NCBI GenBank assembly: GCA_017399145.1
Contig: JAFQEG010000004.1
Coordinates: 17,855-81,854, forward strand
Length of the DNA: 64,000 bases
Source: Clostridia bacterium
GTDB lineage: Bacteria; Bacillota; Clostridia; Oscillospirales; CAG-272
Reading direction: 5' to 3'
In this document: in pieces, positions 1-64,000 of the stretch
How positions within the stretch are numbered: the stretch's first letter is position 1
Layout of the letters: each line of letters starts with the position of its first letter
The notes under the pieces: generated by a model
What the model was told of the DNA's origin: nothing
What the model saw: only the letters and a program-made list of their open reading frames with translations
The model's database searches: none
Position numbers and translations under genes: made by a program

Positions 1-577
1 CAAGCTGACCTATATAGTCCTTAGCTCGACCTAGGAAGTGTCCACTCTTGTATTCACCAATAGCAACGGTTAAATTACTAACAACTGCCAGCTCGCCAAG
101 TCCACTATCCCCGTTTAACCCACTGTTTATGTCTGTCGACACAACGTAAGCACGTGAGTTGTTTATCTTTTCAATAGCAGTTTTGTAAGGGTCAAGTACA
201 GTCCCACTAAAGCCTGTACCAAAAATGCAATCAACTAACACATTGTATTGCCTAAGTGGTGTATCTGCCTTAAGCAAGGCAACGGAAATTCCCATTTTTA
301 TGCACAAATCCCTGTAATAAATTCCGTCAGGAGTCACAGGGGGTTCAACCATATAAACGTCAACCTCAAAGGACTTTTCCTTCAAAATGGTAGCTAAAGC
401 ATACCCGTCACCACCATTGTTGCCCTTGCCACAAATGATAGCAATCCTGCCCCACCACTTAACCGAGTCAAAAATCCCCTTTGATGCCCGATACATCAAT
501 TCCCTTGATGGCACACCACTCTTGATAGTGTAAGCATCGCTTTTTCTCATGTTATCTACGCTAACTACTTTTTTCAT
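1..577 (-). CDS. NAD(P)HX epimerase domain protein (YjeF N-terminal family), cut off by the window edge
   Basis: Reading left from the ATG at 577, about 192 residues are open to the window edge with no stop, so the 3' part is missing. The protein opens MKKVVSVDNMRKSDAYTI and carries the glycine-rich loop ICGKGNNGGDGYA (residues 48-60), then FGTGFSGT and a TDINSG motif. These mark the YjeF N-terminal domain, whose known members epimerise hydrated NAD(P)H (NAD(P)HX) so that a dehydratase can repair it. Many bacteria fuse the epimerase to the dehydratase; whether that holds here cannot be seen. The start is supported by AGGAG at 585-589. Function is inferred from the motifs only. Confidence 0.85.
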   Translation of the reverse strand, partial: MKKVVSVDNMRKSDAYTIKSGVPSRELMYRASKGIFDSVKWWGRIAIICGKGNNGGDGYALATILKEKSFEVDVYMVEPPVTPDGIYYRDLCIKMGISVALLKADTPLRQYNVLVDCIFGTGFSGTVLDPYKTAIEKINNSRAYVVSTDINSGLNGDSGLGELAVVSNLTVAIGEYKSGHFLGRAKDYIGQL

Positions 578-600
578 ATTTACTCCTTTAGACTGTTTCA

Positions 601-680
601 CCCTTGCAAAGCAAGGATTTAACCGTGCGTTAGCACGATTTCATCACGAAGTGATTTCACAAAGCGCCGTTGGATTTCAT
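601..680. repeat. tandem mini-hairpin array 1
   Basis: Short hairpins joined by a near-constant linker: CCTTGC-aaa-GCAAGG, then CGTGC-gtta-GCACG, then CAC-gaa-GTG, each followed by ATTTCA or a close variant. The array lies at the 3' ends of two leftward genes, and its last unit runs into the stop codon of the SGNH hydrolase gene. The same design recurs at 14410, 39403, 57669 and 63546. Confidence 0.75.
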
Positions 681-1336
681 TCGCAAATGAGGTTTTCAAG
701 CACCTTGATAACCTCATTTGCGATAACTGCATGTCCTGCCTCGGTTGGATGCACTCCGTCCCAAATCCAATATTTTGGGTTGGGAGAGTGTCGCCTTTCG
801 TCAAATAAATGCTGAAGCGGTACAAAGATTGCACCCTGTTTTTCTGCAATTTCTCCACAAGCAATTTGTATATTTTTTAGCTTTCTTCCAACAAAATCTT
901 GACTTATATTTTCCTGTGGTGCTTGGTCGTCAATATAGGCAAATGGCTCTAAAATTATTATCTTTAGCTTTGGATTTTGTTCTCTTGCCATTTGGAGCAA
1001 TTTTTCGTATCTTCCACGGTAGCCGATTGCTTCCCCGTCGTATTCGCACCCTGCGTAGCCACACCTTGAGTCGTTTGTGCCAATTAGCATAATTAAAACG
1101 TCGGGCTTTTCTAAAAGAGTGTCATTTTCCCATCTTTCAAGCAATTCCTCAGTGCGATTTCCGCTAACACCTCGGTTAATAAACTCAAGTCCACGGTCGT
1201 TATATTCAAGCCCTAAAAGTCCTGTTACTATGTAAGGGTACGCATGTCCTATTTGATGATTTTTGTCCCATCGGGACTCTATTTCCTTGTATCTGTTTCC
1301 ATCTGTGATGGAATCTCCTTGAAATAAAATTCTCAT
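677..1336 (-). CDS. SGNH/GDSL-family hydrolase (lipase/esterase-like)
   Basis: A 219-residue soluble protein with all the SGNH blocks: nucleophile block GDSITDG (Ser9), block II GVSGN (56-60), block III GTND (86-89), and the C-terminal Asp193/His196 pair in DGVHPTEAGH. Members of this family deacylate or de-esterify lipids, sugars or peptidoglycan. No signal peptide is present, so the protein is probably cytoplasmic and the substrate is unknown. The ATG at 1336 follows an AAAGG ribosome site and a TTGAAA/TAAAAT promoter. Its last codons lie inside the hairpin array downstream, so the array has grown into, or supplied, the end of the gene. Confidence 0.85.
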   Translation of the reverse strand: MRILFQGDSITDGNRYKEIESRWDKNHQIGHAYPYIVTGLLGLEYNDRGLEFINRGVSGNRTEELLERWENDTLLEKPDVLIMLIGTNDSRCGYAGCEYDGEAIGYRGRYEKLLQMAREQNPKLKIIILEPFAYIDDQAPQENISQDFVGRKLKNIQIACGEIAEKQGAIFVPLQHLFDERRHSPNPKYWIWDGVHPTEAGHAVIANEVIKVLENLICE

Positions 1337-1360
1337 ACTGCGACCTTTCGTTTTTTCTTT

Positions 1361-1389
1361 ATTTTAACATACTTTATAATTCATTTCAA
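1361..1389 (-). promoter_or_regulatory. promoter of the SGNH hydrolase gene
   Basis: On the minus strand TTGAAA (1389-1384) and TAAAAT (1366-1361) are separated by 17 bp, about 25 bp upstream of the ATG. Confidence 0.6.
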
Positions 1390-1476
1390 CTGCAAATTTT
1401 TAACCTTAATGAGAATAAACAACCAAAAAATCTTAATTTATGATTATATCTTGCGATTTTTTGACAATTTGCACTA

Positions 1477-1515
1477 TTGACATTGACTCTCTGATATGTT
1501 ATTATTATATTGATA
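1477..1515 (+). promoter_or_regulatory. tandem promoters of the LRR protein gene
   Basis: TTGACA at 1477-1482 lies 17 bp before TATTAT (1500-1505), and an overlapping TTGACT at 1483-1488 lies 17 bp before TATATT (1506-1511). Both point at the gene starting at 1545, which has a strong AAAGGAGAT ribosome site. Confidence 0.65.
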
Positions 1516-1544
1516 TAATATCCATTTTTTAAAGGAGATAAATT

Positions 1545-3107
1545 ATGAAAAAGAAATTACTTTTATTTGTAGTAATGCTTTCAATGCTTGCTTGCATGTT
1601 AGCAGTTACTGCACTTGCCGTTGAGGTTGATGGTATTTACTACTCACTTAACGGAAGTGGCGAAAACGCTTATGCCATAGTTACCTCAGAAAACAGAACC
1701 TCCTGTACTCTTGCTGACGTTGTAATTCCTGCAACAATTACAGTTGGTGACGTTACCTACAAGGTTACTGAAATTGCCTCCTCTGCTTGGGGTAATAACT
1801 ATTCTAGCTATGCAGATAACACAAAGACCAACCAATTTATTAAGTCCATAGTAATTGGTCCAAACGTTAAATCCGTTGGAAATCACGCATTCAGATGTCT
1901 TCCATACCTTGAGGAAGTAGTGTTTGATAACTATTCAGCTGCGTCTGCAATTTCTATGGGAAATGCTGAATTTATGTATAACGACCTTTTAACAACCGTT
2001 ACCTTTACAGAAAGATGCAAGGTTTCTCAAATTGGTAGCAACTGCTTTGCTTATTGTAACTCGCTAACAACCGTAGATTTCCTTTCGCCAAGCATAACCA
2101 ATATTGGCGGTAGCGCTTTCAGAGATTGTGATATAAAAACTCTTGACCTTTCCAAAACAAGCGTTACAACAATATACGGTTGGGCGTTTGGTGGAAACAA
2201 AAACCTTTCAACAATCAAATTCTCCAATACTCTTGAAGAAATTCAAAGCAACTCCCTTCAAAATACCATTGCACAGTCAGTAGTTTTCCCTCACACTCTT
2301 ACAAAAACAACTGGAGAGGTTTTTGGTGGATGCTCACAAACAAAGCTAATGGTATTCCCTGCTTTGACAGAGGGTCAGTGCTCCATCTCTAAGACAATGC
2401 TTCACAACCTAAAGCCAAACGTAGTTATTTACGCAGGCAACAACCCAGAATTCTTAAAGAGCTCAATCAACAACTTCTCACAATACGACATTCAACCATT
2501 TGAAAATTACGTACCAGGCACAACCTATGCAAAAAATACTATTTTCTACGGTGCAGATACCTGCCAAGCATGTAACGGTCTTGTAGGCGAAAGAGAGTTC
2601 GTATTTACCTCACTTGCAGAGGTTATGAAGGACCAAGCCCTTTGCACAAACTGTGGTGCAGGCGACGTTACAACCTACCCAGCTGTATTTACAAACCTAG
2701 GCTTTGCTACCTTTGATATCAATCATAGCATTACACAAGGCTTTGTAATCTGCAAAGCTTCACTTGAATTGTATAACGAAAAGTTCCCAGAATCACAGGT
2801 TTCCGAGTATGGTCTTGTTGCAGTAGCAAAATCAAGAGTTGACTCCGAAAACACCGCCTTTGATAGCGAGGGCAACAACAAGACAGGTGTTACAAGCATT
2901 GAAATGTCAAACCGTGGCTACGACCTAATCGAGGCTAGAATCACAGGCTTCGACCCAAGCCAAACACTAGACGACGGCACGTCCTATGCCGACATTGAGC
3001 TTTATATCAACGCATACGTTTACGTTGGCGACACCATCTACTACCTATCAAATGGTCAAAGTGGAACAACATTAACCGGCGCAATTACCTATAACTCAGT
3101 TAAATAA
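1545..3107 (+). CDS. secreted BspA-like leucine-rich-repeat protein
   Basis: 520 residues. Residues 1-25 form a classical signal peptide (MKKK, hydrophobic core, cleavage near LAVTALA). Residues about 90-310 carry irregular LRR_5 (BspA/Treponema) repeats with the phrases AFRCLPYLEEVVF and AFGGNKNLSTIKF. The C-terminal third is a separate non-repeat domain that opens with two CxxC pairs (CQAC and CTNC, about 30 residues apart), suggesting a small metal-binding or disulphide knot. No LPXTG motif or lipobox is visible, so it is probably released or held by other means. BspA-like proteins of oral and gut bacteria often take part in adhesion; the ligand here is unknown. The gene is monocistronic, with its own promoter and terminator. 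Confidence 0.85.
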   Translation: MKKKLLLFVVMLSMLACMLAVTALAVEVDGIYYSLNGSGENAYAIVTSENRTSCTLADVVIPATITVGDVTYKVTEIASSAWGNNYSSYADNTKTNQFIKSIVIGPNVKSVGNHAFRCLPYLEEVVFDNYSAASAISMGNAEFMYNDLLTTVTFTERCKVSQIGSNCFAYCNSLTTVDFLSPSITNIGGSAFRDCDIKTLDLSKTSVTTIYGWAFGGNKNLSTIKFSNTLEEIQSNSLQNTIAQSVVFPHTLTKTTGEVFGGCSQTKLMVFPALTEGQCSISKTMLHNLKPNVVIYAGNNPEFLKSSINNFSQYDIQPFENYVPGTTYAKNTIFYGADTCQACNGLVGEREFVFTSLAEVMKDQALCTNCGAGDVTTYPAVFTNLGFATFDINHSITQGFVICKASLELYNEKFPESQVSEYGLVAVAKSRVDSENTAFDSEGNNKTGVTSIEMSNRGYDLIEARITGFDPSQTLDDGTSYADIELYINAYVYVGDTIYYLSNGQSGTTLTGAITYNSVK

Positions 3108-3110
3108 CAA

Positions 3111-3140
3111 AAAAAGTCCGTCACCTAGACGGACTTTTTT
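3111..3140 (+). terminator. rho-independent terminator of the LRR gene
   Basis: A 12-bp stem AAAAAGTCCGTC / GACGGACTTTTT with a 5-nt loop runs into a T tract 4 nt after the stop codon. Confidence 0.9.
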
Positions 3141-3156
3141 ATCCCAACAAATATTT

Positions 3157-3187
3157 AAAAAGGCTTGACACCTAGTCAAGCCTTTTT
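3157..3187. terminator. second, bidirectional terminator
   Basis: AAAAAGGCTTGA / TCAAGCCTTTTT hairpin between the convergent LRR and citrate synthase genes. T tracts on both strands let it serve either gene. Confidence 0.75.
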
Positions 3188-3349
3188 ATTTTCCGAGGGC
3201 TAGCGAAACGAGTGCAGAAGACAAAAAAAGAAGAGATTTTGCAAAATGCAAAATCTCAACCTTTAATATTTACTTTATTGCTTAGCAAGACAATAATCTA
3301 TTAAGATATTCCCGTCTGCTTTTGTTCTGTGCTTGTTGCAGCAGCCCGA

Positions 3350-4726
3350 CTACTTTCTCTTGTCCATAGGAATATACTCATGACGAGGGCAAACGTGCTG
3401 ATAACCGGGACGAATAATCTTTCCGTTGAGTAGTAGCTCCTCAAGACGGTGAGCACTCCAACCGGCAATTCTTGCGATTGCAAAGATTGGGGTAAATAGC
3501 TCCGTTGGAAGTCCTAGCATATTGTAGACAAAGCCGGAATAGAAGTCCACGTTTGCGCTAACGCCCTTATAAATCTTTCTTTCCTTAGCTATAACCTCAG
3601 GGGCGAGTCGCTCGATAAGTGCGCAAAGCTTGTAGTCCTTTTCAACGCCCTTTTCCTTAGCAAGCTTTTCAACAAAGGTCTTGAAAACCTTAGCACGAGG
3701 GTCGCTAAGTGCGTAAACTGCGTGTCCCATTCCGTAAATCAAGCCCTTACCATCAAATACCTCTTTGTTAAGGATTTTTGTAAGGTAGTTCTTAATTTCT
3801 TCCTCGTTTGTGTAGTCCTCTACATTTTCCTTAATATTCTTTACCATTTCAACAACCTTAGCATTTGCGCCACCGTGACGAGGACCCTTAAGAGAGCCTA
3901 GAGATGCTGCAATTGCAGAATAGGTATCTGTACCAGATGAGGTTACAACGTGAGTTGTAAAGCTAGAGTTGTTACCACCACCGTGCTCTGCGTGAAGCAC
4001 TAGTGCAAGGTCCAAAATCTGCGCCTCAAGTGGTGTAAAGGTACCGTCCTTTCTTAGCATATAAAGAATATTTTCAGCCGTTGAATACTCAGACTTTGGA
4101 CGTCTAATAATTAGTGACTTTTTCTTTTCGTAATATAGGTAGCTACGATATGCGTAAACTGCCAAAAGTGGCATTTCGGAAATCAACTGTAAGCATTGAC
4201 GAAGCACGTTTGGAATGCTTGTATCATCTGCCTTGTCGTCATAGGCATAAAGGGTCAAGACACTTCTTGCCAAAACGTTCATCATATCCTTACCGCCTGC
4301 CTTCATAAGCACGTCACGGACAAAGTTACGAGGCAAGGACCTGTACTTGTTGAGTAGGTCGCAAAACTCCTTAAGTCCCTTCTTATCTGGCAAGCTACCG
4401 AATAATAGCAAATAAACAGTTTCCTCAAAGCCTTGACGATTGTCAGTCAAAAATCCGTTTACAAGGTCGTTTATATTGATACCACGATAATAAAGCTCAC
4501 CATCACAAGGAGTCCTTGTGCCGTCCGGATTGTCGATAAATGAGTTAATCTCAGAAATTTCAGTAAGACCTGCCACAACACCCTTACCGTTTAGGTCACG
4601 AAGTCCGCGCTTTACGTCGTACTTAATGTACATTTCGGGCTCGATTTTGGTTGTGCTGGAGCACATTTCCACATAAGACATTATCTGTGGGGTTATTTTT
4701 GTTAGTTCTTTTTTTGCAGTTGCCAT
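3350..4726 (-). CDS. gltA: citrate synthase
   Basis: 458 residues when started at the ATG at 4726 (MATAKKELTK). The reading frame stays open upstream to 4795 but there runs through a repeat element and is not homologous sequence; GAGGG sits 8 nt before 4726. The catalytic motifs of the family are present: LHAEHGGGNNSS, GPRHGGAN and GMGHAVY, plus DFYSGFVYNMLGLP near the C terminus. It condenses acetyl-CoA with oxaloacetate to citrate in the cytoplasm. No aconitase or isocitrate dehydrogenase gene is adjacent, so it probably serves glutamate supply in a partial TCA branch. The gene stands alone, with a leader of roughly 440 nt containing repeat copies E1 and E2. A 2-methylcitrate synthase role cannot be excluded from motifs alone. 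Confidence 0.93.
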   Translation of the reverse strand: MATAKKELTKITPQIMSYVEMCSSTTKIEPEMYIKYDVKRGLRDLNGKGVVAGLTEISEINSFIDNPDGTRTPCDGELYYRGININDLVNGFLTDNRQGFEETVYLLLFGSLPDKKGLKEFCDLLNKYRSLPRNFVRDVLMKAGGKDMMNVLARSVLTLYAYDDKADDTSIPNVLRQCLQLISEMPLLAVYAYRSYLYYEKKKSLIIRRPKSEYSTAENILYMLRKDGTFTPLEAQILDLALVLHAEHGGGNNSSFTTHVVTSSGTDTYSAIAASLGSLKGPRHGGANAKVVEMVKNIKENVEDYTNEEEIKNYLTKILNKEVFDGKGLIYGMGHAVYALSDPRAKVFKTFVEKLAKEKGVEKDYKLCALIERLAPEVIAKERKIYKGVSANVDFYSGFVYNMLGLPTELFTPIFAIARIAGWSAHRLEELLLNGKIIRPGYQHVCPRHEYIPMDKRK

Positions 4727-4738
4727 ATTGTTTCCCTC

Positions 4739-5049
4739 GTGCGCACATAGTGGGTAGAACAAAAAGCGGTAACTTGCCACACTTGTTTCTAACACCTGTG
4801 CTTTCCAATTTTATTTTATTTTTGCTACTGTTTTTCTTTTTTAAGGTTGAAAGTGTTTCACACTTTCTTCATTTTTCGCTTTTTTAGTCGCGACCTTGTT
4901 CTCTGCCGTACGAAGTACGCCTACGGGAACCCCCAAAACTCATTCTTCGCTTCGGGGAACCCCTGCCGACGAAAACAAGTTCACGCCTTCTACCTCACTA
5001 TCTGCTTGGTGCTCTCCAATTTAGTTAGCGAGTGTATATTGTTTCGTTC
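4739..5049 (-). repeat. dispersed leader repeat, copy E1 (long form)
   Basis: About 310 bp lying immediately 5' of citrate synthase. Read on the minus strand it contains a GAAAGTGT-gaa-ACACTTTC hairpin, smaller hairpins such as CGTAC-gaa-GTACG, then a GC-rich tail ending GTGCGCAC next to the ribosome site. The long form recurs at 7320 and 17363, always oriented with the GTGCGCAC end toward the start of a minus-strand gene. Together with E2 it fills the space between citrate synthase and its promoter. Confidence 0.85.
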
Positions 5050-5145
5050 GTGCGCACATAGTGGGTAGAACAAAAAGCGATAACTTGCCACACTTGTTTC
5101 TAACACCTGTGCTCTTCAATTTCTTCATTTTTCGCTTTATTTTAG
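5050..5145 (-). repeat. dispersed leader repeat, copy E2 (short form)
   Basis: Repeats only the gene-proximal part of E1 (GTGCGCAC, TAGTGGGTAGAAC, the CACTTGTTTCTAACACC stretch) and stops after about 95 bp. It directly abuts E1, giving a long-plus-short tandem that is seen again at 7320-7672. Confidence 0.8.
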
Positions 5146-5168
5146 CGCGCTAAAATAAAATATACCCC

Positions 5169-5202
5169 ATTGTAGCATATAAATGTTAACAAAATGTTAA
5201 CA
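5169..5202 (-). promoter_or_regulatory. candidate citrate synthase promoter with twin TGTTAACA boxes
   Basis: On the minus strand an extended -10, TGC-TACAAT (5177-5169), is preceded by two copies of the palindrome TGTTAACA at 5184-5191 and 5195-5202, exactly 11 bp (one helical turn) apart. There is no good -35, so the boxes look like operator or activator sites. The regulator is unknown. Confidence 0.5.
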
Positions 5203-5284
5203 AACGTAAGAAAACTAATTTTTATTTAATAATTTTTTACACTTGTTAGGGTGATATTCATTTTATGCATTAAAAATTGAATAA

Positions 5285-6559
5285 TTATTCAAGAGTTAAT
5301 CTTGTATACAGATTGATAAACTCTTTCACCTTATCAATCGGGATTGCTATTCCGTAGCTTCCGTTATCCTTGCCGGTGCCGGCGTAGTTTATGCCGACTA
5401 GCTGACAGTTTGAATTAAACAATGCACCACCGCTTGACCCGTGAGTTATATCTGCATCGTGCCATAGCACCTGGAAGTCAAGGCTAATTTCCCCTGTTGC
5501 CAGCTGGTATGTTACGCATTTACCATAGGTAACCGAGTTTCTAATCCCCTCAGGCGACCCTACTGCTACAACCAAATCGTCAATTACGGGGTTTATCTTT
5601 GCCATTTCTGTGGCACGTAATTTTTCGTCTATTATAGTAAATTCCAAAAGGGCTAAGTCGTAGTCCTCTCTTATAGCATCTACACCTAGTCTTTTCGACA
5701 CCTCTGCATTGTATCTTCTGCCAAAGCTATCGGTTATTTTAAGACTTGTTAAGGTTAAGTCCTTAGTATATACAACGTGTGCGTTAGTAAGGACATATGC
5801 CTTGCTACCCTCAATTTTTACAATAACACCTGACCCTTGTGTGCTTGTTGTGGTATAGACGTTATTAATCCTACCTATTTGGTCCGTATAGATAGTTACA
5901 ACCGAGGCAAGCCCCTCTTCCTTTATCTGCTTTTCAACCTTTTCTAGGTTCGGTGCGTATTTTGCATAATAGGTGGTGTCCCTATACGTTTTAAGAGTGT
6001 TGGGGGACACCTCTGTTTGCAAGGTCTTATCCTTGCACCAAACTTTAAAATATTCATTTCCCACATCGTCCATTTGAGGCAAGGTAGGACTTTGGCCGAA
6101 TTTAATTTTTTGAGTATCAACTACCCTTGACCCATGCTTAAAGGTAATTGTGTATACCTTATCCTCAAGGCTAGAAATTCGCTCCCTTGACAAGCCCTGT
6201 ATCTTTAATTTAAAGCGAGATGCACTTGCAACAAGGTCACTTTCCGCAAGGAATTCTATTTGGAAGTCCTCGTTTGCAGAAATTTCAATTTTCTTTACAA
6301 CGCTGTCAGTTTCGTAAATTTCGTCCTCGTTTTCGTCTACGAAAATAAGACTAGCCTCGTATTTATATATAGGTAAGGGACAGCTACTAGTCACCGTTAA
6401 AATCGTTAAGTCCCCTGTTTCGCTTTTTTCAATAGAGGAAAATTCAAAATAGCCCGAGGTAACGACCTGGTCGCCAAAAAGCTGTAAAAGGCTACAACCA
6501 CTAAGCAAGCATACAAGCAAGCAGACAATCGCTATTGATAATACTTTGACCTTTTTCAT
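5285..6559 (-). CDS. trypsin-like serine protease lipoprotein (S1C/HtrA-like) with an InlB-type repeat
   Basis: 424 residues. A lipoprotein signal peptide ends in LSGC with Cys22 as lipid attachment site, so it should sit on the outer face of the membrane. Residues about 135-200 form a single InlB B-repeat-like module (YTITFKHGSRVV ... TYYAKY). The protease domain occupies 210-424 with the triad His261 (TNAHVVY), Asp301 (EDYDLALLEF) and Ser376 in GSSGG. No PDZ domain follows, unlike classical HtrA. It is the last gene of the leftward run from ymdB and starts 27 bp after the rsmG stop. Role in surface protein processing or envelope stress is an inference. Its stop lies in a perfect palindrome, TTGAATAATTATTCAA (5277-5292), which may act as a weak terminator. 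Confidence 0.85.
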   Translation of the reverse strand: MKKVKVLSIAIVCLLVCLLSGCSLLQLFGDQVVTSGYFEFSSIEKSETGDLTILTVTSSCPLPIYKYEASLIFVDENEDEIYETDSVVKKIEISANEDFQIEFLAESDLVASASRFKLKIQGLSRERISSLEDKVYTITFKHGSRVVDTQKIKFGQSPTLPQMDDVGNEYFKVWCKDKTLQTEVSPNTLKTYRDTTYYAKYAPNLEKVEKQIKEEGLASVVTIYTDQIGRINNVYTTTSTQGSGVIVKIEGSKAYVLTNAHVVYTKDLTLTSLKITDSFGRRYNAEVSKRLGVDAIREDYDLALLEFTIIDEKLRATEMAKINPVIDDLVVAVGSPEGIRNSVTYGKCVTYQLATGEISLDFQVLWHDADITHGSSGGALFNSNCQLVGINYAGTGKDNGSYGIAIPIDKVKEFINLYTRLTLE

Positions 6560-6585
6560 AGCCTTTTTTCCTTTCTTTTCAATCT

Positions 6586-7311
6586 TTATAAGGGTTTTTT
6601 CGAAATCTGCGAGTTATTTCTTGGGTAAGCTTTTGGTGTTTGGCTTACCTTTCTTATTACTACAATGGCACGGTCTAGCTTTTCGCTTCCGTTTGTCAAG
6701 GTGTAATTATACACCCTTTCCACCTTGCCACCTAAAAGGGAAATTGCGTTTTCTGCTTCCTTTAATTCCTCGGTGGTGGTTTGCGCCTTCATTGAAATAA
6801 AGGCACCCCCTATCTTAACTAAGGGTAAGCAAAGCTCGCAAATTAAATTAAGCTTGCCAACGGCACGTGCCGTTACAATATCAAATTTTTCTCTGTATTC
6901 TTGGTCCTTGCCTAGGTCCTCGGCACGACGATTAGAGGTGTCAACCCTCAAGCCGAAAAGCTTGCCCGTTTCATTAACATAGCTTACCTTTTTAGTAACG
7001 CTATCTACCCCTAAAACAGACACGTCGTCCCTTAAAATTGAAATTACAAGGGACGGAAAGCCACCCCCACAGCCAATATCACAGACTTTTGCCCCCTCCT
7101 TTATAAAGGGCACGCAAGCCGAGGAATCAACTAAATGCTTTAGTATAATTCCCTCGTCGTCAACAATGGCAGTTAGGTTAAGGGTCTTGTTTGTTTCAAC
7201 AAGTCTGTCCCTTAGCTTTTCTAGGACAATTGCCTTTTCCTCGGTTATTAAATTTTTGGTTGCCTCATTCATTTGGGCAACTTCTATTAATTTCTTTTGA
7301 AAATCCGTCAT
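6586..7311 (-). CDS. rsmG: 16S rRNA (guanine-N7) methyltransferase RsmG
   Basis: 241 residues from the ATG at 7311 (MTDFQKKL). It carries the RsmG (GidB) signature: SAM-binding loop CDIGCGGGFPSLV, the VDSVTKKVSYV stretch after motif I, and TARAVGKL. The enzyme methylates G527 of 16S rRNA, and its loss gives low-level streptomycin resistance in known species. GAGGG 4 nt before the ATG is a tight but usable ribosome site. The frame stays open upstream through repeat E3 to a further ATG at 7395, adding 28 residues; I take that as an accident of the repeat. A trailing Lys/Arg-rich tail (YPRNNSQISKKPL) extends beyond the usual domain end. Confidence 0.92.
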   Translation of the reverse strand: MTDFQKKLIEVAQMNEATKNLITEEKAIVLEKLRDRLVETNKTLNLTAIVDDEGIILKHLVDSSACVPFIKEGAKVCDIGCGGGFPSLVISILRDDVSVLGVDSVTKKVSYVNETGKLFGLRVDTSNRRAEDLGKDQEYREKFDIVTARAVGKLNLICELCLPLVKIGGAFISMKAQTTTEELKEAENAISLLGGKVERVYNYTLTNGSEKLDRAIVVIRKVSQTPKAYPRNNSQISKKPL

Positions 7312-7319
7312 TTTCCCTC

Positions 7320-7581
7320 GTGTGCATATAGTGGGTAGAACAAAAGCGGGGAAATAGCCCTGCCTTTTTCTAGCACTTGTGCTCTTCAATTTCATTATTT
7401 TTTCGCTAAAGTATTTCTTTTTTAAGGTTGAAAGTGTTTCACACTTTCTTCATTTTTTCGCTTTTTTAGTCACGCTTGCTACTCTGCCGTACACTAGTAA
7501 GGCGACGACTACGCAATCGTGCCTTCTACCTCACTATCTGCTTGGTGCTCTCCAATATAGTTTGTGCGTATATATTGTTTT
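7320..7581 (-). repeat. dispersed leader repeat, copy E3 (long form)
   Basis: Diverged and about 50 bp shorter than E1: the segment with the CCCC hairpins near the middle is reduced. It retains TAGTGGGTAGAAC, the GAAAGTGTTTCACACTTTC hairpin and CTACCTCACTATCTGCTTGG. It lies 5' of rsmG with the same polarity as E1. Confidence 0.8.
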
Positions 7582-7672
7582 ATAGTGGGTAGAACAAAAA
7601 GCGGTAACTTACCACACTTGTTTCTAACACTTGTGCCTTCAATTTCATTATTTTTTTCGCTAAAGTATTTGA
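7582..7672 (-). repeat. dispersed leader repeat, copy E4 (short form)
   Basis: Short module abutting E3, from ATAGTGGGTAGAAC to the TTCGCTAAAGTATTT end, 40 bp before the stop of the MBL gene. The 7312-7711 gap holds nothing else that I can recognise. Confidence 0.75.
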
Positions 7673-7711
7673 TTCATAACAATGCGTATCATTTCATAGC
7701 TGTAAAAGCCA

Positions 7712-8485
7712 TTAGCCAATGGCTTTTACTATCGTTTCCGGTCCTGCTACCCTTAAAATTATATTGTACCCTGCCTGGTCTAGTGCGTTTTTTGAGGTAG
7801 TGTATGCTAAATCCGGGGTGTTGTTCTCACGGCTTAGGTGAGCAAGGGTTATTTGGTCAATGCCACACTCAGCTAAGTAAACGCAAAGCTTTGCGCAAAT
7901 TTCATTTGACAAATGTCCGTGATTTGAAAGGATTCTATCCTTTAAAAACTTAGGGTATGGTCCCTTTTTTACCATTTCAATATCGTGGTTAGACTCAATT
8001 ATAACCTTGTTGCATTTTGATAATTCCTCTGCAATTTTAGTAGTTACGTAGCCCATATCCGTTGCGATTCCAAGAGTAAACTCTCCGTTTGAGATGATAT
8101 AGCCTACGTTTTGGGCACTATCGTGAGGGATTGGAAAGGATTTTATAGTCAAATCCCCACACTCCACCTGATAAATTACGTCGTGGACCTGTGCGCACTC
8201 ACAAAGTGGTGTGTCTGCCTTTACCAAATCTGCATAAGAGGGATAAGTAATATGAACAGGGATTTTATAGGTCTTTGAAATAACGTCAAGTCCCTTTGTG
8301 TGGTCGCCGTGCTCATGAGTTAGAAATATAGCCGATACAGAATCAAGGTCTGCGCCTAAAGAAGAAAGGGCGGTTTGAATCGCCCTTTGGCTTCTGCCTG
8401 CATCAATTAAAATACAGGTGCTTCCATTTCTTACAAAAATGCAATTACCACTTGAGCCTGAATAAAGTGTGTAAGCCTCAAGCAT
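7712..8485 (-). CDS. MBL-fold metallohydrolase, YycJ/WalJ-like
   Basis: 257 residues. The metallo-beta-lactamase signature THEHGDH appears near residue 57, after LIDAGRS, followed by the later histidine motif IPHDSAQNVGY and the aspartate in ATDMGY; together these bind two metal ions. The start MLEAYTLYSGSSGNCI and the overall length match the YycJ/WalJ group, a 5'-3' DNA exonuclease-like family in Firmicutes usually encoded with the WalRK two-component system. No walRK is present here. The gene overlaps the galK stop by 1 bp (TAATG), so the two are translationally coupled. Substrate is inferred from family only. Confidence 0.82.
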   Translation of the reverse strand: MLEAYTLYSGSSGNCIFVRNGSTCILIDAGRSQRAIQTALSSLGADLDSVSAIFLTHEHGDHTKGLDVISKTYKIPVHITYPSYADLVKADTPLCECAQVHDVIYQVECGDLTIKSFPIPHDSAQNVGYIISNGEFTLGIATDMGYVTTKIAEELSKCNKVIIESNHDIEMVKKGPYPKFLKDRILSNHGHLSNEICAKLCVYLAECGIDQITLAHLSRENNTPDLAYTTSKNALDQAGYNIILRVAGPETIVKAIG

Positions 8486-9765
8486 TAGATTACCTTAATT
8501 GCACCCTGTGGACGTATTCTTAAAACGTGACAAGCGCCCTTTCCAAAGGCAGAGTCAATAATTTCTCTATACTGACTAACTAGGCTAAATGGCACAAAGG
8601 CTTGAATTGTACCTGCAAAGCCACCACCGTGTACACGGAATGCACTATCCGTGCCCTCTAGGTAGGAATCAGTTAACGCAAGGGCTAAGGAAAGGCCCTG
8701 CTCCTCGACGTTTTTAGTTGTAAATACGTTTTGTAGGTACATAAAGCTTGAACGACCTGATTTCTTAACGTAGTCAAAGAATAGGCTAATATCGTCATTT
8801 CTTAGTGCCTCTCTTTGCGCCTCAACTCTTTCGTTTTCATTAAAGAAGTGAATTGCACGAAGAATTGCACGGTCACCAACAACCTGTCTTAATTGCTCAC
8901 AGGCAGAAAGGACAGTTGACTTATCAAGCAAACGAAGATATTCCTTGCCGAAGTAGCCGGCAACAGCTTTCATTTCCTTAGGCACAGATGCGTAGTCGTC
9001 GTTTAGGTCTGCGTGGTTTCCACCTGTGTTTACGATACAAAGTGCGTAGCCCTTGGCGCTTAGGTCGAATGGAATTTTTTCAATAATTGGCTTTGAGGTA
9101 TCCTCAAAATCTATGTAAACGAAGCCACCAACGGCACAAGCCATTTGGTCCATAAGTCCACAGGGCTTGCCGAAGAATACGTTTTCTGCAAATTGAGCCA
9201 TTTTAGCAATTTCAGTATTCTCAACCTTGCCCTCGTTATAGAAGTAGTTAAGAATATTACCAACCATTACCTCAAAGGCAGCAGAGGATGAAAGTCCTGA
9301 GCCCTTAAACACGTTTGAGGTTGTGTAAGCTGTATAGCCACCTACACAAAGGTCACGGTCACAAAACGCCTTAGCCATACCTGCAATTAGAGCATTTGAC
9401 TTGAAAAAGTCCTTTTCCACGGGGGAAGTGTATGATTTTGTATCTACCACGTCCTCAGGGAAGCCCTTTGATTTAATTGTAATAACTCCATTGTCGGTCT
9501 TAGTTGCAACTGCAATTATATCAAGATTGATTGACCCTGCCATTACCTTACCGTGGTTGTGGTCGGTATGGTTACCGGACAACTCACTTCTGCCGGGCAC
9601 AGAGAAAATAGATGCTTCAACGTCGCCATAAAGAGAAATAAATTCCTCGATAGCCTCGCTATATCTTTCAATTTGCTCGGTTACGTTTTCCTCACCGTAT
9701 ATTTTTGCAAGGGTATCGTTAAGTCCACCCTCTTTTACGTAGCTTAAAAGCTTAGTTGATTTCAT
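8485..9765 (-). CDS. galK: galactokinase
   Basis: 426 residues of the GHMP kinase family. The N-terminal galactokinase signature appears as GRSELSGNHTDHN (58-70), a known variant of GRxNxIGEHTDYN with Asn in place of the usual Glu. The ATP-binding motif GSGLSSSAA lies near residue 155 and the C-terminal motif HGGGFAGT near 380. It phosphorylates galactose at C1 in the Leloir pathway. No galT or galE is adjacent; instead it sits between ymdB (2 bp gap) and an MBL hydrolase (1-bp overlap). The galactose-1-phosphate it makes could feed the UDP-galactose used by the galactofuranose genes at 19-28 kb, but that link is an inference. Confidence 0.9.
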   Translation of the reverse strand: MKSTKLLSYVKEGGLNDTLAKIYGEENVTEQIERYSEAIEEFISLYGDVEASIFSVPGRSELSGNHTDHNHGKVMAGSINLDIIAVATKTDNGVITIKSKGFPEDVVDTKSYTSPVEKDFFKSNALIAGMAKAFCDRDLCVGGYTAYTTSNVFKGSGLSSSAAFEVMVGNILNYFYNEGKVENTEIAKMAQFAENVFFGKPCGLMDQMACAVGGFVYIDFEDTSKPIIEKIPFDLSAKGYALCIVNTGGNHADLNDDYASVPKEMKAVAGYFGKEYLRLLDKSTVLSACEQLRQVVGDRAILRAIHFFNENERVEAQREALRNDDISLFFDYVKKSGRSSFMYLQNVFTTKNVEEQGLSLALALTDSYLEGTDSAFRVHGGGFAGTIQAFVPFSLVSQYREIIDSAFGKGACHVLRIRPQGAIKVI

Positions 9766-9767
9766 TT

Positions 9768-10553
9768 TTATTCTCCTATTCTAAAGTTTTTCACAGAAAC
9801 ACAAGATCCTGTGTCGGTATTTATCTCGAAAAGCACCATATCGCAAATAATCTTGCCCTGGGCAAAATCGAATTTTGAAGGTAGCTTATATCTAATCTTG
9901 GAAATAATAGCTTCCTTTTTTACACCTAGAATGCTTTCCTCTGCCCCACACATACCTAGGTCGGAAATAAAGCCACATTTTCCACCTAAAATTTGTGGAT
10001 CGTTAGTTTGCACATGAGTGTGAGTGCCAAAGCAAACAGATAACTCCTCGGCAAAGCTATAAGCAATAGTTTTCTTTTCCCCCGTTGCCTCTGCGTGCAC
10101 GTCTAAAACTGCAAAATCGTATTTGCCCTTATTCCTTTCAAGGCATTTTTCAATAGCCTCAAAGGGACAGGAAACGCAATCCATATAAACCTGACCCATA
10201 ACGTTCATAACTAAAACGTTATAGCCGTTGATTTTAATAATACAGTCCCCGTGACCTGGATTTTGGCTTGGGAAGTTTAAGGGGCGAAGCACGTAGTCCT
10301 CGTCGTCTAAAAACTTGTGGGCAGAGCTTTTTCTAAAAACGTGATTGCCCGTTGTAATAACGTCAACGCCACAGTCGAAAAGTGCCTCACCACTAATTCT
10401 GTCAATGCCGTTTGGCTCGGCACAGTTTTCACCATTTGCAATAACTAAATCAGCACCATACTTTTCCCTTGTCCTCCACAAAATCTTGGAAAGATACTCA
10501 AGGGCGCAGGGTCCTGCTATATCACCTATGGCTAAAATTTTAAATGTTTTCAA
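9768..10553 (-). CDS. ymdB: YmdB-family metallophosphoesterase
   Basis: 261 residues, the usual family length. Metal-binding motifs are GDIAGP at residues 9-14, NGENCAEPNGID, TTGNHVF, DVHAEATGEK and GTHTHVQTND. In Bacillus and Mycoplasma YmdB is a cyclic-nucleotide phosphodiesterase that affects RNA turnover and biofilm decisions; it is commonly next to rny (RNase Y), which is not seen here. It heads the leftward run with galK and the MBL hydrolase. The region just upstream (10554-10650) holds no gene. Confidence 0.88.
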   Translation of the reverse strand: MKTFKILAIGDIAGPCALEYLSKILWRTREKYGADLVIANGENCAEPNGIDRISGEALFDCGVDVITTGNHVFRKSSAHKFLDDEDYVLRPLNFPSQNPGHGDCIIKINGYNVLVMNVMGQVYMDCVSCPFEAIEKCLERNKGKYDFAVLDVHAEATGEKKTIAYSFAEELSVCFGTHTHVQTNDPQILGGKCGFISDLGMCGAEESILGVKKEAIISKIRYKLPSKFDFAQGKIICDMVLFEINTDTGSCVSVKNFRIGE

Positions 10554-10650
10554 TTTTTCTTCTCTTTTCTACGTCGATTACCGACTTATATATTCAGCCA
10601 CACCCTAACAAGGGGGGAGCCTATCATAACATTTAACGCCTCTTACAAGG

Positions 10651-10761
10651 CTACACCTCTACGACTCACTTCGTTCCCATGCATAAGTTCCACTAACGAA
10701 AACAAGTTTTCGAGTGTCACTTAATCCACCGCCCAAGCGTGCCTTGTGTAGAAGGCTTTTA
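10651..10761 (-). repeat. palindromic intergenic element with nested insert, copy P1
   Basis: Read on the minus strand: AAAAGCCTTCT, then GGTGGAT, an approximately 65-bp structured insert containing CACTCGAAAAC-tt-GTTTTCGttAGTG, then GAGGTGTAG. It starts at the stop codon of pncB. Copy P2 after nadE is almost identical over the core but inverted relative to it, so each lies 3' of its own gene. Confidence 0.85.
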
Positions 10762-12198
10762 TCTCTTCTTCAAAAGCTCCTGCTTTTCGTCCCATAGTCT
10801 TTGGGATAGGTCCACGTAGTAGTTGTGTGGATTTTCAAATCTTAGCACCTCGTCCCACATGGTTGCAAGCTCCCTTTGACAGTTATCACGAATTTCCTTA
10901 ACTGATGGGGACTTGTAAACGCACTCGCCCTTTTGGAAAATAGGCACTAGCATTTGGCGCAAGGTATAGTCAACCATAGTTTTCTTTTTCCATACGTGTT
11001 GAGGGTCGAAAAGCTCGTAGGGCTCATTTTCGTTTATAACCTCGTCATAAATTGTGATAAGGTCAGCCTCTGCCTTGCCCGTTTCCTTAGAGTAAAATCT
11101 ATAAAGCTTTTTGAAATCAGGATTTGTAATCTTTACAATATTCTCGCTAATCTTAATTCTTGGCTCAATTACGCCATTGTCCTCAACTGCACATAGCTTG
11201 TAAACACAGCCGAACACAGGCTCGGATTTTGAGGTGATCATTCTTTCGCCAACGCCGAATGCATCAACGCAAGCCCCTTGAGTAATAATATCACGAATAA
11301 TGTACTCGTCAAGTGAGTTAGAAACGGTAATTCTACAATCGGGCAAGCCTGCACTATCAAGCATTTTTCTAACCTTCTTAGTTAGGTAGGTAATATCGCC
11401 TGAGTCTAGACGAATAGCACAGTGCTTTCTTTCCTCCTCACTCAAAACCTCCTTAAACGCCTTAATTGCGTTAGGCACACCGGATTTTAAAACGTTATAG
11501 GTATCAACCAAAAGAGTTGGATTCTTTGGATAAAGCTGACAGTAGGTCTTAAAGGCCTCGTACTCGTCACCAAACATTTGTACCCAGGAGTGCGCCATAG
11601 TACCACCGGCAGGCACGCCAAACATAATGTCGGAAAGAGTGCAAGCGGTAGAATTACAGCCACCGATATAGGCAGCACGTGCGCCATAAATTGCAGCATC
11701 CGGTCCGTGAGCACGACGGGAGCCAAATTCAGAAACGGCTCTACCCTGTGAGGCACGAACAATTCTTGACGCCTTAGTTGCAACTAGGCATTGATGGTTG
11801 AATATTAGCAAAATAAAGGTTTCTATAAATTGAGCCTCCATTGCGTTTGCACGGACAGTCATAATAGGCTCACCTGGGAAGATAACCGTGCCCTCTGGCA
11901 CAGCCCAAATATCACCTGTAAATTTAAAGGTCTTAAGGTATTCCAAAAATTCCTCGTCAAAGATATTCTTTGTACGAAGATATTCAATATCCTCGTTTTT
12001 GAACTGGATTGACTTAATATATTCAATAATTTGCTCAAGTCCTGCGCAAATTGCGTAGCCACCACCGTCGGGCACCTTACGGAAGAATACGTCGAAGTAG
12101 GCAATCTTGTCCTTCATTGAGGAATTAAAGTAGCCTCTTGCCATAGTCAACTCGTAAAAATCGCATAAAAGTGTTAAATCTCTTTCATCAATATTCAT
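10759..12198 (-). CDS. pncB: nicotinate phosphoribosyltransferase
   Basis: 479 residues, the Gram-positive long form. Diagnostic stretches are DFYELTMARGYF near the N terminus, VSEFGSRRAHG, and GTMAHSWVQMF with the histidine that is phosphorylated in the ATP-coupled cycle; LDSGDI and FGVGERM form the phosphoribosyl pyrophosphate pocket. It converts nicotinate to nicotinate mononucleotide. It is divergent from nadE across 111 bp, so the first and last steps of NAD salvage are encoded back to back; nadD is not in this window. The TAA overlaps the start of a palindromic element. Confidence 0.94.
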   Translation of the reverse strand: MNIDERDLTLLCDFYELTMARGYFNSSMKDKIAYFDVFFRKVPDGGGYAICAGLEQIIEYIKSIQFKNEDIEYLRTKNIFDEEFLEYLKTFKFTGDIWAVPEGTVIFPGEPIMTVRANAMEAQFIETFILLIFNHQCLVATKASRIVRASQGRAVSEFGSRRAHGPDAAIYGARAAYIGGCNSTACTLSDIMFGVPAGGTMAHSWVQMFGDEYEAFKTYCQLYPKNPTLLVDTYNVLKSGVPNAIKAFKEVLSEEERKHCAIRLDSGDITYLTKKVRKMLDSAGLPDCRITVSNSLDEYIIRDIITQGACVDAFGVGERMITSKSEPVFGCVYKLCAVEDNGVIEPRIKISENIVKITNPDFKKLYRFYSKETGKAEADLITIYDEVINENEPYELFDPQHVWKKKTMVDYTLRQMLVPIFQKGECVYKSPSVKEIRDNCQRELATMWDEVLRFENPHNYYVDLSQRLWDEKQELLKKR

Positions 12199-12226
12199 AA
12201 TTTGTCTCCTTTTATGAAAAATAATA

Positions 12227-12279
12227 TTGAATTTTTACTTTTATGATTATATAATAAAATAAAAGGCACAAAATTTCAA
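12227..12279. promoter_or_regulatory. overlapping divergent promoters of pncB and nadE
   Basis: Plus strand: TTGAAT (12227-12232), 17 bp, TATAAT (12250-12255) toward nadE. Minus strand: TTGAAA (12279-12274), 17 bp, TATTAT (12256-12251) toward pncB. The two -10 boxes occupy the same bases, so polymerase can engage only one direction at a time. Confidence 0.7.
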
Positions 12280-12309
12280 GTGTTTTTTATAAATAAGGAG
12301 TAAATTACT

Positions 12310-14193
12310 ATGAAAGATGGATTTATTAAGGTAAAAGCAGTATCCCCCGATATAATTTTAGGTAGCCCCTTACAAAATGCAGACCTTGTAATAAAGGAAA
12401 TTATCAAGGCAGAGGACGAGGGCATATCTATCCTTGCCTTTCCAGAGTTATGCCTTTGCGGTTGTAGCTTAGGGGATTTAATTTCAAGCGAAATGATACT
12501 AAGCGCTAGCGAGAGTGGACTTGAAAAAATATTAAGGGAAACAGAAAATACAAGGGTAATTGCCTTTGTAGGCTTACCTCTTAGCTATTTAGGACAGGTA
12601 TATAGCGCAGTTGCAGTAATTCAAGGCGGTAGCCTTGTTGCGCTTGTAAGAAAGCCTACCTCACAATCAGGCTACACCCTAAAGGACGAATGCCGTATGC
12701 CTACAAAATCCTTTGCAGGTCGTGACCTAATTGTGCCAGAAGCACTTTGCTTAATCGAATGTGAAAATATTCCTAATCTTGTAATAGGCTGTGAAATCGG
12801 TATAGCTTCTACTCTTGGTTCAACCCTTGTAGGTGGTGGTGCTACAATAATTGTAAACCCTTGTGCTTGCTATGAAACAGTAACAAGCGAAAGGGACCTT
12901 TTGGAATATGCCAAGGTTAAAAGTAAGCGACTTAACTGTGGCTATGTAATTTGCAATCCATCAACTAAGGAATCCACCTCAAGATACATTTATAGCGGAC
13001 ACAATATCATTTGTGAAAATGGAAGTGTCCTTGCAGAAAAGCGACCCTTTGACAGAAAAAACCCCGACTGCGTGTCTGAAATTGACGTAAATTATCTTAC
13101 AACTAAGAGAAATAAGCAAGAGAAAAATAGCTTTACCGCCTTGCCAACCGTACACCTTTTCCTAGAGGAAATTGAAACAACACTTACAAGAAAAATAAAC
13201 CCATATCCATTTGTGGAAAGCAATTCAGTTTATCTTTTAAAGAAGTGTCTAAGAATCTTCGAAATGGAAAAAATCGCCCTTGCAAGACGACTTGAAGCCT
13301 CTTATAGTAAATCAATGGTAATTGGAATTTCAGGTGGACTTGACTCTACTCTTGCCCTTTTAACCTGCGTTGAATGTGCAGATTATTTAGGCTGGGAAAG
13401 AGAAAAAATTATTGCAGTTACAATGCCTTGCTTTGGCACTACCGAAAGGACAAAAAACAACGCAATTTCCCTTTGCACTGCCTTAGGAGTTACTCTAAAA
13501 GAGGTTAATATTTCAAAAGCTGTAACTCAACACCTTGAGGATATTGGACACTCCCTCGACCAAAGGGACGTAACCTATGAAAACGCACAGGCACGTGAAA
13601 GGACTCAGGTTTTAATGGACCTTGCCAATAAAACAAACGGTCTTGTAATCGGCACAGGCAATATGAGCGAGGGTGCTCTCGGCTGGTCAACCTACAATGG
13701 CGACCAAATGTCAATGTATAACGTAAATGCCTCAATTCCAAAAACTCTTGTTAAAAAGCTTGTTGACACATACGCAAGGACAATTGCCTATGGAAACGAC
13801 TCAATTACAAGCGTGCTAAGGGACGTTTTAGATACTCCAATTTCTCCCGAATTGCTACCTCACAATAATGGCGAAATCGCCCAAAAAACCGAGGACCTAG
13901 TTGGACCTTACGATTTGCACGATTTCTTCCTTTATAATATGATTGGCAGAGGCTTTAAGCCCTCAAAGACCTATCGCCTAGCAAAAATAGCCTTTGACGG
14001 CGAATACGACGGGGACACAATTTATAAATGGCTTGAAAAGTTTATTAAGAGATTCTTCTCACAACAATTCAAGCGCACCGCCACCCCCGACGGAATCACC
14101 CTAGGCTCCGTTTCCCTCGGCAAGTACGACTTCCAAATGCCAAGCGACGCCTGTGCCCAAGCCTACCTAGACGATTTAAAGACAGTAAAATAA
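12310..14193 (+). CDS. nadE: glutamine-dependent NAD+ synthetase
   Basis: 627 residues in two domains. Residues 1-280 are a nitrilase-type glutaminase with Glu46 (FPELCLCG), Lys115 (VRKPT) and Cys161 (VIGCEIG). Residues about 320-627 are the ATP-pyrophosphatase synthetase with SGGLDSTLALL near 340 and IGTGNMSEGALGWSTY. It amidates nicotinate adenine dinucleotide to NAD using ammonia channelled from glutamine. GGAG lies 10 nt before the ATG. Pairing with pncB indicates a niacin-salvage unit. Codon use shifts to more GC-ending codons in the last 150 bp, a trend also seen at the ends of several other genes here. Confidence 0.95.
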   Translation: MKDGFIKVKAVSPDIILGSPLQNADLVIKEIIKAEDEGISILAFPELCLCGCSLGDLISSEMILSASESGLEKILRETENTRVIAFVGLPLSYLGQVYSAVAVIQGGSLVALVRKPTSQSGYTLKDECRMPTKSFAGRDLIVPEALCLIECENIPNLVIGCEIGIASTLGSTLVGGGATIIVNPCACYETVTSERDLLEYAKVKSKRLNCGYVICNPSTKESTSRYIYSGHNIICENGSVLAEKRPFDRKNPDCVSEIDVNYLTTKRNKQEKNSFTALPTVHLFLEEIETTLTRKINPYPFVESNSVYLLKKCLRIFEMEKIALARRLEASYSKSMVIGISGGLDSTLALLTCVECADYLGWEREKIIAVTMPCFGTTERTKNNAISLCTALGVTLKEVNISKAVTQHLEDIGHSLDQRDVTYENAQARERTQVLMDLANKTNGLVIGTGNMSEGALGWSTYNGDQMSMYNVNASIPKTLVKKLVDTYARTIAYGNDSITSVLRDVLDTPISPELLPHNNGEIAQKTEDLVGPYDLHDFFLYNMIGRGFKPSKTYRLAKIAFDGEYDGDTIYKWLEKFIKRFFSQQFKRTATPDGITLGSVSLGKYDFQMPSDACAQAYLDDLKTVK

Positions 14194-14306
14194 AAAGCCT
14201 TCTTCACACAACTCGGTGGTGGATTAAGTGACACTCGAAAACTTGTTTTCGTTAGTGGAACTTATGCACGGGAACGAAGTGAGTCGCAGAGGTGTAGAAC
14301 CACCGA
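14194..14306 (+). repeat. palindromic intergenic element with nested insert, copy P2
   Basis: Begins at the nadE stop: AAAAGCCTTCTTCACA, TCGGTGGT, GGATTAAGTGACACTCG..., GAGGTGTAG, ACCACCGA. The outer arms 14213-14220 and 14299-14306 pair, enclosing the inner CGAAAAC/GTTTTCG hairpin. Core sequence matches copy P1. Confidence 0.85.
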
Positions 14307-14355
14307 TTTAGCCTTTCTCCCAAGCCTAAGACGACCATAAACCAGTTAAATAAAC

Positions 14356-14390
14356 AAAAAGGAAAATTCCAAAACGGAATTTTCCTTTTT
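14356..14390. terminator. bidirectional terminator between nadE and the LRR gene
   Basis: 15-bp stem AAAAAGGAAAATTCC / GGAATTTTCCTTTTT with a 5-nt loop and a following T tract. Confidence 0.85.
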
Positions 14391-14409
14391 TCTTTATTAA
14401 ACTTACATA

Positions 14410-14515
14410 AACATTTACAAAGTAAATTCATAACATTTGCCAAAGGCAAATTCATAACTTTTACGAAGTAAATTCATAACGTTGCAACGCAACTCATAAC
14501 TGAAAATTAGCTGTG
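14410..14515. repeat. tandem mini-hairpin array 2
   Basis: Four hairpins about 22 bp apart plus a final longer one: TTTAC-aaa-GTAAA, TTTGCC-aaa-GGCAAA, TTTAC-gaa-GTAAA, GTTGC-aac-GCAAC, each followed by TTCATAAC or TCATAAC, then AAAATTAGC-tgt-GCTAATTTT. Arms differ between units but pairing is kept. It lies at the 3' end of the minus-strand LRR gene. Confidence 0.85.
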
Positions 14516-16099
14516 CTAATTTTCCTTGTGTCCCCACACAACAGGACAATTTGACGGATTCCAATATGCGTCCCAGCCACTTGGCTTGCTTTCCGCCTCG
14601 CAATAAATGGTAAGATTTGTGCAACCCTCAAAGGCAAAGTAGCCAATTGAAGTTGCGCTATTTGGAATTACTACTCTTGTAAGACTTGTGCAACCCCAAA
14701 AGGCATACTTACCAATCGTGGTTACGCTATTTGGTATTTCAATACTTGTAAGCCCAGTACAATTAGAAAAGGCACTGTAACCAATTGAGGTTACGCTATT
14801 TGGAATTACTACACTTGTAAGCCCTGTGCAACCAGAAAAGGCATAGTCGCCAATTGTAGTTACGCTATTTGGTATTTCAACACTTGTAAGCCCTGTACAA
14901 CCAGAAAAGGCATAGTCGCCAATTGTAGTTACGCTATTTGGAATTTCAACACTTGTAAGCCCTGTGCAACCAGAAAAGGCATAGTTACCAATTGAAGTTG
15001 CATTATTTGGAATTACAAGGTCAGTTACAAGCTCGCCGTTTAAATATAGATTTTTTGCATAATATAATGGGTTTGAATTACCGTAACCAAAGGATATATT
15101 ACACCAAGCACCTATATCAGAAATATCTACTCTTGTAAGTGCCGTGCAACCAAAAAAGGCAAAGTCGCCAATTGAGGTTACGCTATTTGGAATTGTAACG
15201 CTTGCAAGCCCTGTGCAATCCCAAAAGGCACCGTTGCCAATTGTAGTTACGCTATTTGGAATTTCAACACTTGTAAGCCCTGTGCAACCAGAAAAGGCAT
15301 AGTCGCCAATTGTAGTTACGCTATTTGGAATTGTTACACTTGTAAGTCTTGTGCAACCAGAAAAGGCATCGTTACCAATTGAGGTTACAGGCTTTCCAAA
15401 TATTTTTTTGGGAATTACAGCATTTCTTATATTTTTTAATTTAGCGCCTGTTATCTCAACGCTATTTTCATTTATTTCAAAACTAAACCTTGACATAGGA
15501 GTTGCAAACCAAATGCAAACGGCTACTAAAATAACCGCTAAGGCACTTGACACAGAGATTATTACAGTCTTGCGCTTTTTCTTTTTCTTTTCCTTATTTT
15601 GGGAACGATTTTGTATTATTTCCTCAAGGATTTTTTTATTTTCCTCGGGAAGCTTTTCGGCGTAGATCTTGTAGCTATCGCTCTTTTCAAATTCAATCTC
15701 TTTTTTCAAAAGCTCCTTGGTGCTACAAACAGAATTTTCTGCAAGAATAAGCCCATTTATCGATTCCACGTTTGAAGAATCATACTCCAGTGCTTTTTTG
15801 TAAAACTCTAAAGCCTTGTCAAACTCTTTTTTTGCAAGGCTTTCCTTTGCCTTGATGATAATCAAAGACACAACCTTAGCCGTTGCATCTTCGATATCAG
15901 TAACAGGCTTTACAAAGCTACTGCATTTAGGATTACCACAGCCACCTCGCTTGTCCCAACACTCCTTGTGAAATGGGCTTACGCACTCAGGACAGAGCTC
16001 AATTTCTTCATTTCCTTTAATTGAGTTACCGCATATTTCACAAATAATGATACTGTCCTTATTTGGCATATCACCTTTTGTTGAGCGAATTTCTCCCAT
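14516..16099 (-). CDS. membrane protein with zinc finger, TPR, single TM helix and extracellular LRR_5 repeats
   Basis: 527 residues. Residues 20-59 hold a RING/zinc-ribbon-like set Cys20, Cys23, Cys36, Cys39, His44, Cys47, Cys54 and Cys59. Residues about 75-115 resemble a TPR (AKKEFDKALEFYKKALEYD). A Lys-rich stop (170-177) precedes one TM helix (about 178-199), placing the finger and TPR inside and the rest outside. Residues about 225-510 are 23-residue BspA-type LRRs of the form AFSGCTGLTSVEIPNSVTTIGDY, some nearly identical at DNA level. The ATG at 16099 has GAGGAG upstream that overlaps the stop of the preceding flavoprotein gene; a second candidate start, ATG 16069, follows AAAGGTGAT. 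The inside-finger, outside-LRR layout suggests a surface sensor or assembly factor; function is unknown. Confidence 0.8.
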   Translation of the reverse strand: MGEIRSTKGDMPNKDSIIICEICGNSIKGNEEIELCPECVSPFHKECWDKRGGCGNPKCSSFVKPVTDIEDATAKVVSLIIIKAKESLAKKEFDKALEFYKKALEYDSSNVESINGLILAENSVCSTKELLKKEIEFEKSDSYKIYAEKLPEENKKILEEIIQNRSQNKEKKKKKRKTVIISVSSALAVILVAVCIWFATPMSRFSFEINENSVEITGAKLKNIRNAVIPKKIFGKPVTSIGNDAFSGCTRLTSVTIPNSVTTIGDYAFSGCTGLTSVEIPNSVTTIGNGAFWDCTGLASVTIPNSVTSIGDFAFFGCTALTRVDISDIGAWCNISFGYGNSNPLYYAKNLYLNGELVTDLVIPNNATSIGNYAFSGCTGLTSVEIPNSVTTIGDYAFSGCTGLTSVEIPNSVTTIGDYAFSGCTGLTSVVIPNSVTSIGYSAFSNCTGLTSIEIPNSVTTIGKYAFWGCTSLTRVVIPNSATSIGYFAFEGCTNLTIYCEAESKPSGWDAYWNPSNCPVVWGHKEN

Positions 16100-16113
16100 T
16101 TTGTTTTTCTCCT

Positions 16114-17355
16114 CTATAACTGTCTTGCTGAACTAGCACCTGCCAATGCACCTGTTGAAAAGGCTATTTGCAAATTGTATCCACCGGTGTAGGCATCGAC
16201 GTCGATTATCTCACCGGCGAAATATAGTCTCTTTATTTTTTTGCTTTCCATGGTTGAGGGGACAATTTCCTTAACAGAAACACCACCACGGGTGACAATT
16301 GCTTCCTTTATAGGTCTAAATCCTTTTATTTCAAGGGATAGTCCCTTAAGTGTTGACAAAAGACACTGTCTTTGCGCCTTTGTTATTTCGTTTACCTTTG
16401 TTGTTGGTGGAATTTTTGTTTTTTCCACTATGAACGGAATAATCTTTGAGGGCAAAAGTCCACCTAAACAATTTTGAAAATCCTTGTTTAGTTGCTTAGA
16501 AAAATCACTTAAAAGTCTTGTATCAAGGGTTTTTTCGTCAAGGGCAGGCTTAAAGTCTATAAACGCCGTATATTTTCCCTTTTCAATTCCTGACATATGA
16601 CAGGACGCAGACAAAACAAGAGGTCCACTTATACCAAAATGAGTAAAAAGCATCTCGCCCATTTCCTCAAAAATTATCTTGCTTTTTTGGTTGTCTCTTA
16701 TTCTAAGAGTTACGTTTTTTAAGGACACACCCATAATTTCGGTGGTGTCCTCTATTGTTTCAAGAGGTACTAGTGAAGGGACAAGGTCCGTTACCTCAAT
16801 TCCATTTTCACGGGCTAGTCTAAATCCGTCACCATCTGACCCTGTCAAGGGGTAGGAAATACCACCTGTTGCAAGTATAACAGAGTCAAATTCATACACT
16901 CCCCTTGAGGTTTTTATTCCCTCTATTCTATTTTCCTTAACTAAAAGGCTTACAACCTTTTCGTTTTTTATTTCACAGCCATAGTCTAAAACTGCCCTCT
17001 TCAAGGCTAAAACAATATCCATAGCCTTGTCGGAAACAGGGAAAACTCGTCTTCCCCTTTCCGTTTTTAGAGGCACACCAAGACCTTCAAAAAACGACCT
17101 TGTGTCCTCCGTTGAAAAATTGTTTATCGACGCATATAGAAACTTAGGATTTGAAATTACGTTTTTCAAAAACTCGTCATTTGTGCAATCGTTAGTCACG
17201 TTGCACCTACCCTTGCCCGTTATGGCAAGCTTTTTTCCAACCCTGTCATTTTTTTCAAAAATGGTGACCTTGCCACCATTCAACGAGGCGTATATTCCCG
17301 CCATCATTCCCGCAGGACCTGCGCCAACAATAGCTATTTTCTTTATGTAGTCCAT
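16114..17355 (-). CDS. NAD(P)/FAD-dependent oxidoreductase, HI0933/YhiN family
   Basis: 413 residues from the ATG at 17355 (MDYIKKIAIV). The FAD dinucleotide-binding motif IAIVGAGPAGMMAG is at the N terminus, followed by the family signature GKGRCNVTND and the C-terminal FAGEIIDVDAYTGGYN that contacts FAD. The family includes bile-acid-metabolism BaiN-like reductases and many of unknown substrate. No good ribosome site precedes 17355: the leader repeat E5 ends only 7 bp upstream. A GTG at 17370 would add five residues. The LRR membrane-protein gene follows after 14 bp, so the two are probably co-transcribed. Confidence 0.87.
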   Translation of the reverse strand: MDYIKKIAIVGAGPAGMMAGIYASLNGGKVTIFEKNDRVGKKLAITGKGRCNVTNDCTNDEFLKNVISNPKFLYASINNFSTEDTRSFFEGLGVPLKTERGRRVFPVSDKAMDIVLALKRAVLDYGCEIKNEKVVSLLVKENRIEGIKTSRGVYEFDSVILATGGISYPLTGSDGDGFRLARENGIEVTDLVPSLVPLETIEDTTEIMGVSLKNVTLRIRDNQKSKIIFEEMGEMLFTHFGISGPLVLSASCHMSGIEKGKYTAFIDFKPALDEKTLDTRLLSDFSKQLNKDFQNCLGGLLPSKIIPFIVEKTKIPPTTKVNEITKAQRQCLLSTLKGLSLEIKGFRPIKEAIVTRGGVSVKEIVPSTMESKKIKRLYFAGEIIDVDAYTGGYNLQIAFSTGALAGASSARQL

Positions 17356-17362
17356 ATCGTTA

Positions 17363-17664
17363 GTGCGCACATAGTGGGTAGAACAAAAAGCGGGGGGATA
17401 GCCTTATCTGTCCTTAACACCTGTGCTTTCCAATTTTATTTTTATTTTTTCTACTGTTTTTCTTTCTTAAGGTTGAAAGTGTTTCACACTTTCTTCATTT
17501 TTTCGCTTTTTTAGTCGCGACCTTGTTCTCTGCCGTACGAAGTACGTCTACGGAAACCCCCAAAGCTCATTCTTCGCTTCGGGGAACCCCTGCCGACGAA
17601 AACAAGTTCACGCCTTCTACCTCACTATCTGCTTGGTGCTCACCAATTTAGTTAGCGAGTATCG
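17363..17664 (-). repeat. dispersed leader repeat, copy E5 (long form)
   Basis: About 300 bp, close to E1 throughout, including the CGTAC-gaa-GTACG and CCCC hairpins and the GCTTGGTGCTC end. It lies 5' of the HI0933-family gene with the GTGCGCAC end gene-proximal. Unlike E1 and E3 it has no GAGGG beside it and no short copy next to it. The rest of the gap to 17717 shows no feature I can name. Confidence 0.85.
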
Positions 17665-17717
17665 TTTGTTGCAAGCCACTGTTGAGTAGCAACACAGTAT
17701 TGCGACGTCTATTGGCG

Positions 17718-19307
17718 TCAAGAATTTTTGTATTGTAAGTATTCCTCGTACGTGCCACTAAAATCATATATTCCACCGTCTGGCTTTATCTCTATTATAC
17801 GATTAGCAACTGTGTTTATGGTTTCATAGTCGTGAGAATAGAAAAGCACGTTGCCACGGAAGTCACGGAGTCCGTTATTTACGGCGGTGATTGATTCTAG
17901 GTCTAGGTGGTTTGTTGGTTGGTCAAGAAGTAGGAAGTTAGATGCAAAAAGCATCATTCTTGAAAACATACATCTTGATTTTTCGCCACCTGATAAAACG
18001 TTTACCTCTTTAAAGACGGAGTCCCCTGAGAATAGCATTCTACCGAGGAAGCCACGAAGGTAGGTTTCCGTTTGGTCCTTTGAGTATCTTCTCATCCAAT
18101 CAAGGATTGAGTCGTGACAATCGTTAAAGTATTCGATGTTGTCCTTAGGGAAATAGGATTTTGAAATACTAATTCCCCATTTGAAGCTACCGCTATCGGC
18201 GGTTTCTTCCTCCATTAGCACCTTGAAAAGTGCAGTTATCGCCATTTCATTACCTAAAAGCGCAACCTTGTCACCCTTTTGTAATGTAAAGGAAACATTC
18301 TTAAATAGCGACACTCCGTCCTGTGTTTTTGACAAATCGCTAACTGTTAGAATATCCTTGCCTGCCTCTCTTTCAATGTCAAAGCCGATAAATGGATATC
18401 TTCTAGATGATGCAGGTAATTCCTCAATTGATAGCTTATCAAGTAGCTTTCTTCTTGAGGTTGCCTGACGGGATTTTGATTTATTTGCAGAGAAACGAGA
18501 AATAAAGCTTTGAAGCTCCTTAATCTTTTCCTCGTTTTTCTTATTTTGTTGCTTAATCATACGTTGAATAAGCTGACTCGACTCGTACCAAAATTCATAG
18601 TTACCAACGTACATTTTAATGCCGTTATAGTCTATATCAACTATGTTTGTACAAACGTCATTTAAAAAGTGTCTATCGTGAGATACAACTAAAACTGTAC
18701 CGAAATAATCGGACAAAAAGTCCTCTAGCCAAGTAATTGCATCAATATCAAGACCGTTTGTAGGCTCGTCAAGTAGAATAATATCAGGATTACCGAAAAG
18801 CGCCTGTGCCAAAAGCACCTTAACCTTTTCGCTTTCCTTTAAATTAGCCATTAGGTCATATAATTGGCTTTCCTCAAGACCTAGACCCTGAATAAGCTTT
18901 GATGCATCGCTTTCTGCCTCCCAGCCGTTTAGCTCGGCAAACTCGCCCTCTAGCTCTGATGCACGAATACCATCCTCGTCGGTAAAGTCAGTCTTTGCGT
19001 AAAGCTGATCCTTTTCCTTCATAATCTCATAAAGTCGCTTGTTGCCCATTATGATTGTGTCAAGGACAGTATATTCGTCAAATTCAAAGTGGTTTTGCTT
19101 CAAAACCGACATTCTTACAGTATCGGGAATTGAAACCTCGCCCTTAGTTGGCTCTAATTCCTGACATAATATACGCAAAAAGGTACTTTTTCCTGCACCG
19201 TTTGCACCAATTACACCATAGCAATTTCCAGGTGTAAACTTTAAATTAACATCCTTAAATAAAACCTGTCCGCCAAAGCTAAAGGTCAAATTGTTTACGT
19301 TTATCAT
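17718..19307 (-). CDS. ABC-F family ATPase (YkpA/YbiT-like)
   Basis: 529 residues with two tandem ATPase domains and no membrane segment, the ABC-F plan; such proteins act on ribosomes in translation or antibiotic protection. Domain 1 has an intact Walker A, GANGAGKS (34-41), and Walker B LLLDEPTNGLD, but its signature is LKESEKVKV (156-164) instead of LSGGE. Domain 2 has an intact signature LSGGEKSRC (near 440), but its Walker A is GNEMAITA (352-359), lacking the Lys-Ser/Thr. So one composite ATP site is complete and the other is degenerate on both faces, an asymmetry I associate with the YkpA/YbiT group. The ATG overlaps the glf stop by 4 bp, so it is the last gene of the polysaccharide operon. 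Confidence 0.88.
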   Translation of the reverse strand: MINVNNLTFSFGGQVLFKDVNLKFTPGNCYGVIGANGAGKSTFLRILCQELEPTKGEVSIPDTVRMSVLKQNHFEFDEYTVLDTIIMGNKRLYEIMKEKDQLYAKTDFTDEDGIRASELEGEFAELNGWEAESDASKLIQGLGLEESQLYDLMANLKESEKVKVLLAQALFGNPDIILLDEPTNGLDIDAITWLEDFLSDYFGTVLVVSHDRHFLNDVCTNIVDIDYNGIKMYVGNYEFWYESSQLIQRMIKQQNKKNEEKIKELQSFISRFSANKSKSRQATSRRKLLDKLSIEELPASSRRYPFIGFDIEREAGKDILTVSDLSKTQDGVSLFKNVSFTLQKGDKVALLGNEMAITALFKVLMEEETADSGSFKWGISISKSYFPKDNIEYFNDCHDSILDWMRRYSKDQTETYLRGFLGRMLFSGDSVFKEVNVLSGGEKSRCMFSRMMLFASNFLLLDQPTNHLDLESITAVNNGLRDFRGNVLFYSHDYETINTVANRIIEIKPDGGIYDFSGTYEEYLQYKNS

Positions 19308-20410
19308 TTATCAAATTCCTTCTTAACTGCATCAAGGGCAGAGATAATAACCTTGTCCATATCGTAATACTTGTACTGACCAAGTCTGCCACCAAAGATT
19401 ACACTCTCTTCCTTGTCTGCTAGCTTTTTATATTCCTCATAAAGTGCGTTATTTCTTTCGTTGTTTATTGGATAATATGGCTCGTCACCAATTTTCCACT
19501 CAGACGAATACTCACGAGAAATAACGGTCTTTTCCTGTGTGCCAAACTCAAAATGCTTGTGCTCAATTACTCTAGTATAGGGTACCTCTGCCTCTGTATA
19601 GTTTACAACTGCATTACCCTGATAGTTTTCCATATCGAGAGTTTCATTTTCAAATCTTACGCTCCGGTACTCCAAAACACCAAGGCTATAATTGTAAAAC
19701 GCATCAATTTGACCTGTAAACACAGTCTTTTTGGCTACGTCTTGATTTTCCTTAATAAACTCAAAGTAGTCGGTATTTAATAAAACCTCACTACCAGAAA
19801 GCATTTTTTCGATAATTTGGTTATAGCCACCCATTGGAATGCCCTGATATCTATCGTTAAAGTAGTTATTATCATAGGTAAAGCGAAGTGGCAATCTCTT
19901 AATAATAAACGAGGGCAAATCACAGCACCTTCTCTGCCATTGCTTTTCGGTATAGCCCTTAATTAGCTTTTCGTAAACGTCACGACCTACCAAGGAAAGC
20001 GCCTGCTCCTCTAGGTTTTTAGGCTCGGTAATGTTCAATTCCTTAATTTGCTCGCTAATTATCGCCTTTGCCTCAGTCGGTGTCTTAATACCCCACATTT
20101 TTGAAAAGGTATTCATATTAAAGGGTAGATTGTAAAGCTCGTTTTTGTAGATAGCAACAGGTGAGTTAATATAATTATTAAACTCACAAAATTGATTAAC
20201 GTATTCCCAAATTTCCTTATTTGAGGTATGGAAAATATGAGCGCCATACTTGTGTACGTTAATGCCCTCTATGCTTTCACAATAGATATTACCACCTACG
20301 TGGTCCCTTTTATCAATTACAAGACATCTCTTGCCTCTCTTATTTGCCTCATAGGCAAAGGTAGCGCCGAATAATCCTGCACCAACAATTAAATAATCAT
20401 ACCCCTTCAT
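19304..20410 (-). CDS. glf: UDP-galactopyranose mutase
   Basis: 368 residues. N-terminal FAD-binding GAGLFGATFA (8-17), then DKRDHVGGNIY, the KYGAHIFHT motif and GYTEKQWQRRCCDLP, all diagnostic of bacterial Glf. The flavoenzyme interconverts UDP-galactopyranose and UDP-galactofuranose in the cytoplasm, the precursor for galactofuranose in surface glycans. The gene follows the DUF6270-like gene by 1 bp and overlaps the ABC-F gene, so it belongs to the operon starting at 28.4 kb. No galactofuranosyltransferase is identified with certainty; one of the two GT2 proteins is a candidate. Confidence 0.93.
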   Translation of the reverse strand: MKGYDYLIVGAGLFGATFAYEANKRGKRCLVIDKRDHVGGNIYCESIEGINVHKYGAHIFHTSNKEIWEYVNQFCEFNNYINSPVAIYKNELYNLPFNMNTFSKMWGIKTPTEAKAIISEQIKELNITEPKNLEEQALSLVGRDVYEKLIKGYTEKQWQRRCCDLPSFIIKRLPLRFTYDNNYFNDRYQGIPMGGYNQIIEKMLSGSEVLLNTDYFEFIKENQDVAKKTVFTGQIDAFYNYSLGVLEYRSVRFENETLDMENYQGNAVVNYTEAEVPYTRVIEHKHFEFGTQEKTVISREYSSEWKIGDEPYYPINNERNNALYEEYKKLADKEESVIFGGRLGQYKYYDMDKVIISALDAVKKEFDK

Positions 20411-20411
20411 T

Positions 20412-21515
20412 TTATTTACCCCTTCTTAATTTTCTTGGCACGTATGTTAAAAATCTGCCAATTTTATATGATTTTGATAGTCTAATTCCTTCAAGCTCGC
20501 CCTTTAGATATTTATTCTCATAAGAAAGCCTTTTATTTATGCTTCTTTCCCTTCTTAAGGAGTCAACCTCCTTTGAAAGCTCATTGCTTTTTTCTATTTC
20601 CCTTTCAAGTCCTTGGGCAAGTTCTTTGCGTTTTTCTTCCCCTGCAAGCACCTCTTTCTTCAGTCTGCTAATTTCTCTTAGCTGAGAAAACCTTTTTTCA
20701 ACGTTATCAAAAAGCAAATCAAGTGCTTCCGCTTCCTCTTCTGTGGGATAGCAACACATACAAAGGTCCATTGCCGAAAGAAGATATTCATAATACTCGT
20801 TACAAAAATGTCGAGAGGACACTCCCCATTTGTGAAGCTCGTAGCTTAAAGCATTGTCGGGTGTCCTTATTAAATGAATACCACTTACACGATTTTTAAA
20901 ATACTCATAGCAGTATTTTATAAATTCGTTTACCTTAGCACATTCCTCGGAAAGAGGCATTACAATTCCATTTCTTGTTAGATACTCACTTGAATAGTAA
21001 GCCTCAACTAGAATAATCTTGTCCCTGTTATATCGCTTAGTAATATCCTCAATAAAAAGGTCAAGGCACTTATTTATTTGGTCCTGTGGCAATTGCCAAG
21101 GATATATTACGTCCCTTATGCACTGGTTTATTACCTCTTGATTTTTTCGCAATAGGTCAGTTTGCAAAATGTAAGCATCATCACTTGAATTAAGCCTATA
21201 TATACCTCTTGCATAGTCGGTAAAGTCAAGAATCAAAAAGGAATCTCTTTTTTCGTCGCCTAGCCTTTCAAATAGATTCGCCCTAAATTCTGCTACGATT
21301 ATTCGTCTTTGCCAAGGGGTGCCAAAGGTTAAGTCCTCCTCCTCGATTTTCAAAAGCCTGTCGTCTCTTTTGGAATAAAGAGTAAAGGGACAAATCGCTT
21401 GATAGAAAAGGTCTATTTGAAATTTGTTAGTCATAAGTGCTCTTTTGCCTATTTCAAAGGCATCACGACATATACAGCTTGAAATTATATTTACAAAGAC
21501 AGCTTCCCTCTCCAT
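20412..21515 (-). CDS. DUF6270-like protein with C-terminal coiled coil
   Basis: 367 residues. The start VNIISSCICRDAFE and the later DLFIEDI and HLIRTPDNALSYELHKWG stretches match my memory of DUF6270, an SGNH-like domain often found in teichoic-acid and capsule gene clusters; recognition is from pattern, not a search. Residues about 275-350 are heptad-rich and charged, a probable coiled coil. The tail SKSYKIGRFLTYVPRKLRR resembles basic ends of membrane-associated glycosyltransferases. It sits 24 bp after the SDR gene and 1 bp before glf. A role in acyl or other decoration of the glycan is an inference. Confidence 0.65.
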   Translation of the reverse strand: MEREAVFVNIISSCICRDAFEIGKRALMTNKFQIDLFYQAICPFTLYSKRDDRLLKIEEEDLTFGTPWQRRIIVAEFRANLFERLGDEKRDSFLILDFTDYARGIYRLNSSDDAYILQTDLLRKNQEVINQCIRDVIYPWQLPQDQINKCLDLFIEDITKRYNRDKIILVEAYYSSEYLTRNGIVMPLSEECAKVNEFIKYCYEYFKNRVSGIHLIRTPDNALSYELHKWGVSSRHFCNEYYEYLLSAMDLCMCCYPTEEEAEALDLLFDNVEKRFSQLREISRLKKEVLAGEEKRKELAQGLEREIEKSNELSKEVDSLRRERSINKRLSYENKYLKGELEGIRLSKSYKIGRFLTYVPRKLRRGK

Positions 21516-21539
21516 TTGTCAGCCCCCTTTAAAAATTTA

Positions 21540-22331
21540 TTACGTTGGGAAAATAGATTTTGTACCCCCTGCCACAACCACACAATCGCCAGACATAGTC
21601 TCCCCTAGCTGTGACATTAAAAAGCAGGTAACCTTAGCTATCTCCTCTGGTCTTACTAGCCTCTTTATAGATGCATCAGGCCAAGGCTCGCCCTCTCTTA
21701 CACCATCTGTGTATTTCTTTAGGTGAGGCATCATTTCCGTATAAACAGGACCCGGCTCGACACAGTTTAAAACCACGCCACGCTCGCAAAGATGCTTACC
21801 ATAAGCATTGACAATTCTTGAAATACAATGCTTGCTTATTTGATATGGGGATAGCATATCTCTGTGGGCGCTAATTGAGGAAATAATGCAAATATTACCC
21901 TTGATTTTATTTTCATAAAGGTAGTTTGCAAAATCCCTCATAAAGAAGAATACGCCCTTTAGGTTAGTATCCATCACTCGGTCCCAGTCAGCCTCGCTTA
22001 GGTTAAAGCCCTTCCAGTTAGAGGCATCGAAGTTTACACCCGAGGAAATAACCAAGCCGTCAAGCTTGCTTTTATCCCCTAGTAGCGCCTGCGCTTTTTT
22101 TATAGTCTCCATATTTCCCTGTACGTTGGTTATATCAACGCTAAGAGTAAATACTCTTTGACCAAAGCCACACTTCAAGCATCTTGAGGCTTCCTTTAGC
22201 TTGTCTAAATTTCTCGATGCAAGGATAACGTCCTTAGCCCCCGATTGCAAAAGCTCCTTAGCAATAGCTAAGCCAATACCGCTACCCCCACCGATAACAA
22301 GAATACTTTTAGGTCTTAATTTAATTTCCAT
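21540..22331 (-). CDS. short-chain dehydrogenase/reductase
   Basis: 263 residues from the ATG at 22331 (MEIKLRPK), 8 bp after the stop of the triple-fusion gene. The classical SDR features are all there: cofactor loop VIGGGSGIGLA, the ISSGVN strand equivalent to NNAG, catalytic Ser in ISSISAHRD and the Tyr-Lys pair in YQISK. The two-residue stretch after strand 2 (ASRN) favours NADP(H). Sandwiched between a ThDP-enzyme fusion and UDP-galactopyranose mutase, it most likely reduces or oxidises a sugar nucleotide or the product of the MenD-like domain, but the substrate is unknown. Confidence 0.85.
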   Translation of the reverse strand: MEIKLRPKSILVIGGGSGIGLAIAKELLQSGAKDVILASRNLDKLKEASRCLKCGFGQRVFTLSVDITNVQGNMETIKKAQALLGDKSKLDGLVISSGVNFDASNWKGFNLSEADWDRVMDTNLKGVFFFMRDFANYLYENKIKGNICIISSISAHRDMLSPYQISKHCISRIVNAYGKHLCERGVVLNCVEPGPVYTEMMPHLKKYTDGVREGEPWPDASIKRLVRPEEIAKVTCFLMSQLGETMSGDCVVVAGGTKSIFPT

Positions 22332-22339
22332 ATTACGCC

Positions 22340-25300
22340 TCAATCACAAAATACCTCGAAGAATAACGGCTTTTCGCCTTCCTTGCTCATAAAGGATTTT
22401 AGCTTATTTTCAAATTCCTCCTTGCTATGGGCAGACATATACTCAAAGCCTGTGGATTTTACCCAGCCCTCGGCGCTAGTGTTATGCACAGAGGTAACAG
22501 CCTTCAAATTATGATTACGCAAAAGCCCTGAGCCGTTGTTGTTAACAAGCAATATTCTCATATTTTTCTTGAGTGGCTTATTCCAAATTCCATTCATATC
22601 GTAGAAGAAGGACAAGTCGCCCACAATAAGGAAGGACAAGCGGTCGTCAACCTCGCATTGACCCATAAAGGTAGAGGTACAGCCGTCAATTCCATTAGTA
22701 CCCATATTACAGTAAACCTCAACGCTTGGGTCAATATCCTGTCGTCTTACAAAGAAGAAGCTTTGACCAACGCCTAGGTGCACAAAGGAATTCTTAGGTA
22801 GACTTGGGAAGAATTTATCCTGAATATACAAGGAATTAAATGCTTCAATAGGCTTAATCGAATACTTACTAGCATATTCCTTCCAGGTGTTAAGATACTT
22901 TTTGTCGTTTCTTGCAATTCCTGAATTATCAGCAAACCATCTAAAGAATTGACCCTGTGTAGATTCTATAACGGAGGTTAGACGGAAATAGAAGTCCTTA
23001 ATTTTTCCATCAGGCACAACGGACCAGTGCCTAATGCCAGAGGATGCTCTTATCTTAAAGGTCAATGGGTCATTCATAAGCCTTTTTCCACCTACTGTTA
23101 TAAGTATGTCCGGCTTTAAATTCTTGTCAAATTCCTCTTGACTTATTTGATTTAGCATATTAAATGGATTTAGTGAATAATCGCTACTGTAATTTGAAAT
23201 TGAGTCGGTTACAATTACGCAGTTATACTTAGATGCAAACCTATCAATATCTGCCCTTTTCTCCTTGGAAAGTGGCTTATTTTGACCATATACAATCAAA
23301 ATTCTAGGTGACTTTCTTAGTGCGTCTACCCACTTGTGCATTTCCTTATCCCCATCATTAAAGCTAGCCCTTAAAATATGTGGATTTATACGAGGAAGAA
23401 GCTTCCATTGATCCTTAGGGGAATTTGCCCCCACTGAAATATCCTGAATTGGAATATTGATATGCACAGGACCATTTCCGTTATGAGTAGATTCCAAAAT
23501 ACAGCTAGAAATATCTCTCTTTATTTGGTGCTCGGTTGCGCCACCACCAAAGTCAGGCAAGGATACTGCCATCTTTACAACGTCCTTGTATATATCCTTT
23601 TGTGGTATTGTTTGGTCCTCACCCTGTCCGTGATAAACACCTATTCTATCGGCAGTTACCATAATTAGTGGCACGCCTGTAAAGTAAGCCTCGGTAACAG
23701 CAGGTAGATAGTTACTTGCTGCGGTACCACTTGTACAAATACAAGCAACAGGTGTGTTTAATTGAGAGGCTATGCCAAGACCGTAATAGCCAGCGCTTCG
23801 CTCGTCAGTTACTCGGTGAAGGACAAACTCACTCTCATTATTTTCAAACATTCTAATAATTGGCACGTCTCTGCCACCAGGGGACAAAACTATATGCTTT
23901 ACCCCATAGTCACGCAAAAGGGTTGCCAAATATCTAATCTTTATAAAGTCGAAGCTGTTATTTAGAGCGGGTGCTGGGCTAGATGCTTTTGATGCGCTAT
24001 TTAAGCTTGCAATCCTTCTTTCGCAGTTATTCAAGCTTCTTTGAAGGGCGTTAACCTTAGCCTCCATTGTATTAACAGTTTCATGGGCTGGTACCGTTTC
24101 CTTGTTAAAGGCATTTTCTAGCCACTTTGAGGCACGTTTCTTTTCTGCCTCGATTTTTTCAAGGACGCTTACATAATCAATAGGCTTGTGAATTTCCTCG
24201 TTAGTAAGTGCGTCACGAGGGTCATATAAAACTCTACTCTCAAGTCCAAATGCCTTAGCAACCGTTTCAAATCTAGTAACTCCACGACTTGCGTTTGTAA
24301 TGGCAACGTATGGTCTTTCATAAATAATTCCCATACAAGCGCCATGGTGAGAGTCGGTTACAAGATAGCTACAATTTTTAATGTAGCATAAAAATTCCTC
24401 GGTGGTTGGTCTTGGAAGCTTTCTTCCAATGCTCCATTTTTCTGCATTTTTCTCATAATCACGCATATTGAAAACAGAAAGAATTTCTAAGCCCTCTTTC
24501 TTAGCTATGTCCTCAACTGCCCTTTCCTTTTCAGGAGTTGGGTCAAGAATATAAGAAAGCAAATATTTTTTAGGCACGTCAATGGAAACACTCTCTGCCA
24601 ATTCGTCATAATCCTTTGCTGAAAGCAAGAATACAGGGTCTATAATTTGCTCTGCATCTACACCGAATTTATTCTTACAAATATCAACACCGGTGTATTC
24701 TCTTACGCTTATTGCATCAAAGCGCTTAAGGTAGTCCCCTGCCGTTTGACAAATTTTTTCATCTGCCTCAAATTTATCCTGTCCAAAGGAGGTAGAAAAA
24801 GCTATTTTTTTCTTATCGAGAGCAACAAAATCCAAGAAAAATGTATATCCAACAAGATTTGTAGCAAGTGGAGTCCACATTTGGTCTGAGCCAAGCATAA
24901 AGGAGTCGCAAAAGCCATTTACCTCGTTTATATGCGCCATATCTCGATAGTTAGCTATTCTAAATCGCTTTCCTATAAAGTTAACGGTCTGTTGAATATC
25001 CTTATCCCAAGGAGTGCCATCAAGCTTAGGCACGTGAATAAAGATAGGTCGTCTGCCTGTATTTTCAAGAATTCTTGCCAAGGCAAAATACGTTAGCGAG
25101 CTTCCGTAGTTAGAGGCAAACCACCAACCGATAATACCCACGTCAAAGCGCATTCCCTTACCATACCAAAGCGCCTCGTGATAGCCCTTATGAAGATGAG
25201 AGAAGAAGAAATCTCTTGAGGGGTGTCTTGGGGCTGGCTTATTTAGCTGACCGTTGTATTTTCTTACCTCCTCAAGTGGCACAGGCTTGCAAAGCCTTGC

Positions 25301-26239
25301 CTTAGCAGTTGCTTTTTCAAATAGCCTTTTGCCCTTTTTACTGTTTACTAAAACCAAGGAGGTGCCTTGTCCGTCGTCGTAAGAGGGGTTAATCTTGTGT
25401 ACCTGCCAGCAGTCACCAAGGGTAATATCTGCCACACGTCTATCATTTGCATAAGGACAGGTATAACAGCATTCTCTGCTTATAATTCCATTTAAAAAGC
25501 CCTCGTTCCACTTGTTGTCATTCCAAGGACTTTTCTTAATAGTGCCGTCCTTGAAGTACATAGCCATAGAGGTGGACCAGCCAAACTGTTCCTTATCTCT
25601 AAAGGAAATTTTTTCAAAGGGCTTACCCTCGGAATACTCATTGATAAAGGATTGATACGCCTTAACGGAATTTTGTCCGTGACAAATCAAATCGGCAGTA
25701 TATAGATTGTCGTAATCCTTACCTAAATAGCTATAAAGTCCTGCAATTTGGCAAGGAGTACCTGTGTATAAAACAGGCTTCTTGTCCTCTAAGTAGGTCT
25801 TTGCCTCCTTATAGGTTTTCCTTGTATCGCTTTGAAGATATTTTGACCCACGCAAGGGGGCAAGTTCCTGTGGGGTACTTGCACTTACGTGATATACCCA
25901 CATATAATCATCGCTATATCTAGCGCCAAAAACTACTCCACCCTCCTTAAGCACAGTATTTGCAAGTAGGGTAAACATACCACCAGATGAGCTTTGTAAA
26001 CGAGTAGCATTATCTGCCCAAACTGCATAGCAATCGCCCTTATCGTTTTGCGTAACTGGCTTTATCACAGGACAATTATCATAGCAAGCACCACAATTTA
26101 TACAGCTATCCTCATTTAAAACAGGGGAAAAGAAGCCGTCCTTGTCTGGTACAATAGTGATAGCCCCAAGCGGACATTTATTTGCGCAAGAGCCACAGCC
26201 TGTGCATAGTGCTTTGTCAACGTTAGTAATATTCTCCAT
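22340..26239 (-). CDS. triple fusion: FrhB-like ferredoxin protein + polysaccharide pyruvyl transferase + MenD-like ThDP enzyme
   Basis: 1299 residues in one uninterrupted frame. Residues 1-60 hold two 4Fe-4S sets (Cys12, 15, 18, 22 and Cys46, 49, 52, 56). To about 360 it is a coenzyme F420 hydrogenase/dehydrogenase beta-subunit-like domain (SSGGMFT, TGTPCQIAGL, FRDKEQFGWS). Residues 364-690 are a polysaccharide pyruvyl transferase domain (GWWFASNYGSSLTY, MLGSDQMWTP, VTDSHHGACMGIIYERPYVAI). A helical, Pro/Ser-rich linker (700-760) leads to a full-length MenD-type thiamine-diphosphate enzyme (764-1299) with the activating glutamate in TDERSAG (Glu813), TSGTAASNYLPA, and the cofactor motif GDLSFFYDMNG followed by LLVNNNGSG. 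FrhB-pyruvyltransferase fusions occur in gut bacteria, but I know of none joined to a MenD-like enzyme. No other menaquinone gene is near, so a surface-glycan role is more likely. Confidence 0.88.
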   Translation of the reverse strand: MENITNVDKALCTGCGSCANKCPLGAITIVPDKDGFFSPVLNEDSCINCGACYDNCPVIKPVTQNDKGDCYAVWADNATRLQSSSGGMFTLLANTVLKEGGVVFGARYSDDYMWVYHVSASTPQELAPLRGSKYLQSDTRKTYKEAKTYLEDKKPVLYTGTPCQIAGLYSYLGKDYDNLYTADLICHGQNSVKAYQSFINEYSEGKPFEKISFRDKEQFGWSTSMAMYFKDGTIKKSPWNDNKWNEGFLNGIISRECCYTCPYANDRRVADITLGDCWQVHKINPSYDDGQGTSLVLVNSKKGKRLFEKATAKARLCKPVPLEEVRKYNGQLNKPAPRHPSRDFFFSHLHKGYHEALWYGKGMRFDVGIIGWWFASNYGSSLTYFALARILENTGRRPIFIHVPKLDGTPWDKDIQQTVNFIGKRFRIANYRDMAHINEVNGFCDSFMLGSDQMWTPLATNLVGYTFFLDFVALDKKKIAFSTSFGQDKFEADEKICQTAGDYLKRFDAISVREYTGVDICKNKFGVDAEQIIDPVFLLSAKDYDELAESVSIDVPKKYLLSYILDPTPEKERAVEDIAKKEGLEILSVFNMRDYEKNAEKWSIGRKLPRPTTEEFLCYIKNCSYLVTDSHHGACMGIIYERPYVAITNASRGVTRFETVAKAFGLESRVLYDPRDALTNEEIHKPIDYVSVLEKIEAEKKRASKWLENAFNKETVPAHETVNTMEAKVNALQRSLNNCERRIASLNSASKASSPAPALNNSFDFIKIRYLATLLRDYGVKHIVLSPGGRDVPIIRMFENNESEFVLHRVTDERSAGYYGLGIASQLNTPVACICTSGTAASNYLPAVTEAYFTGVPLIMVTADRIGVYHGQGEDQTIPQKDIYKDVVKMAVSLPDFGGGATEHQIKRDISSCILESTHNGNGPVHINIPIQDISVGANSPKDQWKLLPRINPHILRASFNDGDKEMHKWVDALRKSPRILIVYGQNKPLSKEKRADIDRFASKYNCVIVTDSISNYSSDYSLNPFNMLNQISQEEFDKNLKPDILITVGGKRLMNDPLTFKIRASSGIRHWSVVPDGKIKDFYFRLTSVIESTQGQFFRWFADNSGIARNDKKYLNTWKEYASKYSIKPIEAFNSLYIQDKFFPSLPKNSFVHLGVGQSFFFVRRQDIDPSVEVYCNMGTNGIDGCTSTFMGQCEVDDRLSFLIVGDLSFFYDMNGIWNKPLKKNMRILLVNNNGSGLLRNHNLKAVTSVHNTSAEGWVKSTGFEYMSAHSKEEFENKLKSFMSKEGEKPLFFEVFCD

Positions 26240-26246
26240 AAAAGAG

Positions 26247-27215
26247 TTATCCTTTCATCATTTTTACAAGTGATTTGTAATAGGATTTTCCAGCCTTATC
26301 AAGATTTTTAATGCTTGAATTAAGCCCATATTTTTCAATTAGGCCATAAAGCTTAGTAGCAAGGGCGCATACTGCGTCCTTTTCTAATTCGTCATTCTCT
26401 AAATCGATTGTAATAAACTCAATTGCCCAGGATAAAAGGTCAACGGGATATTTTTCAAGGAAGGTCTTCTTCTGCCAGAAATCAAAGATTTTCTCAACCA
26501 CAAGAATATGTTGCTTTAGCTTCTTTAGTGGGTCCTTTCTCAAAACCTGCATAGCAGAGTTGTTTCTTACAAATCTGTAATTGTATAGCTTGTCCTCGAT
26601 AAATGAGAATTTCGAAGCGCAGGGATAGGTGCAAATCAAAAATGCTTGGTCCTCCCCTAGCTTTAAATCCTCGTTAAAGAAAATGCCATTCTTGTCAAGC
26701 AAATCCTTTAGGTATGCTTGGTGCCAAATAAATGGCTTTGCGCTTGGCTCCCCAAACAAAACGTAAGGAGTAAACTCATAAAAGCGTCTTGTAGGCACGG
26801 ATAACGCATAGTAGTGCCACGGTGTTGCCTTAGGTTGCTTAGGCACAATCTCCGTGCCGAAGTTGATAATATGGCAAGGACCCTCCTCGCCCTCAATCCA
26901 AACTCTTTCGCAAGCGTTTTTGGATAGATAGTCGTCAGGGTCAAGAAACATAATCCACTTGCCCGTCGCTACCTTAAGTCCCGCGTTTCTTGCAGAGGAA
27001 ACGCCACCGTTTTTCTTGTCGATTATAATAAATCTTTCGTCCTTTGCCTCGTACTCTCTTAGAATTTCAAGAGAATTGTCGCTTGACCCGTCGTTTACGC
27101 AGATAAACTCAACGTCGTAAAGTGTTTGGTCAAGACAGCTTTGCAATGCAAAGGGAAGATATTCTGCCACGTTGTAAACGGGAATAATTACTGAAACCTT
27201 AGCTGGACTCTTCAT
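26247..27215 (-). CDS. family 2 glycosyltransferase
   Basis: 322 residues. The GT-A fold opens with VSVIIPVYNVAEYL and continues with ICVNDGSSDNS (nucleotide-sugar site), GVSSARNAGL and the metal-binding MFLDPDDYL. The C-terminal half is the variable acceptor region. It adds a sugar to a lipid-linked glycan on the cytoplasmic side of the membrane; donor and acceptor cannot be told. Its start overlaps the stop of the preceding glycosyltransferase gene by 4 bp, and the triple-fusion gene follows after 7 bp. Confidence 0.9.
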   Translation of the reverse strand: MKSPAKVSVIIPVYNVAEYLPFALQSCLDQTLYDVEFICVNDGSSDNSLEILREYEAKDERFIIIDKKNGGVSSARNAGLKVATGKWIMFLDPDDYLSKNACERVWIEGEEGPCHIINFGTEIVPKQPKATPWHYYALSVPTRRFYEFTPYVLFGEPSAKPFIWHQAYLKDLLDKNGIFFNEDLKLGEDQAFLICTYPCASKFSFIEDKLYNYRFVRNNSAMQVLRKDPLKKLKQHILVVEKIFDFWQKKTFLEKYPVDLLSWAIEFITIDLENDELEKDAVCALATKLYGLIEKYGLNSSIKNLDKAGKSYYKSLVKMMKG

Positions 27216-28354
27216 CTTCTACGAAGCCTCCTTTTTAGCTTTTGGAAAAACCTTTTAATTGTGTAAATTAAGCCGTTTTCCCTAATACACTTAAAGCCTC
27301 TTTTCAAAAGGCTACCCTTCTTTTCGCCCTCGTGAACGTAGACCTCGCCACGCTTTTCTGCTTGACGCATCTTGTGGTATTCCTGATAATCCTCAATAAT
27401 GAAGTTTAGATTATTCCACTTGTACCAAGGATATGCGTCCTTTATGCATATACCGTTTAGCATATCTCTTTTAAATTCCTCAGAGGCAACTGCTAAAAAT
27501 TCATAAGCCTTTTCCTCGGAAAGTCGCTCATAATTCCAAATATAGGTGTTGTATTTGAGCGCATTTTTAACAGGGTCAAGCTTAGCCTTGATTGAGGGGT
27601 GCTTTTCCAAAAACGACTCAATCTCACGATACTCGTCGCAAACGCAGAATACCTTGCTTGCTGAATTTATAGAGGAGGACTCGTTATCCTGTCTGTAATG
27701 CAGGAAGCATTCCTCAAGCAATTTAACTCTTTTCGCCAGTGCCCAAACCTTAAAGTTAAAGCTTGTGTCCTGGAAGGAAGCACCTGGAGTTTCGTTAAAG
27801 CGAATGTTATTCTCTCTTACAAAATCCTTTTTGTAGATAGCTGACCAAATAGTTGGCTTTATATTAAAGAATTCAATTTGCTCACGTAAGCTCTTAAAAT
27901 CGTCAGTTGGGCAAAAAACTCTTTTGCACATAGCTTTTGATGCAATAGGGCTAGGAATATTCCTTTCCTCTGGCACTGAATAGTAGAAGAAAAAGCCACT
28001 CTTACAAGCATCAAGGTCGTTTTCCTTAGCACAATTGTAAAGCTTTTCAAACATATCAGCCTCGGCATAGTCGTCGGACTCAACAATACCAATGTACTCG
28101 CCCGTTGCCATATCAAAGCCTCTATTCATTGAGTTACCGTATCCACTATTTTCCTTGTGAATAGCCTTAACTCTTGGGTCACGTCTTACATATTCCTCAA
28201 TAATTTCAGGTGAGGAATCCTTTGACCCGTCATTTACGCAGATAATTTCAATATCCTTGAGTGTTTGATTAACAACACTGTCAAGGCATTGACGTAAATA
28301 CTTTTCCACGTTGTAAATAGGAATTACAATACTTACCTTTGGTGTACTTGTCAT
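27212..28354 (-). CDS. family 2 glycosyltransferase, first gene of the polysaccharide operon
   Basis: 380 residues from the ATG at 28354 (MTSTPKVS), chosen because AAGGAG lies 10 nt upstream; the longer frame to 28417 has no ribosome site. GT-A motifs are SIVIPIYNVEKYL, ICVNDGSKDSS, GYGNSMNRGF and GIVESDDYAE, with the acidic pair ESDD in place of the usual DxDD. A basic C-terminal tail (KLKRRLRRR) suggests peripheral membrane attachment. It opens the operon and is about 65 bp from a full consensus promoter. Confidence 0.9.
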   Translation of the reverse strand: MTSTPKVSIVIPIYNVEKYLRQCLDSVVNQTLKDIEIICVNDGSKDSSPEIIEEYVRRDPRVKAIHKENSGYGNSMNRGFDMATGEYIGIVESDDYAEADMFEKLYNCAKENDLDACKSGFFFYYSVPEERNIPSPIASKAMCKRVFCPTDDFKSLREQIEFFNIKPTIWSAIYKKDFVRENNIRFNETPGASFQDTSFNFKVWALAKRVKLLEECFLHYRQDNESSSINSASKVFCVCDEYREIESFLEKHPSIKAKLDPVKNALKYNTYIWNYERLSEEKAYEFLAVASEEFKRDMLNGICIKDAYPWYKWNNLNFIIEDYQEYHKMRQAEKRGEVYVHEGEKKGSLLKRGFKCIRENGLIYTIKRFFQKLKRRLRRR

Positions 28355-28425
28355 TTTCCACTTCTCCTTAAATAGTTTATCAAAATTTTTTATTTTCTCT
28401 GTCAAGATGCATAGCATCTCATAAT

Positions 28426-28454
28426 ATTATAGCATAGTTATTTTATAATGTCAA
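28426..28454 (-). promoter_or_regulatory. consensus promoter of the polysaccharide operon
   Basis: Minus strand TTGACA (28454-28449), 17 bp, TATAAT (28431-28426): a perfect match at both hexamers. A hairpin AAAACGGA / TCCGTTTT (28461-28481) lies just upstream of the -35. Confidence 0.8.
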
Positions 28455-28553
28455 CAGAGGAAAACGGAGCGTGTCCGTTTTCAGCTATGAGCTTGCTATG
28501 AGCATGCAACTACCTTACTATCATCATTATCAATGAAGCCTTTGCTTCACTGC

Positions 28554-28582
28554 ATAAAAAAAGCCTCGATTGCTCGAGGCTT
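28554..28582 (-). terminator. terminator of the four-paralogue operon
   Basis: Minus-strand stem AAGCCTCGA / TCGAGGCTT with a 4-nt loop followed by seven T, 6 bp beyond the last stop codon. Confidence 0.88.
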
Positions 28583-28587
28583 TGTTT

Positions 28588-29268
28588 TTATTTTGCCTTT
28601 AATTTCATTTCAATGGTTTGTGGCTTTTTTTCGTAAAGCCTATCTGCCTTTTTCTCTGCCTCGGGGTCTAGGGGATTACCCATAATTAACGCAATTTGCT
28701 CATCCTCGGTAAACCTTTTGTATCTTGCAAGGCTTGTTATCTCAAAAAGCTGAGATTTATCACCACATTTTACCAAAATAGTGTCCCCTGTGTCCATAAA
28801 ACGATATTTTGTATCCTTGTAAACGAACTCAAGCTCACCATTTTTCGTTGCATTTTCGTACTCTTTTTCTGTTGCCTCGTACTCAAATTCCTCGCTTAAA
28901 TCGGTTTCAATTAAGGACTTGTCAACCTTGCCCTTAAATACTCTTTCCTCACTAGGAAAAACGTAAGGGGACTTTTCGTCGTCAAGACCCATATACCAGT
29001 CAAAGGCATACTCGGCATAGCTCATTCTTGAGTTTTTTCCGTGGGCACTTGCCATAACACCACCAAAGGACCTTTGAGTAAAGGTAAGCATCTTACCATT
29101 ATTCAAAACAGGTGCGCCACAGGGACATTCCTGATGGTGCATACCAGAAAACAGATAGCCATTTGCCTTGATATCATCAATTACCGCCTCCTCGGCGCTA
29201 TTGCAATAATCCATTTCCTTGATTTTGCTATTGTCGTAATATGTCCAACCAATTACCTTGTACTTCAT
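28588..29268 (-). CDS. tandem paralogue family protein, copy 4
   Basis: 226 residues, cytosolic by composition, family not recognised. It shares with its three upstream neighbours an N-terminal domain (MKYKVIGWTYYDN, DDIKANGYLFSG, HHQECPCGAPVLNNGK, TFTQRSFGGVMASAHG) and a C-terminal domain (NATKNGELEFVYKD, YRFMDTGDTILVKCGD). It carries a longer Lys-rich tail than the others. The ATG is supported by AAGGGGGA. As the last gene of the array it ends at a strong terminator. The C-terminal TGDTILVKCG strand pattern recalls PUA/ASCH-type beta barrels, but that is only a resemblance. Confidence 0.72.
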   Translation of the reverse strand: MKYKVIGWTYYDNSKIKEMDYCNSAEEAVIDDIKANGYLFSGMHHQECPCGAPVLNNGKMLTFTQRSFGGVMASAHGKNSRMSYAEYAFDWYMGLDDEKSPYVFPSEERVFKGKVDKSLIETDLSEEFEYEATEKEYENATKNGELEFVYKDTKYRFMDTGDTILVKCGDKSQLFEITSLARYKRFTEDEQIALIMGNPLDPEAEKKADRLYEKKPQTIEMKLKAK

Positions 29269-29269
29269 A

Positions 29270-29887
29270 TTATTCCCCCTTAGGTGTTAATTCAACCTTA
29301 ACTGTTGCTACAAATATTTCCTTTTCCCTTTCCCTTGTAGGATTTTCGTGACTCTCACGTCTTTCATAGCGAGAAATACGATAATTTGCGACACTGGGTC
29401 CACATTTTACCACTAAATAGTCACCGCCTGACATTAAGCGATATTTAAAATCGTGATTAAAGCTCAAGACTCCCTCGTCTCTTGCCTTGTCAAAATCCTC
29501 TTGTGATACCTCAATTTCAAATTCCTCGTATAGGTCCTCGGGATTGTCAGGCACATAGCCGTCTGGAATTTCTCTTTCCTTGCCTGGCATCTTTAATTCG
29601 TCACTTGAATAGCCCCAGTTAAAGGCATAGTCAACGTAGCCACCTGAGGTATAAACGTCGTGACCTCTTGCCATTACCTTACCGAAGCCTCGCTCGGAAA
29701 AGGTCCTTTTCTTTCCGTCGTTTAATACAGGCACACAGTATTTATAGCCTTGATGGTGCATACCTGTAAACATATATCCATTTTCTCTTATATCGTTAGC
29801 GATTGCCTCAAATTCCGCATAGGTTACCCCGTCATTTTCAAAACGACTATCGCTATAATTCGTCCAACCAATTACTCTTATCTTCAT
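29270..29887 (-). CDS. tandem paralogue family protein, copy 3
   Basis: 205 residues, the most diverged of the four. The equivalents are MKIRVIGWTNYSD, NDIRENGYMFTGMHHQG, PVLNDGKKRTFSERGFGKVMARGHD and YRLMSGGDYLVVKCG. The Cys before PVLN is kept (YCVPVLN), although the CGAPVLN form is lost. Its ATG overlaps the upstream copy's stop by 4 bp, with AAGGAG as ribosome site inside the upstream coding end. Function unknown. Confidence 0.72.
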   Translation of the reverse strand: MKIRVIGWTNYSDSRFENDGVTYAEFEAIANDIRENGYMFTGMHHQGYKYCVPVLNDGKKRTFSERGFGKVMARGHDVYTSGGYVDYAFNWGYSSDELKMPGKEREIPDGYVPDNPEDLYEEFEIEVSQEDFDKARDEGVLSFNHDFKYRLMSGGDYLVVKCGPSVANYRISRYERRESHENPTREREKEIFVATVKVELTPKGE

Positions 29888-30498
29888 AAAATCTCCTTTA
29901 ACGTAACCGACACAGTTATTTCAGGTACGCCCTTGGGGTCCTGAACGTTGTAATAATGCTCGTCTCTTTTGTATTCCTCAACAAGGAATCGTTTTTCCTC
30001 GTCCTCGCACTTAAGAATTAAGGTGTCCCCTACGTCTAAATATCTTAGGCTATTTCTGTGTGGAAAAACAAGCTTACCCTCGTTAGTTGCCATTTTCATT
30101 TGGTCCTTAGTTGCATTAAAAACAAGCACCTCTGCCAAATTTTCCTCAACTAAGCCCTCAATATCACTCTTAAAATAAAGGTCTCTGTCGTCGTCCTCTG
30201 CCATTTTTCGCTCCTCAAGGGACCAATAGGCAAAATCGTAGCTACAATATCCGTAATAGCTATAATCTCCGTGAGCCCTTGCCATAAGCCTGCCAAATGC
30301 CCTTTGAGTAAAGCATCGCTTTTTGCCATCATTTAAAACAGGTGCGCCACAGTCAGGCCCTTGATGATTTTTTCCCGAGAACTCGTAGCCATGCTCTTTT
30401 ATGTCGTCAATTATAGCCTCCATTCCTGCCTCGCTACAATAAACAGACTCAAACTCCTCGTTATCGTAAAACGTCCAACCAATTACCTTTAGCTTCAT
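29884..30498 (-). CDS. tandem paralogue family protein, copy 2
   Basis: 204 residues. Opens MKLKVIGWTFYDNEEF, then DDIKEHGYEFSGKNHQG, CGAPVLNDGKKRCFTQRAFG and RLMARAHGDYSYYGY; the C-terminal part has LRYLDVGDTLILKCEDEEKRFLVEEY. Closest to copy 1 (both have YYGY/YYGH CxYDF after the MA-A-G motif). It follows copy 1 with no gap. Function unknown; no signal peptide or membrane segment. Confidence 0.72.
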   Translation of the reverse strand: MKLKVIGWTFYDNEEFESVYCSEAGMEAIIDDIKEHGYEFSGKNHQGPDCGAPVLNDGKKRCFTQRAFGRLMARAHGDYSYYGYCSYDFAYWSLEERKMAEDDDRDLYFKSDIEGLVEENLAEVLVFNATKDQMKMATNEGKLVFPHRNSLRYLDVGDTLILKCEDEEKRFLVEEYKRDEHYYNVQDPKGVPEITVSVTLKEIL

Positions 30499-31113
30499 TT
30501 AATTACCCTTCCTTTTAAGTGTAACCGTCACAGTTGTCTCTGGCTTGCTGTAAGGGTCGCAAAAATCCTCATAGTAATCGTCCTTATCGTAAGCCTCAAT
30601 AAGAAAGACCTCTTTTTCGTCCTCACATACAAGGGTTAATGAATCCCCCTTATCCATAAATCTTAGCTCGTCCCTTTGTGGAAAGGAAATTGTACCCTCG
30701 TCCCTTGCCTTGTCTAGCTGGTCCTTATCAACTACAAGAGTAAATTCCTCTTGTAAATCAAGCTCAATTAAGGACTCTGTGTCCCTTTTGGTATCAAGCC
30801 ATCTTTCCTTTTCTGGGAGCTTAAGCTCATTTTCCTCGAATATGGTAAAATCATAGCCACAATGTCCATAATAGCCATACTCCCCCTTAGCATTTGCCAT
30901 AAGACGACCAAAGGACCTAGGCGAAAAAAGTCTTTTCTTGCCATCATTCAAAACAGGCGCACAATGGCTAAAGTATTCGTGATTCTCACCGGAAAACAAA
31001 TAATCGTTTACACGCAAATCCTCAATTATAGTCTCAATCGCCGAATAATTGCAGTATTCTGGCTTTATTTCCTCATTATCGTAAGACGTATAACCTATAA
31101 CCTTGTACTTCAC
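30499..31113 (-). CDS. tandem paralogue family protein, copy 1
   Basis: 204 residues when started at the GTG at 31113 (VKYKVIGYTSYDNEEI), preceded by GGGGG; the upstream in-frame ATG at 31161 runs through an intergenic hairpin and has no family homology. Shared motifs: EDLRVNDYLFSGENHEY, CAPVLNDGKKRLFSPRSFGRLMANAKG and LRFMDKGDSLTLVCEDEKEVFLIEAY. First of four head-to-tail copies and the only one without an ATG start. Two acidic regions around residues 95-130 and 170-190 are conserved in all copies. Function unknown. Confidence 0.7.
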   Translation of the reverse strand: MKYKVIGYTSYDNEEIKPEYCNYSAIETIIEDLRVNDYLFSGENHEYFSHCAPVLNDGKKRLFSPRSFGRLMANAKGEYGYYGHCGYDFTIFEENELKLPEKERWLDTKRDTESLIELDLQEEFTLVVDKDQLDKARDEGTISFPQRDELRFMDKGDSLTLVCEDEKEVFLIEAYDKDDYYEDFCDPYSKPETTVTVTLKRKGN

Positions 31114-31141
31114 ATTATCCCCCAAAATCTTATCTAAGCAC

Positions 31142-31171
31142 AAGACCTTGCAAAAATGCAAGGTCTTTTTT
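31142..31171. other. stable hairpin between the kinase-like gene and the paralogue array
   Basis: 11-bp stem AAGACCTTGCA / TGCAAGGTCTT with a 4-nt loop. The T run is on the plus strand, where no gene ends, so it is not an obvious terminator for the minus-strand kinase gene. It would sit in the 5' leader of the four-paralogue mRNA. Confidence 0.6.
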
Positions 31172-31198
31172 GTTATTTGATTTTAATAGTCCTAAAAA

Positions 31199-31798
31199 TT
31201 AGTCCTCTTGCTTATAAAGCTGTGCAATAAACTCGGCAGTTCTTTCAACGCCAAGCTCGGTGGAGTTAAGCATAACCGTGTAGTTTTCTCTTGCGCCCCA
31301 TTCCTTACCTGTGTAATACTTGTAGTTTATGCTACGCTTCTTGTCTGTTTCATAAATAAGCTTCTCTGCTTCCTTTTGGGAAACGCCCTTAAAGCTCATA
31401 GTTCTCTTTACCTTTTCCTTGTGGGAAGCGTAAATGAACACGTTTAGTGGGTCCATTTCTCTTAGAATATAGTCAGCGCTTCTACCAACTATTACACAAG
31501 GACCCTTTTCAGCAAGCTCCTTGATAACCTTAGTTTGAATAGCAAAAATCTTGTCCTCAATAGACTCACCATTTGCGCTTCTACCAACAAAGGAGTAAGC
31601 AAAAATGGACTTAGATGGTGCATATTCTGAAACTCTTTTAATAAATTCGTCAACAAAGCCGGATTCCTTTGCAATTCTTTCAATAATATCCTTGTCATAG
31701 AATGGAATGCCAAGCTTCTTTGCAACTAGCATACCTATGTACTTACCGCCACTACCAAATTCACGGCTTATTGTAATTATTCTCTTGTTATCAGCCAT
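31199..31798 (-). CDS. cytidylate kinase-like family protein
   Basis: 199 residues. N-terminal ITISREFGSGGKYIG is the P-loop variant of the cytidylate-kinase-like family (PF13189-type), followed by FYDKDIIERIA, CVIVGRSADYIL and a Lys/Arg-rich lid. The family is common in Firmicutes and distinct from the housekeeping Cmk; its true phosphate acceptor is not established. The gene has its own consensus promoter and may read on into the paralogue array, 85 bp downstream. Confidence 0.85.
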   Translation of the reverse strand: MADNKRIITISREFGSGGKYIGMLVAKKLGIPFYDKDIIERIAKESGFVDEFIKRVSEYAPSKSIFAYSFVGRSANGESIEDKIFAIQTKVIKELAEKGPCVIVGRSADYILREMDPLNVFIYASHKEKVKRTMSFKGVSQKEAEKLIYETDKKRSINYKYYTGKEWGARENYTVMLNSTELGVERTAEFIAQLYKQED

Positions 31799-31858
31799 AA
31801 TAATTCTCCTTGTATAATTAGGTACTAAAGTGTCCGTTTTCGAACTCCTTGCAATATT

Positions 31859-31887
31859 ATTTTATCATAACTTAGTTGATATGTCAA
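31859..31887 (-). promoter_or_regulatory. promoter of the cytidylate-kinase-like gene
   Basis: Minus strand TTGACA (31887-31882), 17 bp, TAAAAT (31864-31859). Confidence 0.7.
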
Positions 31888-31910
31888 TAATTTTTAATTT
31901 ACTTAATATA

Positions 31911-31939
31911 TTGAACTATTAAAAAATATGTGATAAAAT
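31911..31939 (+). promoter_or_regulatory. promoter of the Mrr-like / MORN gene group
   Basis: TTGAAC (31911-31916), 17 bp, TAAAAT (31934-31939), 22 bp before the ATG at 31962. Confidence 0.65.
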
Positions 31940-31961
31940 AAGGGTGTAAGGAAGTGATATT

Positions 31962-32960
31962 ATGAAAATAACAGCCAAGCAAAAAAAGAGGGTTTCCTCA
32001 AAAATCGTTGAATACCTGGTAAACCGTGAGTCTGCCACTCGCACCGAGGTTATCGAGGGTGCTATTCTTCTTATGGGCTTAAAGCCTACCGAGATGTGTA
32101 ATCTTAGCCCAAAAAGCAAGTATTGTCTTTTAAAAAGCTATGCAGGTACAGCATTAAACGACCTAGCAATTAAAAAGGTAATTTTGCAAAACGGGGACAA
32201 ATATTCCCTTGTAAGAGAGGAATTTATAGTAGTAAGCCAAGACCTAATCCAAGCAGAGATTGAGTCCTTGCTTGAAAGGGGGTCCTACACTAAGGAGGAA
32301 ATCTATACCCACCTTGAAAAATTCTTCGGCACAGATGCAACTGCCTCAAGCCGTGACGACTATTCACTTCGCTCAATTGCAGGCAACGTGCTTTTCGAGC
32401 TTACCGACTCATCACAGGTGGAAATTATCAAGGGTAAATATACAAAAAAATCAACAATCGAGGAAAAAACAGACACTCCCTTGCCCGAAAATGAGTTTAA
32501 GCCTAAGTTTTTCAAAACTCTTTGGCTCAAGGGTGGTAGCTTTTTCGAATCCTTCGTTGCTAATCTTTTGGAAAAATATTATTCCCTAGCTGGCAAAATG
32601 GTAGTATATTGCGAGGTGTCAGGTGGTAGCGAGGACGGTGGCATTGACGTTGTCCTTGAAATCGTTGACTACCTTGGCTTCACCGAACAAATTAAGGTCC
32701 AAACCAAAAATCGCGATACCGCACAGGTAAATGAAAAGGAGGTCCGTGAGTTTTATGGTGCTATGATAGCACAGCGTGGGTCCCGTGGTATTTACGTTAC
32801 TACTACTCGCTTCCACCCAAGCGCCGAGAATTTTATTGAATCCGTTGACGACCTAGTTGGAATTGACGGCGACAAGCTTTTTGACCTAGTTAAAAGGACT
32901 CAATACGGCATAATTAAAACGTCACAGGGCTACACCCTAGACAGAGAAATTTTTGAATAA
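31962..32960 (+). CDS. Mrr-like restriction endonuclease domain protein
   Basis: 332 residues. Residues 1-160 look like tandem winged-helix domains (TRTEVIEGAILLMG; YTKEEIYTHLEKFFG). Residues 190-315 form an Mrr_cat-type nuclease domain: GGSFFESFVANLLEKYY helix, then SEDGGIDVV with Asp229 and IKVQTK with Gln247-x-Lys249, matching the D-...-QxK core of PD-(D/E)xK enzymes. Typical Mrr proteins cleave methylated foreign DNA. No methylase is adjacent, consistent with a modification-dependent enzyme. The next genes (hydrolase, MORN proteins) follow within 10-30 bp, an unusual partnership for a defence nuclease. Confidence 0.8.
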   Translation: MKITAKQKKRVSSKIVEYLVNRESATRTEVIEGAILLMGLKPTEMCNLSPKSKYCLLKSYAGTALNDLAIKKVILQNGDKYSLVREEFIVVSQDLIQAEIESLLERGSYTKEEIYTHLEKFFGTDATASSRDDYSLRSIAGNVLFELTDSSQVEIIKGKYTKKSTIEEKTDTPLPENEFKPKFFKTLWLKGGSFFESFVANLLEKYYSLAGKMVVYCEVSGGSEDGGIDVVLEIVDYLGFTEQIKVQTKNRDTAQVNEKEVREFYGAMIAQRGSRGIYVTTTRFHPSAENFIESVDDLVGIDGDKLFDLVKRTQYGIIKTSQGYTLDREIFE

Positions 32961-32969
32961 GAGGAAAAT

Positions 32970-33929
32970 ATGATTTACAAAAAGCTAAAATCTATCTTTT
33001 ACAACATGGTCCACAAAAGGTGCGACCCAAAGGAATATCTTTACTACCTAAGGGCAGAGGACTACGAGGGACTTATCGCAAAGCCGGTTACAATTAAGTC
33101 CTCAAAGGGTCACTTGCTAAGAGGTAACCTATACCACTACGACCAAAAAGACCTAAGAGACGACCGTATTATCGTTTTTGAGCATGGTATGTGGTCAGGC
33201 CACAATTCCTATATGAGCGAAATTGAAATGCTATGTCGTGGTGGCTTTGTGGTTTTGGGCTACGACCACACAGGTTGCTTTAACTCCGAGGGGGAGGAAA
33301 CCTATGGCTTTTTGCAGTCACTTCTCGACCTAAACGACGTAATTTCCTACATACGTAGCGAGGAAAAATTCAACGGACTAAAAATATACGTTGTCGGTCA
33401 TAGCTGGGGAGGCTTCTCCGCTATGAATATAGGAAAATTTCAAAAAATCGACGGCTTCGTTTCAATCTCAGGCTTTATTTCCCTAAAAGCAATAATCAAC
33501 CAAAACGTGCCCTTTTTCCTTCCCTATTCAAGAAAAAAGCTACTTGAATACGAGGGTCAAGGTAGCGAATACGCAAGTCTTTCAGGCACTAGCCAACCAA
33601 ATGATACAAAGGCGCTTTTTATTCACTCCCGTGATGACAAAATGGTAAGCTATAAAAAGCATTTCAAAAAGCTAGAAAAATCTCTTGACAATTGCCAGGA
33701 TGTTAGCTTCTTAGTCCTTGACGGCAAGGGACACAATCCAAATTACACAGACGAGGCGCTTCAAGCCAAAGCTAGAATGCAAAAGGACCTTGAAAAAGCA
33801 CTTAAGGAGGGCAAGCTAAAAACTAGCGAGGAATGTAAGGAATTCCAAGAGAAATACGACTGGAAGAAAATCACTAAGCAGGACGGTGACGTTTGGAAAA
33901 TAATTTTCAATTTTCTAAATGAGGAATAA
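32970..33929 (+). CDS. alpha/beta hydrolase
   Basis: 319 residues. Catalytic triad candidates: Ser145 in GHSWGG, Asp222 or Asp223 in FIHSRDDKMV, His255 in GKGHNPNY. The oxyanion region is VFEHGMWSGHNS. The layout matches serine aminopeptidase S33/monoacylglycerol-lipase-like hydrolases. There is no signal peptide, and the charged C-terminal 60 residues are likely helical. It lies 9 bp after the Mrr-like gene. Substrate unknown. Confidence 0.85.
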   Translation: MIYKKLKSIFYNMVHKRCDPKEYLYYLRAEDYEGLIAKPVTIKSSKGHLLRGNLYHYDQKDLRDDRIIVFEHGMWSGHNSYMSEIEMLCRGGFVVLGYDHTGCFNSEGEETYGFLQSLLDLNDVISYIRSEEKFNGLKIYVVGHSWGGFSAMNIGKFQKIDGFVSISGFISLKAIINQNVPFFLPYSRKKLLEYEGQGSEYASLSGTSQPNDTKALFIHSRDDKMVSYKKHFKKLEKSLDNCQDVSFLVLDGKGHNPNYTDEALQAKARMQKDLEKALKEGKLKTSEECKEFQEKYDWKKITKQDGDVWKIIFNFLNEE

Positions 33930-33955
33930 TCAAAATAACACCTTGGAGGAATAAA

Positions 33956-34363
33956 ATGGCAATTATAACCTACAAAAACGGAGACGTATATTCAGGAGCT
34001 ACCATTCAGACCTCAATGGGAGAAAAGCCAAACGGCTATGGCAAGCTCATTTTCGCAAATGGCGACGTTTACGAGGGTGATTTTCTCTGTGATAATTTGC
34101 ACGGCAAGGGCACCTATTATTGGAAAAACGGCGACCGATACAAGGGAGATTACAAAATGAACTCCCAAACAGGAGTAGGCACCTTGACCCTTGTTGACGG
34201 CACAGTTTACCAAGGTGAATTTTTAAACGGCGAGCCTCACGGTAGGGGTAAGCTAACAACAAAGGACAAAATCGTCTATGAAGGCGAATTTGTTCACGGC
34301 GAATGCAGAAACACAAGCACCGCAACCGAGCCTGTAATCGTAAGAGTTCGCCCAACAAAATAA
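33956..34363 (+). CDS. MORN-repeat protein
   Basis: 135 residues made almost wholly of about five MORN repeats (YGKLIFANGDVYEGDF, GKGTYYWKNGDRYKGDY, GRGKLTTKDKIVYEGEF). MORN repeats form beta-hairpin sheets that bind lipids or proteins in other organisms; bacterial roles are poorly known. TTGGAGG precedes the ATG. It is followed by a second, longer MORN gene. Confidence 0.88.
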   Translation: MAIITYKNGDVYSGATIQTSMGEKPNGYGKLIFANGDVYEGDFLCDNLHGKGTYYWKNGDRYKGDYKMNSQTGVGTLTLVDGTVYQGEFLNGEPHGRGKLTTKDKIVYEGEFVHGECRNTSTATEPVIVRVRPTK

Positions 34364-34414
34364 CAAAAAACAGACACAAACTCAACAATATAATTTTTTA
34401 AGGAGATAACAAAA

Positions 34415-35029
34415 TTGGGACTATTTTCAGAAAAAAGGATTATAAATGATGAAAGAAGAGACATACTATGCACTTGTATCGTTTTAAGAAACGGAAACAT
34501 AAAAATAAGCGACGACACCTATGAATATATAGGTGGCTGGTCAAGCCAAGAAAGAAACGGAATCGGCAAGGAAATCTACAAGAAAAAGGGGTTATCCTCA
34601 AGGAAGGATTGGGTCCAAGACATGGTCTACGAGGGCGAGTGGAAAAACGACATGCGTCACGGCAAGGGCAAAATCCTTTGGGAAAATGGCGACACCTACG
34701 AAGGCGAATGGAAAAATGACGAGCCTTGTGGTAAGGGTAAGTTAACATCTCCAAACGGGGACGTTTGCGAGGGTTACTTCGAAAACGACATTCCCCGTGG
34801 CAAGGTAAAAGTTACCTATAACAATGGCGACACCTACGAGGGCGAGGTCGGTGAGTGCGGCGGTTATTTCGGTCAAGGCACACTAATCCAAGAGGGAGTA
34901 GTCTATCAAGGTCAGTGGACCGATTGCGAAAACGCAACCAAGGTTACATGCACCAGACCAAACGGCAAGGTAGAAAAAGGCGATGTAATAGACGGTGTAT
35001 TCATTCCCTATTCTGGCACCAAAGCCTAA
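34415..35029 (+). CDS. MORN-repeat protein with TTG start
   Basis: 204 residues from TTG at 34415, chosen because AAGGAGAT lies 8 nt upstream and no ATG with a ribosome site exists downstream. A 45-residue N-terminal part without repeats (GLFSEKRIINDERRD) leads into at least four MORN repeats (MVYEGEWKNDMRHGKGKI, GDTYEGEWKNDEPCGKGKL). It ends DGVFIPYSGTKA. The remnant downstream carries a related end (GVFIPDTE), so this family has been duplicated here. Confidence 0.82.
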   Translation: MGLFSEKRIINDERRDILCTCIVLRNGNIKISDDTYEYIGGWSSQERNGIGKEIYKKKGLSSRKDWVQDMVYEGEWKNDMRHGKGKILWENGDTYEGEWKNDEPCGKGKLTSPNGDVCEGYFENDIPRGKVKVTYNNGDTYEGEVGECGGYFGQGTLIQEGVVYQGQWTDCENATKVTCTRPNGKVEKGDVIDGVFIPYSGTKA

Positions 35030-35050
35030 AAACAAAAGAAGTATAATTTT

Positions 35051-35190
35051 ATGGAACTTTTTTCACTTTTCACAAAAAAGCGTACTGTCAAGGACGCACG
35101 ATATGGTGACAAAGAGGTTACCAAAAAGGAATGGTCTAAAAAACCACGGGCAAAATCCTAAGTGGAGTCTTTATTCCCGACACAGAATAA
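35051..35190 (+). pseudogene. probable remnant of a third MORN-type gene
   Basis: From ATG 35051 a 36-residue frame reads MELFSLFTKKRTVKDARYGD and ends at 35161. Shifting frame near 35130-35160 gives a tail ...GKILSGVFIPDTE with a stop at 35190, which parallels the GVFIPYSGTKA end of the MORN gene upstream; the start also resembles that gene's GLFSEKR start. I read it as an internally deleted, frameshifted duplicate. A short expressed peptide cannot be excluded, though the ribosome site (AGAAG) is weak. Confidence 0.45.
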
Positions 35191-35191
35191 C

Positions 35192-35221
35192 AAAAAACAG
35201 ACACTCCTGTGTCTGTTTTTT
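35192..35221. terminator. bidirectional terminator
   Basis: 13-bp stem AAAAAACAGACAC / GTGTCTGTTTTTT, loop TCCT, shared by the rightward MORN genes and the leftward ddh gene. Confidence 0.88.
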
Positions 35222-35224
35222 GTT

Positions 35225-36208
35225 TTATAGTAAATTCCTTCTTAATTCCTCACCGCTGAGTGGGCTTAGGTATGCAGGGGGCACGTCAAATACTGTTTTA
35301 CAGCCACAGAGTCCCTCTTTTTTCATTCTATATGTTGCTCTTGCGTAGGCTACAATTACAGATGCAGTAAACTCAGGGTTAGAGTCAAGAGTCAATTTAT
35401 ACTCAATTATATGAGTATTCTCTCTTTCCTTGCCTGTCTTGCCGGAGCGAATTACAACGCCACCGTGTGGAATACCACTGTGGTCACGGTCCAATTCCTC
35501 TTTTGTAATAAAATGTACGGTTGTATCATAATCTGCAAAGTAGTTTGGCATTGTCTTAATTTCGTTTTCAATTCTTGAAAGGTCTGCCCCCTCACAAGCT
35601 ACGACAAAGCACTCTCTTGTGTGCTTTTCTCTTGTGGTAAGGGTTGGCGCCTCGCCTCGTCTTACTCTTTCAAGGGCATCTTCCACAGGAATAGTATATT
35701 GTCTTGCATCAAGCACACCCTCAATTCTTCTTATAGCATCGGAGTGACCCTGTGAAACTCCCTTACCCCAAAAGGTGTAGTCAGCTCCGTCAACCAAAAT
35801 ACAGCCTGCCAAAAGCCTGTTAAGTGAAAACATACCGGGGTCCCAGCCAACGGAAATCATAGCCACGTTACCTGCTTTTTTAGACACTCTGTCCACATTT
35901 TCGAAATGCTCAGGGATTTTTGCGTGAGTATCAAAGCTATCAATTACACAAAAATGCTCTGCCAAATATGGTGTTTGCACAGGTAGGTCCTTAGCGCTAC
36001 CACCACACAAAACCATAACGTCAATTTTGTCCTTAAAGGAAAGGACCTCGTCTACGTGATATACCCCTACCCCTTGGCTTACAAGCTTAACGCTTGATGG
36101 GTCACGTCTTGTAAAAACAGCTACAAGAGTCATATCGGGATTTTGGTTAATTGCGCACTCAACACCTCTACCCAAATTTCCGTAGCCAAATATTCCAACT
36201 CTTATCAA
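35225..36208 (-). CDS. ddh: meso-diaminopimelate D-dehydrogenase
   Basis: 327 residues from TTG at 36208, 5 nt after AGAGGTGA; the frame also offers GTG at 36217 but that lies inside the ribosome site. NADP-binding IRVGIFGYGNLGRG is at the N terminus, then FTRRDP, CGGSAKDLP, SVGWDPGMFSLNRL and GKGVSQGHSDAIRR, all characteristic of Ddh. It aminates tetrahydrodipicolinate directly to meso-diaminopimelate, the one-step route to lysine and peptidoglycan. The gene is monocistronic. Confidence 0.93.
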   Translation of the reverse strand: MIRVGIFGYGNLGRGVECAINQNPDMTLVAVFTRRDPSSVKLVSQGVGVYHVDEVLSFKDKIDVMVLCGGSAKDLPVQTPYLAEHFCVIDSFDTHAKIPEHFENVDRVSKKAGNVAMISVGWDPGMFSLNRLLAGCILVDGADYTFWGKGVSQGHSDAIRRIEGVLDARQYTIPVEDALERVRRGEAPTLTTREKHTRECFVVACEGADLSRIENEIKTMPNYFADYDTTVHFITKEELDRDHSGIPHGGVVIRSGKTGKERENTHIIEYKLTLDSNPEFTASVIVAYARATYRMKKEGLCGCKTVFDVPPAYLSPLSGEELRRNLL

Positions 36209-36331
36209 AATAATCACCTCTTTTTAAAGATGTAACTATTTTATCACAACAAAGGACTTAATGCAATATTTTTTTGCACTAACTACCAAATTTTTCAAAT
36301 GAAAAATTTTTGTTTCTTTTTTGCTATACTA

Positions 36332-36389
36332 TTGACATTATACACAATATATAGTATAATATTCTTCCAAAGTAGACATTATATTGATT
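36332..36389 (+). promoter_or_regulatory. pfl promoter with two NrdR-box-like sites
   Basis: TTGACA (36332-36337), 17 bp, TATAAT (36355-36360), a full consensus promoter. ACACAATATATAGTAT (36342-36357) matches the NrdR consensus acaCwAtATaTwGtgt, from memory, at 15 of 16 positions, and a weaker match (12 of 16) lies at 36374-36389, 32 bp on. A palindrome ATTATAC-N10-GTATAAT (36337-36360) also covers the spacer and -10. Confidence 0.6.
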
Positions 36390-36428
36390 GATGTGGCTAC
36401 TATCTTTAAACCAAAAGGAGAATTTATT

Positions 36429-38660
36429 ATGAGAGCAGAATGGTATGATTTTGCACCTGGTGCTTGGGAAGAGGAAATCAACGTACGTGATTTTATTCAA
36501 AACAACTTCACCCCTTACCTAGGCGACGGTGAATTTCTTTGTGGACCAACACAAAACACTCTTGACCTTTGGGACACCATTAAGGACCTAAAGAAAAAGG
36601 AAATCGCTTGTGGCGGTGTCCTTGATATGGACACTAAGATTGTTTCAACTATCACCTCTCACGATGCCGCATATATAGACAAGGACAAGGAGCAAATCGT
36701 AGGCTTACAAACAGATAAGCCACTAAAACGTGCCCTTCAGCCCTATGGTGGTATTCGTATGGCGGAAAAGGCTTGTCGTGAGTTCGGCTATGAGGTTGAC
36801 CCCGACGTTTTACAAACCTATACCGAGCACAGAAAGACTCATAACGCAGGTGTATTCGACGTTTACACCCCCGAGATGAGAAGATGTCGCTCAAATCACA
36901 TAATTACGGGACTTCCCGACGCATACGGCAGAGGTAGAATTATCGGCGACTATCGTCGTGTTGCCCTCTATGGTGTTGACCGTCTTATCGAGGATAAGCA
37001 AAACGCAAAGGACGGCACAAAAATCACAATGTATGCAGACGTTATAAGGGACAGAGAGGAAATTGCAGAGCAAATTCGTGCCCTTTATATGCTTAAGGCT
37101 ATGGCGCAAAAGTACGGCTGTGATATTTCAAAGCCTGCAAAGACACTAAAGGAAGCAACTCAAGCCCTTTATTTTGCATATCTTGGCGCAGTTAAGGAGC
37201 AAAACGGCGCAGCAATGAGCCTTGGTAGGACCTCTACCTTCCTTGACATTTATGCCGAAAGAGATATTAAAAATGGTGTTATTACCGAAAGCGAGGCACA
37301 GGAAATTATCGACCACTTCATTATGAAGCTTCGTCTTGTTTGCTTTGCAAGAACACCGGAATACAACGCGCTATTCGCAGGTGACCCTACTTGGGTTACT
37401 GAATCTGTTGGTGGTATGAGCACAGACGGACGTCCACTAGTTACAAAAATGTCCTTCCGTTACCTCAACACCCTAAACAACCTAGGCGCAGCACCCGAGC
37501 CAAACCTAACTGTTTTGTGGAGCGAAAAGCTACCCGAAAACTTTAAGAAATTCTGTGCTGATATTTCTATTAAGCACCACGCAATTCAATACGAAAACGA
37601 CGACTTAATGCGTCCACTTCACGGTGACGACTATGCTATTGCCTGCTGTGTTTCCTCTATGAGAATAGGTAAGGAAATGCAATTCTTCGGCGCACGTGCT
37701 AACCTTGCTAAGTGCTTGCTTTACGCAATCAACGGCGGTGTTGACGAAATTTCAGGCGAACAGGTTGGACCTGACTATCGTCCTGTTACAGGTGATTATC
37801 TTGACTTCGACGACGTAATGACTAAGTACAAGGCTATGATGAAATGGCTTGCACAGGTTTACGTAAACGCACTCAATATAATCCACTATATGCACGACAA
37901 GTATTCCTACGAAAGACTACAAATGGCACTTCACGATAAGCACGTAAGACGTTGGTTTGCAACAGGTATTGCAGGCTTCTCCGTTGTTGCCGACTCCTTG
38001 TCTGCTATTAAGTACGCAAAGGTAAAGGTTGTCCGTAATGAAAAGGGCATTGTTACCGACTATATCGTAGAGGGCGACTTCCCTAAATATGGTAATGACG
38101 ACGACCGTGTTGACGAAATTGCAAAGGACGTGCTTCATACCTTTATTAAATACCTACGTCAAAACCACGCATATCGTGAGGGTATTATCACAACCTCAAT
38201 TCTAACAATTACCTCAAACGTTTCCTATGGTAAAAACACAGGCTCCACCCCTGACGGAAGAAAGCAGGGCGAGGCATTTGCCCCAGGCGCTAATCCAATG
38301 CACGGACGTGATTGCTGTGGTGCAGTTGCATCACTTGCTTCCGTTGCAAAAATACCATTTATGGATTCACAAGACGGTATTTCTAACACCTTTACAATAG
38401 TGCCAAGTGCCCTCGGTAAAACCAACGAGGAAAGAGTAAACAACCTAGTTGCACTACTTGACGGCTATACAGGTAAGGGTGGCTATCACCTAAACGTAAA
38501 CGTATTTGACAGAGACCTACTCCTTGAGGCACAAAAGCACCCTGAGCTTTACCCTCAGCTTACAATTCGTGTATCTGGCTATGCGGTAAACTTCATCAAG
38601 CTAACAAAGGAGCAACAGGACGAGGTTATTTCAAGAACCTTCCACTCCTCAATTAACTAA
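36429..38660 (+). CDS. pflB: pyruvate formate-lyase
   Basis: 743 residues from ATG 36429 ([11 protein letters not shown]); the frame extends 15 codons further, but AAAAGGAG sits just before 36429. The catalytic Cys-Cys pair is in [13 protein letters not shown] and the glycyl-radical site is in [13 protein letters not shown] near the C terminus, both as in known PflB. The enzyme cleaves pyruvate with CoA to acetyl-CoA and formate under anoxia. Its TAA overlaps the pflA ATG by 1 bp. A central metabolic gene, consistent with fermentative life. Confidence 0.96.
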
Positions 38661-39376
38661 TGGGAAGAATCCATTCAATTGAAACCTTTGGCACAGTTGA
38701 CGGTCCTGGAGTAAGATTCGTTGTCTTCTTCCAAGGCTGTCCGTTAAGGTGCAAATATTGTCACAATCCCGACACCTGGGACCTCTCCCTAGGTCAAGAC
38801 TATTCAGCCGAGGAGCTTATTTCTAAAATGGTAAGAAACCTACCATTTTATAAAACAGGTGGCATTACTGCCACAGGTGGTGAGCCTCTTTTGCAAATCG
38901 ACTTTTTGACCGAGCTTTTTTCCCTTGCCAAGGAAAAATGCATACATACCTGTCTTGATACCTCAGGCATTACCTTCAATAAGGATAACACCCAAAAGAT
39001 TGATAAATTGCTTTCGGTTTGCGACCTTGTAATGCTTGATATAAAGCATATTGACAAAAAGTGCCACCTTGACCTAACAGGCAAGGATAACCAACAGGTC
39101 CTTGACTTTGCACGCTACCTTTCAAAAAAGAACGTGCCTACAAGGATTCGCCACGTGCTAATCCCACAAATAAACGATAGCGAAAAGGACCTTTCACTCC
39201 TTAGCGATTTTATCTCAACCCTTAATTCCGTTGAGTCCGTCGAGGTTTTACCTCTTCACCACCTAGGCGAGTCAAAGTACGAAAAATTAGGTATTCCCTA
39301 CCCAATGAAAAACCACCCCGTACCCACCCCCAACCAGCTATCAAAGGCAAAAAGCATACTAAACAAAAAAGAGTAG
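38660..39376 (+). CDS. pflA: pyruvate formate-lyase-activating enzyme
   Basis: 238 residues. The radical-SAM cluster motif CxxxCxxC lies in GCPLRCKYCHNPDTW after GTVDGPGVRFVVFFQ, and TATGGEPLLQ is the glycine-rich SAM contact. It uses a 4Fe-4S cluster and SAM to put the glycyl radical on PflB. Translationally coupled to pflB through TAATG. It lacks the extra ferredoxin domain of HPD/glycerol-dehydratase activases, fitting true PflA. Confidence 0.95.
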   Translation: MGRIHSIETFGTVDGPGVRFVVFFQGCPLRCKYCHNPDTWDLSLGQDYSAEELISKMVRNLPFYKTGGITATGGEPLLQIDFLTELFSLAKEKCIHTCLDTSGITFNKDNTQKIDKLLSVCDLVMLDIKHIDKKCHLDLTGKDNQQVLDFARYLSKKNVPTRIRHVLIPQINDSEKDLSLLSDFISTLNSVESVEVLPLHHLGESKYEKLGIPYPMKNHPVPTPNQLSKAKSILNKKE

Positions 39377-39402
39377 ATTTTTGAAAAATCTACTCTTTTT
39401 TT
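39371..39402 (+). terminator. terminator of pflBA
   Basis: GAGTAGATTTTT-g-AAAAATCTACTC followed by seven T; the stem includes the pflA stop codon. Confidence 0.88.
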
Positions 39403-39495
39403 CATGAAGCGATAGCTTCATTTCAAGCACGACAAGGTCGTGTATTTCAAGCTAGCTTTAGCTAGCATTCCAAGTGCACTTGTGCACATTTCATT
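39403..39495. repeat. tandem mini-hairpin array 3
   Basis: GAAGC-gata-GCTTC, GCACGAC-aag-GTCGTG, GCTAGC-ttta-GCTAGC and GTGCAC-tt-GTGCAC, linked by ATTTCAAG-like spacers, lying between two terminators in a convergent intergenic region. Confidence 0.82.
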
Positions 39496-39512
39496 AAACA
39501 AAATAGACAAAG

Positions 39513-39540
39513 AAAAGCCTTCCGTAATTGGAAGGCTTTT
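39513..39540 (-). terminator. terminator of the LRR lipoprotein gene
   Basis: AAAAGCCTTCC / GGAAGGCTTTT stem with a 6-nt loop, 18 bp past the stop codon on the minus strand. Confidence 0.8.
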
Positions 39541-39557
39541 GTCTGTATGCTTTTTAT

Positions 39558-41732
39558 TTATTCCCAAATTGTAACTTCGCCATCTACATAGTGCCAATAA
39601 TTGCCACTTATACTTGGCTCGCTTTCCCTATACCAATGTACAGGACGATTTGAATAGTTCCAGCCAATATTCCAACCACTTGGTTGGCTTTCAGCCTCAC
39701 AGTAGATTGTAAGTTTTGTGCAATTCCTAAAGGTCTCGTAGCCAATTGAAGTTACGCTACTTGAAATTACTACACTTGTAAGTCCTGTGCAACCAAAAAA
39801 GGCACCCTCGCCAATTGTGGTTACTCTATCCCCTATTGTAACACTTGTAAGTCCTGCACAACCAGAAAAGGCAGAGGAACCAATTGAGGTTACGCTATTT
39901 GGAATCACTACACTTGTAAGTCCTGTGCAAAATCTAAAGGCAGAGTCACCAATTGTGGTTACGCTATTTGGAATTTCTATATTTGTAAGACTTGTGCAAC
40001 CCTCAAAGGCACCCCAGTCAATTGTGGTTACGCTATTTGGAATTACTATACTTGTAAGTCCTGTACAACCCTCAAAGGTACTTACACCAATTGCAGTTAC
40101 GCTATTTGGAATTACTATACTTGTAAGTCCTGTACAACCCTCAAAGGTACCACTGCCGATTGTGGTTACGCTATTTGGAATTGTTACACTTGTAAGTCCT
40201 GTACAACCATAAAAGGCACTCCAGCCAATTGTGGTTACGCTATTTGGAATTACTACACTTGTAAGGCTTGTACAACCATAAAAGGCAAAGTTGCCAATTG
40301 TGGTTACGCTATTTGGAATTGTTACACTTGTAAGACTTGTACAACCATAAAAGGCACCATTGCCAATTGTGGTTACTTTATTTCCAATTGTTACACTTGT
40401 AAGTCCTGCACAACCAGAAAAGGTACTTACACCAATTGCGGTTACGCTATTTGGAATTACTACACTTGCAAGCCCTCTGCAATCCTTAAAGGCCTCGTAG
40501 CCAATTGAAGTTACACTATTTGGAATTGTAATACTTGTAAGTCCTGTGCAACCATAAAAGGCAGAGGAGCCAATTGTGGTTACGCTATTTGGAATTACTA
40601 CACTTGCAAGCCCTCTGCAATCCTTAAAGGCCTCGTAGCCAATTGCGGTAACAGTATATCCATTACCCTTATAGCTTATCTTTTCCTTTATATTTGTCGT
40701 AGTGATAGCTGTGCTTTGTCCTGCAACAATAGCTTTTCCTTCATAAATACTGTATCTTAAACCATCATCTACAAGATAAATCTTACCATCGTTTGCTACA
40801 TCATTATTTTTACAATTCCAAACAGCAGGGCAATCAAAGGGTTTCCACGAACTATCCCAACCGCTTGGTTGGCTTTCTGCCTCACAGTAGATTGTAAGTC
40901 CTTTGCAACCAGAAAAGGCAGAGGAGCCAATTGAAGTTACACTATTTGGAATTACTACACTTGTAAGCCCTGTGCAATATCTAAAGGCAGAGGAGCCAAT
41001 TGTGGTTACGCTATCCCCTATTGTAACACTTGTAAGCCCTGTACAACCAGAGAAGACATCGTCACCAATTGAAGTTACCTTCAAGCCTTTGTATTCTTCG
41101 GGAATTACTATGCTTGTTGCATTTTTATCGCAATCTACAACTGCATATCCATCTTGCTTTAACTCTAATTTAATGCCAGTATATTCCGTTTTTCCGTATA
41201 GCTTTAAATTACCAGTTGTCCCTTTTTCAATTTTAGAAATTGGATTTGTAAGCTCCTCGTCAAGATACCAACCTAAAAATTCGTAATAATCTTTATTACC
41301 GTCAGTAAGAACAATTTCATCCTCAACTGTGTATCTTGTTTTGTTGGTGTGATTTACCCCACCATTATATTCTATTGTATAAGTAATAGTAGTCCAGCTT
41401 GCCTCAAGAGTCATATCCTCGGTTGCCACGTAGCCAACGAATACCCATTCAACTCCGCCATAATACCAGCCATCACAGGTATATCCAGCCCTTGTAGGGT
41501 CTTGTGGTACTGGAATTTTTCCACCCTTTTCCACCTGTATGCTATCAATCGCACTTCCACCCTTTGTATCAAAGGTAATAGTTACGTAATTCTTGTTGTC
41601 TTCGATGTTTCCACCACCCTCAGTATTTCCACCATTTTCTGTGCCTGGGTTATCGTTTCCGCCACAGGACGCAAGTCCTATGCACAAAATTAAGCACAAA
41701 ATTGATAAAATTATAAGTAAGCCTTTTTTCAT
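39558..41732 (-). CDS. BspA-like LRR lipoprotein with InlB repeats
   Basis: 724 residues. A lipoprotein signal peptide ends in LASC, followed by a Gly/Asn-rich flexible stretch. Two InlB B-repeat-like modules come next (TFDTKGGSAIDSIQVEKG, IEYNGGVNHTNKTRYTVED), then about 20 LRR_5 repeats of 23 residues in two blocks, separated by an insert (DGKIYLVDDGLRYSIYEG). Each block ends in the motif LTIYCEAESQPSGW, also present in the LRR protein at 14.5 kb. The DNA of many repeats is nearly identical, so copy number may vary. It should be anchored to the outer membrane leaflet face; role in adhesion is inferred. Long plus-strand frames inside the gene are shadows of the repeats. Confidence 0.88.
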   Translation of the reverse strand: MKKGLLIILSILCLILCIGLASCGGNDNPGTENGGNTEGGGNIEDNKNYVTITFDTKGGSAIDSIQVEKGGKIPVPQDPTRAGYTCDGWYYGGVEWVFVGYVATEDMTLEASWTTITYTIEYNGGVNHTNKTRYTVEDEIVLTDGNKDYYEFLGWYLDEELTNPISKIEKGTTGNLKLYGKTEYTGIKLELKQDGYAVVDCDKNATSIVIPEEYKGLKVTSIGDDVFSGCTGLTSVTIGDSVTTIGSSAFRYCTGLTSVVIPNSVTSIGSSAFSGCKGLTIYCEAESQPSGWDSSWKPFDCPAVWNCKNNDVANDGKIYLVDDGLRYSIYEGKAIVAGQSTAITTTNIKEKISYKGNGYTVTAIGYEAFKDCRGLASVVIPNSVTTIGSSAFYGCTGLTSITIPNSVTSIGYEAFKDCRGLASVVIPNSVTAIGVSTFSGCAGLTSVTIGNKVTTIGNGAFYGCTSLTSVTIPNSVTTIGNFAFYGCTSLTSVVIPNSVTTIGWSAFYGCTGLTSVTIPNSVTTIGSGTFEGCTGLTSIVIPNSVTAIGVSTFEGCTGLTSIVIPNSVTTIDWGAFEGCTSLTNIEIPNSVTTIGDSAFRFCTGLTSVVIPNSVTSIGSSAFSGCAGLTSVTIGDRVTTIGEGAFFGCTGLTSVVISSSVTSIGYETFRNCTKLTIYCEAESQPSGWNIGWNYSNRPVHWYRESEPSISGNYWHYVDGEVTIWE

Positions 41733-41765
41733 TTTTTCTCTCCTTAATTGATTTATTCCTATGCA

Positions 41766-42812
41766 TTAAGCCTTAATATAACGTGTGTTTTTTGATTGAC
41801 CTATTTTCCTTATTTGTCCGTCCTTAATCATTTTGCTAAGCACGGCTTCTACTGTTGTGGGACTGATGTCAGGCAATATTTCGCAAATATCAGCCTTTGA
41901 AATAGGCACTAAGCTATTTAGCACCGTTGCTTCAATTCTTGCAGATTTTGTAATTTTTTTGCCGTGAACTACTGCAAAGCGCTTGTCAAGCTCCTTATAG
42001 CACATATATAAAGTTGAAAGAAAATTTTCTATAAACGGAACGTAAGTGTTTTGATTTTCGTGCCAACCGACAGAGGACTCTTGAAGTGCCTCATAGTAGT
42101 ATCCCTTATAGTTATTAATTTGCTCCTCAAAGGAAACGTATTTTCCTGCATCATAACCATTTTTATAGAGCAAAAGCAAGGACAAAAGCCTTGACATTCT
42201 ACCATTTCCATCTCTAAATGGGTGAATACACAAAAAATCCAGCACCACGCAAGGAATCAACAATAGCTGATTGATATTAGCATTATTTTTAGCTTCCATA
42301 TAAGCAAGGACTAGCTGTGTCATAGCTTCCTCAACCTCTGTTGCAGGAGTGGGCTTAAATCTAACTCGACGCTTGCCATTTTTGTCTTGCTCAATAATAT
42401 AGTTGTCACCCGTTTTGTATTGACCACCATATTCATATCCTGCAATCTGCATCATTGTCTCGTGAAGCCTTAAAATATCGCCCTCATTAAAATCCAACGT
42501 ATCGTGATAAAGATGAATAGCGTTTAGCGCATCTCTGTAACCGGCGATTTCGCCCTCTGTGTGATTTAGGGGTGCACTGTCCTGATTAACGATAGCAGCA
42601 ATACGCTCGTCGCTTGTAACAATTCCCTCAATAGCATTTGAGCTTTTTACTGATTGCACTCTTGCAATCCCCTCAAGCTCGGTGAAAATCTTAGCATATT
42701 CCTCTTTTCTAACACCTGCCATTGTTTTTAACGCAACAATGCTTGACGTAATATTGATAAGCTTTGAGGGCAATAGCCCATTATTTAAAAAAGAATAATC
42801 AAATTTTCTCAT
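41766..42812 (-). CDS. Fic-domain protein (likely AMP-transferase)
   Basis: 348 residues from ATG 42812 (MRKFDYSF), after GGGGGTG. The full Fic motif HPFRDGNGRMSR is present, and the N-terminal inhibitory helix motif is visible as SSNAIEG, the arrangement of class II Fic proteins that keep themselves off. A C-terminal winged-helix part (SKADICEILPDISPTTVEAVL) suggests DNA binding and self-regulation. Such proteins usually AMPylate a target protein. No antitoxin gene is next to it, as expected for an internally inhibited type. It is flanked by repeats of TGCAGAAA upstream. Confidence 0.9.
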   Translation of the reverse strand: MRKFDYSFLNNGLLPSKLINITSSIVALKTMAGVRKEEYAKIFTELEGIARVQSVKSSNAIEGIVTSDERIAAIVNQDSAPLNHTEGEIAGYRDALNAIHLYHDTLDFNEGDILRLHETMMQIAGYEYGGQYKTGDNYIIEQDKNGKRRVRFKPTPATEVEEAMTQLVLAYMEAKNNANINQLLLIPCVVLDFLCIHPFRDGNGRMSRLLSLLLLYKNGYDAGKYVSFEEQINNYKGYYYEALQESSVGWHENQNTYVPFIENFLSTLYMCYKELDKRFAVVHGKKITKSARIEATVLNSLVPISKADICEILPDISPTTVEAVLSKMIKDGQIRKIGQSKNTRYIKA

Positions 42813-42825
42813 ATATACACCCCCA

Positions 42826-42903
42826 TTTCTGCACATATTTTACCATATTATATGCAGAAAATCAAGACTTTATGCATATAAATATTAAAATAATATGCAG
42901 AAA
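42826..42903 (-). promoter_or_regulatory. operator-like TGCAGAAA repeats upstream of the Fic gene
   Basis: TTTCTGCA (42826-42833) faces TGCAGAAA (42853-42860), and a direct copy TGCAGAAA recurs at 42896-42903, 43 bp on. A minus-strand TATAAT lies just beside the middle copy. The arrangement suggests autoregulation, perhaps through the winged helix of the Fic protein. Confidence 0.45.
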
Positions 42904-42924
42904 AATCCGTCGCAAGACGGATTT
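42901..42924 (-). terminator. terminator of the PHP gene
   Basis: AAATCCGTC / GACGGATTT with a 4-nt loop, then TT on the minus strand. It overlaps the stop of the PHP gene. Confidence 0.65.
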
Positions 42925-43751
42925 CATTGCCTAGCAATTTTTCGTAGCGCTAGGTATGATTCATATGGTACCTGTGCGTATCCCATATCGACTCCGTCCT
43001 TCATTGAGCCGTGGAAGTCGCTACCACCACTTTTGACAAGTCCGTTTTTGTCGGCAAGGTCGCACAAATACTCTATTTGCTCATTTGTAAAAAGTCCATA
43101 ATAGCACTCAATTCCCACAAGCCCCTTTTCCTTGGCTATGGGCAAAAGTCCCTCAAGCTCTTCCTTTTCTAGGCTTAATAGAGGATGAGCCAAAACAGGC
43201 AAAGCACCAATTTTTCTAACCCACTCAACAATATCTACAAGCTGTGGTCTTGGGCAAGACACGTAATAGCCATTACCCTCCTTTAAAATGGTTGCAAACG
43301 CCTCGTTTGAGTCCTTGACGTATACCTTTTTTACTAGCTCCTTTGAAAAATGAGCACGATTTATGCTTTTGAATTCTCTCTTCATTCCCTCGAAATCAAT
43401 TTGGTAGCCACCCTCAATCAGCGCCTTAGCTAGCCTTTCGTTGCTTTCCCTCTTTAGCCTTTTTCTCTCCTCGAAAAAGTCCTTCATTTTCTCTCTTGCA
43501 TCCTCGCTTAAAAACAAGGCTAAAAGGTGAGTTTCCTTGCCTAGATATTCAGTTGTAATTTCACTTCCTACAACTGCCGAAACACCCAATTCCTGTGCAT
43601 ATTTTTCAAATTCCCAAGCACCGTCAACACAGTTGTGGTCCGTTAGGGCAATTGCTAAAAGATCCTTTTCCTTGGCATACTCTAAAAGCTGTTTTGGTGT
43701 ATATGTACCGTCGGAATAGACGGAATGATTATGTAAATCGCAATATTTCAT
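42924..43751 (-). CDS. PHP-domain phosphoesterase
   Basis: 275 residues from ATG 43751 (MKYCDLHNHS), with GAGGT 10 nt upstream; the longer frame lacks a ribosome site. PHP motifs are DLHNHSVYSDG, ALTDHNCVDG, GSEITTEY, VLAHPLL and GGSDFHG, giving the metal-binding His/Asp set of the YciV/TrpH-type family (RNase AM or nucleoside 3',5'-bisphosphate phosphatase in characterised members). Cytosolic. It is divergent from nrdG across a duplicated promoter region. Confidence 0.87.
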   Translation of the reverse strand: MKYCDLHNHSVYSDGTYTPKQLLEYAKEKDLLAIALTDHNCVDGAWEFEKYAQELGVSAVVGSEITTEYLGKETHLLALFLSEDAREKMKDFFEERKRLKRESNERLAKALIEGGYQIDFEGMKREFKSINRAHFSKELVKKVYVKDSNEAFATILKEGNGYYVSCPRPQLVDIVEWVRKIGALPVLAHPLLSLEKEELEGLLPIAKEKGLVGIECYYGLFTNEQIEYLCDLADKNGLVKSGGSDFHGSMKDGVDMGYAQVPYESYLALRKIARQ

Positions 43752-43777
43752 TTGTTCTACCTCGTCTTGATAAAATA

Positions 43778-43806
43778 AGTTTATCACAAATTTTCTCACT
43801 TTTCAA
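43778..43806 (-). promoter_or_regulatory. promoter of the PHP gene
   Basis: Minus strand TTGAAA (43806-43801), 17 bp, TAAACT (43783-43778) with an extended TGA before the -10. Its -35 lies in the first copy of the 50-bp direct repeat. Confidence 0.55.
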
Positions 43807-43848
43807 CAAAACAGTGCTTTTTTGTGCTACAATATATATTAATGAAGA
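43799..43848. repeat. 50-bp exact direct repeat, left copy
   Basis: Identical base for base to 43915-43964 (both run from CTTTTCAACAAAACAG to TTAATGAAGA). The two copies bracket the palindromic element at 43849-43914. Each copy includes TGCTACAAT, the extended -10 that can drive nrdG. Confidence 0.92.
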
Positions 43849-43914
43849 AAGCCTTCCCCTTGAGGGGAAGGGGGACCACCACCCACAAGTGGTGGTGGAT
43901 GAGGTGTAGTGCAC
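43849..43914. repeat. palindromic intergenic element, simple form (P3)
   Basis: AAGCCTTCCCCT-tg-AGGGGAAGG hairpin, then ACCACCAC-ccacaa-GTGGTGGT hairpin, then GGATGAGGTGTAG. The same ends occur in P1 and P2, but there GGTGGAT and GAGGTGTAG are separated by about 65 bp. I recall similar AAGCCTTCCCC elements from other Clostridia. Confidence 0.8.
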
Positions 43915-43964
43915 CTTTTCAACAAAACAGTGCTTTTTTGTGCTACAATATATATTAATGAAGA
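43915..43964. repeat. 50-bp exact direct repeat, right copy
   Basis: Second copy; it carries the gene-proximal TGC-TACAAT (43942-43950) for nrdG, 38 bp before the ATG. Confidence 0.92.
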
Positions 43965-43987
43965 GAAAAAACCAAGGAGGAATTAAA

Positions 43988-44680
43988 ATGGACTTCAACG
44001 GCTTTCAAAAGCTAACACTTTTAGACTACCCAGGAAAGGTGGCTTGCACTCTATTTTTAGCAGGGTGTAACTTCCGTTGCCCCTTTTGTCATAATGCCTT
44101 TTTAGTAACCGATATAGATAACTCGATTGTCTTCCCCGAGGAGGAGATACTCGCCTACCTCAAAAAAAGAAAGGGAATTTTAGAGGGCGTTTGCATAACC
44201 GGTGGAGAGCCTCTTTTAAGGCACGGGCTTGAGGACTTTATTAAAAAGGTAAAGGACCTAGGACTTTGCGTTAAGCTTGACACAAACGGCACCGACCCAG
44301 AAAAATTGAAAGGTCTCATTGAAAAGGGACTTATTGACTACGTTGCAATGGACATAAAAACCTGTCCTGACAAATATCCCCTTGTGGCAGGAGTGCCTAA
44401 TTTAGACGTTTCGCCCATACTAAAAAGCGTTGAGCTTTTAAAGACAAATATAGTGCCCTATGAGTTTAGGACAACTATTGTTAAGGAGCTTCACGAAATA
44501 CAAGATATAGAAAAAATCGGTGAATGGATAAAGGGTACACCAAAATATTTTTTACAGAATTTTGTTGACTCCGGCAACCTAATCGAGGGTAATTTGCACG
44601 AACATGACAAAGAAACGTTAGAAAAAATGGTCAAAATCGCACGTACTTTTGTGCCAAATGCCGAAATTCGCGGAATTTGA
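43988..44680 (+). CDS. nrdG: anaerobic ribonucleotide reductase-activating radical SAM protein
   Basis: 230 residues from ATG 43988 (MDFNGFQKLT), after AAGGAGG. The radical-SAM motif is CNFRCPFCHN, with CITGGEPLLRHG as SAM contact. The start GFQKLTLLDYPGKVACTLF is that of the TIGR02495-type activase family. It installs the glycyl radical on NrdD, whose gene follows after 169 bp under its own NrdR-controlled promoter. The frame extends 16 codons upstream but without a ribosome site. Confidence 0.9.
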   Translation: MDFNGFQKLTLLDYPGKVACTLFLAGCNFRCPFCHNAFLVTDIDNSIVFPEEEILAYLKKRKGILEGVCITGGEPLLRHGLEDFIKKVKDLGLCVKLDTNGTDPEKLKGLIEKGLIDYVAMDIKTCPDKYPLVAGVPNLDVSPILKSVELLKTNIVPYEFRTTIVKELHEIQDIEKIGEWIKGTPKYFLQNFVDSGNLIEGNLHEHDKETLEKMVKIARTFVPNAEIRGI

Positions 44681-44685
44681 CGAAA

Positions 44686-44739
44686 ACACAAGATATTGTG
44701 AAATTTACTATTGACAAAGCACAAGATATATGGTAGAAT
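44686..44739 (+). promoter_or_regulatory. nrdD promoter with paired NrdR boxes
   Basis: ACACAAGATATTGTGA (44686-44701) matches the NrdR consensus at 14 of 16 positions and GCACAAGATATATGGT (44719-44734) at 12 of 16, 33 bp (three turns) apart. The promoter TTGACA (44711-44716), 17 bp, TAGAAT (44734-44739) lies between and under them, so bound NrdR would block polymerase. Confidence 0.82.
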
Positions 44740-44752
44740 AATTTCACACCAC

Positions 44753-44796
44753 AAAATATAGCCTACTCGACCAATAAGTTTAGTAGGCTATATTTT
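44753..44796 (+). other. 15-bp hairpin at the 5' end of the nrdD leader
   Basis: AAAATATAGCCTACT / AGTAGGCTATATTTT, perfect, with a 14-nt loop, starting about 8 nt after the expected transcription start. No U tract follows, so it is more likely a 5' stabiliser or regulatory structure than a terminator, though it might also end nrdG transcripts. Confidence 0.65.
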
Positions 44797-44849
44797 AGCG
44801 AATAGCAAAAAAAATTAAAAACATACAAAAATCAAAAGGAGAAAGAACT

Positions 44850-47222
44850 ATGTACAACGTTATTAAGCGTGACGGCAAGATTGTTGATTTTAACATTAAG
44901 AAAATCAGCGATGCAATTGCACAAGCATTTGATGCTTGCCAAAAGCAGTACAATCAGGACGTTATTGACTTCCTAGCACTTAAGGTTACTGCTGACTTCG
45001 AGCCAAAAATTGAAGATGGAAAGGTATCCGTTGAGCACATTCAGGACAGTGTTGAGTCCGTGCTTATCAAGGCTGGCTACGACGACGTTTCTAAGGCATA
45101 CATTATCTACCGTCGTCAAAGAGAAAAGATTCGTAACATCAATGCAACAATGGTTGACTACAAGGCAATCATTGACAACTACCTAAACATTGCAGACTGG
45201 AGAGTTAAGGAAAACTCCACAGTTACCTACTCAGTTGGTGGTCTTATTCTTTCAAACTCAGGCGCAGTTACAGCTAACTACTGGCTATCTGAGGTTTATG
45301 ATGACGAAATTGCAAACGCACACAGAAATGCTGATATTCACATTCACGACCTTTCAATGCTTACAGGCTACTGTGCAGGCTGGTCACTAAAGCAACTCAT
45401 TCAAGAGGGTCTTGGTGGCGTAACAGGTAAGATTACCTCTGCCCCTGCATCTCACCTATCCACCCTTTGCAACCAAATGGTAAACTTCCTTGGCATTATG
45501 CAAAATGAGTGGGCAGGCGCGCAAGCATTCTCATCCTTTGACACATATTTGGCACCATTCGTAAAGGTTGACAACCTAACCTATAAAGAGGTTAAGCAAT
45601 GCATTCAATCCTTTATTTACGGTGTAAATACACCATCACGTTGGGGTACACAATCTCCATTTACAAACATTACACTTGACTGGACAGTTCCAAATGACCT
45701 AGCTGAGCTAAACTGCATCGTAGGTGGTAAGGAATTAGACTTCAAGTACAAGGATTGTAAGAAGGAAATGGATATGATAAACAAGGCGTTTATCGAAATT
45801 ATGATTGAGGGCGACGCAAACGGTCGTGGCTTCCAATACCCAATTCCAACCTATTCAATCACTCGTGACTTCGACTGGAGCGAAACAGAAAACAACAAGC
45901 TTCTCTTCGAAATGACTGCAAAATACGGAACACCTTACTTCTCCAACTATATCAATAGTGATATGGAGCCAAGCGACGTACGTTCAATGTGCTGTCGTCT
46001 AAGACTTGACCTTCGTGAGCTAAGAAAGAAGTCCGGTGGCTTCTTCGGTAGTGGTGAATCCACAGGCTCAGTTGGTGTTGTAACAATCAATATGCCAAGA
46101 ATTGCTTACCTTGCACAAAACGAGGCTGACTTCTATGCTCGTCTTGACAGACTTATGGACATCTCTGCTCGTTCACTTAAGGTTAAGAGAACAGTTATTA
46201 CAAGACTTCTTGAAAACGGCTTGTACCCATACACAAAGAGATATCTCGGCACATTCAATAACCACTTCTCAACAATCGGTCTTGTAGGTATGAACGAGGC
46301 TTGTCTAAACGCAAGCTGGATTAAGAAGGACCTTACTGAACAAGAGGCACAAAAGTTCACAAAGGACGTGCTCAACCATATGAGAGAGCGCCTATCTGAC
46401 TACCAAGAAAAGTATGGCGACCTTTACAACCTTGAGGCAACTCCTGCTGAATCCACGTCCTTCCGTCTTGCAAAGCACGACGTTAAGCACTACCCAGACA
46501 TTATTACTGCAGCTAAGGACGACCAAACAAAGACTCCTTACTACACAAATAGCTCACACTTACCTGTTGGCTATACAGAGGATATCTTCTCTGCTCTTGA
46601 AATTCAAGACGAGCTTCAAACACTCTACACCTCAGGTACAGTATTCCACGCATTCCTAGGCGAGAAATTGCCTGACTGGAAGGCTGCTGCTTCCCTCGTT
46701 AGAAAGATTGCTGAAAATTACAGACTTCCATACTACACAATGTCCCCAACCTACTCCGTATGTAAGACTCACGGCTACATTTCCGGTGAGCATTACAGAT
46801 GCCCAGAATGTAACTCTGTAACAGAGGTTTACAGCCGTATTACAGGCTACTATCGTCCTGTTCAAAACTGGAACGACGGTAAGGCACAAGAGTACAAGGA
46901 CAGAAAGGTATATAACATCGCAAACTCCAAGCTTACAAGAAATGGCAAGCCTGAGGAAAAGAAGGCAGAATACCAATGCTGTGAGCCAAAGAGCGAAAAC
47001 GCAGTTTACCTCTTTACAACTGCTACATGTCCAAACTGTAAAATAGCTTGCTCACTTCTTGACAAGGCAGGCGTTAAGTATGAAAAGCTTCTTGCAAATG
47101 AGCACCCAGACCTCGTTTCTGAGTTCGGCATTAAGCAAGCACCAACACTTGTTGTAGTTGAAAACGGCAACGTAACAAAAGCAACAGGCGTTTCAGATAT
47201 CAAGAAATATATCGGTGCATAA
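44850..47222 (+). CDS. nrdD: class III ribonucleotide reductase fused to a C-terminal redoxin domain
   Basis: 790 residues. An ATP-cone regulatory domain (residues 1-90, VIKRDGKIVDFNIKKI) precedes the catalytic barrel with MCCRLRLDL and GGFFGSGESTGSVGVV. A zinc-ribbon (CKTHGYISGEHYRCPEC) and the glycyl-radical site RITGYYRPVQNWN (Gly666) follow. Instead of ending there the chain continues 124 residues into a thioredoxin/glutaredoxin-fold domain (about 717-790) with CPNC at 727-730 and a cis-proline in KQAPTLVV. It reduces ribonucleotides to deoxyribonucleotides without oxygen. The fused redoxin and the trxB gene 2 bp downstream point to a thiol-dependent, not formate-dependent, enzyme. AAAGGAG precedes the ATG. 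Confidence 0.94.
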   Translation: MYNVIKRDGKIVDFNIKKISDAIAQAFDACQKQYNQDVIDFLALKVTADFEPKIEDGKVSVEHIQDSVESVLIKAGYDDVSKAYIIYRRQREKIRNINATMVDYKAIIDNYLNIADWRVKENSTVTYSVGGLILSNSGAVTANYWLSEVYDDEIANAHRNADIHIHDLSMLTGYCAGWSLKQLIQEGLGGVTGKITSAPASHLSTLCNQMVNFLGIMQNEWAGAQAFSSFDTYLAPFVKVDNLTYKEVKQCIQSFIYGVNTPSRWGTQSPFTNITLDWTVPNDLAELNCIVGGKELDFKYKDCKKEMDMINKAFIEIMIEGDANGRGFQYPIPTYSITRDFDWSETENNKLLFEMTAKYGTPYFSNYINSDMEPSDVRSMCCRLRLDLRELRKKSGGFFGSGESTGSVGVVTINMPRIAYLAQNEADFYARLDRLMDISARSLKVKRTVITRLLENGLYPYTKRYLGTFNNHFSTIGLVGMNEACLNASWIKKDLTEQEAQKFTKDVLNHMRERLSDYQEKYGDLYNLEATPAESTSFRLAKHDVKHYPDIITAAKDDQTKTPYYTNSSHLPVGYTEDIFSALEIQDELQTLYTSGTVFHAFLGEKLPDWKAAASLVRKIAENYRLPYYTMSPTYSVCKTHGYISGEHYRCPECNSVTEVYSRITGYYRPVQNWNDGKAQEYKDRKVYNIANSKLTRNGKPEEKKAEYQCCEPKSENAVYLFTTATCPNCKIACSLLDKAGVKYEKLLANEHPDLVSEFGIKQAPTLVVVENGNVTKATGVSDIKKYIGA

Positions 47223-47224
47223 TT

Positions 47225-48130
47225 ATGTATGATATTATAGTTGTCGGCGGTGGTCCAGCAGGGCTTACCGCCGCCCTATATGCACGTAGGGCAAATAAAA
47301 CAGTATTAGTTATCGAAAAGGAAACCTTCGGCGGTCAAATCACCCATTCCCCTTGCGTTGAAAACATTCCAGGCTTCGTTAAGCTTTCAGGCAACGAATT
47401 TGCCGAGAAAATGGTCGAGCAGGTTATGGAACAGGGTGCTGACGTTGAAATCGACGAGGTTATGGAGATAATTGATGGCGAAACTAAAACAGTTGTGTGC
47501 GAGGGTGCAAAATTTGAGGGCAAATCCGTAATAATTGCAACAGGCGCTAAGCATAGACTCTTAGGACTTGAGAGAGAAACCGACTTTATCGGTAACGGTA
47601 TTTCCTTCTGTGCCGTTTGTGACGGTGCATTTTACGAGGGAAAGACAGTTGCAGTTATCGGTGGTGGCAACTCTGCGCTTCAAGAGGCGCTTATGCTCTC
47701 CGACCTTTGTAAAAAGGTTTACGTTGTACAAAATCTTGACATACTAACAGGCGAGAAAAAGCTTCAAGAGCTTATCTCCAAGCGTGAAAATATTGAAGTT
47801 ATAACAGGCACACTTGTAAAGGAATTAAAGGGCGAGGTTGACCTTTCCTCAATCCTACTTGAAAATAACAAGGGTGAAAAAACCGAGCTTGTAATCGACG
47901 GAATGTTCGTTGCAATCGGTCTAATTCCACAAAACGACTTTGCTAAAAACGTAATCCCACTAAATAGCTACGGCTACGCACTAGCCGACGAGAGCTGTGT
48001 GGTTGATGCAAAGGGCATCTTCGTTGCCGGCGACTGCCGTCAAAAGCAAATCCGCCAAGTAGTCACCGCCTGTGCCGACGGCGCCACCGCCTCCCTCAAG
48101 GCTTGCGACTACGTCGACTCCCTTAAATAA
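47225..48130 (+). CDS. trxB: thioredoxin reductase-like flavoprotein
   Basis: 301 residues. FAD motif VVGGGPAGLTAALYAR (7-22), redox-active CAVC (129-132) in GISFCAVCDGAF, second nucleotide motif VIGGGNSALQEA, and the C-terminal FVAGDCRQKQIRQV. The stretch that holds the NADPH-specific HRRxxxR in typical TrxB reads VQNLDILTGEKKL (from 168), so NADPH use is uncertain; ferredoxin-dependent members of this fold lack the same motif. Directly after nrdD, it very probably reduces the redoxin domain fused to NrdD. Confidence 0.9.
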   Translation: MYDIIVVGGGPAGLTAALYARRANKTVLVIEKETFGGQITHSPCVENIPGFVKLSGNEFAEKMVEQVMEQGADVEIDEVMEIIDGETKTVVCEGAKFEGKSVIIATGAKHRLLGLERETDFIGNGISFCAVCDGAFYEGKTVAVIGGGNSALQEALMLSDLCKKVYVVQNLDILTGEKKLQELISKRENIEVITGTLVKELKGEVDLSSILLENNKGEKTELVIDGMFVAIGLIPQNDFAKNVIPLNSYGYALADESCVVDAKGIFVAGDCRQKQIRQVVTACADGATASLKACDYVDSLK

Positions 48131-48132
48131 AC

Positions 48133-48168
48133 AAAAAAACTCAAGGTAGTTATACCTTGAGTTTTTTT
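48133..48168. terminator. bidirectional terminator between trxB and the InlB-repeat gene
   Basis: AAAAAAACTCAAGGTA / TACCTTGAGTTTTTTT with loop GTTA. Confidence 0.9.
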
Positions 48169-48192
48169 GTTACCTAGTTTTAAGACTTAACG

Positions 48193-50091
48193 TTATTCAA
48201 CGTAGAACTCATACGTTATCGTGTTCAAATCACACTCAAAATTAACAGCGTTTGTGCCCCCGGCCCAATTTTCATATTCTTCAAATTCAACAACATAAAT
48301 GTATGCTAATATAAATTCAATTGCATCACCATCTACTACATATGTATTTTGACTGCTGTAATTTTTGTATACTTCATCTCCATAATATGGATTAGGATTT
48401 AATGGGTCCTCTGGTCGAATGGCTGGCCACCCTCCACCAGTAGCAACAAGCTTACCAATCTGGTTGCGCACTCCATCGTCAAATCCAGCATATATTGTTG
48501 CCGTGGCATCGTATTTGTTAGAACGATATTGCAACGATGCACTGCATTTTACTTTGATTTTGACACGAAGATGTCCTGTGGATTGAATATCTTTCAACTC
48601 CTCTGGTACTTCAATTTTAACATTTGTATTGCCGTCTATCCTTATTCTCGACACGTAGTTGGAACGCTTTGCAACAGTTCCTGTTATATTTTTAGTATAA
48701 GTCTGCTCATCAACCCAATGTGCATGTAGAATTTTGCCATTAGCATTTTTTAACTGAGTTGTTTTGTAGAAGTCACCTTGTCCATCATCGCTTTCATACC
48801 AACCAGCAAATATATAGTTATCCTTTTTAGCTAAAACTGGCAAGGTTACGCTTGAATCGTTTATATATAAATTAATATTTTCAACATTAAGTGTTCCACC
48901 GTTTAAGTCCAATTGCAAATTGTGAACCTCTGTTTTCCACTTAGCATAAATTTTTATGTCCTCTAAATTAGCTAATACGCTTGATCTATAAGGAGTTGTA
49001 TATGCAGAATCCATATACCAACCATCAAAGATATAGTATGTTCCTTCAACTACATTGTAGTCAGCATTTTCATAGTATTTTCCTTCGACCTTGCGAGATG
49101 GAGTTTTTATGTTAACCAAAGTGTCTTCAACTGTATAATAATATGTTCTGGTAGAGTCCCCTTCGTCACATACAATCTTGTAGCTATTGATTTGATATAC
49201 TGCAAATAATTCAAGTTGTCCATCCTCTAAATCAGGCAATCTATCAATTTCCTTTCCTACAGGAAAATCTACGCTTTCGCCCTCACTGCTTGTGCTCCAA
49301 CCACGGAAGGTGTATCCTCTTAATTGTGAAGCTGGCATTGTAAGCTTGTCTAAATAGTGTGCACTTTGAGATGCTGTATCGCATTGTCCCTCTCCAGCAT
49401 TATAAGTGATAGACAATTGGTCTGCTGCCCATTTTGCACTAAGCTTTACATCGCTTGTGACTACATCACTTGTAGCATTCCACTTTTCATTGCTTTCTGT
49501 GTACCAGCCCATCATATGAAAGCCATCTTTTTTTACATCTGTTGGAAATTCTATCTTATCCTCGTAATACAAGGTTGTACTACTATCGTCTTTCCCGTTG
49601 TTATATTCAAATGTAACAGTATATTGATTTTTCTCCCATGCTGCTTCTAGGACAATATCGCCAAATATACGATTCTTTTCAACATCCCAAATCTCTCCGT
49701 CTTCTGTACGGAAGCCTATCAAATGATATCCTTCCTTAATCTTATCAAAGGGAATTTCAAGATGCTTTCCAAAGGTTGAGCCGAATTCAATAGATTCGCC
49801 ACTACCGTCATTGACATTTACTGTAATATTATACTCTCTTATACCTAAAAAGTAGTATCCGATTAATACCACCGTACACAAAAGAACCGCAAGCACGATA
49901 AAGTGAGCCCTATGCTCCTGAAAATACATTTTTTTGGTGTATGTATTATTTTTATTAAATTGCTTATCAAACGTTGACACCGTGGACTTTTCTACCCTAG
50001 CAGTTCCACCAAAAAATTCTGAAAGCAACTTGGCTTTTCCAGAATATTTTGTTCTCTTGCCACCGTTATCGTCTAAATACCACTTACCCAT
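48193..50091 (-). CDS. membrane-anchored InlB-repeat protein of the type VII-like island
   Basis: 632 residues. A 63-residue basic N-terminal tail (cytoplasmic) is followed by a single TM helix (about 64-86, FIVLAVLLCTVVLIGYYFLG). The outside part holds about six InlB B-repeat / Listeria-Bacteroides-type modules, recognisable from YTVTFEYNNG, GYTFRGWSTS, YIFDGWYMDS and YIFAGWYES, then a 160-residue beta-rich C-terminal domain. It is the last gene of the leftward island. A surface stalk displaying the C-terminal domain is the simplest reading; the partner is unknown. AGGAGATTGGAG precedes the ATG. Confidence 0.83.
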   Translation of the reverse strand: MGKWYLDDNGGKRTKYSGKAKLLSEFFGGTARVEKSTVSTFDKQFNKNNTYTKKMYFQEHRAHFIVLAVLLCTVVLIGYYFLGIREYNITVNVNDGSGESIEFGSTFGKHLEIPFDKIKEGYHLIGFRTEDGEIWDVEKNRIFGDIVLEAAWEKNQYTVTFEYNNGKDDSSTTLYYEDKIEFPTDVKKDGFHMMGWYTESNEKWNATSDVVTSDVKLSAKWAADQLSITYNAGEGQCDTASQSAHYLDKLTMPASQLRGYTFRGWSTSSEGESVDFPVGKEIDRLPDLEDGQLELFAVYQINSYKIVCDEGDSTRTYYYTVEDTLVNIKTPSRKVEGKYYENADYNVVEGTYYIFDGWYMDSAYTTPYRSSVLANLEDIKIYAKWKTEVHNLQLDLNGGTLNVENINLYINDSSVTLPVLAKKDNYIFAGWYESDDGQGDFYKTTQLKNANGKILHAHWVDEQTYTKNITGTVAKRSNYVSRIRIDGNTNVKIEVPEELKDIQSTGHLRVKIKVKCSASLQYRSNKYDATATIYAGFDDGVRNQIGKLVATGGGWPAIRPEDPLNPNPYYGDEVYKNYSSQNTYVVDGDAIEFILAYIYVVEFEEYENWAGGTNAVNFECDLNTITYEFYVE

Positions 50092-50138
50092 TTTTTCTCC
50101 AATCTCCTCTTATTAATTCACTTTTGCGAATTATCCTT

Positions 50139-50732
50139 TCAGTTGGCATTAGGCTTCGCTTTGCTAGTTTGGTGCTTATCTCGGTAGCCATTAATTATGC
50201 TATCAGCTTCCGTTTCTGCCAAAGCCTCCAACTGTTCATAAAATGTCGCCATTTTTGAGGAAACCTCTTTTTGGGTAGCAGTCAAATATGATTTTTTTTC
50301 ATTTTCTATCATATCCTTATTGCCTTCTTTTGCCTCGTCAACAGCTAAGCTTAGCTTGTAATATTCCTCAACTACAACTGGCAGAATTTCCTCACAGTAT
50401 TTTGGATTCTTTCTAACTATATACCTAGGAGTTCTTTTTGCATTAATCATATCGATATAATACATAAACTTGTCAAAGTTTCCGACAGTATTGTTAGTAG
50501 AGACACCACCCTTTCTTACCTTTACAAGCTTTCTTATTTTTCTATGTAAATTAGAGGGCTTTATGCTATATAGCTTTTTCTTAAGCAGTTTTCCCACAAA
50601 TTTACTTTTACTCTTTCGTAGCTCGCCAACTCTTTCGATTTCAGCATATTTTTCATTACAAGCCTTTTGCTTTTCCTTCAAATATTCCGAATATGTAGCT
50701 GACAGCTTTTGATATTTTTCGTCAATCGTCAT
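50139..50732 (-). CDS. hypothetical helical protein of the type VII-like island
   Basis: 197 residues from ATG 50732 (MTIDEKYQKL), with GGAGAT 8 nt upstream; the longer frame to 50774 overlaps the preceding gene. Strongly charged and predicted helical throughout, with a Lys/Arg-rich middle (SKSKFVGKLLKKKLYSIKPSNLHRK is broken into two basic patches, residues about 40-75) and no membrane segment. It starts 4 bp after the coiled-coil protein gene. I do not recognise the family; a chaperone-like or adaptor role would fit its place but is unsupported. Confidence 0.65.
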   Translation of the reverse strand: MTIDEKYQKLSATYSEYLKEKQKACNEKYAEIERVGELRKSKSKFVGKLLKKKLYSIKPSNLHRKIRKLVKVRKGGVSTNNTVGNFDKFMYYIDMINAKRTPRYIVRKNPKYCEEILPVVVEEYYKLSLAVDEAKEGNKDMIENEKKSYLTATQKEVSSKMATFYEQLEALAETEADSIINGYRDKHQTSKAKPNAN

Positions 50733-50736
50733 TTGC

Positions 50737-52116
50737 TTATCTCCAAATTTTTTTATTACCACGATAATTTTCAATCGGTTTGTTGTTAACGTTGTTCACC
50801 TTTCTAACCTTATGAGAATCATAATACCCAACGAACTCATTTTTTTCATCTTTTATAGAATCCATTAATTCTTTTTCTTTTTTTGCTATTTCTGCTACTT
50901 CCTCTGCAAAACCCATGCATTGTTCACCATAAAACTTTATTATGTTTTCTATAGAATCCAATTCAACAACCAACTGTGTCTCAACCTTGTTCCCATTTTC
51001 GTCTTCTTTAAAAACTACCATTTCGGTATTTTTTCCATCTGGCGACCATGCTTCAACATCTTTCATTCCAACAGAAACACTAAGTCCAAAAGCAGCACAA
51101 ACGAGACCAATCCAACCGAAAACCCTTCTTTTTCTTTGAGTTGGTGTTAATCTATCCTTTGGAATGTCAATCTTTGCAAAACCAAAAGATGAATCGTCAT
51201 TAAATTTTAGATCATCTGCAAAGCTAATTGGGACCTGCTTCTTATCAAATGTGTTGTCTTCGCTCAAGTTTCGTCTATTTTCGTCAACTACTATCTCGCC
51301 ATAACGTCTTGCTATTTCCCTCTCTTGAGCTTCGATTTCGTCTGCAACTGCTTCATTCAAAGCCTTCCACTCTGGGTCTTGCATATACTTGTCACTGTCG
51401 CCCATTCCGTAATCATGCTTTTTTAAGTAGTCCGACATTTTTTGCATAGCAGATTTACTCTCGGGTGCATTCTCTATAACGTTTCGCATATCGTCGTCTA
51501 TGTCAACGCCAAATAGCTTGTTTGGTAATCCCTCTATTTTTATGCCATTGTATTCAGCTATGATGTCGCCAAGTGTTTTTAGCTTTATAAGTGCCGCCGA
51601 CGATAGTTCCTCGGTGGTGTATTCGCAACCACCTACAGACTCGGCAATTTCTCCCATGCTTTCATATGTAGTTCTTAACGATGCAGCCTGCATCTCTAAC
51701 TCTTCTTTTTTACTTTGAACTTCCTTTACCTTTTCTTGCAGCTGTTGCAATTGACCTTGAATCGCTTTTATTTGACTCAATACTGCTAAATATGCTGGGT
51801 TGTCCTCTTCTACGACATGTTCGTTTCCATCCTTATCCACATATACCTTTTTTATTTTAGGTGGAATTGTGGACAACTGACTGCTTAACTGCTCTAATTG
51901 AGAAGTAAGATTCTCAATTTGTGAGTTTAATCCAGCTAATTCCTCTGTGCACTGAGCTATGAGCTCTTGTGCTTTTTGGCTCTCTTCCATAATTTGGTTT
52001 TGAGCTTCTTTCGCCATGCTCCTGATTTTTTCGGACATTTCTCTTGCTTTTTCCTGCTGGTCTCTCACAGCATTAGAAAAGCTTCTAACATCGTCTTCAC
52101 TCACATTTGCTCTCAT
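50737..52116 (-). CDS. long coiled-coil protein with one membrane segment
   Basis: 459 residues. Residues 1-165 are a near-continuous coiled coil rich in Gln and Glu with heptads (QIENLTSQLEQLSSQL, QIKAIQGQLQQLQEKV). A mixed middle region follows, then one hydrophobic helix near residues 331-352 (RRVFGWIGLVCAAFGLSV), and a charged C-terminal part. The N-terminal coiled coil resembles the helical heads of LXG/type VII substrates, but a structural role like EssB/YukC is equally possible. Position between the small helical proteins and the InlB-repeat gene ties it to the island. Function not established. Confidence 0.7.
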   Translation of the reverse strand: MRANVSEDDVRSFSNAVRDQQEKAREMSEKIRSMAKEAQNQIMEESQKAQELIAQCTEELAGLNSQIENLTSQLEQLSSQLSTIPPKIKKVYVDKDGNEHVVEEDNPAYLAVLSQIKAIQGQLQQLQEKVKEVQSKKEELEMQAASLRTTYESMGEIAESVGGCEYTTEELSSAALIKLKTLGDIIAEYNGIKIEGLPNKLFGVDIDDDMRNVIENAPESKSAMQKMSDYLKKHDYGMGDSDKYMQDPEWKALNEAVADEIEAQEREIARRYGEIVVDENRRNLSEDNTFDKKQVPISFADDLKFNDDSSFGFAKIDIPKDRLTPTQRKRRVFGWIGLVCAAFGLSVSVGMKDVEAWSPDGKNTEMVVFKEDENGNKVETQLVVELDSIENIIKFYGEQCMGFAEEVAEIAKKEKELMDSIKDEKNEFVGYYDSHKVRKVNNVNNKPIENYRGNKKIWR

Positions 52117-52134
52117 TATTTACCTCTAATGTAC

Positions 52135-52386
52135 CTATTTCTGCGAACTGTATTTTTTATTTATTCCATCAATATCTATCGACTCCAATGATTTACAAGC
52201 TTCGCTTAACTGATTTGCCAAAGACGACAGCATATCTATTTGCTTTCCGTAAGCATCAATAAACTCACCAAACGAGTCGTGAACAGGGTCATCCCATGTC
52301 GAATTATAATAGCTACCATTCAAAGTGCTTTTTATGGAACTAGACTGGCCATCGATATTGCTTATTTTTTCAAGATTAAATATCAT
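52135..52386 (-). CDS. small WXG100-like protein with W-x-D motif
   Basis: 83 residues, predicted two-helix hairpin. At the turn it has TWDDPVHDSF: Trp31, Asp33 and Phe39, the same W-x-D-x5-F spacing as in the gene at 53060. WXG100 proteins are about 100 residues and carry W-x-G at the turn; the W-x-D form occurs in Firmicutes relatives. Likely exported by or structural in the FtsK-linked system. GGGGAT precedes the ATG. Confidence 0.65.
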   Translation of the reverse strand: MIFNLEKISNIDGQSSSIKSTLNGSYYNSTWDDPVHDSFGEFIDAYGKQIDMLSSLANQLSEACKSLESIDIDGINKKYSSQK

Positions 52387-52403
52387 TTTTATCCCCTTTG
52401 TGC

Positions 52404-52676
52404 TTAAAATCTTATTCGGTTATATGCCTCTACACATTCCATAAGCTTACCAAGATATTTTTTAGCCATTTCAAGCCTTGCATTCATATCATTTAACGCA
52501 TCTGTTGCGGTTGCAACCCTATTAGAAGTCCTTGTGTAGTTTATACTTGTAAACTCTTCGCCTGCAAGTTTAAGTCTTTTTTCAACAATTCCTATTAAAA
52601 ACTCTATTATTTCTATTGCTTCGGTAATACTGCTAGCACCGTCAATTAATGCGTTGGTATCTACACGCATATCCAT
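52404..52676 (-). CDS. small helical-hairpin protein (EF-NY-R family), copy 2
   Basis: 90 residues, mostly helical with a break at EEFTSINYTRT. The neighbouring gene at 52714 has DEFKTVNYERI in the same place, so the two are paralogues with a shared EFxx(I/V)NYxR turn where WXG proteins have Trp-x-Gly. Length, fold pattern and context match type VII substrates or scaffold partners. GAGGAAAT precedes the ATG. Confidence 0.65.
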   Translation of the reverse strand: MDMRVDTNALIDGASSITEAIEIIEFLIGIVEKRLKLAGEEFTSINYTRTSNRVATATDALNDMNARLEMAKKYLGKLMECVEAYNRIRF

Positions 52677-52713
52677 TTTATATTTCCTCGCTTCTTTGTG
52701 GCATTAATTCGCT

Positions 52714-53001
52714 TTATTCCCAAATTTTTCTAATTTTTTCCTCAAAATGTTTAACTGACTTTGAAAGCTCTAAAAGCTCTCCGCGGGCATTTTCCATTTT
52801 TTTTATAAAACCATCTACTGCTCCATCTATTCTTTCATAGTTAACAGTTTTAAATTCATCAGAAACTGACACCAATCTTCTCCTCATTATGCTCGCCACA
52901 TGCTCCAAGATATTGCATCTTTTTTCTATATCCACAATTGTATAGTGAATTGTCGATATGGACTCAATATTGTATTCATCAATATTTTCTTTTATTTTCA
53001 T
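52714..53001 (-). CDS. small helical-hairpin protein (EF-NY-R family), copy 1
   Basis: 95 residues: helix, turn DEFKTVNYERIDG, second helix with heptads (MENARGELLELSKSVKHFEEKI) split by the sequence itself, ending IRKIWE. Paralogue of the 52404 gene. No signal peptide, as expected for WXG-type proteins. AGAGGT lies upstream of the ATG. Confidence 0.65.
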   Translation of the reverse strand: MKIKENIDEYNIESISTIHYTIVDIEKRCNILEHVASIMRRRLVSVSDEFKTVNYERIDGAVDGFIKKMENARGELLELSKSVKHFEEKIRKIWE

Positions 53002-53059
53002 TCGTTACATTACCTCTTTCGTTGTTAAATATCTTTACCATCAAACATTAAGATTTTCA

Positions 53060-53323
53060 CTAATCATAATGTGTCAATCGTCTTTCTAGGTCCGCTCTCG
53101 CCTCTTCTAATATTGCTAAGTCTTTTTTTAGTGCAGTAGTTATCTCCTCAATAAAACCTTTAAACTGATGATATTGCGCATCCTTCCACGCCTCTTCTAA
53201 ATCGTCAGTTTTTCTTTTTATCATGTTTAATTCCGCTGTTACAGCCTCATCAAATTCATACAAGTCCTTAATTACTTTCCTTACAACTACTGCCTTGGAT
53301 CTTCCCTTTTCATAAATTGGCAT
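53060..53323 (-). CDS. small WXG100-like protein with W-x-D motif
   Basis: 87 residues. The turn reads LEEAWKDAQYHQF with Trp46, Asp48 and Phe54, a good match to W-x-D variants of WXG100. Both flanks are amphipathic helices. It is the first small gene after the FtsK-like ATPase (46 bp gap) with AAAGGAGA as ribosome site, the typical order for a type VII substrate next to its motor. Confidence 0.72.
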   Translation of the reverse strand: MPIYEKGRSKAVVVRKVIKDLYEFDEAVTAELNMIKRKTDDLEEAWKDAQYHQFKGFIEEITTALKKDLAILEEARADLERRLTHYD

Positions 53324-53369
53324 ATATACATTCTCCTTTTCATTTTAATTATGGTTTAGTTTTTAAGAC

Positions 53370-56300
53370 TTATTTTCTCATTAGTCCCTTGTGCTGATAG
53401 TATCTAAACTTGCAAAATATTTGCTGGTTAATAGAGGCAAACGCCATATTTTCGTTTACTCCGTTTAGCATAGTTGCCTTAAAACTATTGCCTATAATAT
53501 TAGATCCAGCATCGCTTGGATTCTGTACCAAAATCTTGTAGGCACTCATTCCTAATATTTCACCATCTGCATGTGAAAATAATTTTTCTCCCAAACTGCT
53601 AGTTAAATGCATTGAATCCATTGAAATACATACAAACATATTAACTTTATAGGCATTGTTTAACAAACTCATAAGAGTTTCCTTTCCAACAATTACCGTA
53701 TTGCTATCGTTTGTCTTTAATCCTATTTGTTGCTTCAATTGCGCCGTAATCTCTCCTATTGACATATCGCTCTCGCTTTCCTCTGACAAACTAAGCTCAT
53801 ATCCCTTTATTAGTTTTTTATTGTCAAGCAAATCCGCTATATTTTGAGTAGCATTAATTACAAAAACAAGTGGCTTGTGCTTGTCTCTCAAATTTGCAGT
53901 TCTTTTCTCGTAGATATCCTGTACCATTTTTAATGCTTTAAGATAATCTTTCTCATCAACGCATTTTACCAATGGAGAAGTTTCTTGGTCGCAAATACTC
54001 TTTAACTGTTGCTTCATTGAAGCATCAACAACAATCGTATCGCACCCTCTCTTAATGGATGAAATAACAACAGATGCTAAAATATTGTCGTGTGCCTCTT
54101 GATTTGATCCAACCATAACAAGAGGTCTGCTATTTTCAAAGAGTCCTGTTACTACTGAATGGTCAGAATAGTTTTCACCGAATGGAATATCGTAGGCATC
54201 TTGGGAAAGCAAGCTTTCGAATTTATCTCCTTCAATTTCCAATGGAGATTGGTCGCCAATGCTTACTACATCAATTGGGTAATCGCTCCATTTTTCACGA
54301 ATTCGTTTTGCATACTCGTCGGTTTTTCCACCATCCCAAGCAATTCTTATTTTCTCACAATCGGCGCCAGAATTGTTAGATGCAAATGCCATGTATGAGC
54401 CCACAGGCACTGTACTTGAAACCAAGCTTGCATACTTTTTGCTTAGCATTTTCTCTGCATCGTCCTTATCTACATCAAAGCAGTATCTACCATCTACAAA
54501 TTTAATGGTGCTACTCATTTTATGTGACAAGGCTTGTGTTGCAAGAATCAAATGTATTCCTTGAGAACGACATTTTCTAACAATATCCTCACACTTTTTG
54601 GCAAGAGATTCTTCTTCAAACAAATATTGACATTCATCAATAATTATTATCAATCTAGGCATTTTTTTCTTGCCATATGAATTTGATACAATCTCCCTGT
54701 TGTACTCAGCAATATTCTTAATGGTTTTGCCTATTTTTCTTTCAAGTGCAAGGAATTCCTTGTTTCTTCTTTCGCTTTCTGCAAGAATATTAGAAAGTAT
54801 TATTCCACCCTCTTCTGGCTTATTATTTTGAGAAAGCACCTTAACGTGAGGAATTTTGCATTCATCCGTTGCATAAACAGAGGATGATATACCATCCTTA
54901 AAGTCTAATAGCTGGAAGATAACATCATCAGGTGAATACTTCATAGCACCATTTATAATCATTGAGTCAATAAGTGTAGATTTACCTGTACCAGGCTTAC
55001 CTAAAACCAAATTAGCTATTGGTGCCTTTCCTACGCAGTTAAGCTCAACCTCCCATACATTAGGCTCGTTAAGTCCGATAGGTATAACAATCGCCTCGTG
55101 TTGGCTAGGGTCAGCCTCAGCCTCACCAAAGCCGATTCTTTCATAAGGTATGTATGAAAGCTCATTTTCCTTAGAATTTTTGCAATAATTGCTACAAAAA
55201 TCGTACACATGCTGTGCTTCCATCGACTCAGACACTTTTATCAAATCTACGTTACAGCCATTTTTATCAGTAAATACTCCGTCCTTTAACTCAAAAACCT
55301 GACACATTGATGTCATCTGAGTTAAAATGTTGCGATAGGAGGCTGACCTTCTGTCATCAGGCTTGTCAGTAGAAAAATCATCTACTATGATAAATCTAAC
55401 ACCACAGTGGTAAAGACCCTTAATACAGCCATAAAATGCCTTTAGGTTTTCCTCTGAAAGCCCATTCAGTATATTATGAACAACTACTATTTGATATTGT
55501 TCCGTCCTTATTCCCTTTTCATAAAGCCCGTTCAAATCAAAGCAATCATTTTCCAATAGCTTAGCTCTTATTTGATTGCTTCTATTTTCTACTGTATTTA
55601 ATAGCATATTGAATCTTTGCTGATTTGTGCATGGCTCATCCATTACAGAAAATCCATTTTTGATAACAGCACTATATACAGCATTCAATTTTTTCATTGA
55701 GGAAAAATAGGAGCTACAAATTGCCACCTTAGCAGACCCAGATGGATATGCTTCTAAGTAATTCAATAGCAATCCAACGAGAGTGTTTTCCACAATCGAA
55801 TCAAAGGTATCAAATCCACTGTTATCTATTTGCAAAATAACATTACCCTCGTTTTTTGCATCAATATCATATGGAATCCTTATTACCTCTTCACTAATTA
55901 TTTTTGCAAGCTCCTCGTTTGTGTTAAGCAAGCAATTTCCAATAGATATATACTCCGGCACCTTTTTTGCCTTGTTAGGAATAGACATATTGTTGTAATC
56001 CTCAACGCAACGACCTTTTTCCTCGAGATATCTTTCTTTTATAACCTGATAATATTTATCCCTTTTAGCAAAATATTTGCTCTTTTCTTCCTCTATTTCC
56101 TTATCTCTTTCTTCCTCAAGCTTCTTTTTTTCCTTTTCAGCTTGAGAAAAATCTTTTCTTTGTCGCTCTTCTAAAGAATTTAGCTTCTCTGCTAGTGCCT
56201 TTAATACCTTTTTTGTCTGGTCAATCTGTTGCTGAGTTGTTGCGGTTGCAGTGATTTTCACGTCAAACATGGAAAGTGTTTCCTTATTCTTTGCGTAGAA

Positions 56301-56522
56301 ATCCTTTTGTAGCAAATAGTTAATTCCGTCCTTTAGTGTCTTTTTATTAATCTCTATTTGACCTTCAACAGCTTTAATATCATCCTCTAGCTTTTTCAAT
56401 TCTCCAAATTTTTCAGCAATTATTTTCGCATACCTATCCGTTATTTGTTTCAATGCGTCATTCGCCGTTCCCCTAAGCTTTTTAATTTTTGGAGAAAACT
56501 CCACTAAATCATTTACTAGCAT
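53370..56522 (-). CDS. soluble FtsK/SpoIIIE-type ATPase with N-terminal coiled coil (EssC-like)
   Basis: 1050 residues, no transmembrane segment. Residues about 10-175 are charged coiled coil. Residues about 200-440 look like a degenerate ATPase module. The central domain has an intact Walker A, GKPGTGKST (508-516), LDFKDGI, and Walker B RLIIIIDE (623-630), followed by the ILATQALS sensor typical of FtsK-HerA motors. A C-terminal third module (from about 785) begins LVMVGSNQEAHDN, a Walker A that has lost its Lys. Three ATPase modules with only one intact recalls EssC/EccC of type VII secretion, but EssC carries FHA domains and two TM helices that are absent here. AGGGAG precedes the ATG. First gene of the island; its promoter must lie in or beyond the putative invertible segment. 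Confidence 0.82.
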   Translation of the reverse strand: MLVNDLVEFSPKIKKLRGTANDALKQITDRYAKIIAEKFGELKKLEDDIKAVEGQIEINKKTLKDGINYLLQKDFYAKNKETLSMFDVKITATATTQQQIDQTKKVLKALAEKLNSLEERQRKDFSQAEKEKKKLEEERDKEIEEEKSKYFAKRDKYYQVIKERYLEEKGRCVEDYNNMSIPNKAKKVPEYISIGNCLLNTNEELAKIISEEVIRIPYDIDAKNEGNVILQIDNSGFDTFDSIVENTLVGLLLNYLEAYPSGSAKVAICSSYFSSMKKLNAVYSAVIKNGFSVMDEPCTNQQRFNMLLNTVENRSNQIRAKLLENDCFDLNGLYEKGIRTEQYQIVVVHNILNGLSEENLKAFYGCIKGLYHCGVRFIIVDDFSTDKPDDRRSASYRNILTQMTSMCQVFELKDGVFTDKNGCNVDLIKVSESMEAQHVYDFCSNYCKNSKENELSYIPYERIGFGEAEADPSQHEAIVIPIGLNEPNVWEVELNCVGKAPIANLVLGKPGTGKSTLIDSMIINGAMKYSPDDVIFQLLDFKDGISSSVYATDECKIPHVKVLSQNNKPEEGGIILSNILAESERRNKEFLALERKIGKTIKNIAEYNREIVSNSYGKKKMPRLIIIIDECQYLFEEESLAKKCEDIVRKCRSQGIHLILATQALSHKMSSTIKFVDGRYCFDVDKDDAEKMLSKKYASLVSSTVPVGSYMAFASNNSGADCEKIRIAWDGGKTDEYAKRIREKWSDYPIDVVSIGDQSPLEIEGDKFESLLSQDAYDIPFGENYSDHSVVTGLFENSRPLVMVGSNQEAHDNILASVVISSIKRGCDTIVVDASMKQQLKSICDQETSPLVKCVDEKDYLKALKMVQDIYEKRTANLRDKHKPLVFVINATQNIADLLDNKKLIKGYELSLSEESESDMSIGEITAQLKQQIGLKTNDSNTVIVGKETLMSLLNNAYKVNMFVCISMDSMHLTSSLGEKLFSHADGEILGMSAYKILVQNPSDAGSNIIGNSFKATMLNGVNENMAFASINQQIFCKFRYYQHKGLMRK

Positions 56523-56554
56523 CTCTTAAACTCCCTAAACTTATTTTTTGACAA

Positions 56555-56590
56555 AAAAACACCACATAATTGATATTATGTGGTGTTTTT
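56555..56590. promoter_or_regulatory. left recombination-site-like palindrome (IR-L), also a strong terminator
   Basis: Perfect 16-bp stem, AAAAACACCACATAAT / ATTATGTGGTGTTTTT, with loop TGAT; on the minus strand it runs into a T tract, so as it stands it can terminate leftward transcription just before the FtsK-like gene. Core CATAATTGATATTATG is at 56565-56580, with TTGATA (56570-56575) as a 6-bp spacer between 9-11 bp arms, the layout of a tyrosine-recombinase crossover site. Confidence 0.75.
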
Positions 56591-56717
56591 AATGGCTATA
56601 TAAAGTTTTTTATAAGAATTTAGGCTGGAGCCTAGAAGAATATAAGTGGTTTAATCTTTTAATTGTTGACTTATACATGCAATTGTGATAAAATTTAATT
56701 AGAATTACATAAATTTC
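56591..56717. other. putative invertible segment
   Basis: No coding sequence. On the plus strand it carries TTGACT (56666-56671), 17 bp, TAAAAT (56689-56694) with TGA in front as an extended -10; it points away from the FtsK-like gene. On the minus strand a weaker candidate, TTGATA (56732-56727, in the IR-R spacer), 17 bp, TGTAAT (56709-56704), points toward it. A small palindrome TAGGCT-gg-AGCCTA lies at 56621-56634. Confidence 0.5.
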
Positions 56718-56741
56718 ACAACATAATATCAATTATGTTGT
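56718..56741. promoter_or_regulatory. right recombination-site-like palindrome (IR-R)
   Basis: ACAACATAAT-atca-ATTATGTTGT, ending 1 bp before the recombinase stop codon. Its minus strand contains the same 16-bp core CATAATTGATATTATG (56737-56722) as IR-L, so the two sites are inverted with an identical spacer. Confidence 0.75.
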
Positions 56742-56742
56742 A

Positions 56743-57582
56743 TTAACACCTAACAAGCCCTAGTTGTTGTATTTGCATTTGATGAATTTCCCCTGTTTCC
56801 ATAGTATAAATTCGTGTAGTGTTAACACTGCTGTGGCCTAGTATATCAGCAAGTCGCACAACATCCTTTTCTTTGGCATAATAGGTCCTTGCAAATAGGT
56901 GACGAAGATTATGTGGAAATGCCTTTTTCTCTGACACTCCTGTTTTTCTGCTTAGTTCTTTAATTTCACTCCAAATATTTGACCTATCGAGCGGATTCCC
57001 ATTTTTGCTTACAAAAATTGGGCCTTTTTTTATTTGTCTTTTTTGTGCATATTCTTTTAATCTTTCGCAAAGTTGAATGGGTAAAAATGCATACCTGTGT
57101 TTTCCTTTGCAGCTTATTTCAGCCCTTTGATGTTCAATTGCTTCAACCGTTATAAATCTTAATTCTGATACCCGAATTCCCGTTGAACACATAGCTTGAA
57201 TTAACAAATACAACCTTTGGTCCTTTTTCCTTTCCGCAATTGAAAGAAGCTCTTCATATTCAACCTTTGTTAATTCCCTTTCCTTTGAAGCAAATAGCTG
57301 TTTTTGTATTTTTAATGTTTTAACTCGCAAATCAAACCATTCTAGATAGTTAAAAAAGCTATTAAGTGATGACAGCATAGAATTAACACTTGTTGCAGTA
57401 TATTTTTTCATCAAATATCCCTTGTAATCCAACACGCAAGACTTGTCAAGCTTTTTATCCCGAGCCCAATTATGAAAGGTGTTAATATCTCTCATATATT
57501 TTTCTATTGTAGCACTTGATTTTTCTTCTTCAATTAACCGTTGTTTGAAGCTTTCGATGTTGAAAGATGTAATTTTTTTCAT
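56743..57582 (-). CDS. tyrosine site-specific recombinase
   Basis: 279 residues, XerC/D-like size. An N-terminal SAM-like core-binding domain (1-95) precedes the catalytic domain with all six residues: Arg137 (STGIRVSELR), Lys159/161 (CKGKHR), His224 and Arg227 (HNLRH), His250 (LGHSSVNTT) and nucleophile Tyr259 (RIYT). Plain integrases of this size often drive DNA inversion. The two inverted site-like palindromes start just past its stop codon and separate it from the FtsK-like gene, which makes it the obvious candidate enzyme for an invertible promoter. AAAGGAGAT precedes the ATG. It is not followed by excisionase or phage genes. Confidence 0.92.
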   Translation of the reverse strand: MKKITSFNIESFKQRLIEEEKSSATIEKYMRDINTFHNWARDKKLDKSCVLDYKGYLMKKYTATSVNSMLSSLNSFFNYLEWFDLRVKTLKIQKQLFASKERELTKVEYEELLSIAERKKDQRLYLLIQAMCSTGIRVSELRFITVEAIEHQRAEISCKGKHRYAFLPIQLCERLKEYAQKRQIKKGPIFVSKNGNPLDRSNIWSEIKELSRKTGVSEKKAFPHNLRHLFARTYYAKEKDVVRLADILGHSSVNTTRIYTMETGEIHQMQIQQLGLVRC

Positions 57583-57668
57583 TTTTTATCTCCTTTTTCC
57601 TTTATATTTTCCAATTAATTAAAAGACAATTCACACATCCACAAAACCTTTTTTAGTTATACCTTAAA

Positions 57669-57712
57669 CGTGCAAAGCACTCATAACGTTGACCCGTGGT
57701 CAATTCATAACT
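57669..57712. repeat. tandem mini-hairpin array 4 (two units)
   Basis: CGTGC-aaa-GCAC then GTTGACC-cgt-GGTCAAT, each followed by TCATAAC, the same linker as in array 2, abutting the terminator at 57714. Confidence 0.75.
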
Positions 57713-57713
57713 G

Positions 57714-57743
57714 AAAAAAGCCTTGACGATTTTCGTCAAGGCT
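57714..57743 (-). terminator. terminator of the decayed secreted-protein gene
   Basis: AGCCTTGACGA / TCGTCAAGGCT stem; six T follow on the minus strand. Confidence 0.8.
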
Positions 57744-57749
57744 CTTTTC

Positions 57750-57892
57750 TTACTTCTTAATTCCTAGTTGCTCAAGAATTGAGTCTGCTACAATGCCTCG
57801 TTTGTTGTCTGTGCGAATACTGAAATTGACATAACCAATACCAAAGAAAGCACGCATAAAACAACTAGAAAAAGTTTGCTTGACTTCTTCAT
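57750..57892 (-). pseudogene. decayed secreted-protein gene: signal peptide plus frameshifted tail
   Basis: From ATG 57892 the frame reads a complete signal peptide (MKKSSKLFLVVLCVLS ... SISVFAQ) and stops after 34 residues at 57788. In another frame the tail continues ...ADSILEQLGIKK to a TAA at 57750, just before a terminator. Promoter (57914-57942), AAGGAG ribosome site and terminator are intact, so only the body of the gene seems to have been lost by deletion. A functional short exported peptide is the alternative. The rest of 57583-58106 is promoter sequence and the hairpin array. Confidence 0.6.
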
Positions 57893-57913
57893 TTTTTGTT
57901 CTCCTTTGCCTTG

Positions 57914-57942
57914 AATATACTATAAATTAGGTTAAAATGCAA
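57914..57942 (-). promoter_or_regulatory. promoter of the decayed secreted-protein gene
   Basis: Minus strand TTGCAT (57942-57937), 17 bp, TATATT (57919-57914). Confidence 0.5.
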
Positions 57943-57979
57943 GGTTTATTTTGTAAAAAATAAAAAAACTATCCACCTG

Positions 57980-58016
57980 CTTTGTTCAAACTTTGTTCAC
58001 ATATTAGTGCTATAAT
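57980..58016 (+). promoter_or_regulatory. promoter of the CoA-dehydratase activase gene
   Basis: Extended -10, TGC-TATAAT (58008-58016), with no clear -35 but two direct CTTTGTTCA repeats (57980-57999) 11 bp apart in its place, which may be activator sites. The ATG follows 90 bp on, after AAAGGAG. Confidence 0.5.
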
Positions 58017-58106
58017 GTAAGGTGGATTATTATTGAAATCCAATCAATCGACAATTTTTACATTTATATACTTACTTATTGTGCAGTCGCGCAAGAAAGG
58101 AGAAAA

Positions 58107-61100
58107 ATGAACAAATATCGTATAGGTATTGACGTAGGCTCAACTACTGTAAAGGTAGTAGTCATAGACGAGAAAAATACAATACTCTTTGGCGAGTACG
58201 AAAGGCATTGCGCCCACACACAGGAAAAGCTTTGTGAGCTTTTAAAAAGGGCTCAGGAACAGCTTGGTGATTTTGAATTACAGGCGCAAATCACAGGCTC
58301 AGGTGCTATCAACCTTGGCAAGGCATTAAATATCGACTTTATTCAAGAGGTAGCCTCAGTTGCCTCTGCCCTAAAGTTTTTAGCGCCTCAAACCGACGTT
58401 GCAATCGAGCTAGGTGGCGAGGACGCAAAAATAATTTACTTCGATGGTAACAACATCGAGGAAAGAATGAACGGAATTTGTGCCGGTGGCACAGGCTCGT
58501 TTATTGACCAAATGGCAGCGATTTTGCAGACTGACGCAACAGGCTTAAACCGTGAGGCGGAAAATTACAAGCAAATTTACCCAATTGCAGCTCGCTGTGG
58601 CGTATTTGCAAAAACCGACATTCAGCCCCTTATTAACGAGGGCGCAACAAAGGCAGACCTATCTGCCTCAATCTTCCAATCCGTTGTAAATCAAACGGTA
58701 TCAGGTCTTGCCTGTGGCAAGCCAATCCGTGGCTGTGTTGCGTTCCTTGGTGGACCGCTTCACTTCTTGCCCGAGCTAAAAAAGGCGTTTATAAGAACAC
58801 TTAAGCTAACACCGGAAACAACGGTTGATCCGGACAATTCTCACCTCTTTGCAGCCTATGGCGCAGCAATTGAGTGTACGGATAAAACCCCAAAAACAAC
58901 CCTTTCAAGCCTTATTGAAAGCCTTGACAAGGGCGTAAAAATGGAATTTGAGCTAAAAAGGCTTGACCCCTTGTTCGAAAACGAGCAGGACTACGAGGAA
59001 TTTATAAAAAGACATGCCCGTGCAACAGTTAAAAAGGGCGACCTTTCTACATACGAGGGCAACTGCTTCCTAGGAATTGACGCAGGCTCTACCACAACTA
59101 AGGTAGCCTTAATTAGCGAAAATGGCGAGCTACTCTATTCCTTCTACGAAAATAATCAAGGGTCACCAATTAAGGCGACCCAAAAGGCAATGGCTCAGCT
59201 CTCTGCCCTAATGCCCAAAAATGCAAGAATTGCTTATTCCTGCTCAACAGGCTATGGTGAAAAGCTACTAAAATCTGCCCTTTGCCTTGACTGTGGCGAG
59301 GTTGAAACAATAGCCCATTGTACCGCTGCCGAGTTTTTCGACCCAGCCGTTGACTGTGTACTTGACATAGGCGGACAGGACATGAAATGCGTTAAGCTAA
59401 AGAATGGTAGCGTTGACAACATTCTTCTAAACGAGGCTTGCTCCTCTGGCTGTGGCTCATTTATTGAGTCCTTTGCCAATTCTCTTGGCTATACCGCAAA
59501 GGATTTTGCAAAGGAGGCAATCCTTGCTAAAAACCCAATCGACCTAGGCACAAGATGCACTGTATTTATGAACTCAAACGTAAAGCAAGCACAAAAGGAG
59601 GGCGCAACCGTGCCCGACATTTCTGCCGGTCTTGCCTACTCGGTTATCAAAAACGCACTTTATAAGGTAATTAAATTAAATTCACCAAGTGACCTAGGTG
59701 CCCACGTTGTAGTACAGGGTGGTACCTTCTATAACCACGCAGTTTTACGTGCCTTTGAAAAAATTTCTGGAGTTGAGGCTACCTGTCCTGACATTTCAGG
59801 AATAATGGGTGCCTTCGGTGCTTCTCTAATTGCTAAAAACAGATGGCATGGCAAACAAACTACCACACTTTCCTTTGAGGAAATCGAAAATCTTACCTTC
59901 ACAACCGAAACAATTCGTTGTGGTGGTTGCTCAAATAAATGTATTCTTACAGTAAATAAATTCCCAGGTGGCAGACGACACATTACAGGCAATCGCTGTG
60001 AAAAGGGCTCAGGTGAAAAAATCGAGGGTCAAAGAGGCGAAAACCTTTGTGCCTATAAGCTTGAAAGGATTCTAGGCTATGAATCCTTGCCTAAGGAAAT
60101 GGCTCCCCGCGGTGTTATCGGCATACCAAGAGTTTTAAATATTTACGAAAACTACCCCTTCTGGGCAACCTTCTTTAAGGAATTAGGCTTTAGCGTTGTC
60201 CTATCCCCAAAATCCACAAGAAAGCTTTACGAGATGGGTATGGACACAATCCCCTCGGAATCCGAGTGCTACCCTGCAAAGCTTGCCCACGGACATATAA
60301 AGTGGCTAATCGAAAATGGCATCGACACTATTTTCTATCCTTGCGTTTTCTATGAAAACCAGGAAAACGAGGGAAGCCAAAACCACTACAATTGCCCTAT
60401 CGTTGTTTCCTACTCTGAAAACATCAAAAACAACGTTGAGGAAATTGTTGAGGGTAAAATTCGCTACCTTCGTCCCTTTATTGCCTTTACAAGCCAAGCA
60501 ATCGCCACCGAGCGACTTTGCAATTACTTCACTAAGGAAAGACCATTCTTTAACCTTACTGAGAGTGAAATCAAAAAGGCAGTTGACAAGGCTTGGAGGG
60601 AGCAACAAACCGCTAAGGAGGACGTACGCAAAAAGGGTGCCGAAGCACTTAAAAATCTTGAAAATAGCGGGGGACGTGGCATAGTTTTAGCCGGTAGGCC
60701 CTACCACCTTGACCCAGAAATCAACCATGGTATCCCTGAATTGATAGCCTCTTATGGCTTTACTGTGTTTACCGAGGACTCCCTACCAATAGTCCACGAC
60801 CAAATCAAAAATCTAAGAGTAAACGACCAATGGGTTTACCACTCAAGACTATATAACGCAGCAACCTATATTCGTGATAAGGAAAATTTAGAGTTAATTC
60901 AGCTAAATTCCTTTGGCTGTGGCATTGACGCAGTAACAACCGACCAGGTTAGCGAAATACTTGAGGGAAGTGGCAAGCTTTACACAGTTTTGAAAATAGA
61001 CGAGGTAAACAACCTAGGCGCTGTGCGTATTAGAATTAGAAGTCTAATCTCTGCTATGAATATGCGTCGTGAAAAGGGAATTTTGCCAAATCCCGTACCC

Positions 61101-62411
61101 GTTGACTATCAGCGTACAGAGTTTACAAAGCAAATGTATCAGGACAAGTACACAATTCTTGCCCCACAAATGTCACCAATTCACTTTGATATCCTAGGTC
61201 CCCTCTTCTCTCGCTACGGCTTTAACGTTGAGGTTCTAGACAACGATAACAGAGGCGCAATTGATACAGGCTTAAAGTACGTAAATAACGACGCATGCTT
61301 CCCCTCAATTACAGTTGTAGGTCAAATTATGGACGCAGTTTTAAGTGGAAAATACGACACTCATCGCCTTGCAATCATAATGACACAAACAGGTGGTTGC
61401 TGTCGTGCAAGTAACTACGTAGGCTTTATAAGACGTGCCCTTGACAAGGTTGGTATGTCCTATATTCCTGTAATTTCCCTAAACGCAGTAGGCATTGAGA
61501 AAAACGAGGGCTTTAAAATCACTCTACCACTTATTATGTCTGCCCTAAAGGGTGTAATTTTAGGTGACCTAATTATGCGTTGCCTATACGCAACCCGTCC
61601 TTATGAAAAGGAAGAGGGTACAGCTAACGCACTTTGGAAAAAGTGGACTGATATTTCAATTGAGCTTTTAACCGCTAAGAAAACTAAGTGGACCTACAAA
61701 AAGGTATGTCGTGGCATAGTTGAGGATTTTGACAACCTACCTCTTATAGAGGGTCTTAAAAAGCCAAGAGTTGGCGTAGTTGGTGAAATTTTGGTAAAAT
61801 ATATGCCTCTTGCAAATAACCACCTAGTTGACCTACTTGAAAAGGAGGGCGCCGAGGCAGTTGTGCCCGACCTTGTGGACTTTTTAAACTACTGCATACA
61901 TAACTCGGAATATAAGCATCGCTTCCTTGGCTTTAAATATACCTCAAAGCTAATCGCAAGGCTAGGCGTTGACTTTATCGAAATGATAAGAAAGCCTGCC
62001 AAAAAGGCGCTTAAGAAAAGTAAGCGCTTCGATATGCCTGTACATATAAGACAGGTTGCAAAAATGGCAAAGCCACTACTCTCTATCGGTAATCAATACG
62101 GTGAGGGTTGGTTCTTAACAGGCGAAATGGTTGAGCTAATCAAGACAGGGGCTCCAAATATCGTATGTATTCAGCCCTTTGCGTGTCTACCTAACCACGT
62201 AGTTGGTAAGGGCGTTATCAAATTACTAAGAAAGCACTATCCTGAATCCAACATAGTTGCCGTTGACTACGACCCGGGTGCATCTGAGGTAAATCAGCTC
62301 AACAGAATTAAATTGATGCTAACTGTGGCAAAGAAGAACCTTGAAAGAAAGGAAAAGGGACAAAACCCCCTACCAAATGGTAACGAGGACCAAGATCCAT
62401 TGCCAGTATAG
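58107..62411 (+). CDS. giant acyl-CoA dehydratase activase (BcrAD/BadFG duplicated, DUF2229, HgdB-like)
   Basis: 1434 residues. Two ASKHA ATPase domains of the 2-hydroxyglutaryl-CoA-dehydratase-activator type: residues 5-255 (GIDVGSTTVKVVVID; GICAGGTGSFIDQM) and about 320-580 (GIDAGSTTTKVALI; ACSSGCGSFIESF, with the cysteines that ligate the bridging 4Fe-4S cluster). A Cys-rich connector (IRCGGCSNKC) near 602-611 leads to DUF2229- and HgdB-like domains (SESECYPAKLAHGH; NNDACFPSITVVGQI; TQTGGCCRAS) that resemble the double-cubane cluster protein family. Known activators inject a high-energy electron with ATP. This fused form is widespread in Clostridia but its substrate is not established. Monocistronic or linked loosely to the next gene. 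Confidence 0.88.
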   Translation: MNKYRIGIDVGSTTVKVVVIDEKNTILFGEYERHCAHTQEKLCELLKRAQEQLGDFELQAQITGSGAINLGKALNIDFIQEVASVASALKFLAPQTDVAIELGGEDAKIIYFDGNNIEERMNGICAGGTGSFIDQMAAILQTDATGLNREAENYKQIYPIAARCGVFAKTDIQPLINEGATKADLSASIFQSVVNQTVSGLACGKPIRGCVAFLGGPLHFLPELKKAFIRTLKLTPETTVDPDNSHLFAAYGAAIECTDKTPKTTLSSLIESLDKGVKMEFELKRLDPLFENEQDYEEFIKRHARATVKKGDLSTYEGNCFLGIDAGSTTTKVALISENGELLYSFYENNQGSPIKATQKAMAQLSALMPKNARIAYSCSTGYGEKLLKSALCLDCGEVETIAHCTAAEFFDPAVDCVLDIGGQDMKCVKLKNGSVDNILLNEACSSGCGSFIESFANSLGYTAKDFAKEAILAKNPIDLGTRCTVFMNSNVKQAQKEGATVPDISAGLAYSVIKNALYKVIKLNSPSDLGAHVVVQGGTFYNHAVLRAFEKISGVEATCPDISGIMGAFGASLIAKNRWHGKQTTTLSFEEIENLTFTTETIRCGGCSNKCILTVNKFPGGRRHITGNRCEKGSGEKIEGQRGENLCAYKLERILGYESLPKEMAPRGVIGIPRVLNIYENYPFWATFFKELGFSVVLSPKSTRKLYEMGMDTIPSESECYPAKLAHGHIKWLIENGIDTIFYPCVFYENQENEGSQNHYNCPIVVSYSENIKNNVEEIVEGKIRYLRPFIAFTSQAIATERLCNYFTKERPFFNLTESEIKKAVDKAWREQQTAKEDVRKKGAEALKNLENSGGRGIVLAGRPYHLDPEINHGIPELIASYGFTVFTEDSLPIVHDQIKNLRVNDQWVYHSRLYNAATYIRDKENLELIQLNSFGCGIDAVTTDQVSEILEGSGKLYTVLKIDEVNNLGAVRIRIRSLISAMNMRREKGILPNPVPVDYQRTEFTKQMYQDKYTILAPQMSPIHFDILGPLFSRYGFNVEVLDNDNRGAIDTGLKYVNNDACFPSITVVGQIMDAVLSGKYDTHRLAIIMTQTGGCCRASNYVGFIRRALDKVGMSYIPVISLNAVGIEKNEGFKITLPLIMSALKGVILGDLIMRCLYATRPYEKEEGTANALWKKWTDISIELLTAKKTKWTYKKVCRGIVEDFDNLPLIEGLKKPRVGVVGEILVKYMPLANNHLVDLLEKEGAEAVVPDLVDFLNYCIHNSEYKHRFLGFKYTSKLIARLGVDFIEMIRKPAKKALKKSKRFDMPVHIRQVAKMAKPLLSIGNQYGEGWFLTGEMVELIKTGAPNIVCIQPFACLPNHVVGKGVIKLLRKHYPESNIVAVDYDPGASEVNQLNRIKLMLTVAKKNLERKEKGQNPLPNGNEDQDPLPV

Positions 62412-62440
62412 TTGACAAATCAACCTATATGTGCTAAAAT
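62412..62440 (+). promoter_or_regulatory. promoter of the membrane-anchored hypothetical gene
   Basis: TTGACA (62412-62417) right after the activase stop, 17 bp, TGC-extended TAAAAT (62435-62440). Confidence 0.7.
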
Positions 62441-62467
62441 AAATTATCAAAATTTAAGGAGATTTTT

Positions 62468-63514
62468 ATGAATAAGGGCTTAAAAATTACCCTAAGAGTG
62501 CTAGTTACAATAATTCTTGTCGTTGTGCTTTTACTTGCACTTGTTAAGGTAGGTGAAAGAATTTTCTTTACAGGCTTCTTCACAAATGCAGAAACAGAAT
62601 TTAAAATTCCGGGCTTAAACGATGGCTATATTCCACAGGGCTTTGAAAAAATCGAGCTTGAGGGCAAGACTCATTTTCTTGCCTGTGGCTATATGAAGAA
62701 TAAGTCAAGCTCAAGAGTATATTTGCTTGAGGAAAATGGCAATATTCTTAAGGAAATCAAGCTATTCAACGAGGACGGTGGTGCCTTTACAGGTCACGCA
62801 GGTGGCTTGACATATCAATATACGGATAATGGCAACTACCTATATATTTCAGGCTCAAAATGTCTTTACGTTTTCGACCTTGACGACGTGCTTGGTGATG
62901 ACGATAAGGCAACGAGAATTGGCAAGTTTAACGTTTCCACCCTTGCCGAGGGTGTACAGGGTCAAGACGAGGTAAGCCCTGCTTACTGTAAGGTGTTTGA
63001 CGGTTATCTTTACTGTGGCTCCTTCCACGACCAAGCAAACGGCTACCCAACAACCTCAAATCAGCACTTTACAAAGGGTGAAATTAAAAACCACTCAACA
63101 ATTCTTAAGTATAAGCTAGACCCAAGCGCTAAGTATGGTCTTAGCCTAAAGCCAGAGGCAGTTTACTCTACCCCCTCAACAGTACAGGGTATGACAATTT
63201 CAAATGGAAAGCTATTCCTTTCCTGCTCCTGGGGACTTTCAATTTCAAAAATCCACGTTTACGACCTAAATAAAATCGAAGCAACTGAGCTTTGCAAAAC
63301 CGACAAGACAATTTGGAACAACGAATACCCCGTTTACTTCGTAGGTGGCGATAACTACATAACAACAATTTCCGCCCCACCAATGGCGGAGGAAATCCTT
63401 TACCACGACGGCAGAATTTGGATTATGAACGAGTCCGCCTGCAACAAGTACATCTTCGGTAAATTCACAAGCGGTAACTACCTATATAGCTACTATTACA
63501 ACACAAACAATTAA
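62468..63514 (+). CDS. membrane-anchored extracellular hypothetical protein, beta-propeller-like
   Basis: 348 residues. An N-terminal TM helix (about 7-27, LRVLVTIILVVVLLLALVKV) without a cleavage site anchors it, with the rest outside. The body has spaced repeats of beta-hairpin type (RVYLLEENGNILKEI, NYLYISGSKCLYVFDLDD, DGYLYCGSFHD, NGKLFLSCSWGLSISKIHVYDL, DGRIWIMNESA) as in beta-propeller or 6-bladed lactonase-like folds. Several free cysteines suggest a reducing habitat. Family not recognised. It has its own promoter and terminator. Confidence 0.75.
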   Translation: MNKGLKITLRVLVTIILVVVLLLALVKVGERIFFTGFFTNAETEFKIPGLNDGYIPQGFEKIELEGKTHFLACGYMKNKSSSRVYLLEENGNILKEIKLFNEDGGAFTGHAGGLTYQYTDNGNYLYISGSKCLYVFDLDDVLGDDDKATRIGKFNVSTLAEGVQGQDEVSPAYCKVFDGYLYCGSFHDQANGYPTTSNQHFTKGEIKNHSTILKYKLDPSAKYGLSLKPEAVYSTPSTVQGMTISNGKLFLSCSWGLSISKIHVYDLNKIEATELCKTDKTIWNNEYPVYFVGGDNYITTISAPPMAEEILYHDGRIWIMNESACNKYIFGKFTSGNYLYSYYYNTNN

Positions 63515-63515
63515 A

Positions 63516-63542
63516 AAAAAGTCCCCGTTTTGGGGACTTTTT
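63516..63542 (+). terminator. terminator
   Basis: AAAAAGTCCCC / GGGGACTTTTT, loop GTTTT, 2 bp after the stop. Confidence 0.9.
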
Positions 63543-63545
63543 CAA

Positions 63546-63705
63546 CCCTTGCAAAGCAAGGACTTCATCACGAAGTGACTTCATCCACTTTAGTGGACTT
63601 CATCGCAAAGCGATTTCATTAAAACATATAACCCTTGCAAAGCAAGGACTTCATCAACGCAGTTGACTTCATCCACCTTAGTGGACTTCATCGCGAAGCG
63701 ATTTC
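63546..63705. repeat. tandem mini-hairpin array 5 (two four-hairpin blocks)
   Basis: Block 1: CCTTGC-aaa-GCAAGG, CAC-gaa-GTG, CCAC-ttta-GTGG, CGC-aaa-GCG. Block 2: the same order with the second stem changed to CAAC-gca-GTTG and loops changed. Each stem is followed by ACTTCAT or ATTTCAT. The block has been duplicated whole. Confidence 0.88.
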
Positions 63706-63707
63706 AT

Positions 63708-63740
63708 TAAAAAAGCCTTGACGACCGTCAAGGCTTTTTA
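63708..63740. terminator. bidirectional terminator
   Basis: 14-bp stem AAAAAGCCTTGACG / CGTCAAGGCTTTTT with a 2-nt loop. Confidence 0.85.
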
Positions 63741-63785
63741 TTTGTGGTTATGGTTTTACCAGCATGTATCCGTCCACTATGTCTA

Positions 63786-63953
63786 TTAGAATAGTAGATC
63801 CTTAATATCTGCTGTTGATGTACCCTTAGTTACCTCAACCTCACCCTCGCCAAAGTCAAAGGTTTCCTTTGTTGTTACAATATCATTAGGAGAAAACTCC
63901 ATTATGTCCTCGCTTGAAATTATTTCAAGCTTGTATTCAGGTGCCTTATACAT
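63786..63953 (-). CDS. small hypothetical protein with YxxPE-type start
   Basis: 55 residues from ATG 63953 (MYKAPEYKLEIISSEDIM), chosen because GAGGAGGAG lies 7 nt upstream; the ATG at 63959 is too close to it. Acidic, with Gly/Glu-rich middle (FDFGEGEVEV). The pattern YxxPE-x3-EII-x2-EDI is common in short Clostridia proteins whose role is not known to me; some sit in peptide or surface-protein operons. The upstream gene is outside the window. Confidence 0.6.
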   Translation of the reverse strand: MYKAPEYKLEIISSEDIMEFSPNDIVTTKETFDFGEGEVEVTKGTSTADIKDLLF

Positions 63954-64000
63954 TTTCATTCTCCTCCTCATTTCCTGTACCGGTTAATATTGCACATACA

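Follow-up and report, generated by a model that had tools for sequence, protein, structure and literature searches.

A probable promoter-inversion switch beside a tyrosine recombinase gene, facing a provisionally type VII-like island in a Clostridia bacterium

Invertible promoters linked to a recombinase are already known. In the E. coli fim switch (FimB/FimE), the promoter lies inside the inverted segment and the recombinase genes lie near the switch, an arrangement that allows feedback from orientation to recombinase, as described in the accessible part of PMC2784873. The same source describes the C. difficile cwpV switch, in which about 200 bp are inverted by the XerC/XerD-type tyrosine recombinase RecV and a terminator is present in the OFF state. 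A 2025 survey of invertons lists, in its accessible text, an inverton group 139 with 33 members, 32 of them from Clostridia, whose nearby tyrosine-type recombinase belongs to invertase group 35; orientation shifts in reads are reported there for Clostridium sp. D5 and Intestinimonas butyriciproducens (PMC11892184). The locus considered here lies in a 64,000-nucleotide stretch of DNA (the window) from a Clostridia assembly of 1.83 Mb that is 76% complete, and it appears to combine inverted repeats, an internal promoter and an adjacent recombinase gene. We consider it highly probable that the segment at 56564-56738 is a promoter-inversion switch, flipped by a recombinase and OFF as assembled, and that the neighbouring island is transcribed after inversion.

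The predicted recombination sites share a 16-bp core, CATAATTGATATTATG, which is found at 56565-56580 on the plus strand and at 56722-56737 on the minus strand and nowhere else in the window as an exact copy. The initial annotation had described these two inverted copies with their TTGATA spacer, and its coordinates proved exact to the base. With up to three mismatches the core has five matches in the window, against 1.05 +/- 1.03 in shuffled sequence, and 0 of 100 shuffles reach five; with up to two mismatches, the source assembly holds the two exact copies and four places with two mismatches. Both cores extend to a perfect 18 bp, ACATAA-TTGATA-TTATGT, in inverted copies at 56564-56581 and 56721-56738, and each is embedded in a palindrome, the left one with 16-nt arms and a 4-nt loop, the right one with 10-nt arms and a 4-nt loop (Table 1). 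The recombinase reading frame ends 1 bp from the right palindrome and the start of the FtsK-like gene, at 56522, is 32 bp from the left palindrome, both distances being as first described.

Between the sites we found the plus-strand promoter TTGACT-17-TGA-TAAAAT that had been reported there, and its position in the inverted segment is likewise the one claimed. When the segment was shuffled 30 times, one shuffle reached the score of this promoter. Over the region 48000-58200, promoter-like matches showed no excess over chance (32 against 35.2 +/- 7.0 expected), and a weak leftward candidate, TTGATA-17-TGTAAT, is legible in the present-state sequence. Once the segment is inverted, the -10 element would by computation end 85 bp before the FtsK-like start codon. 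A terminator for leftward transcripts had been read into the left palindrome, together with its disruption by inversion. Folded as leftward RNA, the left hairpin indeed has a free energy of -19.2 kcal/mol (z -6.1) with T7 behind it, and the hairpin at the same site is much weaker, -8.8 kcal/mol, after in-silico inversion.

We propose that the adjacent tyrosine recombinase binds both inverted ACATAA-N6-TTATGT sites and that strand exchange within the 6-bp spacer would flip the segment. In the OFF state, the promoter would fire toward the recombinase gene, in antisense, and the left-site hairpin would block leftward read-through; in the ON state after inversion, with the promoter turned toward the island and the hairpin weakened, transcription of all eight island genes would follow. 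Antisense transcription in the OFF state could also lower the recombinase and so stabilise OFF, which would fit the excess of OFF assemblies among relatives described below. Flipping in the window's own strain, and by the adjacent recombinase, is what the arrangement of the sequence predicts, and transcription would be expected to follow promoter direction.

Table 1. Positions in the window of the predicted switch, the recombinase gene and the island.
Feature	Position	Strand	Remarks
Predicted invertible segment	56564..56738		core-to-core 157 bp = 14.95 turns of 10.5 bp
Left palindrome with predicted recombination site	56555..56590		18-bp core ACATAATTGATATTATGT at 56564-56581; in present orientation also terminator-like hairpin, then T7, for leftward transcripts
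Promoter TTGACT-17-TGA-TAAAAT (extended -10)	56666..56694	+	aims at recombinase gene now (OFF); 56636-56608 (-) after inversion
Right palindrome with predicted recombination site	56718..56741		core 56721-56738, inverted relative to left core
Tyrosine recombinase, 279 aa, predicted invertase	56743..57582	-	R137, H224, R227, H250 and Y259 invariant among 13 relatives
FtsK/SpoIIIE-type ATPase, 1050 aa	53370..56522	-	nearest named models EssC/EccC; first island gene
WXG100-like protein, 87 aa	53060..53323	-	24.8 bits against gathering score of 27.3
Small protein, 95 aa	52714..53001	-	no convincing family
Small protein, 90 aa	52404..52676	-	no family
Small protein, 83 aa	52135..52386	-	no family; weak match (E 7e-4) to 98-aa protein of second FtsK cluster
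459-aa protein	50737..52116	-	coiled-coil-type matches only
211-aa protein	50139..50774	-	no family; longest ORF form, TTG start
632-aa protein, Listeria-Bacteroides repeats	48193..50091	-	last same-strand island gene

The window's recombinase falls below the curated NCBIfam cut-offs for XerA_Arch (146.4 against 220 bits), XerD (122.2 against 329.6) and XerC (116.4 against 335.15), and as no such cut-off is reached we rejected its identity as a housekeeping XerC, XerD or XerA. Its subfamily, taken at E below 1e-45, is present in 13 of 57 genomes searched, its own included. At E <= 1e-60, relatives occur in at least 111 of 394 genomes of the order and in 63 of 391 genomes of the class, the own genome being part of both samples. 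A scan of named genomes gave at least 584 relatives, the best 80 of which come, judging by title, mostly from animal-gut MAGs; isolates among these 80 include Clostridium symbiosum, Neglectibacter timonensis, Fournierella massiliensis and Anaerotignum lactatifermentans. One genome (G039) holds several recombinase copies, on contigs C11, C7, C20 and C5 (L082-L085), each followed by the variant site ACATTA-N6-TAATGT, and three recombinase contigs of this genome, all with the spacer TTGGTA, break off 103-129 bp beyond the gene. G002, a genome of the same genus as that of the window, has the contig of L089, a Clostridia MAG from a water deer caecum, which places the window in a gut lineage of Clostridia.

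These best 80 of at least 584 relatives, with 21 loci from other genome searches, made up a discovery set of 101 loci. A site pair was defined as two ACATAA-N6-TTATGT sites lying 3' of the recombinase, each with at most three arm mismatches, inverted relative to one another and with the same asymmetric spacer. Such a pair is present at 77 of the 101 loci, compared with 5 of 2020 shuffled flanks and 0 of 73 upstream flanks; if only loci with 400 bp or more on the 3' side are counted, the proportion is 77 of 85. (L089 and G002, which share one contig, are each counted in the 77, the 85, the 76 segments below and the segment-pair alignments; G002, L167 and L125 are left out of the phasing, hairpin, spacer and internal-stem counts.) Within a pair the search rule makes the spacers identical; across 74 loci they take 57 different forms, as would follow from protein binding to the arms and a spacer that need only match its partner. 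The near site begins less than 100 bp from the end of the recombinase gene except at two of the 77 loci, G031.C14 (268 bp) and G056 (2.8 kb). No recognisable pair was seen at five discovery loci with enough 3' sequence, namely L130, L134, L136, G036 and L151, the last with a truncated recombinase gene; at L140 and L165 the inverted pair is built of other arms, and the 3' region of L137 contains an N gap. A held-out set was hand-picked as 80 regions, 40 each from the order and class matches listed, passing over first-set genomes and most genes without 3' room. Removal of 12 copies of discovery loci and of eight regions without a pair (four with less than 150 bp of 3' sequence and four without a recognisable pair despite enough of it) left 60. 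On viral contigs, the pair is present at 9 of the 17 loci checked, out of 27 found. Site pairs are coupled to the recombinase across the family, and this co-occurrence suggests that the enzyme and the sites belong together.

Segments between the sites are rich in strong promoters. The best promoter score per segment averages 17.7, against 14.2 +/- 1.1 in shuffles, and a score of at least 18 is reached by 43 of 76 segments compared with 7 of 2280 shuffles. In these 76 discovery segments, from which the 2.3-kb segment of G033 was left out, the promoter points to the recombinase (OFF) in 57, to the target gene (ON) in 10 and is ambiguous in 9; stricter limits give 45 OFF, 8 ON and 2 ambiguous, and the 60 held-out segments divide into 37 OFF, 17 ON and 6 ambiguous. 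The OFF and ON classes have mirror-image distances to the faced site, mostly of 43-47, 53-58 or 64-69 bp. The initial annotation had called the window's copy OFF and had pointed to the orientation in related genomes; the call stands, in that the promoter faces the recombinase gene, and both promoter orientations are present among the relatives.

At 73 of 77 loci, the first ORF of 60 codons or more past the far site points away from the switch (three are opposite and one has none), at a median distance of 39 bp. Judged from N-termini and one annotation, many of the targets would be secreted or lipoprotein-like; that annotation is of an S-layer homology protein, a putative target encoded past the recombinase in Pusillibacter faecalis. 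At L101, L110, L115 and L128 the first gene past the switch encodes about 190-210 aa, and we take the N-termini to resemble those of TetR-type regulators, so that some switches may control a regulator. L114, L291 and L332 have comparably scored promoters facing both ways within one segment and may therefore drive a gene in either state. At L077 (G033:C81) the inverted-site pair spans 2.3 kb (24-2326 bp past the recombinase) and surrounds a whole 642-aa gene, not a promoter-sized segment. At L076 (G056:C14), two divergent genes of 839 and 797 aa occupy the stretch 0.2-5.7 kb past the recombinase; the gap separating them is bounded by the sites, and their products start with the same signal-peptide-like sequence, so that inversion there could alternate two surface proteins.

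Homologous segments lie in opposite orientations in different relatives. Among segment pairs with an alignment score of at least 24 and a difference of at least 8, which are not independent of one another, same-state pairs align directly in 66 cases and inverted in 4, and opposite-state pairs align inverted in 36 cases and directly in none. With a score of at least 28 and no difference filter, one opposite-state pair, L107/L266, aligns slightly better directly (29.5 to 25). The clearest case of opposite orientation is that of L092 (OFF) and L266 (ON), whose recombinases are 91% alike: the inner segments are identical at 194 of 226 positions (86%) with one of them inverted and at 133 of 176 uninverted, the recombinase-side flank is collinear (512 of 607 identical), and the 500 nt on the target side are more diverged (284 of 391). 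It is hardly credible, then, that no inversion occurs and that an ordinary integrase simply adjoins palindromes acting as terminators or operators. The left palindrome of the window is terminator-like, and tyrosine recombinases are common beside many kinds of repeat, but such a reading leaves aside both the family-wide match of the spacers in inverted orientation and the inverted homologous segments themselves.

A change of orientation among near-identical sequences was sought and none was seen: L172 and L173 lie the same way, and all 11 comparable held-out copies of discovery loci have the orientation of the originals. Contigs end within 300 bp on the recombinase's 3' side at 10 of 80 loci and on its 5' side at 2 of 80. 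We give this excess no weight as a sign of mixed orientation, because repeated recombinase copies explain it equally well and because the two sides are equal at 1000 bp (12 and 11). A switch that inverted formerly and is now fixed OFF in the window's lineage would accord with the one orientation known for that lineage and with the outer parts of the two palindromes, which differ (37-nt arms, 81% complementary). Such locking is nevertheless very improbable, since the recombinase is full-length with its invariant residues, both 18-bp cores are perfect and the segment length is in phase. We continue to favour a switch that inverts its promoter.

Inversion might also act on termination, as in CwpV, by making or breaking a terminator for transcripts started upstream, for example from the recombinase gene, with the internal promoter secondary. 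CwpV offers a precedent in which, according to the accessible part of PMC2784873, the promoter lies outside the inverted segment. The contrast between the OFF and inverted hairpins of the window would suit this mode of control, and a difference of at least 6 kcal/mol in the strength of the target-side hairpin favours the OFF state at 18 of 64 loci and the ON state at 4. At a threshold of 3 kcal/mol, however, the excess is just 23 to 13, a T tract accompanies the target-side hairpin at just 14 of the 64 loci, and strong oriented promoters inside the segments are common; we therefore judge control primarily by termination improbable. For the recombinase-side hairpin at the same 64 loci, the corresponding counts are 4 OFF and 1 ON at 6 kcal/mol or more, and 10 and 10 at 3 or more. 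An OFF-only terminator recurs in the family and is not general.

Inside the segments, a strict terminator scan found little (toward the target, 3 of 54 OFF and 0 of 10 ON). A CCAATG...CATTGG hairpin stands behind the promoter in 27 of 118 segments, including those of L092, L266, G030 and G013, and is absent from the window's segment. A stem of at least 8 in the part away from the promoter occurs in 73 of the 118 segments, against 53 of 590 shuffles, and a T-rich tail follows the internal stem 16 times toward the target and 7 times toward the recombinase. On one reading, these internal stems serve as an orientation-independent insulator.

A separate sign that the segments are kept as recombining loops comes from their lengths. 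A short loop needs whole-turn spacing to bring two sites face to face, and core-to-core lengths in the discovery set cluster at whole turns (R 0.586 at 10.5 bp, n=73, with 0 of 2000 jitters as strong; best period 10.4 bp on scanning 6-20). The distance from the -10 element to the faced site is also phased (R 0.692, n=63, 0 of 5000 jitters as strong). The held-out set gave the same picture at 10.5 bp, with R 0.567 for length (n=60) and 0.723 for the -10-to-site distance (n=50), best periods of 10.7 and 0 of 5000 jitters as strong for each. Control distances in the discovery set gave R 0.19 and 0.11; for the control from recombinase end to site, periodicity is weak among the held-out loci (R 0.265, with 102 of 5000 jitters as strong) and not clear in the discovery set (R 0.19, p ~0.07). 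The window's switch is in phase in both respects, with a length of 157 bp and a promoter-site distance of 44 bp.

Between the -10 element and the site, TATGTA occurs at 26 of 64 loci (shuffles: mean 1.8, maximum 6), and 12 of 64 segments have a six-letter half-site match, on either strand, behind the promoter. Phasing of the TACATA half-site itself is only weak (R 0.46, n=26), a strength that 12 of 2000 jitters reach. The excess of TATGTA hints at a protein bound beside the start site. A promoter on a fixed helix face within a whole-turn segment could arise from coupling of the recombinase loop to RNA polymerase: recombinase bound at the sites or at TATGTA would tune the promoter, and the antisense transcript would stabilise OFF. 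The switch would then limit itself and flip at a rate set by its state, and here it would act on a phase-variable type VII-like island. We put this forward tentatively, as a possibility that we rather doubt.

The island itself extends from 56522 to 48193 and consists of eight ORFs, all on the minus strand, which are predicted to form one operon. The type VII-like character initially assigned to it stands in part. The ATPase scores 65.7 bits against FtsK_SpoIIIE (cut-off 24) and has EssC as its best named NCBIfam model, and the 87-aa protein comes near the threshold of the WXG100 family PF06013 (24.8 against 27.3 bits; TIGR03930, 19.6 against 44.85). In its FtsK/SpoIIIE ATPase and small proteins of WXG100 size, the island thus resembles the type VII secretion of Firmicutes (EssC, WXG100). 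It is unlike these systems in that the ATPase, at 67.2 bits, remains far under the EssC cut-off of 778.4, and in that profile comparison of the eight island proteins gave no match to the membrane-core proteins EssA, EssB and EsaA. We therefore use the type VII label provisionally.

The same genome holds a second cluster (L197:7261-17517; G000:C7) in which a 1262-aa FtsK-like protein is accompanied by other ATPase-like pieces, by small proteins (81-98 aa) and by proteins of coiled-coil size. When the eight island proteins were compared with the 77 paired discovery loci, many of them short, no FtsK-like or WXG100-like target was found; the 90-aa protein has one weak match, in L147 (E 1.4e-4), and the repeat protein has matches in L091, L096, L112 and G033. 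Elsewhere in the window, at 39558-41732 on the minus strand, a 724-aa lipoprotein-like ORF is made of many near-identical repeats and presumably resembles BspA-type leucine-rich proteins.

If the switch operates as proposed, a type VII-like island would be bet-hedged by DNA inversion. Pairs of ACATAA-N6-TTATGT sites beside a recombinase would make switches and their state readable from single assemblies of uncultured Clostridia, and the helical phasing would be a natural record of how short-loop synapsis constrains regulatory DNA. In the open literature, a scope that leaves most subscription papers outside, we found no type VII-like cargo on an inverton among the matches listed, nor any paper joining 'inverton' and 'type VII secretion'; the nearest cargo match, a paper on M. 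tuberculosis, concerns homopolymer tracts in its accessible part. Within the same scope, and among the matches listed, helical phasing of such switches was not found, the nearest papers being, from their accessible parts, on 'helical phasing' in the serine recombinase Hin and on C. difficile flagella.

Compared by description, the family of the window's switch may well be that of inverton group 139. The start-to-start distances of the group 139 repeats, 231 and 241 bp by our subtraction of the printed coordinates, fall in length clusters seen here, and the terms 'type VII' and 'WXG100' are absent from the main text of the survey, the part accessible to us (PMC11892184). With cwpV, as far as the accessible description goes, the window's locus shares a short inverted segment, a tyrosine recombinase and an OFF-state terminator-like hairpin; it differs in that cwpV has its promoter outside the inverted segment and no recV nearby (PMC2784873). 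Relative to fim, again by description, it has one recombinase gene, with its 3' end facing the switch, and other sites and other cargo, but as in fim the promoter lies inside the segment and a recombinase gene lies near.
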